Program-made: the position numbers and the translations under genes
In this document: one piece after another, positions 1 to 39,847 of the stretch
How positions within the stretch are numbered: position 1 is the first letter of the stretch
How the letters are laid out: each line of letters opens with the position of its first letter
Notes under the pieces: generated by a model
Told to the model about the DNA's origin: nothing
What the model saw: only the letters and a program-made list of their open reading frames with translations
Database searches by the model: none
From: a virus
Direction: 5' to 3' (one strand)
Length of the DNA: 39,847 nucleotides
Virus record (IMG/VR): IMGVR_UViG_3300046167_000580
Span: 1-39,847 of that record

Positions 1-74
1 CCCGCGAATGCGAGCGATTCGTATTTAGATTAGCATCCCGATCCATATCCATATCCGAGCGAGAGAGAGGGGAG
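1..74. repeat. Left copy of direct terminal repeat
   Basis: Bases 1-58 are identical to 39734-39791, and 59-74 match 39822-39837. The right copy carries 30 extra bases between these blocks. A direct repeat at both ends is what a phage packaging linear DNA with redundant ends would show. The repeat opens with a small hairpin (CGAAT at 5-9, ATTCG at 17-21). The true repeat may be longer, because the window starts inside it. Confidence 0.85.
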
Positions 75-168
75 GGTTGGCTCCCAATATCCTAGCCTCA
101 ATCGCCCGATCATATCCCGATTATCCCCGGCTTCCTGAGTACCCCGACTCTGACTGTATCGCATTGAT

Positions 169-184
169 CTATAACGAGTTATGC
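169..184. promoter_or_regulatory. Dispersed palindrome site 1
   Basis: CTATAACGAGTTATGC, one base from a perfect TATAACNNGTTATA palindrome. It overlaps the first DnaA-box-like 9-mer at 179-187, so a protein bound here could compete with DnaA. Confidence 0.6.
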
Positions 185-273
185 ACAGCTTATACACACC
201 TCCAGACTGTCCCTTAAGTATGCTTACGTCTGTGGATAACTACCCCTAAATCTGTGGATAACTATGTGCATAA
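179..273. promoter_or_regulatory. Cluster of five DnaA boxes, putative replication origin
   Basis: Five 9-mers match the DnaA box TTATNCACA: TTATGCACA at 179-187, TTATACACA at 190-198, and on the other strand TGTGGATAA at 231-239 and 253-261 (both exactly TTATCCACA reversed) and TGTGCATAA at 265-273. Five in 95 bases is the density of a bacterial oriC or a DnaA-dependent replicon. Direct repeats (324-551) and AT-rich DNA (about 620-718) follow, completing an origin-like order. That the phage uses host DnaA is inference. Confidence 0.6.
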
Positions 274-294
274 AACGGTACAAATAGTTATACT
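265..294 (+). promoter_or_regulatory. Possible weak sigma70 promoter at the left end
   Basis: TATACT at 289-294 followed by AT resembles the -10 boxes of the two stronger rightward promoters (TATACTAT at each). A poor -35 (TGTGCA, 265-270) lies 18 bases upstream and coincides with the last DnaA box. It would drive rightward transcription through the leader into the first genes. The weak -35 makes this tentative. Confidence 0.35.
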
Positions 295-323
295 ATCTCC
301 GTGACGCAACGTACGCTCTGGCT

Positions 324-551
324 CAATATCAGGGCACCTGTTTTCGGTAGGATTCGGTACAGAGCCATACAGAGCCTCTCAGTATCTATGCAACTGTTTG
401 CACACCATGTCAACATGCCATCTGCGGTACAACTATTCATACCAATATCAGGGTACTATTCATACCGTGAATGCCTTTATGTTAGTTATAGCTAGTGCTC
501 TGGCCGAAAGTTAGCGATGACTATCATGGCTGGCAGGGTTAGTGATGACTA
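324..551. repeat. Pairs of short direct repeats (iteron-like)
   Basis: Three pairs of direct repeats lie here: CAATATCAGGG at 324-334 and 443-453, CTATTCATACC at 433-443 and 456-466, and GTTAGYGATGACTA at 510-523 and 538-551 (13 of 14 identical). I see no convincing gene in this stretch. Such repeats next to DnaA boxes are typical of replication origins, but each motif is present only twice. Confidence 0.5.
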
Positions 552-619
552 GCTTTCCCTGTATTTAGGGGTAAATAGCCCTAAAGTACTGTATATCTAA
601 CCAGTACCAAGTCTTCCTT

Positions 620-1232
620 CTATTATAGGTAAATTAAAACCCTATGGCAGTAGATGAGAACAACTCTCATTCGCATCCATAATGTAAATATTTACATAAG
701 TGTAATTAATTATAAAAAGGGTTTGCACGACCCTGAAATACCTGTATAGTTCGAATCTCTCCTCAGGAGAACGGCGAACCACCAGACAGGAACCAGCTGT
801 CCGTGACCGAAGCCAGTAAGTCGACCTAGTGTTGCAAAAGTTCCCTGAGGAGAATCGGCTGGATTGCTCGTTACTGAGGCCAGTTAGGATTGACGCCCCG
901 ATTAAACTGTTAGGATAGCAACTACCCGTGAGACGGTGTTCTAGTCCAAAAAACGAAACCGACACGTTACCCCATGTACTCAAGCGAACGAAACACTAGC
1001 AGCGAAGTTACGATATAAGCCATGCAATTTATCAGTATGCATTACGCACCGAGCGAGGCCGCACGAAACACTTGGGAGACTCAGGGCTAGCGACCTAGGT
1101 TTCAACGTACATCCAAAAAAGGATGGCGATATAGAAAATCTAGTTTAGTGCACTGTTTAGGCAGTGTACTAGCATGGATTTTTTAGGGCATAAGCCCAAC
1201 ACAACGGCCAAAGGCCAAAGGAAAAAGTAGTT
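620..1232 (+). other. Structured non-coding leader region
   Basis: About 600 bases without a credible gene. It starts AT-rich, with a perfect 16-base palindrome ATGTAAATATTTACAT at 682-697. It then contains complementary blocks that could form RNA helices: TCTCCTCAGG (758-767) with CCTGAGGAGA (844-853), AATCGG with CCGATT (about 854-903), and GGGC-ATAA-GCCC (about 1186-1197). The motif ACGAAACAC recurs around 985 and 1063. This could be a structured RNA, an origin or packaging DNA. I do not recognise a known RNA family. Confidence 0.4.
1145..1172 (+). other. Hairpin A, partner of hairpin B at 1761
   Basis: An 11-bp stem (arms 1145-1155 and 1162-1172, two G-U pairs) closes a 6-base loop. A T-run (TTTTTT, from about 1179) begins seven bases later, so it might act as a terminator or attenuator, although the gap is long for that. 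The sequence AGTGCA...AGTGTACT...ATGG is shared with hairpin B, suggesting a duplicated element. Confidence 0.5.
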
Positions 1233-1731
1233 ATGATTATCAAGACAATTGCAGCAACTGATACAACTCCCGAGTCTAGCTCAGTTACTTTCGTATCACC
1301 TTACTCCAACCCTTATGCAATAGCAGCGGCTGGCTCTAGCAACCTTGCTAAGTCTTTCCGAGATGCGCTTGCCAGTGCCAAGACTAACGGCGAGCATCAA
1401 CGAGGACTGCGTATTCATAGGCGTTCAAGAGATCGTTGAGGGCTATGAGGAACTCCAAGACGCTGGCGATACAGATGCAATGAAGAGCTTCAAAGCCAGC
1501 CTTGCTACTCAGTGCCGAAAGCTGAAAGGATTCGGATGCAAGGTACACCAAGGCAAACTTATCGGTACTAAGGTAGGCGCAGGTAAGGGCGCTCAGAAGT
1601 CCGCACTGGTAACGGCTATCGAAAACTTCGAAGGCGCTGCTACTCCTGAGCAAGTGGCGGAAATGCTTGAGCTGGTCACTAAAGCGGCCGCACGTTACGC
1701 AGAGAATGACGGCAAGGCTCTGGCAAAGTAA
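1233..1731 (+). CDS. Hypothetical protein, frameshifted as read
   Basis: I do not recognise this protein. The first frame runs from ATG 1233 to 1439, then coding continues in the next frame to the stop at 1731. Removing one G from the GG at 1389-1390 joins them into about 165 residues. The N-terminal 40 residues are Ser/Thr/Ala-rich. The rest is a soluble, probably helical domain rich in Ala, Lys and Glu (for example EIVEGYEELQDAGDTDAM). There is no membrane segment or known motif. It is the first gene of the rightward arm and is flanked by the related hairpins A and B, so it is probably expressed early. One-base errors are common in this sequence, so the intact form is likely real. Confidence 0.6.
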
Positions 1732-1760
1732 CATCGAAATACTCTCATCAACCTACAAGG

Positions 1761-1786
1761 GCAGTGCATTGGCAACAGTGTACTGC
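1761..1786 (+). other. Hairpin B, related to hairpin A
   Basis: An 8-bp stem, GCAGTGCA with TGTACTGC (one G-U pair), closes a 10-base loop. The 29-base core aligns with hairpin A at 1147-1177. An overlapping outer helix is possible between AAGGGCA (1757-1763) and TGCCCTT (1824-1830). Confidence 0.5.
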
Positions 1787-1804
1787 AATGGTCGGTTGGC
1801 CAAA

Positions 1805-1861
1805 CAGAGGTGCGAGCGAGGCTTGCCCTTAAATATCGGGTTCGACTCCTGATAGCCTCTG
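1805..1861 (+). ncRNA. tRNA-like fold (minimal, no anticodon arm)
   Basis: A 7-bp acceptor-like stem (CAGAGGT with GCCTCTG, one G-U) encloses a 5-bp hairpin (1812-1826) and a T-arm-like hairpin, TATCGGG-TTCGACT-CCTGATA. The 7-base loop and GGTTCGACTCC sequence are typical of a tRNA T-arm. The element is only 57 bases, with no recognisable anticodon arm and no encoded CCA. It could be a tRNA remnant, a tRNA mimic or coincidence. Confidence 0.3.
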
Positions 1862-1866
1862 TATTC

Positions 1867-1880
1867 TATAACTAGTTATA
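1867..1880. promoter_or_regulatory. Dispersed palindrome site 2
   Basis: TATAACTAGTTATA, a perfect 14-base palindrome, 15 bases upstream of the ATG at 1895 and just after the tRNA-like fold. Confidence 0.65.
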
Positions 1881-1894
1881 AAAGGTAAATTGAT

Positions 1895-2074
1895 ATGTTC
1901 TCCATTGTAATGTTCTGCGTTGTTGGTACTCACGCTCCGCAACTGATAGCCAGCGGGTTAACACTAGCCACCGCCGAGTACGAAATCGAGAAGCTCGAAG
2001 AGATATATTCTGGATACGGCGAGCAGTTTGAAATCTCCGAGGATCATGCAGATACTAAAGGCTTAGCATGGTAG
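1895..2074 (+). CDS. Small hypothetical protein
   Basis: A 59-residue ORF starting at ATG 1895 after AAAGGTAA. The N-terminal 25 residues are hydrophobic (MFSIVMFCVVGTHAPQLIA), followed by an acidic helix rich in Glu. It may be exported or membrane-anchored. It overlaps the next gene by 7 bases and lies just downstream of palindrome site 2. No family recognised. Confidence 0.55.
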   Translation: MFSIVMFCVVGTHAPQLIASGLTLATAEYEIEKLEEIYSGYGEQFEISEDHADTKGLAW

Positions 2075-2184
2075 AATTAATAATGGCAGGATGCTTTATC
2101 GCAACGCTGGTATATGTTGCGGTAGGCAGTAAAGAACCCGAGCACTATGAGTGCAATGATGTAACCGAAGAAACCAATAGGTGA
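2068..2184 (+). CDS. Tiny single-pass membrane protein
   Basis: A 38-residue ORF whose start overlaps the previous gene's end. Residues 3-20 (ELIMAGCFIATLVYVAVG) are a likely membrane helix, followed by a polar, acidic tail. Compact overlaps on both sides support it being translated. Function unknown. Confidence 0.5.
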   Translation: MVELIMAGCFIATLVYVAVGSKEPEHYECNDVTEETNR

Positions 2185-2189
2185 TAATT

Positions 2190-2411
2190 ATGGGATTGGA
2201 TTTTGAAAACTTTGACCGTATAGTACAAAAGGCAGCAAAGGACAGAGCTAACATGTCCGAGTACAGGGAGATAACTAACCAGTTAGAATCCGCTGGCCTA
2301 TCGGATATAGAGCGGCGATGTTTGCAGGTAAGATTGGCAGCCCTTGAATCCGAGTCGGTAACAGAAACTATAACCGATAGTGATTACACTAAAGGCTCAA
2401 TCTATAACTAA
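2190..2411 (+). CDS. Hypothetical protein
   Basis: A 73-residue acidic, mostly helical soluble protein. I chose ATG 2190 because AGGTGA lies at ribosome-binding distance; GTG 2181 is an in-frame alternative. The last codons TAT AAC TAA are supplied by palindrome site 3. No recognised domain. Confidence 0.6.
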   Translation: MGLDFENFDRIVQKAAKDRANMSEYREITNQLESAGLSDIERRCLQVRLAALESESVTETITDSDYTKGSIYN

Positions 2412-2416
2412 TTATA
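2403..2416. promoter_or_regulatory. Dispersed palindrome site 3
   Basis: TATAACTAATTATA. It provides the stop codon of the preceding gene and lies just upstream of the AAAGGAAAAG ribosome-binding region of the next. Confidence 0.6.
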
Positions 2417-2430
2417 GAAAGGAAAAGTAG

Positions 2431-2520
2431 ATGACTATCTCGGAATCACTGGTACTAAACACAATGGCACTGGCCATAACCTTAACCCTAGTAATATCAC
2501 AATACGTGGAGACTATATGA
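2431..2520 (+). CDS. Tiny membrane protein
   Basis: A 29-residue ORF, mostly one hydrophobic helix (LNTMALAITLTLVISQYV). AAAGGAAAAG precedes it and its stop overlaps the next start as ATGA, indicating translational coupling to the VWA protein gene. Function unknown. Confidence 0.5.
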   Translation: MTISESLVLNTMALAITLTLVISQYVETI

Positions 2521-4222
2521 TTGATACAGTACCTATGCTATCCGCCCTTCAACGGGTTGCTGGCATCACGCGAACAGGCTTGCACTTTGAGCTTGAGGAT
2601 GATTGCACTCAGCCCCGAACCTGTTTGGAGTCGGGTAAGATATACTGCCGAACTCCTCGGTTCGATTGGACTCAGAGGCAAGTCACTATCTGGCTAGGCG
2701 AGAACTACCACGAAGTAGGCCACCATGCGCCTGAGGTATCCGATGCACTGGAGGGTATGCGGTTCTACTGCGTAGGGTTCGACTCTCGACTCGGTAGGCT
2801 AATCAATATCCTTGAGGATTGGCGTAACGAGATCAACGGACGGGGCAAGTACATAGGAAGAGATAGTGCCCTATCCGAAATGCAAGGCGACTCCTGCGCT
2901 AGGGGAGCCGCTATGCTGGCCGCTAACCCTAAGGGGATGGCGGATAAGTTTATGCAGGATATCTTTTCTTGGTACTACACTGGCCGTGGCGAGTGGCAGC
3001 CCCATGTTACTCTGCCAGCAATAGAGTTCGCGAAGTACTCTCATGGTGAACGCTTCAACGAATTCTATAACGAGTTATGGAATATGGTTACCTTCGAGGA
3101 TGTCTACAACCTAGCCATTGCTTTGTTCGATGCCGACCCTGATAGTGATTCCGAAGAAGAGAAGCGTAAGGCTGCCGAGGCTGCTGAGTCTGAGGAAGAG
3201 GGCGAAGGTAAGGGCGAAGGCGAGGCTGGTGAAGGTGAGTCCGGTGAAGGCGAGGGCGAGGGCGAAGGCGAAGGAGAAGCCAGCCACGTCAAGTACGAGG
3301 ACATCATATCCCATAAGCACACTGGCGAGGTAGGTGAGTCGGGCGATTACGGAACTATCGAGTACGATGACGATACATATCACACCTATATCCCCTATCA
3401 GGAGCATGAGACTATGCGAATGAAGGCTCGTGACTTAGACCCTCCGAGGGCTAGGCTCTGTGAGCTAACCGCGATGACGGCTATGGCTGAGAAAGGTAGC
3501 AAGTTAGGTATGAAAGCCAAGCGGTTGTTTCAGTCGAAAACTCAGAGCCGAGTTGAGCGAAACCTTAAGCGAGGCCGACTCGATAGGAAGGCATTACACC
3601 GGATCGCAGGTGGTGCGGTTGATGTCTACTCCAAGAAGGTGGATCGTATATCCTGCGAGAACACCGTCCTGTACCTGTTAGTCGATGCATCTGGTAGCAT
3701 GACAGGCGATAGATTCAACTGTGCCGCCGCAGCCGGAGCACTGATGACAGAGGCCATGCTACCGTTGAAGGTTCCGGTTAAGATCAGCGCCTTTACTGAG
3801 AGAACTGTTTGGCATGGTATGGAAAGCCAAGAACAGCTACAAGACTACGTTATCAAGGACTATGCCGAGCATAGACCCCGAGCTAAGATACTCGAGGACT
3901 TCAATAAGGTTATCCCAAGCTGCACCAAAACGCAGACGGTGATTCCCTTATGTTGGCCTTCCGTGATATCATGGCTAGGAAAGAGAAGCGTAAGATTCTT
4001 GTTGTTCTCTCAGACGGTATGCCCTGTAGTGATCGGGCAGGTAGTACCGATAAGTTCCTTAAGGACGCTGTTAAGTATGTGGAGTCTAGCCCTGTCGAGC
4101 TTTATGCGATAGGTATCGAGTCTCGCTCTGTTAAGCACTTCTACTCGAACTTTGAAGTACTCTCACGGGTATCTGACCTTGAGCCTTGCTTACTTAACCT
4201 TGTTAAATCTAAATTCATTTAA
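2517..4222 (+). CDS. CobT-like VWA protein with zincin-like domain, frameshifted as read
   Basis: About 568 residues after repair. Residues 65-69 are HEVGH, a zinc-protease-type HExxH motif, followed at 98-105 by ILEDWRNE, which could supply a third ligand. Residues about 208-256 are a low-complexity Glu/Gly linker. A von Willebrand A domain follows with a MIDAS motif DASGS at 390-394. The first frame stops at 4112; coding resumes in another frame with NADGDSLMLAF and ends at 4222. One missing A in the AAAA at 3927-3930 explains this. CobT-type VWA proteins work with CobS/MoxR-type AAA+ ATPases, and such an ATPase is the next gene. In phages this pair is known but its role is unclear; cobalamin synthesis is not implied. 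Palindrome site 4 lies inside at 3066. Confidence 0.8.
3066..3079. promoter_or_regulatory. Dispersed palindrome site 4 (intragenic)
   Basis: TATAACGAGTTATG inside the VWA protein gene, where it encodes part of FYNELW. One base off a perfect palindrome. Confidence 0.5.
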
Positions 4223-4225
4223 TTC

Positions 4226-4239
4226 TATAACTAATTATA
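4226..4239. promoter_or_regulatory. Dispersed palindrome site 5
   Basis: TATAACTAATTATA in the short gap between the VWA protein gene and the AAA+ ATPase gene. Confidence 0.65.
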
Positions 4240-4254
4240 GACTGGAGAAAACCT

Positions 4255-5409
4255 ATGACGACCGAACTTGAGCGTGATGAAAGAGAACCCATGTACGATA
4301 CATCCTTTACTACTGAAGTTACTGAACCCACTTACCCTACTGGAGAAACACCTATGTCTGATGACCTGATTAACGATATCCTCGGCGTAACACATAAGCT
4401 TGTTACTGATGCGGATTACCCTGCACCTGAGCCTGTGGAGGAGCCTGTAGCAGAGGAAACTCCCACCCTTGAGGGTTACACTAAGGTAACCGAGGATGGC
4501 GCTATAATGCAAGCCAAGCCCTTTGAGGAGGTGTTCGGCTGGGAGCCTAAGGTTCCTCACCTCGTTAAGACCTATGACTATGATGTCCCTGCCCCAATGG
4601 CGGGCTACATCCTCGATAAGCCCATGATCGAGAACTTCTCCCTCTGTGAGTCACTCGGCCTTAAGCAGAACGTAACAGGGCCAACTGGTTGCGGTAAGAC
4701 TCAGCTAGTCGAGTGGTACGCTGCAATGACAGGCCGACCCTATATGCGAATTGCTCACACTGAGTCGTTCGACAAAGGTGGAGATATTCGGTCAGTGTCA
4801 GATCACAGGCTGGCGACACTAACTTCGAGCTAGGTGTTCTGCCTCGGACATTCGACAAGGCTTACTTGGTACTTCGGTGACGAGATCACTCGTACCCCAG
4901 CAGGGCCTCTAATGACCTACGGCACACTGTTGGATAGGCGGGAGCTTATCCTTCCTGAGATGAAGGACGCTGGCATAGAGCCTCTGAAGCCCGTTGAAGG
5001 CTGGTCATTCGTGGCTGCCGATAACACTAAGGGTAACGGTGACGGCATGGATAAGTACATCGCCTCTAACGTACAGGATTCGGCCTTCCTGAACCGGTTC
5101 GATATCGTACATGATATGGACTACCTGTCCACTACCGCTGAGACTGCTATGCTGACAAGTATGGGTATGACCGTTACTAATGCTGCAAAGCTGGCAGGTG
5201 TATCCGCCCTGCTGCACAAAGGTAACAAGTCAGGTACTCTCACTTGCGACTTCTCGCCTCGTAACCTCCAAGCTATCGCTAAGTTGGTAGGTGCTGGCCT
5301 GAAGATGGATCAGGCTTTTAAGATGAACTACCTGAGCCGAGTAACCGAAGCCGAGCAGACTGATGTACGGGAAACCTACAGGGCTGTAACAGGTGTAGTC
5401 CTCGACTAG
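4255..5409 (+). CDS. CobS/MoxR-like AAA+ ATPase, frameshifted as read
   Basis: About 384 residues after repair. The N-terminal 70 residues are acidic and Pro/Glu-rich. Walker A is GPTGCGKT at 142-149, and the DEITRTPAG segment after YLVL is a Walker B/MoxR signature. ALNRF-type sensor sequence appears as AFLNRFDIVHDMDY. The frame breaks three times within 4788-4874; each break is mended by removing one T (at about 4788, 4811 and 4874). MoxR-type ATPases remodel partner complexes with a VWA protein, and that partner is directly upstream. A second ATG at 4354 is in frame and has an almost identical upstream sequence (ACTGGAGAAACACCT) to the first, so a shorter form lacking 33 residues may also be made. 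Confidence 0.8.
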
Positions 5410-5415
5410 GCGGTT

Positions 5416-5449
5416 TATAACGAGTTATAGAAAATTATAGCGAGTTATA
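5416..5449. promoter_or_regulatory. Tandem palindrome sites 6 and 7
   Basis: TATAACGAGTTATA at 5416-5429 and TATAGCGAGTTATA at 5436-5449. Their centres are exactly 20 bp apart, about two DNA turns, so two bound proteins would lie on the same face. They sit upstream of the -35 box at 5461, a usual position for an activator; co-operative repression is also possible. Confidence 0.7.
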
Positions 5450-5460
5450 GCAAATAGTTC

Positions 5461-5489
5461 TTGACAGGATTGGGGATGCGCGGTATACT
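5461..5489 (+). promoter_or_regulatory. Strong sigma70 promoter for the replication genes
   Basis: Consensus TTGACA at 5461-5466, a 17-base spacer, and TATACT at 5484-5489. Tandem palindromes lie immediately upstream. A run of 11 C (5527-5537) occurs in the leader, about 125 bases before the next gene. This should be read by the host polymerase. Confidence 0.85.
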
Positions 5490-5662
5490 ATATCTAGGGA
5501 AGACGGGAAAAAAGAGCCGCGCAAATCCCCCCCCCCCAGAGTATTAGATACTAAGATACTTAGGGTGGCTTAACATCCTAGATTATTTAGGTAACGAGAG
5601 AGGCACTCTGCCGATACAGAGTCTCACGAAGTGTAAACAATAAACTTAAACAAGGTAAACTT

Positions 5663-5875
5663 ATGAGTACAGATAAAGGTTCAGCTAGATGCAAAGCATG
5701 TAACGGGCAGTTCGAAGCCAAGCGTTACGAGGATCATACTTTCGAAGAAATGTGCAAGCGGTGTATCTCTTACAGCGAAAGCGATTGCAGTGGAGATTCC
5801 GAGGATGCTGAGTTCATCTTTGGCTTTATGGCAGACAAAATTCAATCTTTAGGGGGAATGAACAGTGATTACTGA
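5663..5875 (+). CDS. Small zinc-ribbon protein
   Basis: A 70-residue protein with paired cysteines CKAC (11-14) and CKRC (31-34), the layout of a small zinc ribbon, then an acidic C-terminal region. Such proteins often precede replication genes in podoviruses; their role is unknown. It is the first gene behind the promoter at 5461. GTAAAC lies before the start rather than a strong ribosome-binding site. Confidence 0.65.
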   Translation: MSTDKGSARCKACNGQFEAKRYEDHTFEEMCKRCISYSESDCSGDSEDAEFIFGFMADKIQSLGGMNSDY

Positions 5876-5999
5876 AAACAACTATGAAGTGGATACATCC
5901 TACGACCGAGATCATGGTGAGGTCATAATGATAGACGTTGACGAAGGCCCTATCTTTCTAACCCGTGAAGACCTGCAAGCAATGTTGGAGATGTTATGA
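5865..5999 (+). CDS. Small hypothetical protein (GTG start)
   Basis: A 44-residue acidic protein beginning with GTG 5865, eight bases after AGGGGG. It overlaps the previous gene by 11 bases and the primase gene by ATGA. The C-terminus IFLTREDLQAMLEML looks helical. Its packed position supports it being a coupled small gene. Confidence 0.5.
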   Translation: MITENNYEVDTSYDRDHGEVIMIDVDEGPIFLTREDLQAMLEML

Positions 6000-7636
6000 G
6001 CAAGCACCCTTGCCCTAAATGCCGAGCCGATGGGAGAGATAGTAAGGGCGATAACCTTACCATCTTTCCTGAGGGTAACGGCTACTGCCATGCTGGACAT
6101 GGCTCAATACCTAAACACGAAATGGAGGGACTACCCCCACCTGTTAGCGATGTGTACGAGTCGAGCTATCACAAGCTGACACCGCCCGAGGTACTGTCCT
6201 ACCCAATCGGTACTTCTCCTGATCGTAAGATATCAGAGGCGGTTGCCGAACTGTACGGGGTTAGGTTCAGTACCCACCCTGTAACTGGTGCGGCCGATGA
6301 AGTTTTCTACCCACACCACGAACGAGCCAGCAGTTCTATAACTGGTTATAAAGTACGGGGCCTACCTAAGTCTTGGAAGCCTAGCGTAGGCGGTAAGCCT
6401 GTACAGGTATTCGGTAAGCACACCTGTAAGGGCGCGGGACGGCCCCTGCTGATCGTTGAGGGCGAAGAGGATGCAATGGCAGCATACGAGTGCTTTGCTA
6501 AGGCTCCCGCCATTAAGGTCGATGTGGTGTCCCTGCCTAACGGGGCAAACTTCTCCAGCGTAGTAGAAGATGACTACGGTTTCTTTGAAAGCTATAAGAC
6601 TGTGGTGATCGCTCTGGACGCTGATACCGTTGGGTTGAAGTGCCAAGAACAGATGGCTGATTGGATGAGTGCCATTACTACCGTTAAGACGGTGACCCTT
6701 GACCCTGAGGTAGGCAAGGACGCTAGCGACTACTGGGTATCTGGTAACTACAGCGAATATCGCAAGGCGGTACGAGCCGCTAAGGAGTATGAGCCTGATG
6801 GAATTGTTAATGGCGCTGACATTGATCTGCGTGACCTACTGGTTCCTTTACCCGAAGGAAACAAAATCCCTTTTGCGGGGATTCAGAACAAGCTGCACGG
6901 AGTTCGCAAGGCTGAGATTCTTACGGTCTGTGCTGGTAGTGGAATTGGTAAGTCTACTGTTGTTCGTGAGTTCACTAAGTCTCTTATTGAGGAAGGTCTT
7001 TCAGTTGCTAACGTAGCACTAGAGGATCAGATGCAAGTGGCGGCCCAAGCGTTGATAGCTCTGGACATGGAAATACCGTTGGCGAAGTTCAGGTACAATC
7101 CTCCTGACTTTGAGGTGGTTAAGCCTCACCACGATAAGATGGTAGGTAACGGCAACACGTATTTCTATAAACACTTTGGTGGGCTTACTAGTGATACGTT
7201 GATGAACAAGCTGTACTACTACGCCAAGACCAAGAAGGTAGACTACATTGTTCTTGACCACCTGAGCATGGTGATCTCTGCCTCTGAGGGCAACAACGAA
7301 CGCAAGGACATTGACACGCTTATGACGCAGCTAGCAAAGATGGTTGTAGAAACAGGCGTTGGCCTAATCCAGATCGTTCACCTTAAGCGGTCAAGCGGCG
7401 ATAAGTCTTTCGCTAAGGGCGGTGAGGTAGAGCTTACTGACTTGCGGGGTAGTGCGGCCCTTGAACAACTCTCATGGGCTGTACTGGCTCTCGAGCGTGA
7501 TCAACAATCGGAGGACTCCCGTAACGAAATGAAAGCCCGGGTACTGAAGAACAGAACATGGGGCTACACTGGTCTATGCGATCACCTGAGGTACGATCCC
7601 GAAACAGGGAGAACTAAATCAATAGAGAGAGAATAG
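5996..7636 (+). CDS. T7 gp4-like DNA primase-helicase
   Basis: A 546-residue bifunctional replication protein. The N-terminus carries a zinc-binding motif (C6, C9, then C31 with H32/H35), as in phage primases. A TOPRIM motif LLIVEGEEDAMAAYE lies near 150-165. The C-terminal half is a DnaB/RecA-type helicase with Walker A AGSGIGKST near 313-321 and Walker B YIVLDHLSM near 416. It should unwind DNA and synthesise primers for the adjacent DNA polymerase. Length matches T7 gp4 (566). Palindrome site 8 lies in the coding region. The polymerase gene follows two bases after the stop. Confidence 0.93.
   Translation: MSKHPCPKCRADGRDSKGDNLTIFPEGNGYCHAGHGSIPKHEMEGLPPPVSDVYESSYHKLTPPEVLSYPIGTSPDRKISEAVAELYGVRFSTHPVTGAADEVFYPHHERASSSITGYKVRGLPKSWKPSVGGKPVQVFGKHTCKGAGRPLLIVEGEEDAMAAYECFAKAPAIKVDVVSLPNGANFSSVVEDDYGFFESYKTVVIALDADTVGLKCQEQMADWMSAITTVKTVTLDPEVGKDASDYWVSGNYSEYRKAVRAAKEYEPDGIVNGADIDLRDLLVPLPEGNKIPFAGIQNKLHGVRKAEILTVCAGSGIGKSTVVREFTKSLIEEGLSVANVALEDQMQVAAQALIALDMEIPLAKFRYNPPDFEVVKPHHDKMVGNGNTYFYKHFGGLTSDTLMNKLYYYAKTKKVDYIVLDHLSMVISASEGNNERKDIDTLMTQLAKMVVETGVGLIQIVHLKRSSGDKSFAKGGEVELTDLRGSAALEQLSWAVLALERDQQSEDSRNEMKARVLKNRTWGYTGLCDHLRYDPETGRTKSIERE
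6337..6350. promoter_or_regulatory. Dispersed palindrome site 8 (intragenic)
   Basis: TATAACTGGTTATA, inside the primase-helicase gene, encoding SITGY. Confidence 0.5.
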
Positions 7637-7638
7637 GT

Positions 7639-9537
7639 ATGAGATTCGTAGTATTGGATATAGAGACTGACTTTGAGTGGTCTAGGGTGGACATGGTGGG
7701 GTTGTATGACCCCCTTTCTAAGGAAGGGCTGTGCGCTAAGAATCCCGAGGAGGTTCTCATGTTCTTGGGTGATAAGGAAACAACATTGGTCACTTGGAAC
7801 GGGGCGAGGTTTGACCTCCCATTGCTTGAGCGGATATGGGACTTAGACTTAAGCCATCACGAACACCTTGACGGTATGTTGTTGCAGAAGCTGATGATGC
7901 ATGGCGTACCCGGAGGTCACAGCCTAGAGGCAGCAGCGAAGCGTATGTTCCCGAGGGACAAGTCGCTCTGGAAGGCTGAGATAGATTTCTTAGAGGCATC
8001 GCCAAGCGCGTTAGAGGAATACTGTATACAGGATTGCAAGGTAACTTGGGCGGTTGTTAAGGAGCACCTCCTAAGCACCCTGTACACCTCTAACAAGAAT
8101 GCTTGGAAGAAGGCCCTTAAGGTAGAACAGAAGGTAGCTAAACTGGTAGACAAGCAAGTGCAGGAGGAAGTGTTCTTCGATACTGCTAGGGGCAAGCTGG
8201 CGTGGTCAACTATCTGTCACCAGATGGATGACATCGAGAGTGCCGCAGAGGAGTGGCTACCCACTGTCCAATTACCGGAGTCTAAACTTCATTACCCCCC
8301 TAAGGTACAGTTCAAGAAGGACGGCACCCCTTCAATGAATGTGCTTAAGTACTGCACCAAGTACGGCAGGAAGGTCATTAAAACAGATGGCATTTATCAC
8401 ACCGATGATGCCCAGTTGCTGCCACTGACTAAGCCGTTTATAACTGATTATAAAATCGAGATGCATAATCAGGCAGAGCTTAAGGATTGGCTGCTAGCTA
8501 AAGGTTGGGTTCCTACAGAGTGGAACACTAAGCGCAACGAGGAGACAGGTAAGTACGAGAACACCTCGCCTCGCTTAACCAACAAAATAAGCAAGGAACC
8601 TTGTTCAGGTCTAGCACTAATGGGCTTTCCTCACGCAGCAGAAGTCTCCCGATGGTTGATGCTACGGAGCCGTAAGAACATTCTGAAGTCCGATAAGGGT
8701 ACGGGCTGGATACCTAAGGCAGAAGCATCGCCTACCTCTAGCATCCCATCTGATGCGGATAGCATGGGGGCTAACACTTGCCGCTGGACTCACAAGGTTA
8801 TCGCTAACGTACCGAGAGTATCCTCAGAGTTCGGTGATAAGATCAGGGACTGCTTTAGGGCAAGGGAGGGTAAGGTATGGGTAGGCTGGGATGCGTCCTC
8901 TCTGGAGGCTTGTGTTGAGGCTCACTATACATTCCCGTATGATGATGGCGAGTATGCAAGGGAACTCATGGACGGGGACGTTCACACCAAGAACCAGTTG
9001 GCACTGGGACTACCGAGTAGGGACTTAGCTAAAACCTTCAAGTACGCTATCACCTACGGTGCTCAACCTAAGACTCTGAGCAAGACTCTAGGCGGTACTG
9101 AAGCTGACGCTAAACGTGTGTACGAGGAGTTCTGGGTTGCTAACCCTGCACTTACTAAGTTGAAGTCCGACCTTGTTAAAGAGTGGGAGATTAACGATAA
9201 GAAATATATCAAGGGTCTGGACGGACGTAAGATATGGACTCGCTCGGAGCATTCACTTATTAACGCCCTGTTCCAATCGGCAGGGGCTGTTATAATGAAG
9301 TACAGTATGTTGATAGCAGATCACTGGATAGGCAAGTGTTATTGGGCAGGGCTTGATATGCCTAAGGGTTTGATCCGCTATCACGATGAGGAAATTTGGG
9401 AGTGTGATAATGTACAGGCAGAAACAGTATCCACACTGGGGATTAATAGCATCGTTGAAGCTGGTAAGCAGTTGGGTTTGAATGTACCCCTCTCCGCTGA
9501 TGCAAAGATAGGTCAGTCTTGGGCTGACGTGCACTAA
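7639..9537 (+). CDS. T7-like family A DNA polymerase
   Basis: A 632-residue replicative polymerase. Proofreading exonuclease motif LDIET is at residues 6-10, with TWNGARFDLPLL as the second exonuclease motif. Polymerase motif A (WDASSLEACVEAH, Asp about 417), motif B (RDLAKTFKYAITYGA, Lys about 465) and motif C (RYHDEE near 580) are all present, in T7 order. The protein is shorter than T7 gp5 (704) but appears complete. It sits directly downstream of the primase-helicase with which it should act. No phage RNA polymerase accompanies it. Confidence 0.95.
   Translation: MRFVVLDIETDFEWSRVDMVGLYDPLSKEGLCAKNPEEVLMFLGDKETTLVTWNGARFDLPLLERIWDLDLSHHEHLDGMLLQKLMMHGVPGGHSLEAAAKRMFPRDKSLWKAEIDFLEASPSALEEYCIQDCKVTWAVVKEHLLSTLYTSNKNAWKKALKVEQKVAKLVDKQVQEEVFFDTARGKLAWSTICHQMDDIESAAEEWLPTVQLPESKLHYPPKVQFKKDGTPSMNVLKYCTKYGRKVIKTDGIYHTDDAQLLPLTKPFITDYKIEMHNQAELKDWLLAKGWVPTEWNTKRNEETGKYENTSPRLTNKISKEPCSGLALMGFPHAAEVSRWLMLRSRKNILKSDKGTGWIPKAEASPTSSIPSDADSMGANTCRWTHKVIANVPRVSSEFGDKIRDCFRAREGKVWVGWDASSLEACVEAHYTFPYDDGEYARELMDGDVHTKNQLALGLPSRDLAKTFKYAITYGAQPKTLSKTLGGTEADAKRVYEEFWVANPALTKLKSDLVKEWEINDKKYIKGLDGRKIWTRSEHSLINALFQSAGAVIMKYSMLIADHWIGKCYWAGLDMPKGLIRYHDEEIWECDNVQAETVSTLGINSIVEAGKQLGLNVPLSADAKIGQSWADVH
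8439..8452. promoter_or_regulatory. Dispersed palindrome site 9 (intragenic)
   Basis: TATAACTGATTATA, inside the DNA polymerase gene, encoding FITDYK. Confidence 0.5.
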
Positions 9538-9541
9538 GCAG

Positions 9542-9570
9542 TTGTAAAATTAACTAAAACATGTTATACT
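9542..9570 (+). promoter_or_regulatory. Sigma70 promoter for the SSB-like gene
   Basis: TTGTAA at 9542-9547, a 17-base spacer and TATACT at 9565-9570, followed by ATATATATAC. It lies in the 73-base gap after the polymerase gene, 40 bases before the SSB-like start. The -10 region matches the promoter at 5461. Confidence 0.75.
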
Positions 9571-9610
9571 ATATATATACACTACGCGCAAAGCGCAAGG
9601 AATTTAAATC

Positions 9611-10132
9611 ATGGCGACACAAAAAGGCACAATCGAAGCGATCTCTCACAAGTACGAGAAGTTTGCAGTTCTTATCGAGGAGAAGTGGTACAATACTAAG
9701 GCGGAGTTCGCAGCAGAGTGGCCCGTCAAGCCTCAGGTTGGCGATGTAATCCAGTTTGATGACGGCGGCAAGAAGTACTTGAGCCGTATGGAGATCATCT
9801 CCAGCAGCGCACCTGCTCCTGCTGCGGGTAAGTCGGCACCTAAGTCAGGCGGTTACTCTAATCTGGGTGTCGAGGTAGGCCATGCGTCTAACCTCGCCAT
9901 GCGTATGATGGAGCAAGTTGGTTTTTCTTCTTCGGACGTAGGTACTCCTGAGTACTACAAGCAGTTCGCTAAGTACACACAAGACGTGTACAAGCTGATG
10001 GCTGGCCTTAAGAAGAAGCTGGGTGAGGCCCCTGAGGAAGCCCCTGCCCCTACGGTAGAGGCCAAGCCTGAGCCTAAGCCAGAGCCTAAGCCTGAGCCTG
10101 TAGCTGAGGATGACCTGTCCGACCTGTTCTAA
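9611..10132 (+). CDS. Probable single-stranded DNA-binding protein
   Basis: A 173-residue protein. The first 65 residues are rich in aromatics and beta-type segments (EKWYNTKAEFAAEW, VGDVIQF), consistent with an OB fold. A Pro-Ala linker, a helical section and a Pro-Glu-Lys repeat follow. It ends in an acidic tail with terminal Phe (EDDLSDLF), as in bacterial and T7 SSBs, where the tail recruits partners. Its own promoter suggests abundant synthesis, and it lies between the polymerase and exonuclease genes. Assignment rests on architecture and context. Confidence 0.75.
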   Translation: MATQKGTIEAISHKYEKFAVLIEEKWYNTKAEFAAEWPVKPQVGDVIQFDDGGKKYLSRMEIISSSAPAPAAGKSAPKSGGYSNLGVEVGHASNLAMRMMEQVGFSSSDVGTPEYYKQFAKYTQDVYKLMAGLKKKLGEAPEEAPAPTVEAKPEPKPEPKPEPVAEDDLSDLF

Positions 10133-10142
10133 GAATAAGTCC

Positions 10143-10172
10143 TGAGCATGACTGAAACTGCTCACCCCTTTT
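10143..10172 (+). terminator. Possible weak terminator after the SSB-like gene
   Basis: A 6-bp perfect stem TGAGCA/TGCTCA (10143-10148, 10159-10164) with a 10-base loop is followed by CCCCTTTT. The T-run is short, so at best this is partial termination. Confidence 0.35.
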
Positions 10173-10185
10173 ATAACTAATTATA
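10172..10185. promoter_or_regulatory. Dispersed palindrome site 10
   Basis: TATAACTAATTATA in the gap just before the exonuclease gene, 10 bases from its ATG. Bound protein or a hairpin here could affect its expression. Confidence 0.65.
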
Positions 10186-10194
10186 GGTACGAAT

Positions 10195-11019
10195 ATGAAG
10201 GTAGTAATTGATGCAGATCAGATACCTTATGCGTGTGGCTTTAGCTGTAAGGACGAGCCGTTAAATCACGCTTGCCAGATGGCGAAGAAGGCCATGCAAA
10301 AGATTATGGAAGATACCGAGGCAGACGAGTACGAGGTGTACATCGCTGGTCAAGGTAACTACCGCGAAGACCTAGCAGTAACGCAACCGTACAAGGGCAA
10401 CCGCTCTGCCCCTAGACCTGACCACTACAAGGGAGTACGTAACTACCTCAAAGAGAGTTGGGGAGCGATTGAAGTAGATGACATGGAGGTAGACGATAAG
10501 GTTAGCATGATCCTCTGGGAGGATTTCTTAGAAGGTGGAGGTGCGGTAGTACTCTCATCCGGTGATAAGGACTTGAACAACACACCGGGAATGCACTACA
10601 ACCCTCGCACTAGGAAGAAGTACTGGGTGACCGCTACTCAAGCAGCTAGGCACTTCTGGTATCAGATGCTAGCAGGAGATAAGGTTGACCACATACTAGG
10701 GCTTCCGAGAGGCTCTGAGACGTTGATCGAGAAGTACGATACCCTTACCCACCATGCAAAGAAGGGATTCGGAGAGGGCAGCGCAAAGAAGCTAATGAAG
10801 TGTTCAACCGATACAGGGGAGGGCGTTGCACTAGATGCTTATGTCCACTGGGCAAAGGATGAAGACATTGCCTACGATGACCTAGTGGATTACATAAACG
10901 AGCAAGGCCAGTTACTCTGGATGTTGCGTGAACTAGACGAGCTAGGTGAACCTGTCATGTGGGCAGTAGACGAAGACAAACTTAAAGACATATGGAGTTC
11001 TTATGATGTATCGCTGTGA
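10195..11019 (+). CDS. T7 gp6-like 5'-3' exonuclease
   Basis: A 274-residue flap/5' exonuclease of the FEN family. The N-terminal IDADQIPY, YKGNR near 67, EVDDMEVDDKV near 100 and SSGDKDLNN near 123 match metal-binding Asp/Glu positions of these enzymes. A later region (DHILGLPRG... GFGEGSAKKL) fits the helix-hairpin-helix-type DNA-binding part. In T7 the homologue removes RNA primers and degrades host DNA. The next gene starts inside its last codons. Confidence 0.88.
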   Translation: MKVVIDADQIPYACGFSCKDEPLNHACQMAKKAMQKIMEDTEADEYEVYIAGQGNYREDLAVTQPYKGNRSAPRPDHYKGVRNYLKESWGAIEVDDMEVDDKVSMILWEDFLEGGGAVVLSSGDKDLNNTPGMHYNPRTRKKYWVTATQAARHFWYQMLAGDKVDHILGLPRGSETLIEKYDTLTHHAKKGFGEGSAKKLMKCSTDTGEGVALDAYVHWAKDEDIAYDDLVDYINEQGQLLWMLRELDELGEPVMWAVDEDKLKDIWSSYDVSL

Positions 11020-11179
11020 TAACTGTGAAGACCTGTTCGATGACGATTACGAGCCAATGGAGACACACCCTTTCGGGGATGTACTTCTTACTCGGGCTGA
11101 CGACATGGTATGCCCTAGTTGCTACGATGAGTTAATGGCTGACATGCTTGAGGCACTGGAGGAAGATCATGGACTGTGA
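11003..11179 (+). CDS. Small acidic zinc-binding protein
   Basis: A 58-residue ORF starting ATGATG inside the end of the exonuclease gene. Cysteine pairs CDNC and CPSC suggest one zinc site, and the rest is strongly acidic (DDDY, ALEEDHG). Overlaps on both sides indicate tight packing. Function unknown; possibly a host-interaction protein. Confidence 0.6.
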   Translation: MMYRCDNCEDLFDDDYEPMETHPFGDVLLTRADDMVCPSCYDELMADMLEALEEDHGL

Positions 11180-11252
11180 TCACAAGTGGAAGAGGGTAGA
11201 TGGCTGGACTAACGAGTGCACTAAGTGCGGTGCTAAGGTATCAGGGAGATGA
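11169..11252 (+). CDS. 27-residue putative zinc-finger peptide
   Basis: MDCDHKWKRVDGWTNECTKC begins this peptide. One Cys, one His and a CTKC pair could form a single zinc site; peptides of this DCxHxW...CxxC type are common in phages. It overlaps the previous gene by 11 bases. Too short for certainty. Confidence 0.5.
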   Translation: MDCDHKWKRVDGWTNECTKCGAKVSGR

Positions 11253-11255
11253 GCG

Positions 11256-11432
11256 ATGAGCGTATTTAAACGAGGCACAGGCAAGTTAGAAATGACGGAC
11301 GCTGAACGTATTGAGCGTCTGTATTCTAAGGTAGTCAAGCTACAGGCAGAGAACGCCAAGCTACAGGCAGAGCTGAAGCACGCTCAAGCAATGGTTGGCA
11401 TGGCTAACAAGAAACTCAAGGAGGTGGCGTGA
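11256..11432 (+). CDS. Small coiled-coil protein
   Basis: A 58-residue protein starting at ATG 11256. From about residue 14 it is a heptad-type helix with repeats of LQAENAKLQAELK. It ends as TGATG against the next gene, which is also a coiled coil with the shared string LQAEL, so the two may be diverged duplicates or partners. Confidence 0.55.
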   Translation: MSVFKRGTGKLEMTDAERIERLYSKVVKLQAENAKLQAELKHAQAMVGMANKKLKEVA

Positions 11433-11686
11433 TGGGTAGAGAATCATCAGAGCTGCATAGGATGGAGGCTCACATCAAAGAGCTACAGGCAGAGCTAGAC
11501 GTTGCCAACGCCAATCTAAACACGGTACGAAGACAGCGGCGAGAGTTAGAGGCAGAGCGTGATGTCTTGCATGGTGCGCTAACGAAGGCGGGAGGATTGG
11601 CAGACGTTGACAGATGGCCTGAAAGATACCCACTTGTTTACGGTTGTATGACGGATGCCATCACGGAGGTGGATGTTGGAGACTAA
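11432..11686 (+). CDS. Coiled-coil protein
   Basis: An 84-residue protein. Residues 8-50 form a predicted coiled coil rich in Glu, Leu and Arg (HIKELQAELDVANANL), followed by a short globular C-terminus. ATG 11432 overlaps the previous stop; GTG 11429 is an alternative. Overlaps the endonuclease VII gene. Confidence 0.6.
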   Translation: MGRESSELHRMEAHIKELQAELDVANANLNTVRRQRRELEAERDVLHGALTKAGGLADVDRWPERYPLVYGCMTDAITEVDVGD

Positions 11687-12074
11687 GCTAAAGTACGGTG
11701 AGATCAAAGGATACAGAGAAGCACAACTTAAACGACAAGGAGGCATTTGCCCATTATGTCATACGAAGATAGAGATTGGGGAAGATACGTTAGATCACTG
11801 TCACTCTTCGGGCCGAGTCCGGCACGTACTCCACAGAAGTTGCAACGGAGCAGAAGGGAGGATTTTAGCATGGAGTGGACAGAGATCGAAGGGAGATTGC
11901 CCGAAGACCTTTTTGAAGAACTTACTCAAGTACTGGGATATGAGCTTCGAAGGGTCACCGATTCACCCGAAGCATGGAGCACCGAAGAGGAAGCGAGTTT
12001 CGAAGAAGAGATCAACGCGCTCTGGCGGGACTACGAAAAAGACCAAACTGAAATCGAAAGAGGATAAGGCATGA
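11673..12074 (+). CDS. Recombination endonuclease VII-like protein
   Basis: About 133 residues. The core CPLCHTKI, LDHCHSSGRVRHVLH and SCNGAEG matches endonuclease VII (T4 gp49) and related His-Me finger nucleases, with Cys pairs for zinc and a DHCH catalytic motif. The C-terminal 40 residues are very basic (KRKRVSKKRS), probably for DNA binding. Such enzymes cut branched DNA before packaging. I chose ATG 11673, five bases after GGAGGT. Its stop overlaps the next start as ATGA. Confidence 0.85.
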   Translation: MLETKLKYGEIKGYREAQLKRQGGICPLCHTKIEIGEDTLDHCHSSGRVRHVLHRSCNGAEGRILAWSGQRSKGDCPKTFLKNLLKYWDMSFEGSPIHPKHGAPKRKRVSKKRSTRSGGTTKKTKLKSKEDKA

Positions 12075-12241
12075 TATACACAGTAACCGTTAAATCTATA
12101 ACTCATTATAGCTACCGTAAACTTGACGCGATCTACAAGCACGTTACCTTCAAGTACAAAGATCGTGCAAGGTTCCGAGAGTTAACCGAGAAACAGTTCG
12201 CTGCCATGAAGAAGCAAGGGAATAAGATGGTGGAGATATGA
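12071..12241 (+). CDS. Small basic hypothetical protein
   Basis: A 56-residue protein rich in Lys, Arg and Tyr (SITHYSYRKLDAIYKHV). It contains palindrome site 11 in its coding sequence and is coupled by ATGA overlaps to both neighbours. No recognised domain. Confidence 0.55.
   Translation: MIYTVTVKSITHYSYRKLDAIYKHVTFKYKDRARFRELTEKQFAAMKKQGNKMVEI
12097..12110. promoter_or_regulatory. Dispersed palindrome site 11 (intragenic)
   Basis: TATAACTCATTATA, 26 bases inside the small gene that starts at 12071, encoding SITHYS. Confidence 0.5.
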
Positions 12242-12408
12242 AATACAAAGTAGGGGATAAGGTGATAGCCCCAACACTCGGAGAGGAGGTTCAGGAAGGT
12301 GTTGTAGTTGACGTTCTGGCCTCCCAGCTTTACATCACCTTCGGAGAGCAGCGATTCAACTACGTGTTCCTAACAGACAAACGACTAAGGAGGAAGGAAG
12401 ATGAGTGA
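12238..12408 (+). CDS. Small hypothetical protein
   Basis: A 56-residue protein with beta-strand-type pattern (YKVGDKVIAPTLGEEVQEGV) suggesting a small SH3-like barrel. It overlaps the previous gene by ATGA and the HNH gene by 8 bases. Function unknown. Confidence 0.55.
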   Translation: MKYKVGDKVIAPTLGEEVQEGVVVDVLASQLYITFGEQRFNYVFLTDKRLRRKEDE

Positions 12409-12718
12409 GTGCATACCTTGCCATACAAAGTATCGCGATCCTTACGGCAGAGCCAAGCGTAGAGTCCACGGGCAGGGGAACAAGATCAACAGTTCCAGAG
12501 CTACGTGGATAGAAACCAACGGCCCTATAGAAGAGGGTTTGGTAGTAAGGCACACCTGTGATAACCCCGAGTGTGTGAACATCGACCACCTCTTGCTGGG
12601 TACTCAGCAGCAAAATATTACTGACTGCGTAGTTAGAGGTCGAAGAGCAAAGCAAGACGGTTCAAACAATTCAAATTGGAAGGGCGGTATATCCCCCGAA
12701 TGGAGAGCAACATTATGA
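12401..12718 (+). CDS. HNH endonuclease, homing type
   Basis: A 105-residue protein with the HNH_3-type core VVRHTCDNPECVNIDHLLLG then TQQQN. The key residues are H51, C53/C58, H63 and N72. Free-standing HNH nucleases of this kind are common mobile genes in phages. AGGAGGAAGGAAG precedes the start. Its stop overlaps the metallophosphoesterase start as ATGA, which argues that it is well integrated in the operon. Confidence 0.82.
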   Translation: MSECIPCHTKYRDPYGRAKRRVHGQGNKINSSRATWIETNGPIEEGLVVRHTCDNPECVNIDHLLLGTQQQNITDCVVRGRRAKQDGSNNSNWKGGISPEWRATL

Positions 12719-13481
12719 GTACACATTTCGTTATTCCGGACACCCAAGCTGCACCCGGCCATCCCGATGATCATATGACGTGGGCTGGTAAGTATGCGGT
12801 TGAACAGAAGCCTGATGTAATTATACACCTAGGTGACCATTTCGATATGCCTTCACTGTGCAGCTACGATAAGGGCAAGGGTAGCATGGAAGGTAAGCGT
12901 TACCTAGCAGATATCAAGGCGGGAAATAAGAGCATGGATAAGTTCATGGCTCCCATTCTGAAAGAACAGAAGCGACTTCGAAAGAACAAGAAGACTATAT
13001 GGAACCCGCGCCTAGTGTTTATCATGGGCAACCACGAGCAGCGTATCGAGAGAGCCATTAACGATAACATCCAGTTAGACGGCATCCTCAGTTACGATCA
13101 CTTCAACCTTAAGGAACACGGCTGGGAGGTTATCCCCTTCCTCGAGGTCGAGGTAATTGATGGTGTTGCTTACTCGCACTACTTCACTAGTGGCGTTATG
13201 GGTCGGCCTGTTCAAGTGCTAGCCGTCTGATGCTGACGAAGAAGCACATGTCCTGTGTGATGGGCCATGTTCAAGACCGCGATATCGCATTCGCTCGTAG
13301 GGCAGACGGTACTCAGATGACAGGCTTGTTCGCAGGTATCTTCAACCAGCACGATGAGGGTTACCTTAACCCACAGACCAACCTTAGCTGGAGCGGTGTG
13401 TGGATGCTACACCAAGTAACGGACGGGAGTTTCGATGAAATGCCCGTGTCAATGGACTTTCTACGCAGGAGCTATAACTAG
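12715..13481 (+). CDS. Calcineurin-like metallophosphoesterase, frameshifted as read
   Basis: About 255 residues after repair. Motifs of the family are visible: IPDTQ near residue 7, HLGDHFD near 38, GNHEQR near 104, YSHYFTSG near 155 and GHVQDRD after the break. The first frame stops at 13230; coding resumes with SSASRLMLTKKH. One missing T at the TT at 13211-13212 explains the break. Enzymes of this family hydrolyse phosphomonoesters or phosphodiesters; the substrate of phage versions is unknown. The final codons TAT AAC TAG are part of palindrome site 12. Confidence 0.82.
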
Positions 13482-13486
13482 TTATG
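13473..13486. promoter_or_regulatory. Dispersed palindrome site 12
   Basis: TATAACTAGTTATG. It spans the stop of the metallophosphoesterase gene, and its last three bases are the ATG of the next gene. Confidence 0.6.
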
Positions 13487-13697
13487 GATGCATACAACGA
13501 GGACATGATGCAAGCAATTGCATCGCAAGTGAAGAGCGCACAGACTGACGCAATCCATGAGGCCCTTGTGGCTTCAGGTTGTTCTTGCAGGGATCAAGGC
13601 AGGGGCACGAAGGGATGAAGACCCCGTGTCCGTAGCTGATGAGGTGCTCTCAGACTTTAAGTTCAGGTTCGAAAACAACGGAGGTACAATCCAATGA
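13484..13697 (+). CDS. Small hypothetical protein, frameshifted as read
   Basis: About 70 residues after repair. The first frame from ATG 13484 stops early; the rest reads VVLAGIKAGARRDEDP and on to a TGA at 13697. Removing one G from GG at 13570-13571 joins them. The product is helical and acidic. It overlaps the next gene as ATGA. No family recognised. Confidence 0.5.
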
Positions 13698-13961
13698 GCT
13701 ATGCAGATGACTGGGCTAAGTGTCGAGAGAATGACGTTCAAGGTTCGGGCGGGGGGCAGTAGCTCTTACTACCAGCTACCTGAGGGCAGTACGGAGCTAG
13801 ACGACCTGATCATGTTTAAGAGTATGCCGTGGCCTATCGCTAACATCTTCAAGGCTTGCTACCGCTGGGATAGCGGGAAGAACAAGAAGGAGTACGAGGT
13901 GGACAAGATAATCTGGTTCGCTAACTCTATCAAGAAGAACTTAAAGAGGGATTGGATATGA
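13694..13961 (+). CDS. DUF3310-like protein, frameshifted as read
   Basis: About 88 residues after repair. The N-terminus (MSYADDWAKCRENDVQ) and the remainder (YYQLPEGSTELDDLIMFK, MPWPIANIFKACYRW, VDKIIWFANSIKK) are in different frames; removing one A from the AA at 13740-13741 joins them. The central NIFKACYRW and following Lys/Asp helix resemble DUF3310, a small phage family sometimes linked to nucleotide metabolism without firm function. Overlaps both neighbours. Confidence 0.6.
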
Positions 13962-14129
13962 AGTACTTGAAGAAGAAATCTAAGTCTGCACTTGAGGCCC
14001 TGCTGTTCTGGGGGATAATCACAGCAGTGATGACAGCACCAGCTTGGTACGGGTATATCCCTCAAGGGGGCAGGGTACTCGGCGGTAGAGCTAAACGAGA
14101 TGTACGAACAGCGAGAGGAAGCCAAATGA
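13958..14129 (+). CDS. Small membrane protein, frameshifted as read
   Basis: About 56 residues after repair. After a basic start (MKYLKKKSKS) comes a membrane helix (LLFWGIITAVMTAPAW). The sensible continuation GAGYSAVELNEMYEQREEAK is in another frame and ends with ATGA overlapping the next gene. Removing one G from the five at 14066-14070 restores it. As read, this ORF runs on into the next gene and would look like a single 121-residue protein. Confidence 0.5.
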
Positions 14130-14320
14130 AGCTAGTATACACTGAGAACGAGAGCGAGATAGAGGTTGAGTGTCCTGCTAGGCTGGTGGGTGCAAGAGCT
14201 AGGAACTTGATGAAAGAGGGGAGCATAGAGGAGATCATAGCGTACCGCGATTGTGGAGCTAAGAGCCTGAGGTACTACACCTCGAAGATCAACGGTAAAA
14301 TCTATGCGGAGATGGTGTGA
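14126..14320 (+). CDS. Small hypothetical protein
   Basis: A 64-residue protein starting at ATG 14126 (MKLVYTENESEIEVECPARL). Alternating hydrophobic and acidic residues suggest a small alpha/beta fold. Coupled to both neighbours by overlapping start and stop codons. No family recognised. Confidence 0.5.
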   Translation: MKLVYTENESEIEVECPARLVGARARNLMKEGSIEEIIAYRDCGAKSLRYYTSKINGKIYAEMV

Positions 14321-14502
14321 TGGAGGAGGATAGTTTACTCGGGCAGCTAACGGCCCTAGCAGATATGGTAAAGGAGGAGTACGGGGCTGTAGGTAAGTTC
14401 CAGCTAAGTATAAACCCTAAGAATTACATCCGTTTAACAGAAGAAGTAGGCCACGCAGTACACGTTATCGGTGGTGTTCGTTTAATAGTTGAGGAAGATT
14501 AA
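14320..14502 (+). CDS. Small hypothetical protein
   Basis: A 60-residue acidic soluble protein, beginning MEEDSLLGQLTALADMVKEE. TGATG at its start and TAATG at its end couple it to the genes on both sides. No recognised domain. Confidence 0.5.
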   Translation: MEEDSLLGQLTALADMVKEEYGAVGKFQLSINPKNYIRLTEEVGHAVHVIGGVRLIVEED

Positions 14503-15146
14503 TGAAGAACTTAAGAGAAGCAAAGATAGCTAAAGCAGAAGAAGAGCGCGATGCACTGACTCAGATGGTCAACTCATCGTTCTTGATGGCGATAGGGCTG
14601 GTAGCCCTGTGTATGTTTATGAGCCTCCCTTGTAGGGCTGATAGCTCACAAGCGTATTGGGTATTCGGTGACTCGCTCACCTCAGAGGATAAGTCGTGGG
14701 CTTCGCAGCTTAACGACCTAGACTTTGCACATATCCAGAACCTAGCTCAAGCGGGGAGCCTTCTAACGAACAGCTCTATCCCTAAGCAGCTATCTTGCGT
14801 CCAGAGGGACGTGATCTACTGGCTTGGGACTAACGATGCAGGGTATGGTGTTGATGAGGCGCTGTACAAGCTGAAGCTGAACAACCACATGACCACGCTT
14901 AAGAACCGAGGCTGTGTAGTGTACTTGGTGTTACCGATACAGGTGAACCTAACCCCTGAGCATACCACCCGAACCATTGCAGCTCGGGATTGGACGTATG
15001 ACGTAGGGGTTCTGTACACAAATGTTGTTATATTAGATGCTCCGTATGATGAGACTCAGACTACGGATGGTTTGCACCCCACAGACGGGGCGCAGTTCTG
15101 GCTAAGTGTTTACTTCTCTAATGCACTTGGGCTGGTAGCCCCGTGA
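14502..15146 (+). CDS. Exported SGNH/GDSL-family hydrolase
   Basis: A 214-residue protein. A hydrophobic segment at about 27-42 followed by PCRADSS looks like a signal peptide or anchor; Met22 or Met29 could be the true start. The enzyme motifs are FGDSLTSED (Ser58), GTND (Asn111) and DGLHPTDG (Asp189, His192), giving a complete Ser-Asp-His set. SGNH enzymes remove acyl or acetyl groups from lipids or glycans. In the periplasm it might modify peptidoglycan, O-antigen or lipids during infection, which is inference. It overlaps the neighbours by TAATG and GTGA. Confidence 0.82.
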   Translation: MKNLREAKIAKAEEERDALTQMVNSSFLMAIGLVALCMFMSLPCRADSSQAYWVFGDSLTSEDKSWASQLNDLDFAHIQNLAQAGSLLTNSSIPKQLSCVQRDVIYWLGTNDAGYGVDEALYKLKLNNHMTTLKNRGCVVYLVLPIQVNLTPEHTTRTIAARDWTYDVGVLYTNVVILDAPYDETQTTDGLHPTDGAQFWLSVYFSNALGLVAP

Positions 15147-15406
15147 ACCAGAGTAAGATTGAGAGCTTCTTTGAGTCCTGTATCACGGTAGGGATAGGGA
15201 CTCTGGTATCCTTAGCAGCATGGCCCTTTATAGGGGCGCTGTACGGGATACCTTATAGTTACTCAAGTCATGCAGGGATCACTGCCATATTTACAGTACT
15301 CGCCTTGATAAGGGTTTACTGTATACGGCGGTGGTTCAACTCAGGGATTAAGGACACGGCCAGAAGGCTGTCCTTTAAATTCGTCAACTGGGTCAACGAC
15401 CCTTAA
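15143..15406 (+). CDS. Small membrane protein, DUF7220-like
   Basis: An 87-residue protein starting with GTG 15143, overlapping the previous stop. NQSKIESFFESCITVGIGTL opens it, then two hydrophobic segments (about 15-35 and 46-61) and a basic tail. The N-terminal pattern resembles phage DUF7220 proteins. It is the last rightward gene, and its 3' end overlaps the convergent holin gene by 14 bases. Function unknown. Confidence 0.6.
   Translation: MNQSKIESFFESCITVGIGTLVSLAAWPFIGALYGIPYSYSSHAGITAIFTVLALIRVYCIRRWFNSGIKDTARRLSFKFVNWVNDP
15390..15402. terminator. Hairpin at the junction of convergent arms
   Basis: GGGTC-AAC-GACCC, a short perfect stem inside the overlapping 3' ends of the two convergent genes. 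No T-run follows on either strand, so any terminating effect would be weak. No better terminator is visible at the junction. Confidence 0.3.
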
Positions 15407-15788
15407 CGACCTTAGCAATCTTCTCCCCGCTACGTCCAATAACATAACCACCAAGACCTAGCTGTAGTAACTGCCATGCTTCATCCCGCAACGGGGTGGC
15501 AAGCAACCCTAGCGAGTCTCCCACGGCTAGCACTAGGAACGTAAGCATGGTTATCGGCCTCCAAGATGCCACTATCCAGTGGTCACTCTTGGCTTCGGCT
15601 GACACAATAGCCTGTTGTCCTTTCAGGCTTTCCCTCTCATAATCAAACACCACTTGCATAGCTGCTGCCTGAACAGTAAGGAGCCGTTCCTTGTGCTGGT
15701 TCTTTTCGTCTGTTGAGGTATGCACCTCGTCTATCAGTTTAGCTGCTGGCTCAAATATCCCAGCGATGAGGTCTAGCACCTTTAACAT
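15393..15788 (-). CDS. Probable holin (3-TM gene-transfer-release type)
   Basis: A 131-residue membrane protein. The middle SDHWIVASWRPITMLTFLVL matches the signature of 3TM holins of the gene-transfer-agent type (PF11351). Hydrophobic segments lie at about 83-98 and 108-118, and an amphipathic N-terminal section covers 1-20. It should form pores that release endolysin. It is the last leftward gene, with palindrome site 13 just upstream, and far from the endolysin gene at 38.4 kb. Confidence 0.8.
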   Translation of the reverse strand: MLKVLDLIAGIFEPAAKLIDEVHTSTDEKNQHKERLLTVQAAAMQVVFDYERESLKGQQAIVSAEAKSDHWIVASWRPITMLTFLVLAVGDSLGLLATPLRDEAWQLLQLGLGGYVIGRSGEKIAKVVKGR

Positions 15789-15791
15789 TTC

Positions 15792-15805
15792 TATAACCTA
15801 TTATA
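15792..15805. promoter_or_regulatory. Dispersed palindrome site 13
   Basis: TATAACCTATTATA, directly upstream of the leftward holin gene and overlapping the stop of the preceding small gene. Confidence 0.6.
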
Positions 15806-15935
15806 AAGTTTGAACTTCTACACATACATTGAATGCAGAGAACGACTCCCAAGACTTACATGTGCTCTCAGAAGTTGTTGACGCTACAGTGTACGGCCCA
15901 GTGGTAAGGTACACCACAAGCATGAAGGTAATCAT
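15801..15935 (-). CDS. Small exported protein in the lysis region
   Basis: About 44 residues from the ATG at 15935, chosen because it overlaps the previous stop as ATGA. A hydrophobic start (MITFMLVVYLTTGPYTVA) looks like a signal peptide, followed by a short tail with two cysteines. Located between an XhlA-like protein and the holin, it may be a spanin-type component, but there is no clear lipobox. Confidence 0.5.
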   Translation of the reverse strand: MITFMLVVYLTTGPYTVASTTSESTCKSWESFSAFNVCVEVQTL

Positions 15936-16201
15936 CGTAGGAAGTAGGCTGCAAGACCTACACCTGATGATATGATTAGCCACGCTGCTCTCTCTCCAAC
16001 CTTAGTTAGGAAGGTGTTAGCTGCCGCCTCTCTAGCTAGCTCCTGTATCTGTACGTCCATTCTGTCTAACCTCCTATGCGCTCTGTCGAGTCCTTCGACT
16101 GTATTGGTGTGCTGAACCTCTAGCACCACCAAAGCATCTAGCCTATCTAGTACCTTATCTAAGGTAGCTTTAACATCCTTTAACTGCCGTTCCACTGTCA
16201 T
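15932..16201 (-). CDS. XhlA-like coiled-coil membrane protein
   Basis: An 89-residue protein. Residues 1-60 are a coiled-coil helix (VERQLKDVKATLDKVLDRLD), and the C-terminal AAWLIISSGVGLAAYFL is a membrane helix. This layout matches XhlA/holin-associated proteins, supporting a role in lysis. Coupled by ATGA overlaps to both neighbours. Confidence 0.65.
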   Translation of the reverse strand: MTVERQLKDVKATLDKVLDRLDALVVLEVQHTNTVEGLDRAHRRLDRMDVQIQELAREAAANTFLTKVGERAAWLIISSGVGLAAYFLR

Positions 16202-16464
16202 TTCCTTTTCTTAGGTGGTCTTGACTTCCTACCTCCTGCGGCCTTACCCGCTTTATTCCCCACTTTTCCACCACGACTACGGTTAGCGGCTCTGGACTCT
16301 GCCTTGAAACCGCCTCCCTTAGTTCGTGATGCATCTCGCTTATCCCCCTTTTTCAATCCGAGAGCTTTACGGGCTTTGTTATCCTCGGCTCTTTTCTTCT
16401 TAGCCTTAGGAGTTGCGTTGTACTTCTTCTGGTACTTCGCCTTTGCTTCTTTAGTTGTTGCCAT
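16198..16464 (-). CDS. Small highly basic protein
   Basis: An 88-residue protein made largely of Lys, Arg, Ala and Gly (KKYNATPKAKKKRAEDNKAR). It is probably disordered and nucleic-acid binding. Its position next to the internal virion proteins suggests it could be a DNA-condensing virion protein. The N-terminal third resembles the start of some phage HNH proteins, but no HNH motif is present. Confidence 0.6.
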   Translation of the reverse strand: MATTKEAKAKYQKKYNATPKAKKKRAEDNKARKALGLKKGDKRDASRTKGGGFKAESRAANRSRGGKVGNKAGKAAGGRKSRPPKKRK

Positions 16465-19211
16465 TACTCATCCTTCCAGTAGTACTTATAAAAGTCACCC
16501 ATCATAGGGAATTTCTCTACAATAGCATCATCCCACTCACCCTCGAATAGCATGGCATCGAAGGCGCTTACAAGGCTCTGCGCTGCCGCTCCCTGTAAAC
16601 CTGTAGGGGGTAGCCACGCAGTCATCAGGAACTTCACAGGATCATCTGCGAAAGACTCAGCACTGTATGCATCTCCCATCTTGTTAAGGGTAGCCATAGC
16701 TGCAACCTGTTCTGCCACATCAATCATGAAACCCTCTGGCGTAGGCTCCTCTCTTTTGAAGATAGCCTCCCTTGATTGGTTAACCAAGCCGTAACCACCC
16801 CCAGCAAACACAGCGTACCTTGCTAGTACTGCTGCCTTCTGTGCGGGGCCTTTAGCATCACGCATCTGTCGAGCTACCATTGCTCGCTGCTTAATAGCGA
16901 AGCCTGTTAGGGCGTACAGAGGTCTAGCATAAGGAACCTTGAGGTAGTTAAGTGGCCTACCTGCCTGAGAGATAAGCTGCTGCTTACCTAAGGCGGTGAA
17001 TGCCATCTCCTCAATGATATCAGCAGAAGCCTTTGGAATCTTGGAGAGTTCAGTGCCTTCCTCGAGATACTTTCTGACCTTGATCAGCTCTTCCCTAGAA
17101 GCGATGTCATTGAATTCCCGGTGCAGGTTACCCTTCTTGGCTGCATCACGCATCTTGTTGACTGCTGCACGTAGTACTACACCCTTACCAATCTTATCCA
17201 TCGCCTTAAACGCTGACCACTTCATACTGGCTTCGGTCACGTCCCTAGAACCCTTAGCGAACTTGTCAAGTGCACTCGGATTAGATACAAGGTTATCGAG
17301 ATTGTTGACGAATTCTCCAGTACTCTGAGCGTCACCTATGCCGAGTTCCTCAAGGGACTTACCGAACACCTGCTTATTAGACTGCACTGCTGCCTTAAGC
17401 GTAGGACGCACACCATTAGTATGCATACTTACGAATATATCGTGCAGGTTCAATGCAGAAGTCTTAAACTGTGCTAACGTACCAGCATAGGAGCCAGACA
17501 TAAAGGCGCGCATCAGCGGAGGAGGACTCTTACGGCCACCCTCATATGCTTGACGCATGATCTCAGCAGCACCCTCTGCTCTGTCTAGGTCTATACCATC
17601 CCTGTTGAGCTTCTTAGATACCTCAGCAAAGAACTCATTAAACCCATCTCTCTCAGCCATAGAGGGGCGGAGCTTAAATTGCCTTTGCATCTCAAGCAAC
17701 TGTTCCTGCTCGGCAAGGTACTTCAGGTGGCTAACCAGTACGTTGTCATACTGTGCTACGTCCTCAGGTGCCATATCGTCTGTAAGCTGACGAGTACGAT
17801 CCTGAATAGCATCTACCTTAGAGCTATCTGAGGAGCCGAACCTGCCTACTGACTCCTTCATGCTGTGGGTCTTAACTGGGCGCTTGTTAGTATGCAGGTA
17901 CAGATCGTCCTGCTTGAAAGCACCGGGTTTGAAGATGCGCTTGTTAGCTTCAGCAACCCTACTCTGACTGAAGGCTATGAACTTGTTGAACGCCTTAAGG
18001 TCGTCAGTGCCGATGTTATCACGGATAAAGGTCTGTAACTTAGCTAGGTTCTCAGGCTTCGTATGCAAGTCCAGAAACAGCTTGTTAAGCTCAGGTCGCT
18101 GGTCTACAGCACGGATTACACGCTTCATAGGTTCAGCATAGTCCCTCACCAACGCTGTACTAGCTCGCATAGCTGTCTCGTTAGCTCGCTCATACACGCC
18201 ACCGACCTTAGAGTCTATATGCTTACTGATCATGTCAGCTACAGGGGTGAAGGTCTTGGAGAACCAACCGGGGTTAGTGCCAGTACCATCAGCTTTAGTG
18301 AACTGCTTGTCCATAGCAGCTAGGTCATCCATCGTGTAATCAGGGAAGCGCAACCCACCCTTCTTACCGATAACCTTAAGGGCGTTAGCCCCGTCTACGC
18401 CTTGATCAGTCAGGTCATTTATAACTTGTTTTAAACTCACCGTGTCGATAGGAGTCATAGCTTCTTCCAAAGCATCGTCTGAGGAACCTATCTTTTCAAG
18501 GTCATCATCAAACTGTTTAGCTGCTTCTTCAGCCCTTTCAAACCTCGCTCTGTTACCGTCAACCAACTGACGATTACGCGAAGCCTTAGCAGCCTCCCAT
18601 ATCTCTCCGTCAGTCTTTGGAGCCTTGAGTGCAACATTGTCTGCTTGCTTTGCAGCGGCCATGCTTGCTTTGTATGCAGCGGTAGCGGCATCGTCCGTAG
18701 ACATCCCAAAACCAGCGATATCCTGTAGTACAGAAGATGTGGTTCCCGCAGCACGAGTGACTGGTACAAAACCAGCAGCAGCAGGGACAGTGGCACCAGC
18801 GCCACGGACAGCATCCCTAGCAGTACCCTTTTCCATATAGTCGTTACCCAGCACACCTCCTTCAACTAGCTTATCCTCCAAGCGCGGGAAAGCCCCCGGC
18901 ATAGCAATATTACCAGCGACACGAACAGGTGCAGAAAAGAAGTCTGCCATCTGAGCTACACCACGGTGAGCGCCCTGAGCAAACTCGCCAGCTACGTCAA
19001 GAGCATCATCCACCAAAGAATCCCCTGACGATACAGGGGCGGACTCTTCTTCTTGGGCCTTCATCATGGCCTCGACACGGGCTATTTCGCTCTCAAGTTT
19101 AGGGATAAGCATCTCTTTTTCCAGTTTATCATCATGATCTTCATCAAGTTGATTAAGCTGGATGTCTAGCTGTACTCTCTCTATCTCCTTCTCAAGCTCT
19201 TCTATTGTCAT
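16464..19211 (-). CDS. Large internal virion (DNA-ejection) protein
   Basis: A 915-residue protein. A coiled coil fills residues 1-55, then Ala/Gly-rich hydrophobic patches (AGATVPAAAGFVPVTRAAG), long helical stretches and a hydrophobic C-terminal region (AVLARYAVFAGGGYGLV). Size, order (last of three large genes after the tail proteins) and composition match podovirus ejection proteins such as T7 gp16, which enter the cell with the DNA. I see no lysozyme or transglycosylase motif. Stop/start overlaps with both neighbours. Confidence 0.7.
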   Translation of the reverse strand: MTIEELEKEIERVQLDIQLNQLDEDHDDKLEKEMLIPKLESEIARVEAMMKAQEEESAPVSSGDSLVDDALDVAGEFAQGAHRGVAQMADFFSAPVRVAGNIAMPGAFPRLEDKLVEGGVLGNDYMEKGTARDAVRGAGATVPAAAGFVPVTRAAGTTSSVLQDIAGFGMSTDDAATAAYKASMAAAKQADNVALKAPKTDGEIWEAAKASRNRQLVDGNRARFERAEEAAKQFDDDLEKIGSSDDALEEAMTPIDTVSLKQVINDLTDQGVDGANALKVIGKKGGLRFPDYTMDDLAAMDKQFTKADGTGTNPGWFSKTFTPVADMISKHIDSKVGGVYERANETAMRASTALVRDYAEPMKRVIRAVDQRPELNKLFLDLHTKPENLAKLQTFIRDNIGTDDLKAFNKFIAFSQSRVAEANKRIFKPGAFKQDDLYLHTNKRPVKTHSMKESVGRFGSSDSSKVDAIQDRTRQLTDDMAPEDVAQYDNVLVSHLKYLAEQEQLLEMQRQFKLRPSMAERDGFNEFFAEVSKKLNRDGIDLDRAEGAAEIMRQAYEGGRKSPPPLMRAFMSGSYAGTLAQFKTSALNLHDIFVSMHTNGVRPTLKAAVQSNKQVFGKSLEELGIGDAQSTGEFVNNLDNLVSNPSALDKFAKGSRDVTEASMKWSAFKAMDKIGKGVVLRAAVNKMRDAAKKGNLHREFNDIASREELIKVRKYLEEGTELSKIPKASADIIEEMAFTALGKQQLISQAGRPLNYLKVPYARPLYALTGFAIKQRAMVARQMRDAKGPAQKAAVLARYAVFAGGGYGLVNQSREAIFKREEPTPEGFMIDVAEQVAAMATLNKMGDAYSAESFADDPVKFLMTAWLPPTGLQGAAAQSLVSAFDAMLFEGEWDDAIVEKFPMMGDFYKYYWKDE

Positions 19212-20533
19212 TGGGCGGCCAGAGCCTCTGCCTCTGCCTCCTTAGCAGTCGCAAGCTCGGCCTGAAGACCAGCTAGGTGAGCCACAAGGTCGGTGTTAGG
19301 ATCATTCTTCTTCTTCTTAGGTTCTGCAATCTCTACTCCCTTCGCTTGCAAGCCAGCATAGATAGCCTTACGGCCGTCATCTGTAAGAGCACCGTCCACA
19401 ACGTAGGTCATCAATGCATTAGGGGCAATGGTGTTAGCCATAGCCAAGCCCAAGAGGTATATGTCCTGCTCTGAGGGTTCTACGTCCTGCCCATACTTTA
19501 CGAGGCCTTTTACGTCATCACCAGAGGTCATCAGGATTTCACGAGCTTCAGTACGGGTGGCATCAGATGCCTTGGACACAGTAGCATCCGGCTTGAACTG
19601 CTGCATGAAAGCTGCGTCACTACGGGTGCGGATTGCCTTGTTGATCATAGCATAGGACTGTACACCTTTACCGTTAGCTGACTTCTCGTACTCCTCGTAG
19701 GTAGTGCCAGTATCTCCGAGTATCTCAAACTGCTCCCTAGTCATCTTCTCGTTAAGAGATATAGCATCCATCTGAGCCTTACGGTTTACAACACTGTCAC
19801 GAGCCTTATCGAATGCTATAACCCATTCATCAGACTTACCAGCCTTAGCTTGACTGAGCTGCTTAGGGGTAGCACTATACGGTACGTTACTACCTGCCAC
19901 AGCACCAGACTTCCCATCAGCCACGGCCTTCATACCCTTAGAATACTGCTTGGCTGTACGGCGCTTGGCCTGAATACTCAGTTCCTTATCTGTTATGCTC
20001 AACTCAGCAGCATCACGAGTAGTCTGTGCATCAGCCTCTTCCTGTAGTATAGACTGAACATGGCTGTTCTCCATAAGCGTCTTTTTACGCTCCTTAAAAG
20101 CCTCACGAGCGTCATCGTCAAGGGTAGGGTCAGTCAACGCTTGGTTGATAGCTCTTACGCCCTTGAGCGCCCCTGCATCACCTATCTGATTTAACTGACC
20201 TAGCATACCTTCTGCTCGCTGCATGGTAGCTTGGTCGCTTGCCTGTACTGCTGCGTCCATAAGGGCGTTAGCGGCCGTGCGAGCACCCGCAGCATCGCCT
20301 TGGTTTTTAGCAGCCTGATATGCTTTCATTGGCCCTTGATAGCTGGATGCTATAGCTTGACCACGGGCAAGAGCAGTCTGACGCTCCGCCTCAGCTTGCT
20401 TACGGATTCGCTCCTCTTCCTGTAGCTTGATCATAGGGTCGAACATAGAGCCACCCATGCTCCGCCCCATGTCACCCATGCTGTTGCCCATCTGGGAGAG
20501 CATACCACCTAAATTTATCGCTGATCCTGCCAT
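19208..20533 (-). CDS. Internal virion protein
   Basis: A 441-residue, Ala/Lys/Glu-rich, largely helical protein. The first 30 residues are Gly/Met-rich (LGGMLSQMGNSMGDMGRSMG), and the remainder contains coiled-coil-like stretches. AGGAGGATAAC precedes the start. Second of three large consecutive genes, so probably part of the ejection complex. No recognised domain. Confidence 0.65.
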   Translation of the reverse strand: MAGSAINLGGMLSQMGNSMGDMGRSMGGSMFDPMIKLQEEERIRKQAEAERQTALARGQAIASSYQGPMKAYQAAKNQGDAAGARTAANALMDAAVQASDQATMQRAEGMLGQLNQIGDAGALKGVRAINQALTDPTLDDDAREAFKERKKTLMENSHVQSILQEEADAQTTRDAAELSITDKELSIQAKRRTAKQYSKGMKAVADGKSGAVAGSNVPYSATPKQLSQAKAGKSDEWVIAFDKARDSVVNRKAQMDAISLNEKMTREQFEILGDTGTTYEEYEKSANGKGVQSYAMINKAIRTRSDAAFMQQFKPDATVSKASDATRTEAREILMTSGDDVKGLVKYGQDVEPSEQDIYLLGLAMANTIAPNALMTYVVDGALTDDGRKAIYAGLQAKGVEIAEPKKKKNDPNTDLVAHLAGLQAELATAKEAEAEALAAQ

Positions 20534-20534
20534 G

Positions 20535-21848
20535 TTATCCTCCTAACCCTTCGAGCCATTTCATGAAACCACCTGCGTCATCCATGTCAGCCCCTAGATT
20601 CCCTAGTGGGGCGGCCATAGCTCCGAACATGTTACCGTACAGTTCAGAGGCTGCTTTGTTGGCGTTCATTTCTATCTGTGCTCCACCAAGGTCAAGCTGT
20701 GAACCAAGGTTAGCTCCAGTGATCTGTCCAGTCTGAGCCATATCGGAGTTAGTTGCACCAGCACCTAAGTAGCCTAGCTCTGCGTTCATATCACCGTACT
20801 GTGCGTTGTAGGCGTTAGTCCCTGCATTCATCAAGCCCTGACCGAGACTTCCCATCTGGCCGTAGGCACCCTGTCCAAGTTGAGCGTTCTGGATACCTGC
20901 CTGTTGTAGCTGGTTAGCACCCTGATAAGCCAGTGCTGTAGCACCTTGACCGATCTGTGCATTCTGTGCACCTAGCTGACCGTACATGTTACCGAGGTTA
21001 CCTTGCATACCAGCAGCACTCTGGCCCATCTGGCCGTACATGTTAGCCAACTGGCCTTGGTTCATCATTTCATTCTGGCTCTGGCCCATAGCACTTAACA
21101 TGGCTGAGTTTCGAGCCTCTGCTTCAGCCCTTGACTGAGCAAACTGCTCACCCGAACCACCGTACTGGGAGCCTGAAATACCGCCTCGGCCCTGTGCTTG
21201 AGCACGAGCTTCCATTCCAGCCCTTGCTCTATCCATACCCGGCTGTTGGGCAGCCATCATACGGCCATATATCTCTTGCTCTCGGGCTGCGTTATCCTGC
21301 ATACTGTTGTTCATGGCTTGCTGTGAAGCGCCTAAGGCCCCAGCTTGCTGACCTGCCAGCCCTTGCATAGCGCCCTGCATCATACCACCAGCGCCATCGA
21401 AGTTAGCGTTATTGGATGAGTAAGCGTTCATCGCCGCAGCGTTGCCCATTGCGGTGTCAAACCTACCCGCGTTAGCGTTAGTAGCAGCACCAGACAGTCC
21501 AGCCATAGCGTCCTGCATACCAGCTTGACCACCAGCGATAGCTCCCGTACCCGCAGCTCGTAAAGCCGCATCAGGGCCTACAGCAGAGGTAAGGCTACCG
21601 TCTGTACCAATGGTGGCTGGGGTGCCACTGAGTCCTGTTTTTACAGAGTACCCTTTAAAGCCTGTTTCATCCCTAGCTCCATCAGCCATGATCTGAAGCT
21701 CGTCATTCAAGTTAGCTCCAGTGCTGCTAATATCGGAAGCCATAGCTGCCCCGGCTGCACCTGTTATAGCTGTGGGTAGAAGCCCCTCAAGTAAACCGGG
21801 GGCATTCGGGTCTACTACTGGGGGTGTGTTAATTGGTTGAGTTGACAT
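20535..21848 (-). CDS. Ala/Gly/Gln/Met-rich internal virion protein
   Basis: A 437-residue low-complexity protein. Residues 150-370 are dominated by Gln, Ala, Gly, Met and Asn in loose repeats (MYGQMGQSAAGMQGNLGNMYG, GQLGAQNAQIGQG). Such compositions appear in internal core proteins of podoviruses. Its start overlaps the preceding stop as TAATG. No catalytic motif. Confidence 0.6.
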   Translation of the reverse strand: MSTQPINTPPVVDPNAPGLLEGLLPTAITGAAGAAMASDISSTGANLNDELQIMADGARDETGFKGYSVKTGLSGTPATIGTDGSLTSAVGPDAALRAAGTGAIAGGQAGMQDAMAGLSGAATNANAGRFDTAMGNAAAMNAYSSNNANFDGAGGMMQGAMQGLAGQQAGALGASQQAMNNSMQDNAAREQEIYGRMMAAQQPGMDRARAGMEARAQAQGRGGISGSQYGGSGEQFAQSRAEAEARNSAMLSAMGQSQNEMMNQGQLANMYGQMGQSAAGMQGNLGNMYGQLGAQNAQIGQGATALAYQGANQLQQAGIQNAQLGQGAYGQMGSLGQGLMNAGTNAYNAQYGDMNAELGYLGAGATNSDMAQTGQITGANLGSQLDLGGAQIEMNANKAASELYGNMFGAMAAPLGNLGADMDDAGGFMKWLEGLGG

Positions 21849-23519
21849 TAATTGATCCTTCCTATGAGTGTCTGTACGTTGACTTCCTGAAGTGAAACAG
21901 TGTTCCCTTGCACTTCGGTTTCTAAACCTATAACCAGTGATTCACCTGAACCGCCTGTATTAACCCTGTATCGTTTGATTAGCTCGTCTGAGGAACCGTA
22001 ACCACCTGTACCCCATGTCTGTACGCCGTAGTACGCTGCTGGGTTAGCTAGGAGGGATAACCTCTTGGTCTTGTACTCACCTATGTTATCGTACCCGTAC
22101 TTGGCTAGCCCTATGCTATCGAACTGCCCACTGATAATTGTGTAGTCAACCTGCTTAACGATCTTAGTCTTGGCTGGCTCTCCGAAGTTCATTGGGTTAC
22201 TGTAGTACTTGAACAGGTAAGGCTCGTCATCATACTGCGTGTATCCATCGTACCTCATAATCCCTGTGTTGTTCGAACCACCAAGCAACAGAGTAGGTGA
22301 GTTACCTTCTTCGATGAACTCCATGCTGCTGAAGTTGCAACCTGTCCAGCGAGTAACCCGAGCCACGCCACCTGAGTTATACAGTTTGAGGTCGAGGCAG
22401 TACACTAACTGCTCGGATTCAAAGAGAACCAGAGCGAAGTTATTAGAGCCATCGTACACCATCTTAATTGAGGAGCCGTCTACCTGAGCAATCAGGCTAG
22501 TGATATCTCCACGTACCTTAATTGTAAGGTTGCCCATAGGGGAGGAGCGTTCCTGAATGGTACGAGCCAGTGATCGAACACCTGAGTCATCTACGAAAAG
22601 GATATCAGTACCGATGTTTACGATAGCATCCCTAGATACACAGCCTACGTTGGAGATAGTGTCCTGTAGCGTAAAGCCACTAGCAGGGTCAGCAGGATCG
22701 CCATAACCAGCGTTGTACACCAGTATAGCTTCACGCCCAAATACGATCAGCATGTTGTTGTGAGCTGCTAGGCCTATGATCTCATCTCTACCGTTAGGCC
22801 AGTTCTCTAGTACGTTGATCTTACCAGCAGTAGAGAGAGGGTCTGTCACCGTCCTGAGTGTACCAGCTAGCCCCTATAAGGAGGTCTGAGTAGTAAATTG
22901 TGTTACGGTCACCCTCATGCCCTGTGGCCCATATACGGCCATACGCGGCCATACCACGGTCAAACGTAGGCTCTACGTTACCTGCGCCGTTGTCAATACC
23001 GATGTAGTTAGGGTCATCAGATATGTTAGTAATCACTGACCCATCCCACACCAGAACCTCGTTACCTTCAGAGAAGATATAGAACCTGTCATCTGTGGCT
23101 ACGAGCTGGGCAGTGGCGAGAGTGCTATAATCAGTTATAGTTGGAAGTCCTGCCGCTAAAGACAGTACGGAACCTACTCGCTCAAAGATGCTGTAGTCAT
23201 ATCCCACGATACCGCCGTTAGCGTCATAGCCTGTGTAATGGCCTGTAGCCAATACCTTAGTTACACCGCTAATTATACCTCCCTCAACAACGTCAATATC
23301 TAGCTGGTAGGTGACTGCACCGGGGATAGAGGGTTCAGAGGGGAAGGTGATTGTGTCTTCAGCAAATGCCTTACGCGCACCAATTCGACCAAACTTATCA
23401 ATAACGGCATTGTCAGCTACCGCTACAAAAGAGTGATCTTGCGAGATTGGGGAGTCCTCTGTGTTGATCCCGTTGGAACCAACAGCAGGGACGTTTACGT
23501 TTACTTGGGCCTGTGCCAT
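21848..23519 (-). CDS. Tail/DNA-stabilisation protein (P22 gp10-like), frameshifted as read
   Basis: About 556 residues after repair. The first frame (from MAQAQVNVNVPAVGSNGI at 23519) ends at 22821 and the second continues from about 22849 with STAGKINVLENWPNGRDEI. Removing one G from the GGG at 22839-22841 (+ strand) joins them. The beta-rich sequence with ALAAHNNMLIVFGREAILVY-like strands resembles packaged-DNA stabilisation/tail proteins that close the portal channel. It follows the head-tail connector gene with a TAATG overlap. Function is inferred from similarity in style and position. Confidence 0.7.
23126..23139. promoter_or_regulatory. Dispersed palindrome site 14 (intragenic)
   Basis: TATAATCAGTTATA inside the tail protein gene; on the coding strand it encodes TITDYS, the same I-T-x-Y pattern as the copies in the rightward genes. 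Confidence 0.5.
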
Positions 23520-24169
23520 TAGACTGAGTACCAGATGTTGTCCAGAGGAGACAGTGCACCGTCTAAGGCTACTGCATCCATCAGGTATTGCTTGGCTACT
23601 CCGAATATCTCCAGCGAGGTCTGACCGCCTACTTCACCACGCTCCCGAGCTGCCATAGCTAAGGCTTCGTAGATCACAGGCAGGGCAGGGACTAGCAAGA
23701 TATCGCCATCTGCTGCAAGAGTATCCTGATTCTGGAACCCCTCAACGGACAGGCTGACACCTGCCTTAGGGAGAGGCCATACATCGACAGTAGCGTTACC
23801 GTTTGAGGCAGCACCAGCTACAGTGAAGAACAGAGGGTTACCAGTGGCCTGTGGCCCCCAGTGCTTCTGCTTCATCTGCTTGGTGCTAGTCTGCTCAACC
23901 CAGTATCCTGCGTCTTCGTTAGACATGCACTCTACCTTGATGTAGTTATGCGAGTCAGGTAGGTCGTACCGCTTCTGGCTATCGATAGTAGTGATATCCC
24001 ATTCCTTGCGGAGGACGCTCCAGTTATGGGCATTCTCCACCTTGGTCTTGGCATCGTTCACTAGCTTGATTACCATCTTGGCAGACTCGTCTTCCTCACC
24101 AATGATACCCGTGATAGGGTCTTGGCGTAGACGGGTAAGCACTTCGTTTACTACTTCTAGGTATGTCAT
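23519..24169 (-). CDS. Head-tail connector (tail tubular A-like)
   Basis: A 216-residue protein. The opening MTYLEVVNEVLTRLRQDPI, the DAKTKVENAHNWSVLRKEW segment and the pattern of beta strands afterwards match the T7 gp11/tail tubular A-type connectors. These bind below the portal. It lies between the low-complexity protein and the stabilisation protein, with overlaps on both sides. Confidence 0.75.
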   Translation of the reverse strand: MTYLEVVNEVLTRLRQDPITGIIGEEDESAKMVIKLVNDAKTKVENAHNWSVLRKEWDITTIDSQKRYDLPDSHNYIKVECMSNEDAGYWVEQTSTKQMKQKHWGPQATGNPLFFTVAGAASNGNATVDVWPLPKAGVSLSVEGFQNQDTLAADGDILLVPALPVIYEALAMAARERGEVGGQTSLEIFGVAKQYLMDAVALDGALSPLDNIWYSV

Positions 24170-24670
24170 ACCATTCCTCTTACTTGTTTAATGTACCTAA
24201 CCATTGGCAGTAGCTTCTTCTTCTGCAAGGCTGTGATCTTGGTGTAAGGGAACAGTTCAGTCCACTCAGCTTCAGTACCACCCCCGCCAGATGCAAAGGA
24301 CTTGCCTAGCTCACCGCCTTCACCACCACCTTCTCCGGGGCCATTGCCGGGGCCAGAACCGGGGCCGGGGCCACCTACAACATTATCGTCAGGGTTTTCC
24401 CCTTCGGATGGGTTCTCGTTGATAACCTCTCCATCAGGGTTGGTTCCGTCCGGGCTAGTTGTTTCTGAGGTTGTATCCCCCTCTAGACCATCTGAGCTAT
24501 CGTCAGTTGTATCTCCGAATGGGTCATCTGAAGGAATGTTCCCGTTCTTATCAGGGGACGATACCTGCTAGTATATCCTGCCACCACGAAGGGTCATCAG
24601 GGCCTAGCTCCGTATCTGTGTCCTCGCCTATCTCAGGAGGTGCCTCAAAGTCATCACCGAAGGACAGCAT
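24166..24670 (-). CDS. Acidic Gly/Pro-rich protein, frameshifted as read
   Basis: About 167 residues after repair. It starts at the ATG at 24670 inside the end of the previous gene (MLSFGDDFEAPPEIGEDTDT). That frame stops at 24551; the continuation is in the next frame (SSPDKNGNIPSDDPFGD) to the stop at 24166. Removing one base at 24564-24565 joins them. The centre is Asp/Ser/Thr-rich, then Gly/Pro repeats, then a compact end with ELFPYTKITALQKKKL. Probably a virion protein; no family recognised. Confidence 0.55.
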
Positions 24671-25703
24671 CCTCATCCTGATCTACGTCACTCCAGACGA
24701 AATCGTCATCAAGGTTTTCACCACCTGAGCTACCTCCTGCTGTATTGGGAGGCGGGTTATTCGGCATAGGGTTAGGAGCTGTTGAGCCGCCACCACTTTC
24801 CTCTTCTACTACGTCAACGTCATCCTTTACAGCCTTCCAGCCTGATACGCTAGCATCGCTTCGTTCCCAATGCCATCCGGGTCTAGACTGTACTTCCTGA
24901 TCACCAATCCACGGGCCAGTCATCTCGTCCTCTGGAGGGCGCTTGGGTCTGTTCTTGGAAGCGTCTTCGATGTTCTCCTGAGCTGTGTTAGCTGAGTTAA
25001 TGCCATCTCTTACTTGTTTCGCTGTGGGCCACTTGAACCCACTCTCGGTCATCTCACCTCCAGCCTTTTCGACTGCACTTGCGAATGCAGTTTTCTCGCC
25101 AGCAGGGAGGTACGAGTCCATAGCCTTGCCAGCGAAATCACCAACGGCCTTACCTGCCATATCCACGCCTACTGACGTTGCACCAGCGAGGATGATATCT
25201 TTCATATCTCCACCACCAGCAGCAGCTACACCAGCACTCATTATAGCAGAGGCTACCGCGTTAGATACTCCAAGAGCACCAGCAACGGCAGGAGCAGCGT
25301 AAGGCATAAGCATAGAGATAGCAACGCCAACACCGGGCTTCGCCAAGGTGTCCTGAATAAACCCTTGGCCGGGCAGTCCTTCTTGCTTGTAGAATCCACC
25401 GATGTCCTCGTGTGTATCTGCAAATGTGCCGTAGATGTCCTGACCGTCATAACGCTTAGGTGCTTCGAACTGGTATTCGAAACGGTGCGAGTCCCTTCCG
25501 GGGACGGAGTAGTGCCTGTCAAGGCCGAACTCATTCCTGAGAGCGTAGGAGTCTTCCTTGTATTCCTTGTAGCCACCCTCGTAGTTCCCTGTGAGGTAGT
25601 CGAGGTACTTAAGGTCTTGCCGCTCATCGAGGGACAGGTGCTCTTGTAGCTCTGGGTTGTTTCTGTAATAAGAGTGCCAGTTCTTGACGTTCTCTTCACT
25701 CAT
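24654..25703 (-). CDS. Putative virion protein with hydrophobic centre
   Basis: A 349-residue protein. An acidic, aromatic N-terminal third is followed by a long Ala/Gly/Val-rich hydrophobic region (about 105-185, for example MLMPYAAPAVAGALGVSNAV). The C-terminus is Pro/Asp-rich. The middle region could cross or disturb membranes, as in ejection or tail proteins. It overlaps neighbours on both sides. Function unknown. Confidence 0.55.
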   Translation of the reverse strand: MSEENVKNWHSYYRNNPELQEHLSLDERQDLKYLDYLTGNYEGGYKEYKEDSYALRNEFGLDRHYSVPGRDSHRFEYQFEAPKRYDGQDIYGTFADTHEDIGGFYKQEGLPGQGFIQDTLAKPGVGVAISMLMPYAAPAVAGALGVSNAVASAIMSAGVAAAGGGDMKDIILAGATSVGVDMAGKAVGDFAGKAMDSYLPAGEKTAFASAVEKAGGEMTESGFKWPTAKQVRDGINSANTAQENIEDASKNRPKRPPEDEMTGPWIGDQEVQSRPGWHWERSDASVSGWKAVKDDVDVVEEESGGGSTAPNPMPNNPPPNTAGGSSGGENLDDDFVWSDVDQDEDAVLR

Positions 25704-26549
25704 GTCCTCTGGCTTGCCGGGAAGGTAGGAACCAGCAGGGGGCTGCTATCTGGCCTCTGGCTCACGCCGAGTGAGTCGTTGAACTCACCCTTCGGGCCAC
25801 CTGTGTTTACGTTTCCACCTTCCTCATACCCAAGGTCTAGTATCCTGTTACCGCCACCTTCTGCATTGATACCGATAAGTCTACCGTTATCTAGCGTATT
25901 GTAGCGGCTGAAGCCCCAAGCCTCGGGGTTCTCTAGCATACCTTGCTTGAAGCCCTCAGGGTTAGATTGCCACTCTTGGGCAACCTGCGCCTGACTCATA
26001 CCATCGAACATACCCTTATTAGGTGTTGGGTTTAGATTGCTCATCCCCACGGGTACGGTTGCGTTTGCTTCGGTCTTTGCGTTCTGTCGAATCTGTTGTT
26101 CCTGAGCCTTCTTTGTGCTCATGCCCACCCCGAAATCCAAGTCTACCGCCTTATCTAATTCTCGCTCCTTCTGGTAGGACTCACCTAAGTAGGAGTCAGT
26201 TCCATCAACAACAGCCATAAAGGAATCGGAGTATTTCATACCCGGCCCGTAGCGTTCCATCTCCCTTTTGTAATGATCTTGGAGAGTCTGTGTTTCGAAG
26301 TCCCCTGTCATGTCACCGCCAGTTTGGGCGTTAGACCAGCTAGCGAACTGATCCTTATCTGCCTGAGTGTAAGGCTGTCTTACCTGTCCATACAAGACCT
26401 CCACCACTTCCACCAACACTGCTGAAGCCGGGATTACCCTCTGGAGAGCCGTTGTTCAGGTCACCAGTTAGAGTCTTGCCCCATGCTTCAGGGTTGGCTT
26501 CAATAGCTTTCTTGAAGTCCTCCTCTGAAAATCCGTCAAACATTGCCAT
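25700..26549 (-). CDS. Putative virion protein with repeated NPEAWG motif, frameshifted as read
   Basis: About 282 residues after repair. The N-terminal part (from 26549, MAMFDGFSEEDFKKAIEANP) and the rest (from QVRQPYTQADKDQF) are in different frames; removing one G in the GGAGG near 26398 joins them. The motif MFDG-x-S ... NPEAWG occurs at residues 3-23 and again in the C-terminal third, suggesting an internal duplication. No known domain. Lies among tail genes. Confidence 0.55.
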
Positions 26550-26980
26550 TATGTCTTTCTCCCGCCGTAAAAGTCTGATAAACTAATAGTACCCGAAGTA
26601 GGTACGTTCTGATTTACACTCTCTGTCAGAGTGTCATACCTGTTATAGGAGTAGTAGCTGAACTGGTTATACGATCCCTTGTATGTTGCCCTATTATACG
26701 TCCTACTGCCATTAACCCACTGTGTGCTATAGTAGCTAGCGCCACTCCTCACTAGAGTCCCGCCAATATAAATGCCCGATGTTTCCGTGGTCGAATCTGT
26801 ATACCAATAAGTCTGATTCTCGGCACTGTAGACCCCGTTTACGAAGTTATAATTTGTATAGATCGTGCTAGGCACGTATGACCCGTTTCTATAATACTCC
26901 ACTATGTCGATAGGGTGACCACCCCCGTACTCATCCTGAAGGTCTTGCATCGTAATGATGCCACTAGAAGGTAAGGCCAT
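26549..26980 (-). CDS. Tyr/Ser/Asn-rich structural protein with MALPxSG start
   Basis: A 143-residue protein with many Tyr, Ser and Asn residues (YYSTQWVNGSRTYNRATYKG). It begins MALPSSGIITMQDLQDEYGG and ends with SGTISLSDFYGGR, a bracketed pattern shared in part with the gene at 31815. Proteins of this type are associated with phage tails. It overlaps the fibre gene upstream as TAATG. Confidence 0.6.
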   Translation of the reverse strand: MALPSSGIITMQDLQDEYGGGHPIDIVEYYRNGSYVPSTIYTNYNFVNGVYSAENQTYWYTDSTTETSGIYIGGTLVRSGASYYSTQWVNGSRTYNRATYKGSYNQFSYYSYNRYDTLTESVNQNVPTSGTISLSDFYGGRKT

Positions 26981-28296
26981 TATTTCTCCTCCAGTTCTTT
27001 CACCTTAGCTGATAAGTCCTTCACAGCCTCAATCAAGTAAGCAGTAAGCCCCATGTAGTTCACAGACTTAAAGCCGTCTACGTTGTCGATCACAAGCTCT
27101 GGGGCTACCTCTTCTAGCTCCTGTGCGATCACTCCAGCGCATATCTCTTCGTTCATGGTGTAGTTGTAGCCGTTCATGGCTTCTACCGCAGACAGCCCCA
27201 TACAGGCCCCTACGTCAGTCTTCAATCTAGCATCCGAGTAGGCAGTGATGTTGCCTGTAGCTACTACCGACCCTGTAACAGAGAGTGTACCAGTGAAGGT
27301 ATCTGTGGTGTCCTTCAAGGCCCCTAGGTCACCAGCAGTCAGTGTACGTGTGTTCATAAACGTAATATGACCTTCGGTGTTAGTTTGAATCTGATCTACT
27401 ACGGTAGAGCCTGATGTGTTGATGTTCGCAGTATCGTTGATCGGGTGTGTGTAAGAACTACCTTCTGGGAGGTCTGACCATATTGCTGTACCGTTGGCCG
27501 AGTACTTAAGGTACTGATCCGCTGCACCACCAGAAGGTACGTGCTTATCGCCTGAGCCAGTAGGGTGTACATAGAAGTTAGCGTTGCTTGCCCCCGTGTA
27601 GCCAAGGTCGTTAAGCGTTAGGCTACGTGTAGCGATTGTAGCGTTAGCGTCTGTTACGTGGCCTAAGGTGTCACTAGTTACATTGAAGTCCAGATCAGAG
27701 ATCACAGTAGCGCCTGTTAGAGCGCCTGTGTCTAGGTTTATGTCATCACCGGGGTGTGTAGGGTGTACATAGTTATTACCTGCTGGGTCACCAGTGTAAC
27801 CGAGGTCAGCCAGAGTCATAGTCCTTTTGGACATGCTACTGATATGGCCTTCATCTGTTGTATTGATTACGTCAATTACTTCAGCGCCAGAGGTGTTAAT
27901 GTTAGTGGTAACATAGCTCGGGTGGACATACGAAGAACCTGTTGAGGTTAAGGCACAGGATACATTACCTGAACCGTCAATGTCTACTGTGCCTGTAGCA
28001 TCCCCTGTGAAGGTGATTGTACGAGCGGTAGACCACTGATCCGCAGAGTCAGCGTTGCCTGTGATATCGCCAGTAACATTACCTACTACGTCACCTGTCA
28101 AAGCACCAACGAAGCTAGGAGAGGTTGCCACGCCTGTAAAGGTAGGGCTAGCTACTGGGGCAGCCAGTTGGAATGCAGTCTGGATGGCTGTGAATTCAAC
28201 CGTGTGCTCACTTCCTCGGATAACCTTGTTAGGGTCATTAGAGGGGAGGTTATCCTTAGCACCGAAGTTAGTAGTGATGTTGTAGGTTATTGACAT
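26980..28296 (-). CDS. Tail fibre with C-terminal S74 chaperone domain
   Basis: A 438-residue fibre. Thr/Gly/Asp-rich beta repeats with recurring phrases (ITGNADSADQWSTARTI, LTLNDLGYTG, TSGAEVIDVI) form the shaft. The C-terminus starts near residue 354 with YSDARLKTDVG, the cleavage motif of the S74 intramolecular chaperone, and ends in a coiled coil (LSAKVKELEEK). The chaperone trimerises the fibre and then cuts itself off. First gene after the capsid gene, past hairpin 28374-28401. Confidence 0.88.
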   Translation of the reverse strand: MSITYNITTNFGAKDNLPSNDPNKVIRGSEHTVEFTAIQTAFQLAAPVASPTFTGVATSPSFVGALTGDVVGNVTGDITGNADSADQWSTARTITFTGDATGTVDIDGSGNVSCALTSTGSSYVHPSYVTTNINTSGAEVIDVINTTDEGHISSMSKRTMTLADLGYTGDPAGNNYVHPTHPGDDINLDTGALTGATVISDLDFNVTSDTLGHVTDANATIATRSLTLNDLGYTGASNANFYVHPTGSGDKHVPSGGAADQYLKYSANGTAIWSDLPEGSSYTHPINDTANINTSGSTVVDQIQTNTEGHITFMNTRTLTAGDLGALKDTTDTFTGTLSVTGSVVATGNITAYSDARLKTDVGACMGLSAVEAMNGYNYTMNEEICAGVIAQELEEVAPELVIDNVDGFKSVNYMGLTAYLIEAVKDLSAKVKELEEK

Positions 28297-28342
28297 TCTA
28301 TTTCCCTGTATTTGTTTGTTTGTTCACCGTATTAATCTGCCC

Positions 28343-28356
28343 TATAACAAGTTATA
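28343..28356. promoter_or_regulatory. Dispersed palindrome site 15
   Basis: TATAACAAGTTATA, a perfect palindrome in the gap between the capsid and fibre genes, just beyond the capsid-gene hairpin. Confidence 0.65.
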
Positions 28357-28373
28357 AAGCACAGCAATAGGGT

Positions 28374-28401
28374 GAACCAACCCCCCGGAGGGGGCCAGTT
28401 C
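28374..28401 (-). terminator. GC-rich hairpin after the capsid gene
   Basis: CCCCC-TCC-GGGGG on the coding strand, flanked by GAAC/GTTC that can extend the stem. It begins 10 bases past the capsid stop. There is no T-run, so it may be an attenuator or mRNA stabiliser that keeps capsid expression above that of downstream genes. Confidence 0.45.
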
Positions 28402-28410
28402 GGTTAGGAC

Positions 28411-29313
28411 TTACTCAGTCCAAAGAGTGAAACCACCTTCAGGACGGTAGATTGAAGTACCGTACAGAGTATCAGCGGTGTACAGAGTTGCCAAGTACTC
28501 CTGCTGGTACTGAGTCTGAGAGCGAACACCTTTCTGGTTTACACAGAGGAAGGTATCAGAGTGGAACAAGAAGTTACCACGAGCGCCAGACTCGGTAGGT
28601 ACGTTAGTTGAAACGTAGATGTCGATGCCGTACAGCTCACCGATCTTACCGTTTACAACACCCTTACCGTTTACGAAGTCGCTAGACACGTAACGATCAA
28701 TACCCATGATGGCATTACGAACCGCAGGAGCGATTACGAACTTACGCCCGTCCATAGGTACGTCAGCATCGTCCATCTTCTGAATCAGGTTACGGAAACC
28801 TGAGTCAGTGAAGTCTGCGCCAACGCCAGTGACGTAAGGAGCCAGAACACCAGCAGTGTCAGTGAAGGAGTTGCTAGTCTGGTTGTCTGCACCAGTACCG
28901 TCACCAATCCACTTGCCGAGTTCGAACAGGTCTTGATCTTTCTGGAGAGCCAGAGCGTAACCAGCATCAGAAGTGTAGAACTGACGCAAAGACGCAAGCG
29001 CCTGAGTAGCAGTGATATCTTCAATGTGGTTTGAGTACTCGAAGTGCTTGTCAATGGAAACTACCAGCTCAGTGTGAGTGTTAGCTTGCAGGGTGACTTG
29101 CGCTTCAGAGATTTTCTCTGACGCTGAACCACGAACAGGCTTAGGAATGTGGATGGTATCACCCTTCTTTCCTTCCATGCTCAGGTTACGAACGAGAGGA
29201 GCCATTACAAGTGACTTCTCATATGCTGCGATAACTTCATCAGACCACAGCTCAGGGATAAATACCGCTGCTGTAGTGTTAGTTACCGATGGTACGTTGT
29301 TAAATGCTGCCAT
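28411..29313 (-). CDS. Major capsid protein
   Basis: A 300-residue protein starting MAAFNNVPSVTNTTAAVFIP after AAGGAATAG. Features such as FIPELWSDEVIAAYEKSLV, GDTIHIPKP near 51, RKFVIAPAVRNAIMG near 187, GELYGIDIYVSTNVP near 223 and a YRPEGGFTLWTE end are typical of HK97-fold capsid proteins of this size. It follows the scaffold gene by 21 bases. Confidence 0.88.
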   Translation of the reverse strand: MAAFNNVPSVTNTTAAVFIPELWSDEVIAAYEKSLVMAPLVRNLSMEGKKGDTIHIPKPVRGSASEKISEAQVTLQANTHTELVVSIDKHFEYSNHIEDITATQALASLRQFYTSDAGYALALQKDQDLFELGKWIGDGTGADNQTSNSFTDTAGVLAPYVTGVGADFTDSGFRNLIQKMDDADVPMDGRKFVIAPAVRNAIMGIDRYVSSDFVNGKGVVNGKIGELYGIDIYVSTNVPTESGARGNFLFHSDTFLCVNQKGVRSQTQYQQEYLATLYTADTLYGTSIYRPEGGFTLWTE

Positions 29314-29334
29314 TTTACTATTCCTTAATAGGGA

Positions 29335-30153
29335 TTATTTGACCCTTCCCTCACTATAGGCTAGAAGTATTTCTGCCTCCATAGCTTCATAACGGGCTGG
29401 GTCACTATTCATCAGTCTGCGTATATCTGCGCGCCGATAGGTCTTCTTTACACGCTTTGCGTCAGGGTTACCACGGGCAGTTCCAGTGGATGCTTTACGC
29501 ACCTCATTGGCCTGATGTTGCTTCTCTACCTTCTTAGCTCTATCTACTACTTCAGCACGTTCACCCCAGTTGCTAAACAACTCGGCGGCACTTTCAGCAT
29601 CATAGTTCTTATCGGCAGAGTCCCATAGTCGCCTACGAACTGGTGAAGCCTGTACCCACTCTACAAAGAGAGGGTCTTGCAAGGTCTTCTGCATATCTGG
29701 GAACTGGGCCTTCAGTGTAGCAAGGCTTTCCCTCTTCTGCATTTCAGCCGTAACCGCCTCAGCTTGACGTAGCTTCGGATGGTTGTCGATTGCGCGTTGT
29801 ACAGCAGCTTTAGGGTCAATGAAGAAGTCAGTCTCATCTTCAGGCTCTTCCACTACCGCGTTCTTTTCTTTTATAGATGAGGTAACGAACTCATCAAATG
29901 CAGCCCTGAGTTCGCCAACTTCGCTGGACTGTCGTCCTATAGCTTTCTCGGCCTCAGTGTGCATGCGAGCAATTTCAGCTCTAGTCTTACCTTGGTACTT
30001 CTCAGGCAGATCATCTTCCTCTTCCTCGACTTCTGGTTCAGGAGCTACCTCTTCAGGTTTCTCATCTGATACCAAATCATCATAAGATGTTGGAATACCT
30101 TCTGTTACCTCAGTTCCCTCAGTGTTAACTTCGTCTACTATCGTTGCAGCCAT
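29335..30153 (-). CDS. Scaffold protein
   Basis: A 272-residue, very acidic N-terminal half (PEEVAPEPEVEEEEDDLPEK), helical centre and basic C-terminus (RKASTGTARGNPDAKRVKKT). This charge layout and the position immediately before the capsid gene are typical of phage scaffolds, whose basic end binds the capsid. GGAGACTG precedes the start. Confidence 0.82.
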   Translation of the reverse strand: MAATIVDEVNTEGTEVTEGIPTSYDDLVSDEKPEEVAPEPEVEEEEDDLPEKYQGKTRAEIARMHTEAEKAIGRQSSEVGELRAAFDEFVTSSIKEKNAVVEEPEDETDFFIDPKAAVQRAIDNHPKLRQAEAVTAEMQKRESLATLKAQFPDMQKTLQDPLFVEWVQASPVRRRLWDSADKNYDAESAAELFSNWGERAEVVDRAKKVEKQHQANEVRKASTGTARGNPDAKRVKKTYRRADIRRLMNSDPARYEAMEAEILLAYSEGRVK

Positions 30154-30211
30154 TTACAGTCTCCGTGGGTTCTACCCATTATGGAATAAAAAAGGCAGGG
30201 GGCTATCCCTG

Positions 30212-30415
30212 TTATCCTCTCTTGGCCCCTCTCTCGTGATCTCTAGCCCACTTATCGGCATAGCCGGGAAATGAGTTATCGAGCTTAAACGAGATTGGGG
30301 TAATCATCTTCTTCAGTGTACTTCCACAGGAGCAGTCGAGGTCTTCACCGTTATGGCTCATCTTCTCTACTACCTTATCCGTAGACGTACACTTGTAATC
30401 ATAAATCTTCAGCAT
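30212..30415 (-). CDS. Small zinc-ribbon protein
   Basis: About 67 residues from ATG 30415 (MLKIYDYKCTSTDKVVEKMS), chosen because it begins within the end of the previous gene. One Cys near residue 9 and CSC near 28 resemble FmdB-type zinc ribbons. Function unknown. Confidence 0.6.
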   Translation of the reverse strand: MLKIYDYKCTSTDKVVEKMSHNGEDLDCSCGSTLKKMITPISFKLDNSFPGYADKWARDHERGAKRG

Positions 30416-30638
30416 AATTCTCAAAACCCTGCCTAATGAAATCTTCATAGTTGAGCATCTTGCGATACGCTTCCATTTGTCCTTTCGCTAACCAGAACTC
30501 CTCTGCTGTTTTGCAGTTCTCTAGGGTTAGTTGGTCGGCTCCTGCTTGCATGTCATCCATGATAGCACTCCAACCTACTGTAGCGAAAGTGTCGATCAAT
30601 GCTTCGTAGTACATCGTATGATCAACATTATTTGACAT
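30399..30638 (-). CDS. Small hypothetical protein
   Basis: A 79-residue acidic, helical protein (MSNNVDHTMYYEALIDTFAT). Overlaps both neighbouring genes. Similar small helical proteins lie before scaffolds in podoviruses, but I do not recognise a family. Confidence 0.55.
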   Translation of the reverse strand: MSNNVDHTMYYEALIDTFATVGWSAIMDDMQAGADQLTLENCKTAEEFWLAKGQMEAYRKMLNYEDFIRQGFENYAEDL

Positions 30639-30765
30639 TTGTTTTCCTCACTGGCTTTGCTTCCAGCTTATCTAGGCGGTTCGTAATGGTTTTGAGTATT
30701 GCGTTAATCTGTTCTACTGCATCGTACAATTCTTTCTGTACTTCTTGCGCTTTAATCAGGGCCAT
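30628..30765 (-). CDS. Tiny coiled-coil protein
   Basis: A 45-residue protein (MALIKAQEVQKELYDAVEQI), one long amphipathic helix and a basic end. CCAAGGAG gives it a good ribosome-binding site, and it overlaps the next gene by 11 bases. Confidence 0.6.
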   Translation of the reverse strand: MALIKAQEVQKELYDAVEQINAILKTITNRLDKLEAKPVRKTNVK

Positions 30766-30782
30766 CTCTGGTTCTCCTTGGG

Positions 30783-31214
30783 TTATACGAAGTCAGGCTT
30801 CGCGGTAGGGTTCAAGACTATATCCTCTGCCTTGAACTCTAAGTGATCTTCTGTCCATTTACCGTTACGCATCCGGGCAACTACTTCATTAGCTTTAGTG
30901 CTGTTCTCCCTGCGATCCGATATCATCTTCTTACAACCGAGGTCACCGAATATCCACTTGAATATCTCGTATGTCCCCCAGTCCTGTATCTCGCTCCACC
31001 TCTCTTTAGGTACATCAGAGAAGACGTTGTTGAAGTCTCTGGTTATGTGTGCGTAGTACACACCCTCTTCTACCTTGTCTAGTCCAGCCCAAGCGTAGCA
31101 TACTCCGTCCCTTAGTAGTGCTGCCCCTGTGTCGTTACGCCACTTCAGCTTATGCTCTTTCCATAACATCTTCTTGGCTGCTGGAGGCATCTCGCCAGTA
31201 ACTATCTCAAGCAT
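30783..31214 (-). CDS. Hypothetical protein
   Basis: A 143-residue protein rich in Lys, Glu and Trp (LKWRNDTGAALLRDGVCYAW). It appears to be a soluble globular domain with no recognised motif. Overlaps the DUF4376-like gene by 8 bases. Confidence 0.6.
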   Translation of the reverse strand: MLEIVTGEMPPAAKKMLWKEHKLKWRNDTGAALLRDGVCYAWAGLDKVEEGVYYAHITRDFNNVFSDVPKERWSEIQDWGTYEIFKWIFGDLGCKKMISDRRENSTKANEVVARMRNGKWTEDHLEFKAEDIVLNPTAKPDFV

Positions 31215-31818
31215 TGAACGTGTCCCTGAAGTCGATAGGCTCTCCTGCTATCAACGCCTCGTAGCACAGGGCCTCTACATCGAAGCACTTCTGTACGTGA
31301 TCCTGTACCAGTGAAGCCACCTCGTCTATCTCAGAGGCACTTAGCTTGACGTAGGCTTGGGTAAGCTCACCCTCTTCCGTAACCCTTGCACACTTCCATT
31401 TAATAGGGCGCTTCCTTAACCTACCCCCTGTAACTGCTGCTGCTATCTTGGATTGGCTCTCCGGGCTAGTGTCGAAGTAATACTCGCCCCACTGAACCCC
31501 ACCGTACTCCATACCCTTCCTTTCGGTTACGATATCCTCCATAGGGTCAGAAGGGGTTTCTTCTTGGGTAACCCTCTCAACCTCTGGGGCTGTAACCTCT
31601 TGTACTCCTACTATCTGAGCTGGGGAGTCTAAGTTGATTGTTCTCCACTTGTGGTACGCTCTGTGTACCTGACTTGTTATGAGGTTCCTGATTCCGTCCT
31701 CTGTCCAATCTTCAGGGTTGAGGTTAAGGTAAGTATCCGGTTTGCCTTCTGTACTGTATCTAACAAACAGGTAACCTTCTTCCGGCCTGAAGTCCTCTAT
31801 TTCATAAGTATAATTCAT
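31207..31818 (-). CDS. DUF4376-type protein
   Basis: A 203-residue protein. The C-terminal half (AAAVTGGRLRKRPIKWKCA, LSASEIDEVASLVQDHVQKC, FDVEALCYEALI) matches the DUF4376 pattern, found near fibre and tail genes and thought to be an attachment or assembly domain. The N-terminal part contains YEIEDFRPEEGYLFVRYS. ATGA overlap with the preceding gene. Confidence 0.7.
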   Translation of the reverse strand: MNYTYEIEDFRPEEGYLFVRYSTEGKPDTYLNLNPEDWTEDGIRNLITSQVHRAYHKWRTINLDSPAQIVGVQEVTAPEVERVTQEETPSDPMEDIVTERKGMEYGGVQWGEYYFDTSPESQSKIAAAVTGGRLRKRPIKWKCARVTEEGELTQAYVKLSASEIDEVASLVQDHVQKCFDVEALCYEALIAGEPIDFRDTFNA

Positions 31819-32429
31819 AGTTCCACCCTAATAGAGTCCAAAAGCATAGTTACTGAGGAGCCTTGCGTAGTAGTAGTTGGCGGCCCCTCGAACCTAGCAG
31901 CAATAACAATATCTGCGTTAGGTGCGGTGAATGTGAACGACTGGGCGACAGTTCCGCTGTTAGGTAAAGTCTTGGTTGAAAGGTAAGTACCAAGGGAACC
32001 GTTTGTGTCCCACTCAGTTTTATCATATACTCTAAACCAGCCGCTCTCTCTACTTGATCCTCCAATGTTATACGATATCGTATACTGCACCGATGGGGTA
32101 CAGACTAAAGCCCTACTAATGAGCACTACAGGTGTTTGGATGACAAGCTTATTCGCGTCTTTAGTAGCCCGAGCGCGCATCGCATCACCGTAGTCAAGCA
32201 AGCTAGTACCAGCTACTTCGTTAGTCCAACCGTCAACGTCTGCCTGTGTAGTAGGAAAGGGTTGTATGTACACAGGGTCTATTGCTGACGACAGCCCGTA
32301 GAAGTCTTTTAGCTTAATATTAGAAGTTGAGAGACTTGCAGCAGTAGCACAGGACTTGATGGTGTTGCTTGCACTGAACTCTGTACTGATCTGCTTCAGG
32401 GTTATCTGTCCACTAGCAGGTAGTGCCAT
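31815..32429 (-). CDS. Structural protein with MALPxSG start
   Basis: A 204-residue protein beginning [18 protein letters not shown], followed by [14 protein letters not shown], the same framework as the gene at 26549. The remainder is a beta-rich domain ([20 protein letters not shown]) that could bind carbohydrate. It overlaps the S74 fibre by 17 bases, so it probably belongs to the adsorption apparatus. Confidence 0.6.
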
Positions 32430-33492
32430 TCTTTAACTCCTCCACTTCCTCTTTCAATTCCTTGATCGCCTCTACCAGCAAAGGTACAACCCTTTCGTAG
32501 TCCAGAGTCATGTAGTCTGTGCCGTGGTCTATGTTGACTGGGGCACTCTTGATGATCTCTGGTAGGACTTCCTTAACCTGCTGTGCGCTCAGACCTACTC
32601 GGAGTTCTCCTCCTGTGTAGCCTAGCTCTATGGCCCTCTCGTTACGCTCGTAGTAGAAGCCGTCTAACGTACAGACCTTATCGAGCGCATCCTCGATCTT
32701 CCCTCTATGGGTCTTGAGACGCATATCTGAGTAACCAGCAGTGAAGTCACCGGGGGTTGTGAAGGCGTTTGCACTGGTTGACCCGTTGTATACAGCCTTG
32801 TTGTTTAGGGAGCGAACCCAGCTAGCATCCACCATATGCCAACCGCCACCGTGAGTTGTGAAGCTGATACCTCCTGTTCCGCTGGAGTTTATCGTGGTAG
32901 CGGTTATTGTCCCCGTTGAAGTAAAGTTTCCGCTGTTTGCTAGAGTGTGAACAGGTGTTCCACCAGACTTAGCAGAGTAAACCCGTACTCCTCCACTAAA
33001 TCGCATAGAACAGTAAGAATCGTTTAAGTCTACAATATCTCCATCGTCAGCTAAGAGAATCCCGCCTCCAGAAGTATTGCTTGAAGAAACGGTTAAGTTA
33101 CCTGATACGCTGAGGTCTCCACTAGATACATCGACATTACCGCTAGTATAACTTATACCACCAGTGACGGTATCCCACATGGTATCGCCATCAGCACCAT
33201 CGGCCCCGTCTGCTCCTGCTGGGCCAGTAGGGCCGGGTACGGTAGAGTCTGCTCCAGTAGCACCCGTGTCACCCGTGTCACCCTTCTCACCTTGGATGCC
33301 CTGAATACCTTGTATGCCCTGTATCCCTTGCTCGCCTTGTGGGCCGGGAACTGTGCTATCAGCTCCATCAGCACCAGCAGGGCCTTGAGGCCCCTGAGGG
33401 CCTTCTGGGCCTTCTGGGCCAACTATGGTTCCAGAGTACAGCTCGATCCAAGCCTTTAACTTAGCTGGTGTGAATTGTGATATAGTTGACAT
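32413..33492 (-). CDS. Collagen-like tail fibre with S74 chaperone domain
   Basis: A 359-residue fibre. Residues about 25-105 contain Gly-X-Y repeats ([19 protein letters not shown]). A beta-rich shaft follows, then the S74 motif [11 protein letters not shown] near 255 and a coiled-coil C-terminus ([12 protein letters not shown]). Third fibre-type gene in the genome with self-cleaving or collagen elements. AAAGGTAATG precedes its start. Confidence 0.85.
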
Positions 33493-33512
33493 TCATTACC
33501 TTTATCTGTGCG

Positions 33513-35084
33513 TTACCGCTCTGTTACCATGAGTCTGGAGTCCAACTCTGCTGTCACATTACCTGTGCCGGAGTGATTGGCTACAGTCAGGTAGATGTAG
33601 TCACCAATATCCAATGCTACGTGAGTCAGCATAGAGAAGAACGCCACGTCCCGGCCTCCAGAGAGGTTATTAACCGGCCGTCTCTGTGTTGAAACCTCTA
33701 CCGCAGTGGCTGCGCTTGCATCATACTTCATCAACCTCAATGATAAATCATCGTTAGCTGTACCCTCCACTGTCATGTCAGCAAATACAGTGAACTCTCT
33801 CGGGTTATTACCGTCGTTGCGTATCTGACCGTCAGTTGGTGAGCTGAAGTGCTGAAGGTGTTCCCCTGAGGTAGTGCCTGCTAGTGTGTAGTACGTGTCT
33901 ATTACAGACACAACCGTAGCGACCTCTGTGGTTACTCTATAACCACCACCGGGGTGCGTGTTACTGAGTCCTTGGTTGTTTTTGAATGACGCTGCTAAGT
34001 CTTTTTCGACTATGTTAGGTGTCAGGTTAGTGTCGGTAGGGTCGGACACTCCTACCCTAGTAACAATGCAACCCTGTAGCTGGACTGTGCTAGGATTTGC
34101 GAAGTTAGCAGGTGAGAAGTCTAGTAGTGCTGCACCTGCTGGTAGGTCTACGTTAATGTCCGTTAGGAAGCGACTTGCCATTGTGAAACCGACACCAGCT
34201 TTGAACAGCGGCTCTGTCATACCTGCGTCTAAACCGCGTACTATACTCGTAGTGATACGGAACCCGCCTACCCACGGCCCTTTAAGGGTTAGACTTGGAC
34301 TTCCACCAAAGCGTCCTGAGCCAGTCTCAAGCCCCTGCCGGTAACTGTCGATGGTGCCTAAACTGGTGCAGTCGATGTAGTTTAGGGCTGCGAACTCAAT
34401 TGCGTGGAACCCGTTAGAGTCCACTATGTCGTAGACCTGTGAGTTTGTTCCCGATACGGTTATGGCGAAGTCCGAACCGAGTACGTCACCGCTACCGCCC
34501 ACAGGTGATGTGAACATCGTGTAGTTGTCTGCTGTGGACGATAATACAGATAGTTCGAGGTCGTAACCGTGTAAGTGTATACCCCCTGCTGGTATCTCCA
34601 GTGAGCGTGTTCCCATGTCTACAGTACCGTCGATAAAGTATTGTACTGTGCTGTCGAGTACTGTAGGGAAGTCTGCTGCTGTTGTAACTATCACCCTCTT
34701 TGTCGTTGTTGCGCTCCCTTCCCCGCTACCTCCGCTACCTCCGCTAATCTTGTTGATAATGGTATCGCCAGAACCCTGAATAAGCGGTAGCTCTACACTA
34801 GCTTCGTCCCCGTTAGAGAGCTGGAAGATGATCGAGTCATCAATACCAAGTGTAACGCCTGATATCCCAACCCCATCCTCTCCATCCTTACCTGCGGGGC
34901 CTTCATCTCCATCACGGCCATCTTGACCAACACCCATCTCTCCAGTGTCGCCCTTCTCGCCCTTTATGCTTACGCCATCCTTACCTGCCGGCCCTCGGTC
35001 ACCCTTAGGGCCTATCTGCTTGGAGACGGAATTAACCTTATCCTGTAGACGCTTAAGTAGTGTTAGTATCGTTAGGTCTTGCAC
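33513..35084 (-). CDS. Collagen-like fibre protein (GTG start)
   Basis: A 523-residue protein that begins with GTG seven bases after AGGAG. A short coiled coil (residues 1-20) leads into Gly-X-Y repeats (GPKGDRGPAGKDGVSIKGEK), then a beta-helix-like domain. It starts just after the portal gene. Its C-terminus lacks an S74 domain, so it may be the virion-proximal part of the fibre. Confidence 0.8.
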   Translation of the reverse strand: MQDLTILTLLKRLQDKVNSVSKQIGPKGDRGPAGKDGVSIKGEKGDTGEMGVGQDGRDGDEGPAGKDGEDGVGISGVTLGIDDSIIFQLSNGDEASVELPLIQGSGDTIINKISGGSGGSGEGSATTTKRVIVTTAADFPTVLDSTVQYFIDGTVDMGTRSLEIPAGGIHLHGYDLELSVLSSTADNYTMFTSPVGGSGDVLGSDFAITVSGTNSQVYDIVDSNGFHAIEFAALNYIDCTSLGTIDSYRQGLETGSGRFGGSPSLTLKGPWVGGFRITTSIVRGLDAGMTEPLFKAGVGFTMASRFLTDINVDLPAGAALLDFSPANFANPSTVQLQGCIVTRVGVSDPTDTNLTPNIVEKDLAASFKNNQGLSNTHPGGGYRVTTEVATVVSVIDTYYTLAGTTSGEHLQHFSSPTDGQIRNDGNNPREFTVFADMTVEGTANDDLSLRLMKYDASAATAVEVSTQRRPVNNLSGGRDVAFFSMLTHVALDIGDYIYLTVANHSGTGNVTAELDSRLMVTER

Positions 35085-35088
35085 CGAC

Positions 35089-37101
35089 TTACTCCTGCAT
35101 ACTCATTTGGCGCATCAGCTCTGCTTCCGCGCTCTCTTTCTCACCACCAGCCGTTAGTTGGCGTATAAGCTCTGCTTCTGCTGTCTCTTTATCAAAGGTT
35201 TCTTTGTCCTTCTCTTGCTGCTCCAGCTGACGGTATCGGATATCAAGGTCTGCCAAGCGCATCTTCTGCTCGAAGTCCTTATCCATCTCCCCATCGTTGT
35301 TCATGTCTGAGTACTTCATTACTGTCTCTTTCGGAGCCAGTTCGGCCTCAACCATGTACTTCTGTGCTCTTGCGTTAGCCTCGGCAGCCTGACCTTGCAG
35401 TACTGCTATCTGACTCTGTAGAACCTGTATCTCCATCTGCTGCTTCTGCTTCGCTAGCTGGGCTGCTTCAGGGTCTTGCTCTGGAGGTTGGTTAATCGCC
35501 TCAACAACCTGCTCTCGGTTGGCTACCTGTAGGTGTTCTACGATAGCTGACATGATAGCTGTGTGAGCTGGAGTGCCGGGAGGTAGACTCTGGATAAGCT
35601 GTGTAAGCTGACCTACCTCGTACTCACGGGCTATAACGCCTAGTGAGCTGATTACTCGGAACTTGTAGCCCCCTACAGGGTAACGCTCTGGGTCGAACTG
35701 CATGTAACGCTGTGCTGCCTTGCGAACAAACGGCATCATGAAGTTCTCTTGGAAATTAACGAGGGTACGCTTCTGGCGCTTGATGATAGCACCGAGGGAC
35801 ATAGAGGCCCCTGCTGCTGTACCGTCCCCGTTCATGGCTCCAGCCATACCTGCTGAATCCACAGCACCCGTAGCTGACTGTACCATCTCCTGCAATGCCC
35901 CAGCTTGAGCGAAGGTGATCTGATCAACCTGCCCGAAGTGGAACGGAGTAAGAATCTCCTGAGGGTTGCCGTTGGTCATAAACATCTTACCGGGGCGAAC
36001 CTCAAAGCTAGCTCCTCTGGGGACGCGGGTAGCATCTACGCCCATCATGGGGTGGGTCGTAAGGCCCAGAGCGTCAATACGTGCTCGCATCTCCGCATCC
36101 AAGGCTTTCTGGCTCATATAGCCCTTTTCACAAACCCCACGCCCCCAGAAGCGGCTAGGAACTACGTCCCAAGAGAACGCCACAATAGGGCGATCTTTAC
36201 ACATATAGGGACTTTCAATAGCTTTAAGTAGCTGACCTTCGTTGGCAATAACCACGATGGCCTCTACGTACATATCTTCTGACTCTACCTCTACGCCGTG
36301 GTTCTCAAGGGCTTCACGAGGAACAAGGCCGTAATACTTAGTCAAGCGTACACGGTCAGTAGCCTCAGTGGTAAGCTCACGGTCTGCTTCGATATCGTCA
36401 TCAGCGGCGGCAGTGCCTACCACTACAGTGCTGTCATATATACCTGACTCCTGCTGCATCTCAACCGAGTGCAGGGAGACGTACTCCTCAACAATACAGC
36501 CCTTAGCGTCCTCGATGCATGTAGCAGTTGGGTCGATAAGGAAGTTCTGTGGCTGCAAGGGGTTCAGCTTGACGATTGTACGGTACTGCTCCTGTACGCC
36601 TACTTCCTCCAGTGCTCCGTCCATCATAGGCTGGGTAGCGGGGGTGTAGACCATCTGCTCGTCTAGGTTGATCTCAGCAACGCCTGTACCGTATACAGCC
36701 GCGTTAATAAGTACTTCACCTACGGCTGCACGAATACGGCCAATCTCGAAGTCCTCTGTGAGGTTGTTACGCAGTATCTCGATCTGGGGGTCATTCTCTA
36801 AGCCGGGGTTCTCGACATCAAAGAGAACACCTGTCTTACCGAATGAAGCCTCTTCGATCTCGGCTACGTTGGACTCTACAGCCTGTTGAGTAGCTGGAGC
36901 GATAAGGCGACTACGCTCGGAGTCCCGAGTCTTGTCTTCCTCAGCCCACTGGCAACGCCACAGACGGTAGTACTCCTGAAACTTGTCATCGTAGTTAGCA
37001 TCAAAGTAATCGCGCCATTCGTTAGCTTGGTCTATCACCCAATCGGTAATATCCAAGTCCATCCCTTCGTGGTCGATCTCTTCTTTAAAGCCTTCACTCA
37101 T
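35089..37101 (-). CDS. Portal (head-tail connector) protein
   Basis: About 670 residues from ATG 37101, chosen over an upstream ATG because it follows AGGATATTGA and avoids overlapping terminase. It has a long podovirus-type portal core (for example AWDVVPSRFWGRGVCEKGYM, GLTTHPMMGVDATRVPRGA) and a C-terminal helical barrel/coiled coil rich in Gln, Lys and Glu. The length exceeds T7 gp8 (536) and fits the longer P22/SIO1-type portals. Follows large terminase, as usual. Confidence 0.85.
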   Translation of the reverse strand: MSEGFKEEIDHEGMDLDITDWVIDQANEWRDYFDANYDDKFQEYYRLWRCQWAEEDKTRDSERSRLIAPATQQAVESNVAEIEEASFGKTGVLFDVENPGLENDPQIEILRNNLTEDFEIGRIRAAVGEVLINAAVYGTGVAEINLDEQMVYTPATQPMMDGALEEVGVQEQYRTIVKLNPLQPQNFLIDPTATCIEDAKGCIVEEYVSLHSVEMQQESGIYDSTVVVGTAAADDDIEADRELTTEATDRVRLTKYYGLVPREALENHGVEVESEDMYVEAIVVIANEGQLLKAIESPYMCKDRPIVAFSWDVVPSRFWGRGVCEKGYMSQKALDAEMRARIDALGLTTHPMMGVDATRVPRGASFEVRPGKMFMTNGNPQEILTPFHFGQVDQITFAQAGALQEMVQSATGAVDSAGMAGAMNGDGTAAGASMSLGAIIKRQKRTLVNFQENFMMPFVRKAAQRYMQFDPERYPVGGYKFRVISSLGVIAREYEVGQLTQLIQSLPPGTPAHTAIMSAIVEHLQVANREQVVEAINQPPEQDPEAAQLAKQKQQMEIQVLQSQIAVLQGQAAEANARAQKYMVEAELAPKETVMKYSDMNNDGEMDKDFEQKMRLADLDIRYRQLEQQEKDKETFDKETAEAELIRQLTAGGEKESAEAELMRQMSMQE

Positions 37102-37103
37102 AT

Positions 37104-38366
37104 TCAATATCCTGAAATTGCGTCCAACGGCTTCCAATCACCTGTCTCTATATCCCCGCCTACGTGATAGGGGAGGATAACTAGCTGGTCAATGTAGGCT
37201 AGGGCATCTAGCGTATCATCGTGTACCAACGGTGATGGGAAGTTACTAGCCTCGTCAATAAAGGTAGCGTTCCATGTGTCATCTTGCTTTAGGGTGATCG
37301 AGCCGTTCTCGAATCTCCCTGCTAAGGCCCATAGTATTCTATCGGTCTTCTTTTGGTTACCGTGGGTAAGCAACTCCATCCTGAATACACGGCTAGTTCT
37401 CCGCATCAGGTCTTGCAAGGGCTGCATCACCGCTTGCTGTGCTATACCTTTCTCTATCCCTACGCTCTGTGGCTTGTACTTCTCGACAGCGGCAAATATC
37501 TTCTCTGCTGTCTCTGCCAGTGTCCACCTACCGTAGATGATCTCGTCTACTTGCCAATCGCCCATGTCATTAACGAAGACACACGCTATAGCTGAGTTAT
37601 CTCGCTTGGCTGTCTTACCGCCCCGCTTCTCCTCAAAACCTGCAAGGTCAATAGCCATGTAGTAGTCACCGGGGATGCTCCTGTCTACTTCTTCGTAGAA
37701 CTCAAAGTCATCAACCTCGAAGTGCTCACTACCCATCGCATCAAACGATGCCATGTATTCCTGCTGGAAGGCCCACCGAGGTAGCGTCTTCTTAGCGTGA
37801 TCTACCTCAGCCTTATCTAGCAGAGGGTTATCGTAACTGGTGAAGTGCCATGCACCCCACTGACTGTCACCGCCTATCTGAGCCTCTACATACTTATCGT
37901 AGAAGTGGTTACGCCCCTCAGGTGTACCAATGAAGATACAGGTTCCTTTCATATCCGAAAGCGCCGGACGTAGGATAGCGTCAAACACGTCAGCCTTCAT
38001 AAACGCGAACTCATCTAACACTAGATGCTTAAGGGATACCCCTCGGAGCGTGTCGGGCCTGTCAGCGCCCTTAAGATGAATCATCGCCCCGTTGGTCAGG
38101 GTGAACGTCAGGTCGTTCTTGTTGTGGGCCTCGATTATGTCGCCTGCAATCTCGTACAGCTTGTCCCACATAATGTCCTTAGCCATGCCTTGGGTCGGCG
38201 CAACGTAGAACACCTTGCCTTTCTTACCGTCTAGAGCACTGAGGACTAGAGATACGGCTGCAAGGTGAGATTTCCCCGTTCGCCGCCCTGCGGCTACTAC
38301 CTTGAAACGCTCTTCTTGCTGCATAACCTCTAACTGCCAAGGCAGCATACTGAGGTCTAGCTTCAT
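37104..38366 (-). CDS. terL: Large terminase subunit
   Basis: A 420-residue packaging ATPase and nuclease. Walker A is AAGRRTGKS (25-33), Walker B is LVLDE (115-119), and the nuclease Asp lies in YMAIDLAGF (Asp240), with the late HDDTLDALAY motif near the C-terminus. ATG 38366 is chosen because it overlaps the endolysin stop as ATGA. It cuts concatemers and pumps DNA into the prohead through the portal encoded next. Confidence 0.92.
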   Translation of the reverse strand: MKLDLSMLPWQLEVMQQEERFKVVAAGRRTGKSHLAAVSLVLSALDGKKGKVFYVAPTQGMAKDIMWDKLYEIAGDIIEAHNKNDLTFTLTNGAMIHLKGADRPDTLRGVSLKHLVLDEFAFMKADVFDAILRPALSDMKGTCIFIGTPEGRNHFYDKYVEAQIGGDSQWGAWHFTSYDNPLLDKAEVDHAKKTLPRWAFQQEYMASFDAMGSEHFEVDDFEFYEEVDRSIPGDYYMAIDLAGFEEKRGGKTAKRDNSAIACVFVNDMGDWQVDEIIYGRWTLAETAEKIFAAVEKYKPQSVGIEKGIAQQAVMQPLQDLMRRTSRVFRMELLTHGNQKKTDRILWALAGRFENGSITLKQDDTWNATFIDEASNFPSPLVHDDTLDALAYIDQLVILPYHVGGDIETGDWKPLDAISGY

Positions 38367-38878
38367 CGGAAATACTCTGCTCTGTTGAGCCAACCATTAC
38401 GGTATTGCTCCATCTCAGGGTCAGACTTCATAATCTGTTCGTAAAACCCCTTCCTGTTGTCCACTAAGGCATCACCGAAACCTTCTGGAGCGTTCTGTAG
38501 AGCCTTTCGTGTTTGAGGCCCAGCCTTGCCATCTACCTTCGTACCTAGTGCTCGTTGGACGATAGGGACTGTATTACCGTACCCGTGGTTGACAGACATA
38601 TCTAGGATATGGTTGTAGTAAGGAGAATCCTTAGTAATGCCTAAGTTCCTCTCTAGTGGTGCTGCGTATCGCTCCTCGTAGATAGTCCTAGCTTCTTTCT
38701 CTGTCAGGCTCTTCATGTCCTTGGTAGTGACAGGCTTACCTCGGTACGCCTCTAGCACCTTAGCTGTAATACCGTGGTTAGTGCCTACTAGCTCACCCTT
38801 AGCGTTGTAGTTACCGTCATCTTCTTTATCGTTCTGGAAGCCACCCTCGTGCTTAAGGATTTCATCAATCGCGTCCAT
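38363..38878 (-). CDS. Endolysin, GH108 muramidase with PG-binding domain
   Basis: A 171-residue enzyme. KHEGGFQND (Glu11) is the catalytic signature of glycosyl hydrolase family 108, and NHGITAKVLEAYRG follows at the usual spacing. The C-terminal half (VQRALGTKVDGKAGPQTRKAL) matches a PG_binding_3 domain. It cleaves peptidoglycan to lyse the cell. It lacks a signal peptide, so it needs the holin. Unusually it lies between the two terminase genes. Confidence 0.9.
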   Translation of the reverse strand: MDAIDEILKHEGGFQNDKEDDGNYNAKGELVGTNHGITAKVLEAYRGKPVTTKDMKSLTEKEARTIYEERYAAPLERNLGITKDSPYYNHILDMSVNHGYGNTVPIVQRALGTKVDGKAGPQTRKALQNAPEGFGDALVDNRKGFYEQIMKSDPEMEQYRNGWLNRAEYFR

Positions 38879-39213
38879 CGTCTACCTCTGTGAATTCGGC
38901 ATCTATGTCAGGCTCCACTGCTTTAGTGACAGCTGATAGGCCAGTGATGTTGATCTCTATGCCTCCAGTCTTCTTGCCTGAGGCTTCCGTAAAACTAGCA
39001 ACCGGGGCTATCCGATCTACCACTAACTTCCAAGCTGCTGCCTGATGCTTGTGATCGTCATCCAGCGCAGCGTTAAATATACTGTCTAGAACCTTACGGC
39101 TCTTAGGACTCCGCAGCATACGCATACGATAGTCCTTCATGATTGTCTCTTGGCCCTTGGGTCGCCCCTTTAGCCAGCTTGGTCTTCTTTGGTCGACCTA
39201 CTTTCTTCTCCAT
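38865..39213 (-). CDS. terS: Small terminase subunit, frameshifted as read
   Basis: About 115 residues after repair. The ATG at 39213 gives MEKKVGRPKKTKLAKG; the body reads MKDYRMRMLRSPKSRKVLDS in the next frame and ends at 38865. Removing one G from GGGG (about 39172-39175 on the + strand) joins them as KLAKGRPKGQETI. The basic start and helical body fit a small terminase that recognises packaging DNA, and position before the large subunit supports it. Overlaps the endolysin gene by 14 bases. Confidence 0.72.
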
Positions 39214-39458
39214 CTGCACCTCATTGATCAGCAATCATTAATAAAACTTATCAATACTAAGCTATTAATAAGAATAAGCTATAGATGAACTGGGAACTAT
39301 AGCAGGGGGCAGGGAAAAGGGTATAAAGTTTGAAGTTTCTTTTCTTTTTACTGCGTAAGCCTCTGTATCGCCAGAGAGGCTCCCTGACTGCTAATCTCTT
39401 ATTTACCCCTGATGGGTTACAGGGTCTTGCCTAGCAGTTAATGCGTAACTTACAATAT
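39214..39458. other. Leader of the leftward operon, non-coding
   Basis: The first 245 bases downstream of the leftward promoter contain no gene. A hairpin with a perfect 7-bp stem (AGCCTCT/AGAGGCT, 39358-39381) and a shorter CCCTG/CAGGG pair (about 39396-39424) lie here, so the mRNA leader is likely folded. Confidence 0.5.
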
Positions 39459-39487
39459 ATTATACCATGTAAAAAACCGAAAGTCAA
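39459..39487 (-). promoter_or_regulatory. Strong sigma70 promoter for the structural genes
   Basis: On the minus strand TTGACT (39487-39482), a 17-base spacer, then a perfect TATAAT (39464-39459). A degenerate copy of the genome palindrome (39518-39531) lies upstream. No other strong leftward promoter is obvious, so this probably drives most of the 24-kb left-reading arm. Confidence 0.82.
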
Positions 39488-39517
39488 CCTTTTTGCTAAA
39501 ATAAAGTTAAAATAATT

Positions 39518-39531
39518 TGTAATTCGTTATA
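39518..39531. promoter_or_regulatory. Degenerate palindrome upstream of the leftward promoter
   Basis: TGTAATTCGTTATA: the right half matches the genome-wide palindrome, the left half differs at two positions. Its centre is 37 bp upstream of the -35 box, almost the same as the distal tandem site at the rightward promoter (38 bp). Confidence 0.4.
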
Positions 39532-39733
39532 AAACACCCGATATAGAGCATAAAAGGTAGAGAAAACAGCATGATAAGACCTTAATAAACCGAGATAGTT
39601 CCGATATCTGGCGTAACTAAATGAATTAGCTGGATTAATTGGGGAAATTAGGGTAGGAGGTTTCAAATTCTACCTTTTGCAAGTGGGAGTGGCACCCCCC
39701 CGAATTGGCCTAGCCACTTCTCCCCCCCGGCCC
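39532..39733. other. Right-end non-coding DNA with C-runs
   Basis: No gene seen. Three runs of 6-7 C lie at about 39695-39701, 39722-39728 and 39731-39736, and GGGAGTGGC (about 39684-39692) can pair imperfectly with GCCACTTCTCCC. The function may be packaging-related, but nothing diagnostic is visible. Confidence 0.4.
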
Positions 39734-39837
39734 CCCGCGAATGCGAGCGATTCGTATTTAGATTAGCATCCCGATCCATATCCATATCCGATCGCTTGCG
39801 CTTAGGCTTCGCCGTATCCGAGCGAGAGAGAGGGGAG
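39734..39837. repeat. Right copy of direct terminal repeat, with 30-base insert
   Basis: Matches the left end (1-74) except for 30 extra bases at 39792-39821. The insert is bounded by direct repeats TATCCGA at 39785-39791 and 39815-39821, so the left copy could have arisen by deletion between them, or by misassembly. Confidence 0.85.
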
Positions 39838-39847
39838 CCAAGCCTCC

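What the first reader, a model, noticed from the sequence alone, without database searches (positions are those of the whole stretch)
5416..5489. Two operators 20 bp apart directly upstream of the replication promoter
The tandem sites have centres exactly 20 bp apart and end 11 bases before a consensus TTGACA-N17-TATACT promoter. That geometry is expected for cooperative binding on one DNA face and for control of replication-gene transcription. The distal site centre is 38 bp upstream of the -35 box; the degenerate site at the leftward promoter lies 37 bp upstream of its -35, suggesting one regulator for both arms.
Basis: partly seen in the sequence, partly recalled or inferred. Interest (0 to 1): 0.8.

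Follow-up and report, generated by a model that had tools for sequence, protein, structure and literature searches.

The report
Dispersed palindromic operator sites in phage
The two 'operators' in front of the phage's replication promoter are real, but they belong to a set of about 18 copies of one DNA palindrome spread roughly every kilobase along the early half of the genome, which looks like a genome-wide control system for early genes rather than a single paired switch.

Summary
In detail: 16-bp palindromes TTATAACGAGTTATAG (5415-5430) and TTATAGCGAGTTATAG (5435-5450), centres 20 bp apart, lie 10 bp upstream of TTGACA-N17-TATACT (5461-5489). The promoter is conserved in four relatives. The tandem is a local 20-bp duplication within a genome-wide family, YTATAAC-N2-GTTATAR: 18 copies against about 2 expected, concentrated in the rightward early arm and over-regularly spaced. 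Coding copies show selection at synonymous sites. Relatives carry the family with a 2-nt or 3-nt spacer. One site near the replication promoter is conserved in two relatives at different distances but the same helical phase. The pair, exact distances and leftward-promoter copy are not conserved. In three phages a copy fills the -35/-10 spacer of the ssb promoter. Pair statistics argue for recognition as DNA, not as an RNA hairpin. Best reading: a dispersed, stoperator-like operator array read by one dimeric protein that silences or times host-RNA-polymerase transcription of early genes in an apparently lytic podovirus-like phage. The protein is unidentified; the first early gene, which co-occurs with the sites, is a candidate. 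Binding, direction of effect and cooperativity are untested.

The parts
5415..5430 (.). Distal palindromic site TTATAACGAGTTATAG
5435..5450 (.). Proximal palindromic site TTATAGCGAGTTATAG, tandem duplicate of the 20-bp unit
5461..5489 (+). Replication-operon promoter TTGACA-N17-TATACT
   Evidence: conserved in five phages
169..184 (.). Site copy overlapping the first DnaA-type box
1866..1881 (.). Site copy at a gene boundary
2402..2417 (.). Site copy at a gene boundary upstream of the cobT-like gene
3065..3080 (.). Site copy inside the cobT-like gene, conserved in G13
4225..4240 (.). Site copy between cobT-like and cobS-like genes, conserved in G13
6336..6351 (.). Site copy inside the primase-helicase gene, conserved in G13
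8438..8453 (.). Site copy inside the PolA gene
9542..9570 (+). ssb promoter TTGTAA-N17-TATACT with a site copy (9554-9569) in its spacer
   Evidence: promoter conserved in relatives; site in the spacer also in G8 and L102
10171..10186 (.). Site copy between ssb-like and exonuclease genes
12096..12111 (.). Site copy near the start of a 56-aa gene, conserved in G13
13472..13487 (.). Site copy at the end of the metallophosphoesterase gene
15791..15806 (.). Site copy just upstream of the leftward holin gene; G13 has a 3-nt-spacer copy there
18419..18434 (.). Weak site copy, late arm
23125..23140 (.). Site copy inside a late gene
28342..28357 (.). Site copy upstream of the tail fibre gene
39517..39532 (.). 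Degenerate copy upstream of the leftward promoter; not conserved in G13
39459..39487 (-). Leftward promoter TTGACT-N17-TATAAT, conserved in G13
1233..1731 (+). First early gene (frame-broken in the window), candidate for the cognate protein

Best explanation
SHOWN: the window carries a family of 18 palindromic DNA sites (YTATAAC-N2-GTTATAR), two of which form the tandem at 5415-5450. The family is under nucleotide-level selection, is concentrated in the early/replication arm, is spaced more evenly than chance, and lies both at gene boundaries and inside long genes. INFERRED: one dimeric sequence-specific DNA-binding protein reads all of them. At promoters it controls initiation: it would occlude the ssb promoter, where the site fills the -35/-10 spacer, and it would act from upstream on the replication promoter from a fixed face of the helix. 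At the copies within operons it would act as a roadblock to host RNA polymerase (a stoperator-like role), so that the whole early arm is silenced or timed as a unit, for instance at the early-to-late switch. The cognate protein is unidentified. The product of the first early gene (window 1233-1731) is the best candidate, because it is the only early protein shared by all four site-bearing phages whose left end is held, and its two clades match the two spacer classes.
For: 18 sites vs 1.85 expected; strict 2-nt spacer; TATAA-N4-TTATA is the top enriched gapped palindrome in an unbiased scan of the window and G13. Relatives: G13 14 sites with 2-nt spacer, G8 5 with 2-nt and 3 with 3-nt, L102 7 with 3-nt, L103 4 with 3-nt, L160 6 exact with 3-nt, L192 3. 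DNA rather than RNA: over 54 sites, sense-strand G-U 27 vs A-C 23 (P 0.67); pair counts at variable positions 1 and 7 match independence of the two half-sites. Synonymous-codon test at nine coding sites, P 0.002-0.022 each. Even spacing, P 0.002 (window), 0.0004-0.0005 (G13), 0.007 (G8). Early arm 14 of 18 sites, P 0.001; 10 of 18 mostly non-coding where 9.3% of DNA is, P 1e-6. ssb promoter: site centred 19.0-19.5 bp downstream of the -35 start in window, G8 and L102; abutting the -35 in G13. Replication promoter: conserved promoter with a site in the same helical phase in three phages.
Against: No phage-encoded DNA-binding regulator was found by family search. The candidate first early protein has only low-confidence models and no significant structural match. 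No integrase or immunity repressor was seen, so there is no lysogenic state that would need silencing. Most sites are not at recognisable promoters. Tolerance of 2- or 3-nt spacers is unusual for a rigid dimer. Several L102 sites extend into longer RNA-like hairpins. PolA relatives L097-L101 (41-45%) lack the family, so it is not essential to this kind of replication module.
Confidence: 0.5

Rival explanations
1. Transcription-activator sites: the protein bound upstream of the replication promoter recruits host RNA polymerase (class I geometry) and turns on middle genes; the other copies are secondary.
For: Centres at about -53.5/-73.5 (window), -63 (G8) and -84.5 (G13) share one helical phase near that known for class I activators (the class I comparison is from general knowledge).
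Against: The promoter is already near consensus; L102 and L103 keep it without a site; in three phages the ssb-promoter site lies inside the core promoter, where an activator would block; most copies are not near promoters.
Confidence: 0.14
2. RNA element: the palindrome acts in mRNA as a short hairpin next to ribosome-binding sites (translation control or mRNA processing).
For: Many boundary copies touch the Shine-Dalgarno, and in G13 holin, L160 and L192 the SD lies in the 3-nt spacer; L102 copies extend into longer stems; spacer length varies as a loop could.
Against: No covariation and no preference for G-U over A-C at mismatched pairs in 54 sites; conserved copies lie inside genes; the tandem copies lie upstream of the promoter they flank and so are absent from its transcript.
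Confidence: 0.13
3. DNA-architecture, segregation or replication-control sites (parS-like or nucleoid-like) spaced along the early arm, with effects on promoters a by-product.
For: Regular spacing of about 1 kb including copies inside long genes; one copy overlaps the first DnaA-type box of a five-box cluster, conserved with the cluster in G13.
Against: No ParA/ParB-type gene was seen in the proteins scanned; the ssb-promoter placement is conserved and promoter-specific; the late arm nearly lacks sites.
Confidence: 0.13
4. Sites of a host-encoded regulator, used by the phage for timing or imposed on it as silencing.
For: No obvious phage regulator was found; the host is unknown.
Against: The family is tied to one phage clade, the spacer class changes between relatives, and a related phage with a 95% identical holin gene lacks it.
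Confidence: 0.1

Closest known systems
Stoperator systems of cluster A mycobacteriophages (L5, Bxb1, TipsytheTRex)
   Same: One repressor-type site repeated more than 20 times over the genome, in promoters and in short gene boundaries; the site motif drifts between relatives (PMC9283540, PMC6550527).
   Different: L5 sites are asymmetric 13-mers bound by a monomer and oriented with transcription; these are 16/17-bp palindromes, nearly half lie mostly within genes, and the phage shows no sign of lysogeny or of an immunity repressor.
Paired promoter operators of the lambda OR type (general knowledge)
   Same: Tandem palindromic sites about two helical turns apart beside an early promoter.
   Different: The pair is not conserved in relatives and is 2 of 18 genome-wide copies.
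SrpA-binding palindromes of Pseudomonas phage K5 (PMC5945682)
   Same: Palindromic sites in phage promoters, read by a small regulator.
   Different: Motif NTATC-N(0-9)-GATAN, only a few sites, host-encoded protein.

Membership tests
Stoperator system (cluster A mycobacteriophage type) | One site motif repeated many times across the genome | tested here: met
   18 sites vs 1.85 expected
Stoperator system (cluster A mycobacteriophage type) | Sites asymmetric and oriented with transcription | tested here: not met
   Sites are palindromic; only a weak half-site bias, 11 vs 20 mismatches
Stoperator system (cluster A mycobacteriophage type) | Sites in short intergenic gaps as well as promoters | tested here: met
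   10 of 18 mostly non-coding, P 1e-6, but 8 lie mostly in genes
Stoperator system (cluster A mycobacteriophage type) | Phage-encoded immunity repressor with helix-turn-helix | tested here: inconclusive
   None found by Pfam or PHROGs; four window genes are frame-broken and not every ORF was scanned
Stoperator system (cluster A mycobacteriophage type) | Bound sites stop transcription elongation | not testable with these tools
   Needs reporters or RNA-seq
Conserved RNA hairpin family | Compensatory pair changes in the stem | tested here: not met
   Counts at variable pairs equal those expected for independent half-sites; G-U 27 vs A-C 23; no Rfam match
Sigma-70-type promoter at 5461 | Near-consensus -35 and -10 with 17-bp spacer, conserved in relatives | tested here: met
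   11/12 match; CTTGACA and TATA.T invariant in five phages
Cooperative operator pair | Pair with fixed spacing retained in relatives | tested here: not met
   Single site in G13 and G8, none in L102 and L103

The most novel reading that the evidence does not exclude
A lytic podovirus-like phage family uses a genome-wide array of palindromic operators, spaced about 1 kb apart and even written into coding sequence, to silence its whole early arm through one small early protein of a new DNA-binding family: a stoperator-like system without lysogeny, with protein and spacer length co-diverging.
Probability: 0.22. Interest if true: 0.72.

Novelty: new variant of a known kind. Interest (0 to 1): 0.5.

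Why it matters
Dispersed operators that act on elongation are known best from temperate mycobacteriophages. A palindromic version in an apparently lytic phage clade would show that genome-wide silencing is also used for timing within a lytic cycle. Because sites can be counted and their gain and loss followed between relatives, and because only a few candidate proteins need testing, the question is directly open to experiment.

Tried and rejected
RNA-hairpin reading: disfavoured by pair statistics. Close relatives in the phage collection: none by DNA; only remote ones by protein. Searching viral contigs for four TTATAR at 10-bp steps gave mostly AT-rich chance matches. The scan for CTATAACTARTTATAR gave mostly single-site contigs; L192/L209 are true relatives, whereas L212/L220 have no detectable match to window proteins. 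Host from genome contigs: only phage contigs binned into unrelated metagenome bins, so host unknown. No tRNA or Rfam family. Whether the sites are orientation-biased stayed unclear.

Full report
WHAT WAS CHECKED. The window is a 39,847-base virus record. It has a rightward early and replication arm (about 1.2-15.4 kb) and a leftward structural and lysis arm. Family searches identify CobT/CobS-like genes, a T7-type primase-helicase (5996-7636), PolA (7639-9537), exonuclease, endonuclease VII and a metallophosphoesterase on the right, and terminase, portal, major head protein, tail fibre and lysis genes on the left. The gene at 9611-10132 has no family match; it is called ssb here from its position and its acidic ...DDLxDLF tail, which is an inference. 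No phage RNA polymerase, integrase or repressor was seen among the proteins scanned, so transcription is presumably by host polymerase.

THE OBSERVATION. The two palindromes, their 20-bp spacing and the TTGACA-N17-TATACT promoter are exactly there. The two sites form one 20-bp unit duplicated in tandem, 90% identical, which also reads as four TTATAR hexamers at 10-bp steps.

A GENOME-WIDE FAMILY. The motif CTATAACNNGTTATAG has 18 matches at up to 3 mismatches, against 1.85 in shuffles. With Y/R allowed at the ends and up to 2 mismatches there are again 18, and only at a 2-nt spacer; other spacers give 0-1. The two lists differ in one weak member each (21928 in the first, 39517 in the second). 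An unbiased scan of gapped palindromes puts TATAA-N4-TTATA first in the window and in G13. Fourteen of 18 lie in the first 15.85 kb (P 0.001), and 10 of 18 are mostly non-coding although only 9% of the sequence is (P 1e-6). Spacing in the early arm is more even than random (window P 0.002; G13 P 0.0004-0.0005; G8 P 0.007). Long genes have internal copies. Those copies score better than codon usage predicts for the same peptides (P 0.002-0.022 each; orthologous copies are not independent tests). In G8 the primase copy sits at a different place in the gene than in the window and G13, so sites are gained and lost.

RELATIVES. Portal and polymerase searches of viral contigs gave the relatives used here: G13 (L084; primase 72% identical), G8 (L086; 67%), L102 and L103 (PolA 41% and 39%), L160 (portal 52%) and L192/L209 (portal 42%). 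G13 has 14 sites in its early arm at a 2-nt spacer. G8 has both 2- and 3-nt spacers; L102, L103 and L160 have mainly 3-nt spacers. PolA relatives L097-L101 have none, although L099 shares a holin 95% identical to the window's.

PROMOTERS. The replication-operon promoter is conserved in five phages. Sites upstream of its -35: window at 18.5 and 38.5 bp, G8 at 28.0, G13 at 49.5, L102 and L103 none. These distances agree modulo 10.5 bp (P 0.016 for three distances, 0.04 if the proximal window site is used, 0.007 with all four, although the two window sites are not independent). That supports action from one face of the helix but with very few data. The ssb promoter is also conserved. A site occupies its spacer, 19.0-19.5 bp downstream of the -35 start, in the window, G8 and L102; in G13 a site abuts the -35. 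Part of that match is the -10 itself, so it is less surprising than a free-standing site. The leftward promoter is conserved in G13 but has no site there.

DNA OR RNA. Many boundary copies touch the Shine-Dalgarno, and in G13 holin, L160 and L192 the SD is inside the spacer. Some L102 copies sit in longer hairpins. Yet over 54 sites the mismatched pairs are G-U 27 and A-C 23 (P 0.67), and the combinations at the two variable pairs are those expected if each half-site varies alone (expectation worked out from the table). That is the signature of two DNA half-sites, not of a stem. Short intergenic gaps would in any case force boundary sites next to an SD.

THE PROTEIN. The first early gene (window 1233-1731, frame-broken there; intact in G13, L102 and L160) is shared by all four site-bearing phages whose left end is held, and is the only early protein L160 clearly shares with L102. 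Window and G13 have the 2-nt class, L102 and L160 the 3-nt class. This is suggestive only: the sample is small, G8 is cut before that region, and L103 shows no homologue in the stretch held. The models (helices followed by a beta hairpin) are of low confidence and the one searched matches nothing significantly.

MECHANISM. Shown: the site family, selection on it, its distribution, the conserved promoters and their geometry. Inferred: one dimeric protein; repression by occlusion at ssb; upstream control at the replication promoter; a roadblock at internal copies. Direction (repressor or activator) at the replication promoter is not decided by the data.

VERDICT. What is there resembles the stoperator arrays of mycobacteriophage L5 in working principle (PMC9283540, PMC6550527), but fails that family's asymmetry criterion and lacks an identified repressor, so it is not filed as a member.

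Noticed in passing
window 169-275: All five TTATNCACA (DnaA-type) boxes of the window (1.3 expected) lie here, the first overlapping a palindrome copy; all four in the G13 early arm lie at the same place with the overlap kept. Possible host-DnaA-dependent origin between the two arms.
   Followed up: partly
window 5588-5640 (G13 L084 reversed 6034-6090): Leader of the replication operon holds a conserved GGTAACGAGAGAGGCAC.CTGCCGAT stretch that can fold into a hairpin with different pairs in the two phages; also a poly-C run just before it.
   Followed up: partly
window 1233-1731, 2517-4222, 4255-5409, 12676-13481: Four conserved genes are split by frame breaks in the window while relatives have them intact, suggesting sequencing errors in this record.
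   Followed up: partly
window 1-57 and about 39733-39789: The start of the window is repeated near its end, so the record probably closes on itself and the two arms diverge from one control region.
   Followed up: no
L102 3845, 3909, 7142, 12513: Copies of the 3-nt-spacer site are extended by unrelated but complementary flanks into longer hairpins just before ribosome-binding sites.
   Followed up: partly
L212 9838, 10690, 11701, 12966 (also L220): A phage with no detectable match to window proteins carries four near-identical boxes with a TTATAAC..TTATAA palindrome about 1 kb apart, each beside a ribosome-binding-site-like AGGAGG.
   Followed up: no
L099 10098-11124: GDSL and holin genes 86% and 95% identical to the window's next to replication genes only 35-55% identical: recent exchange.
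   Followed up: no
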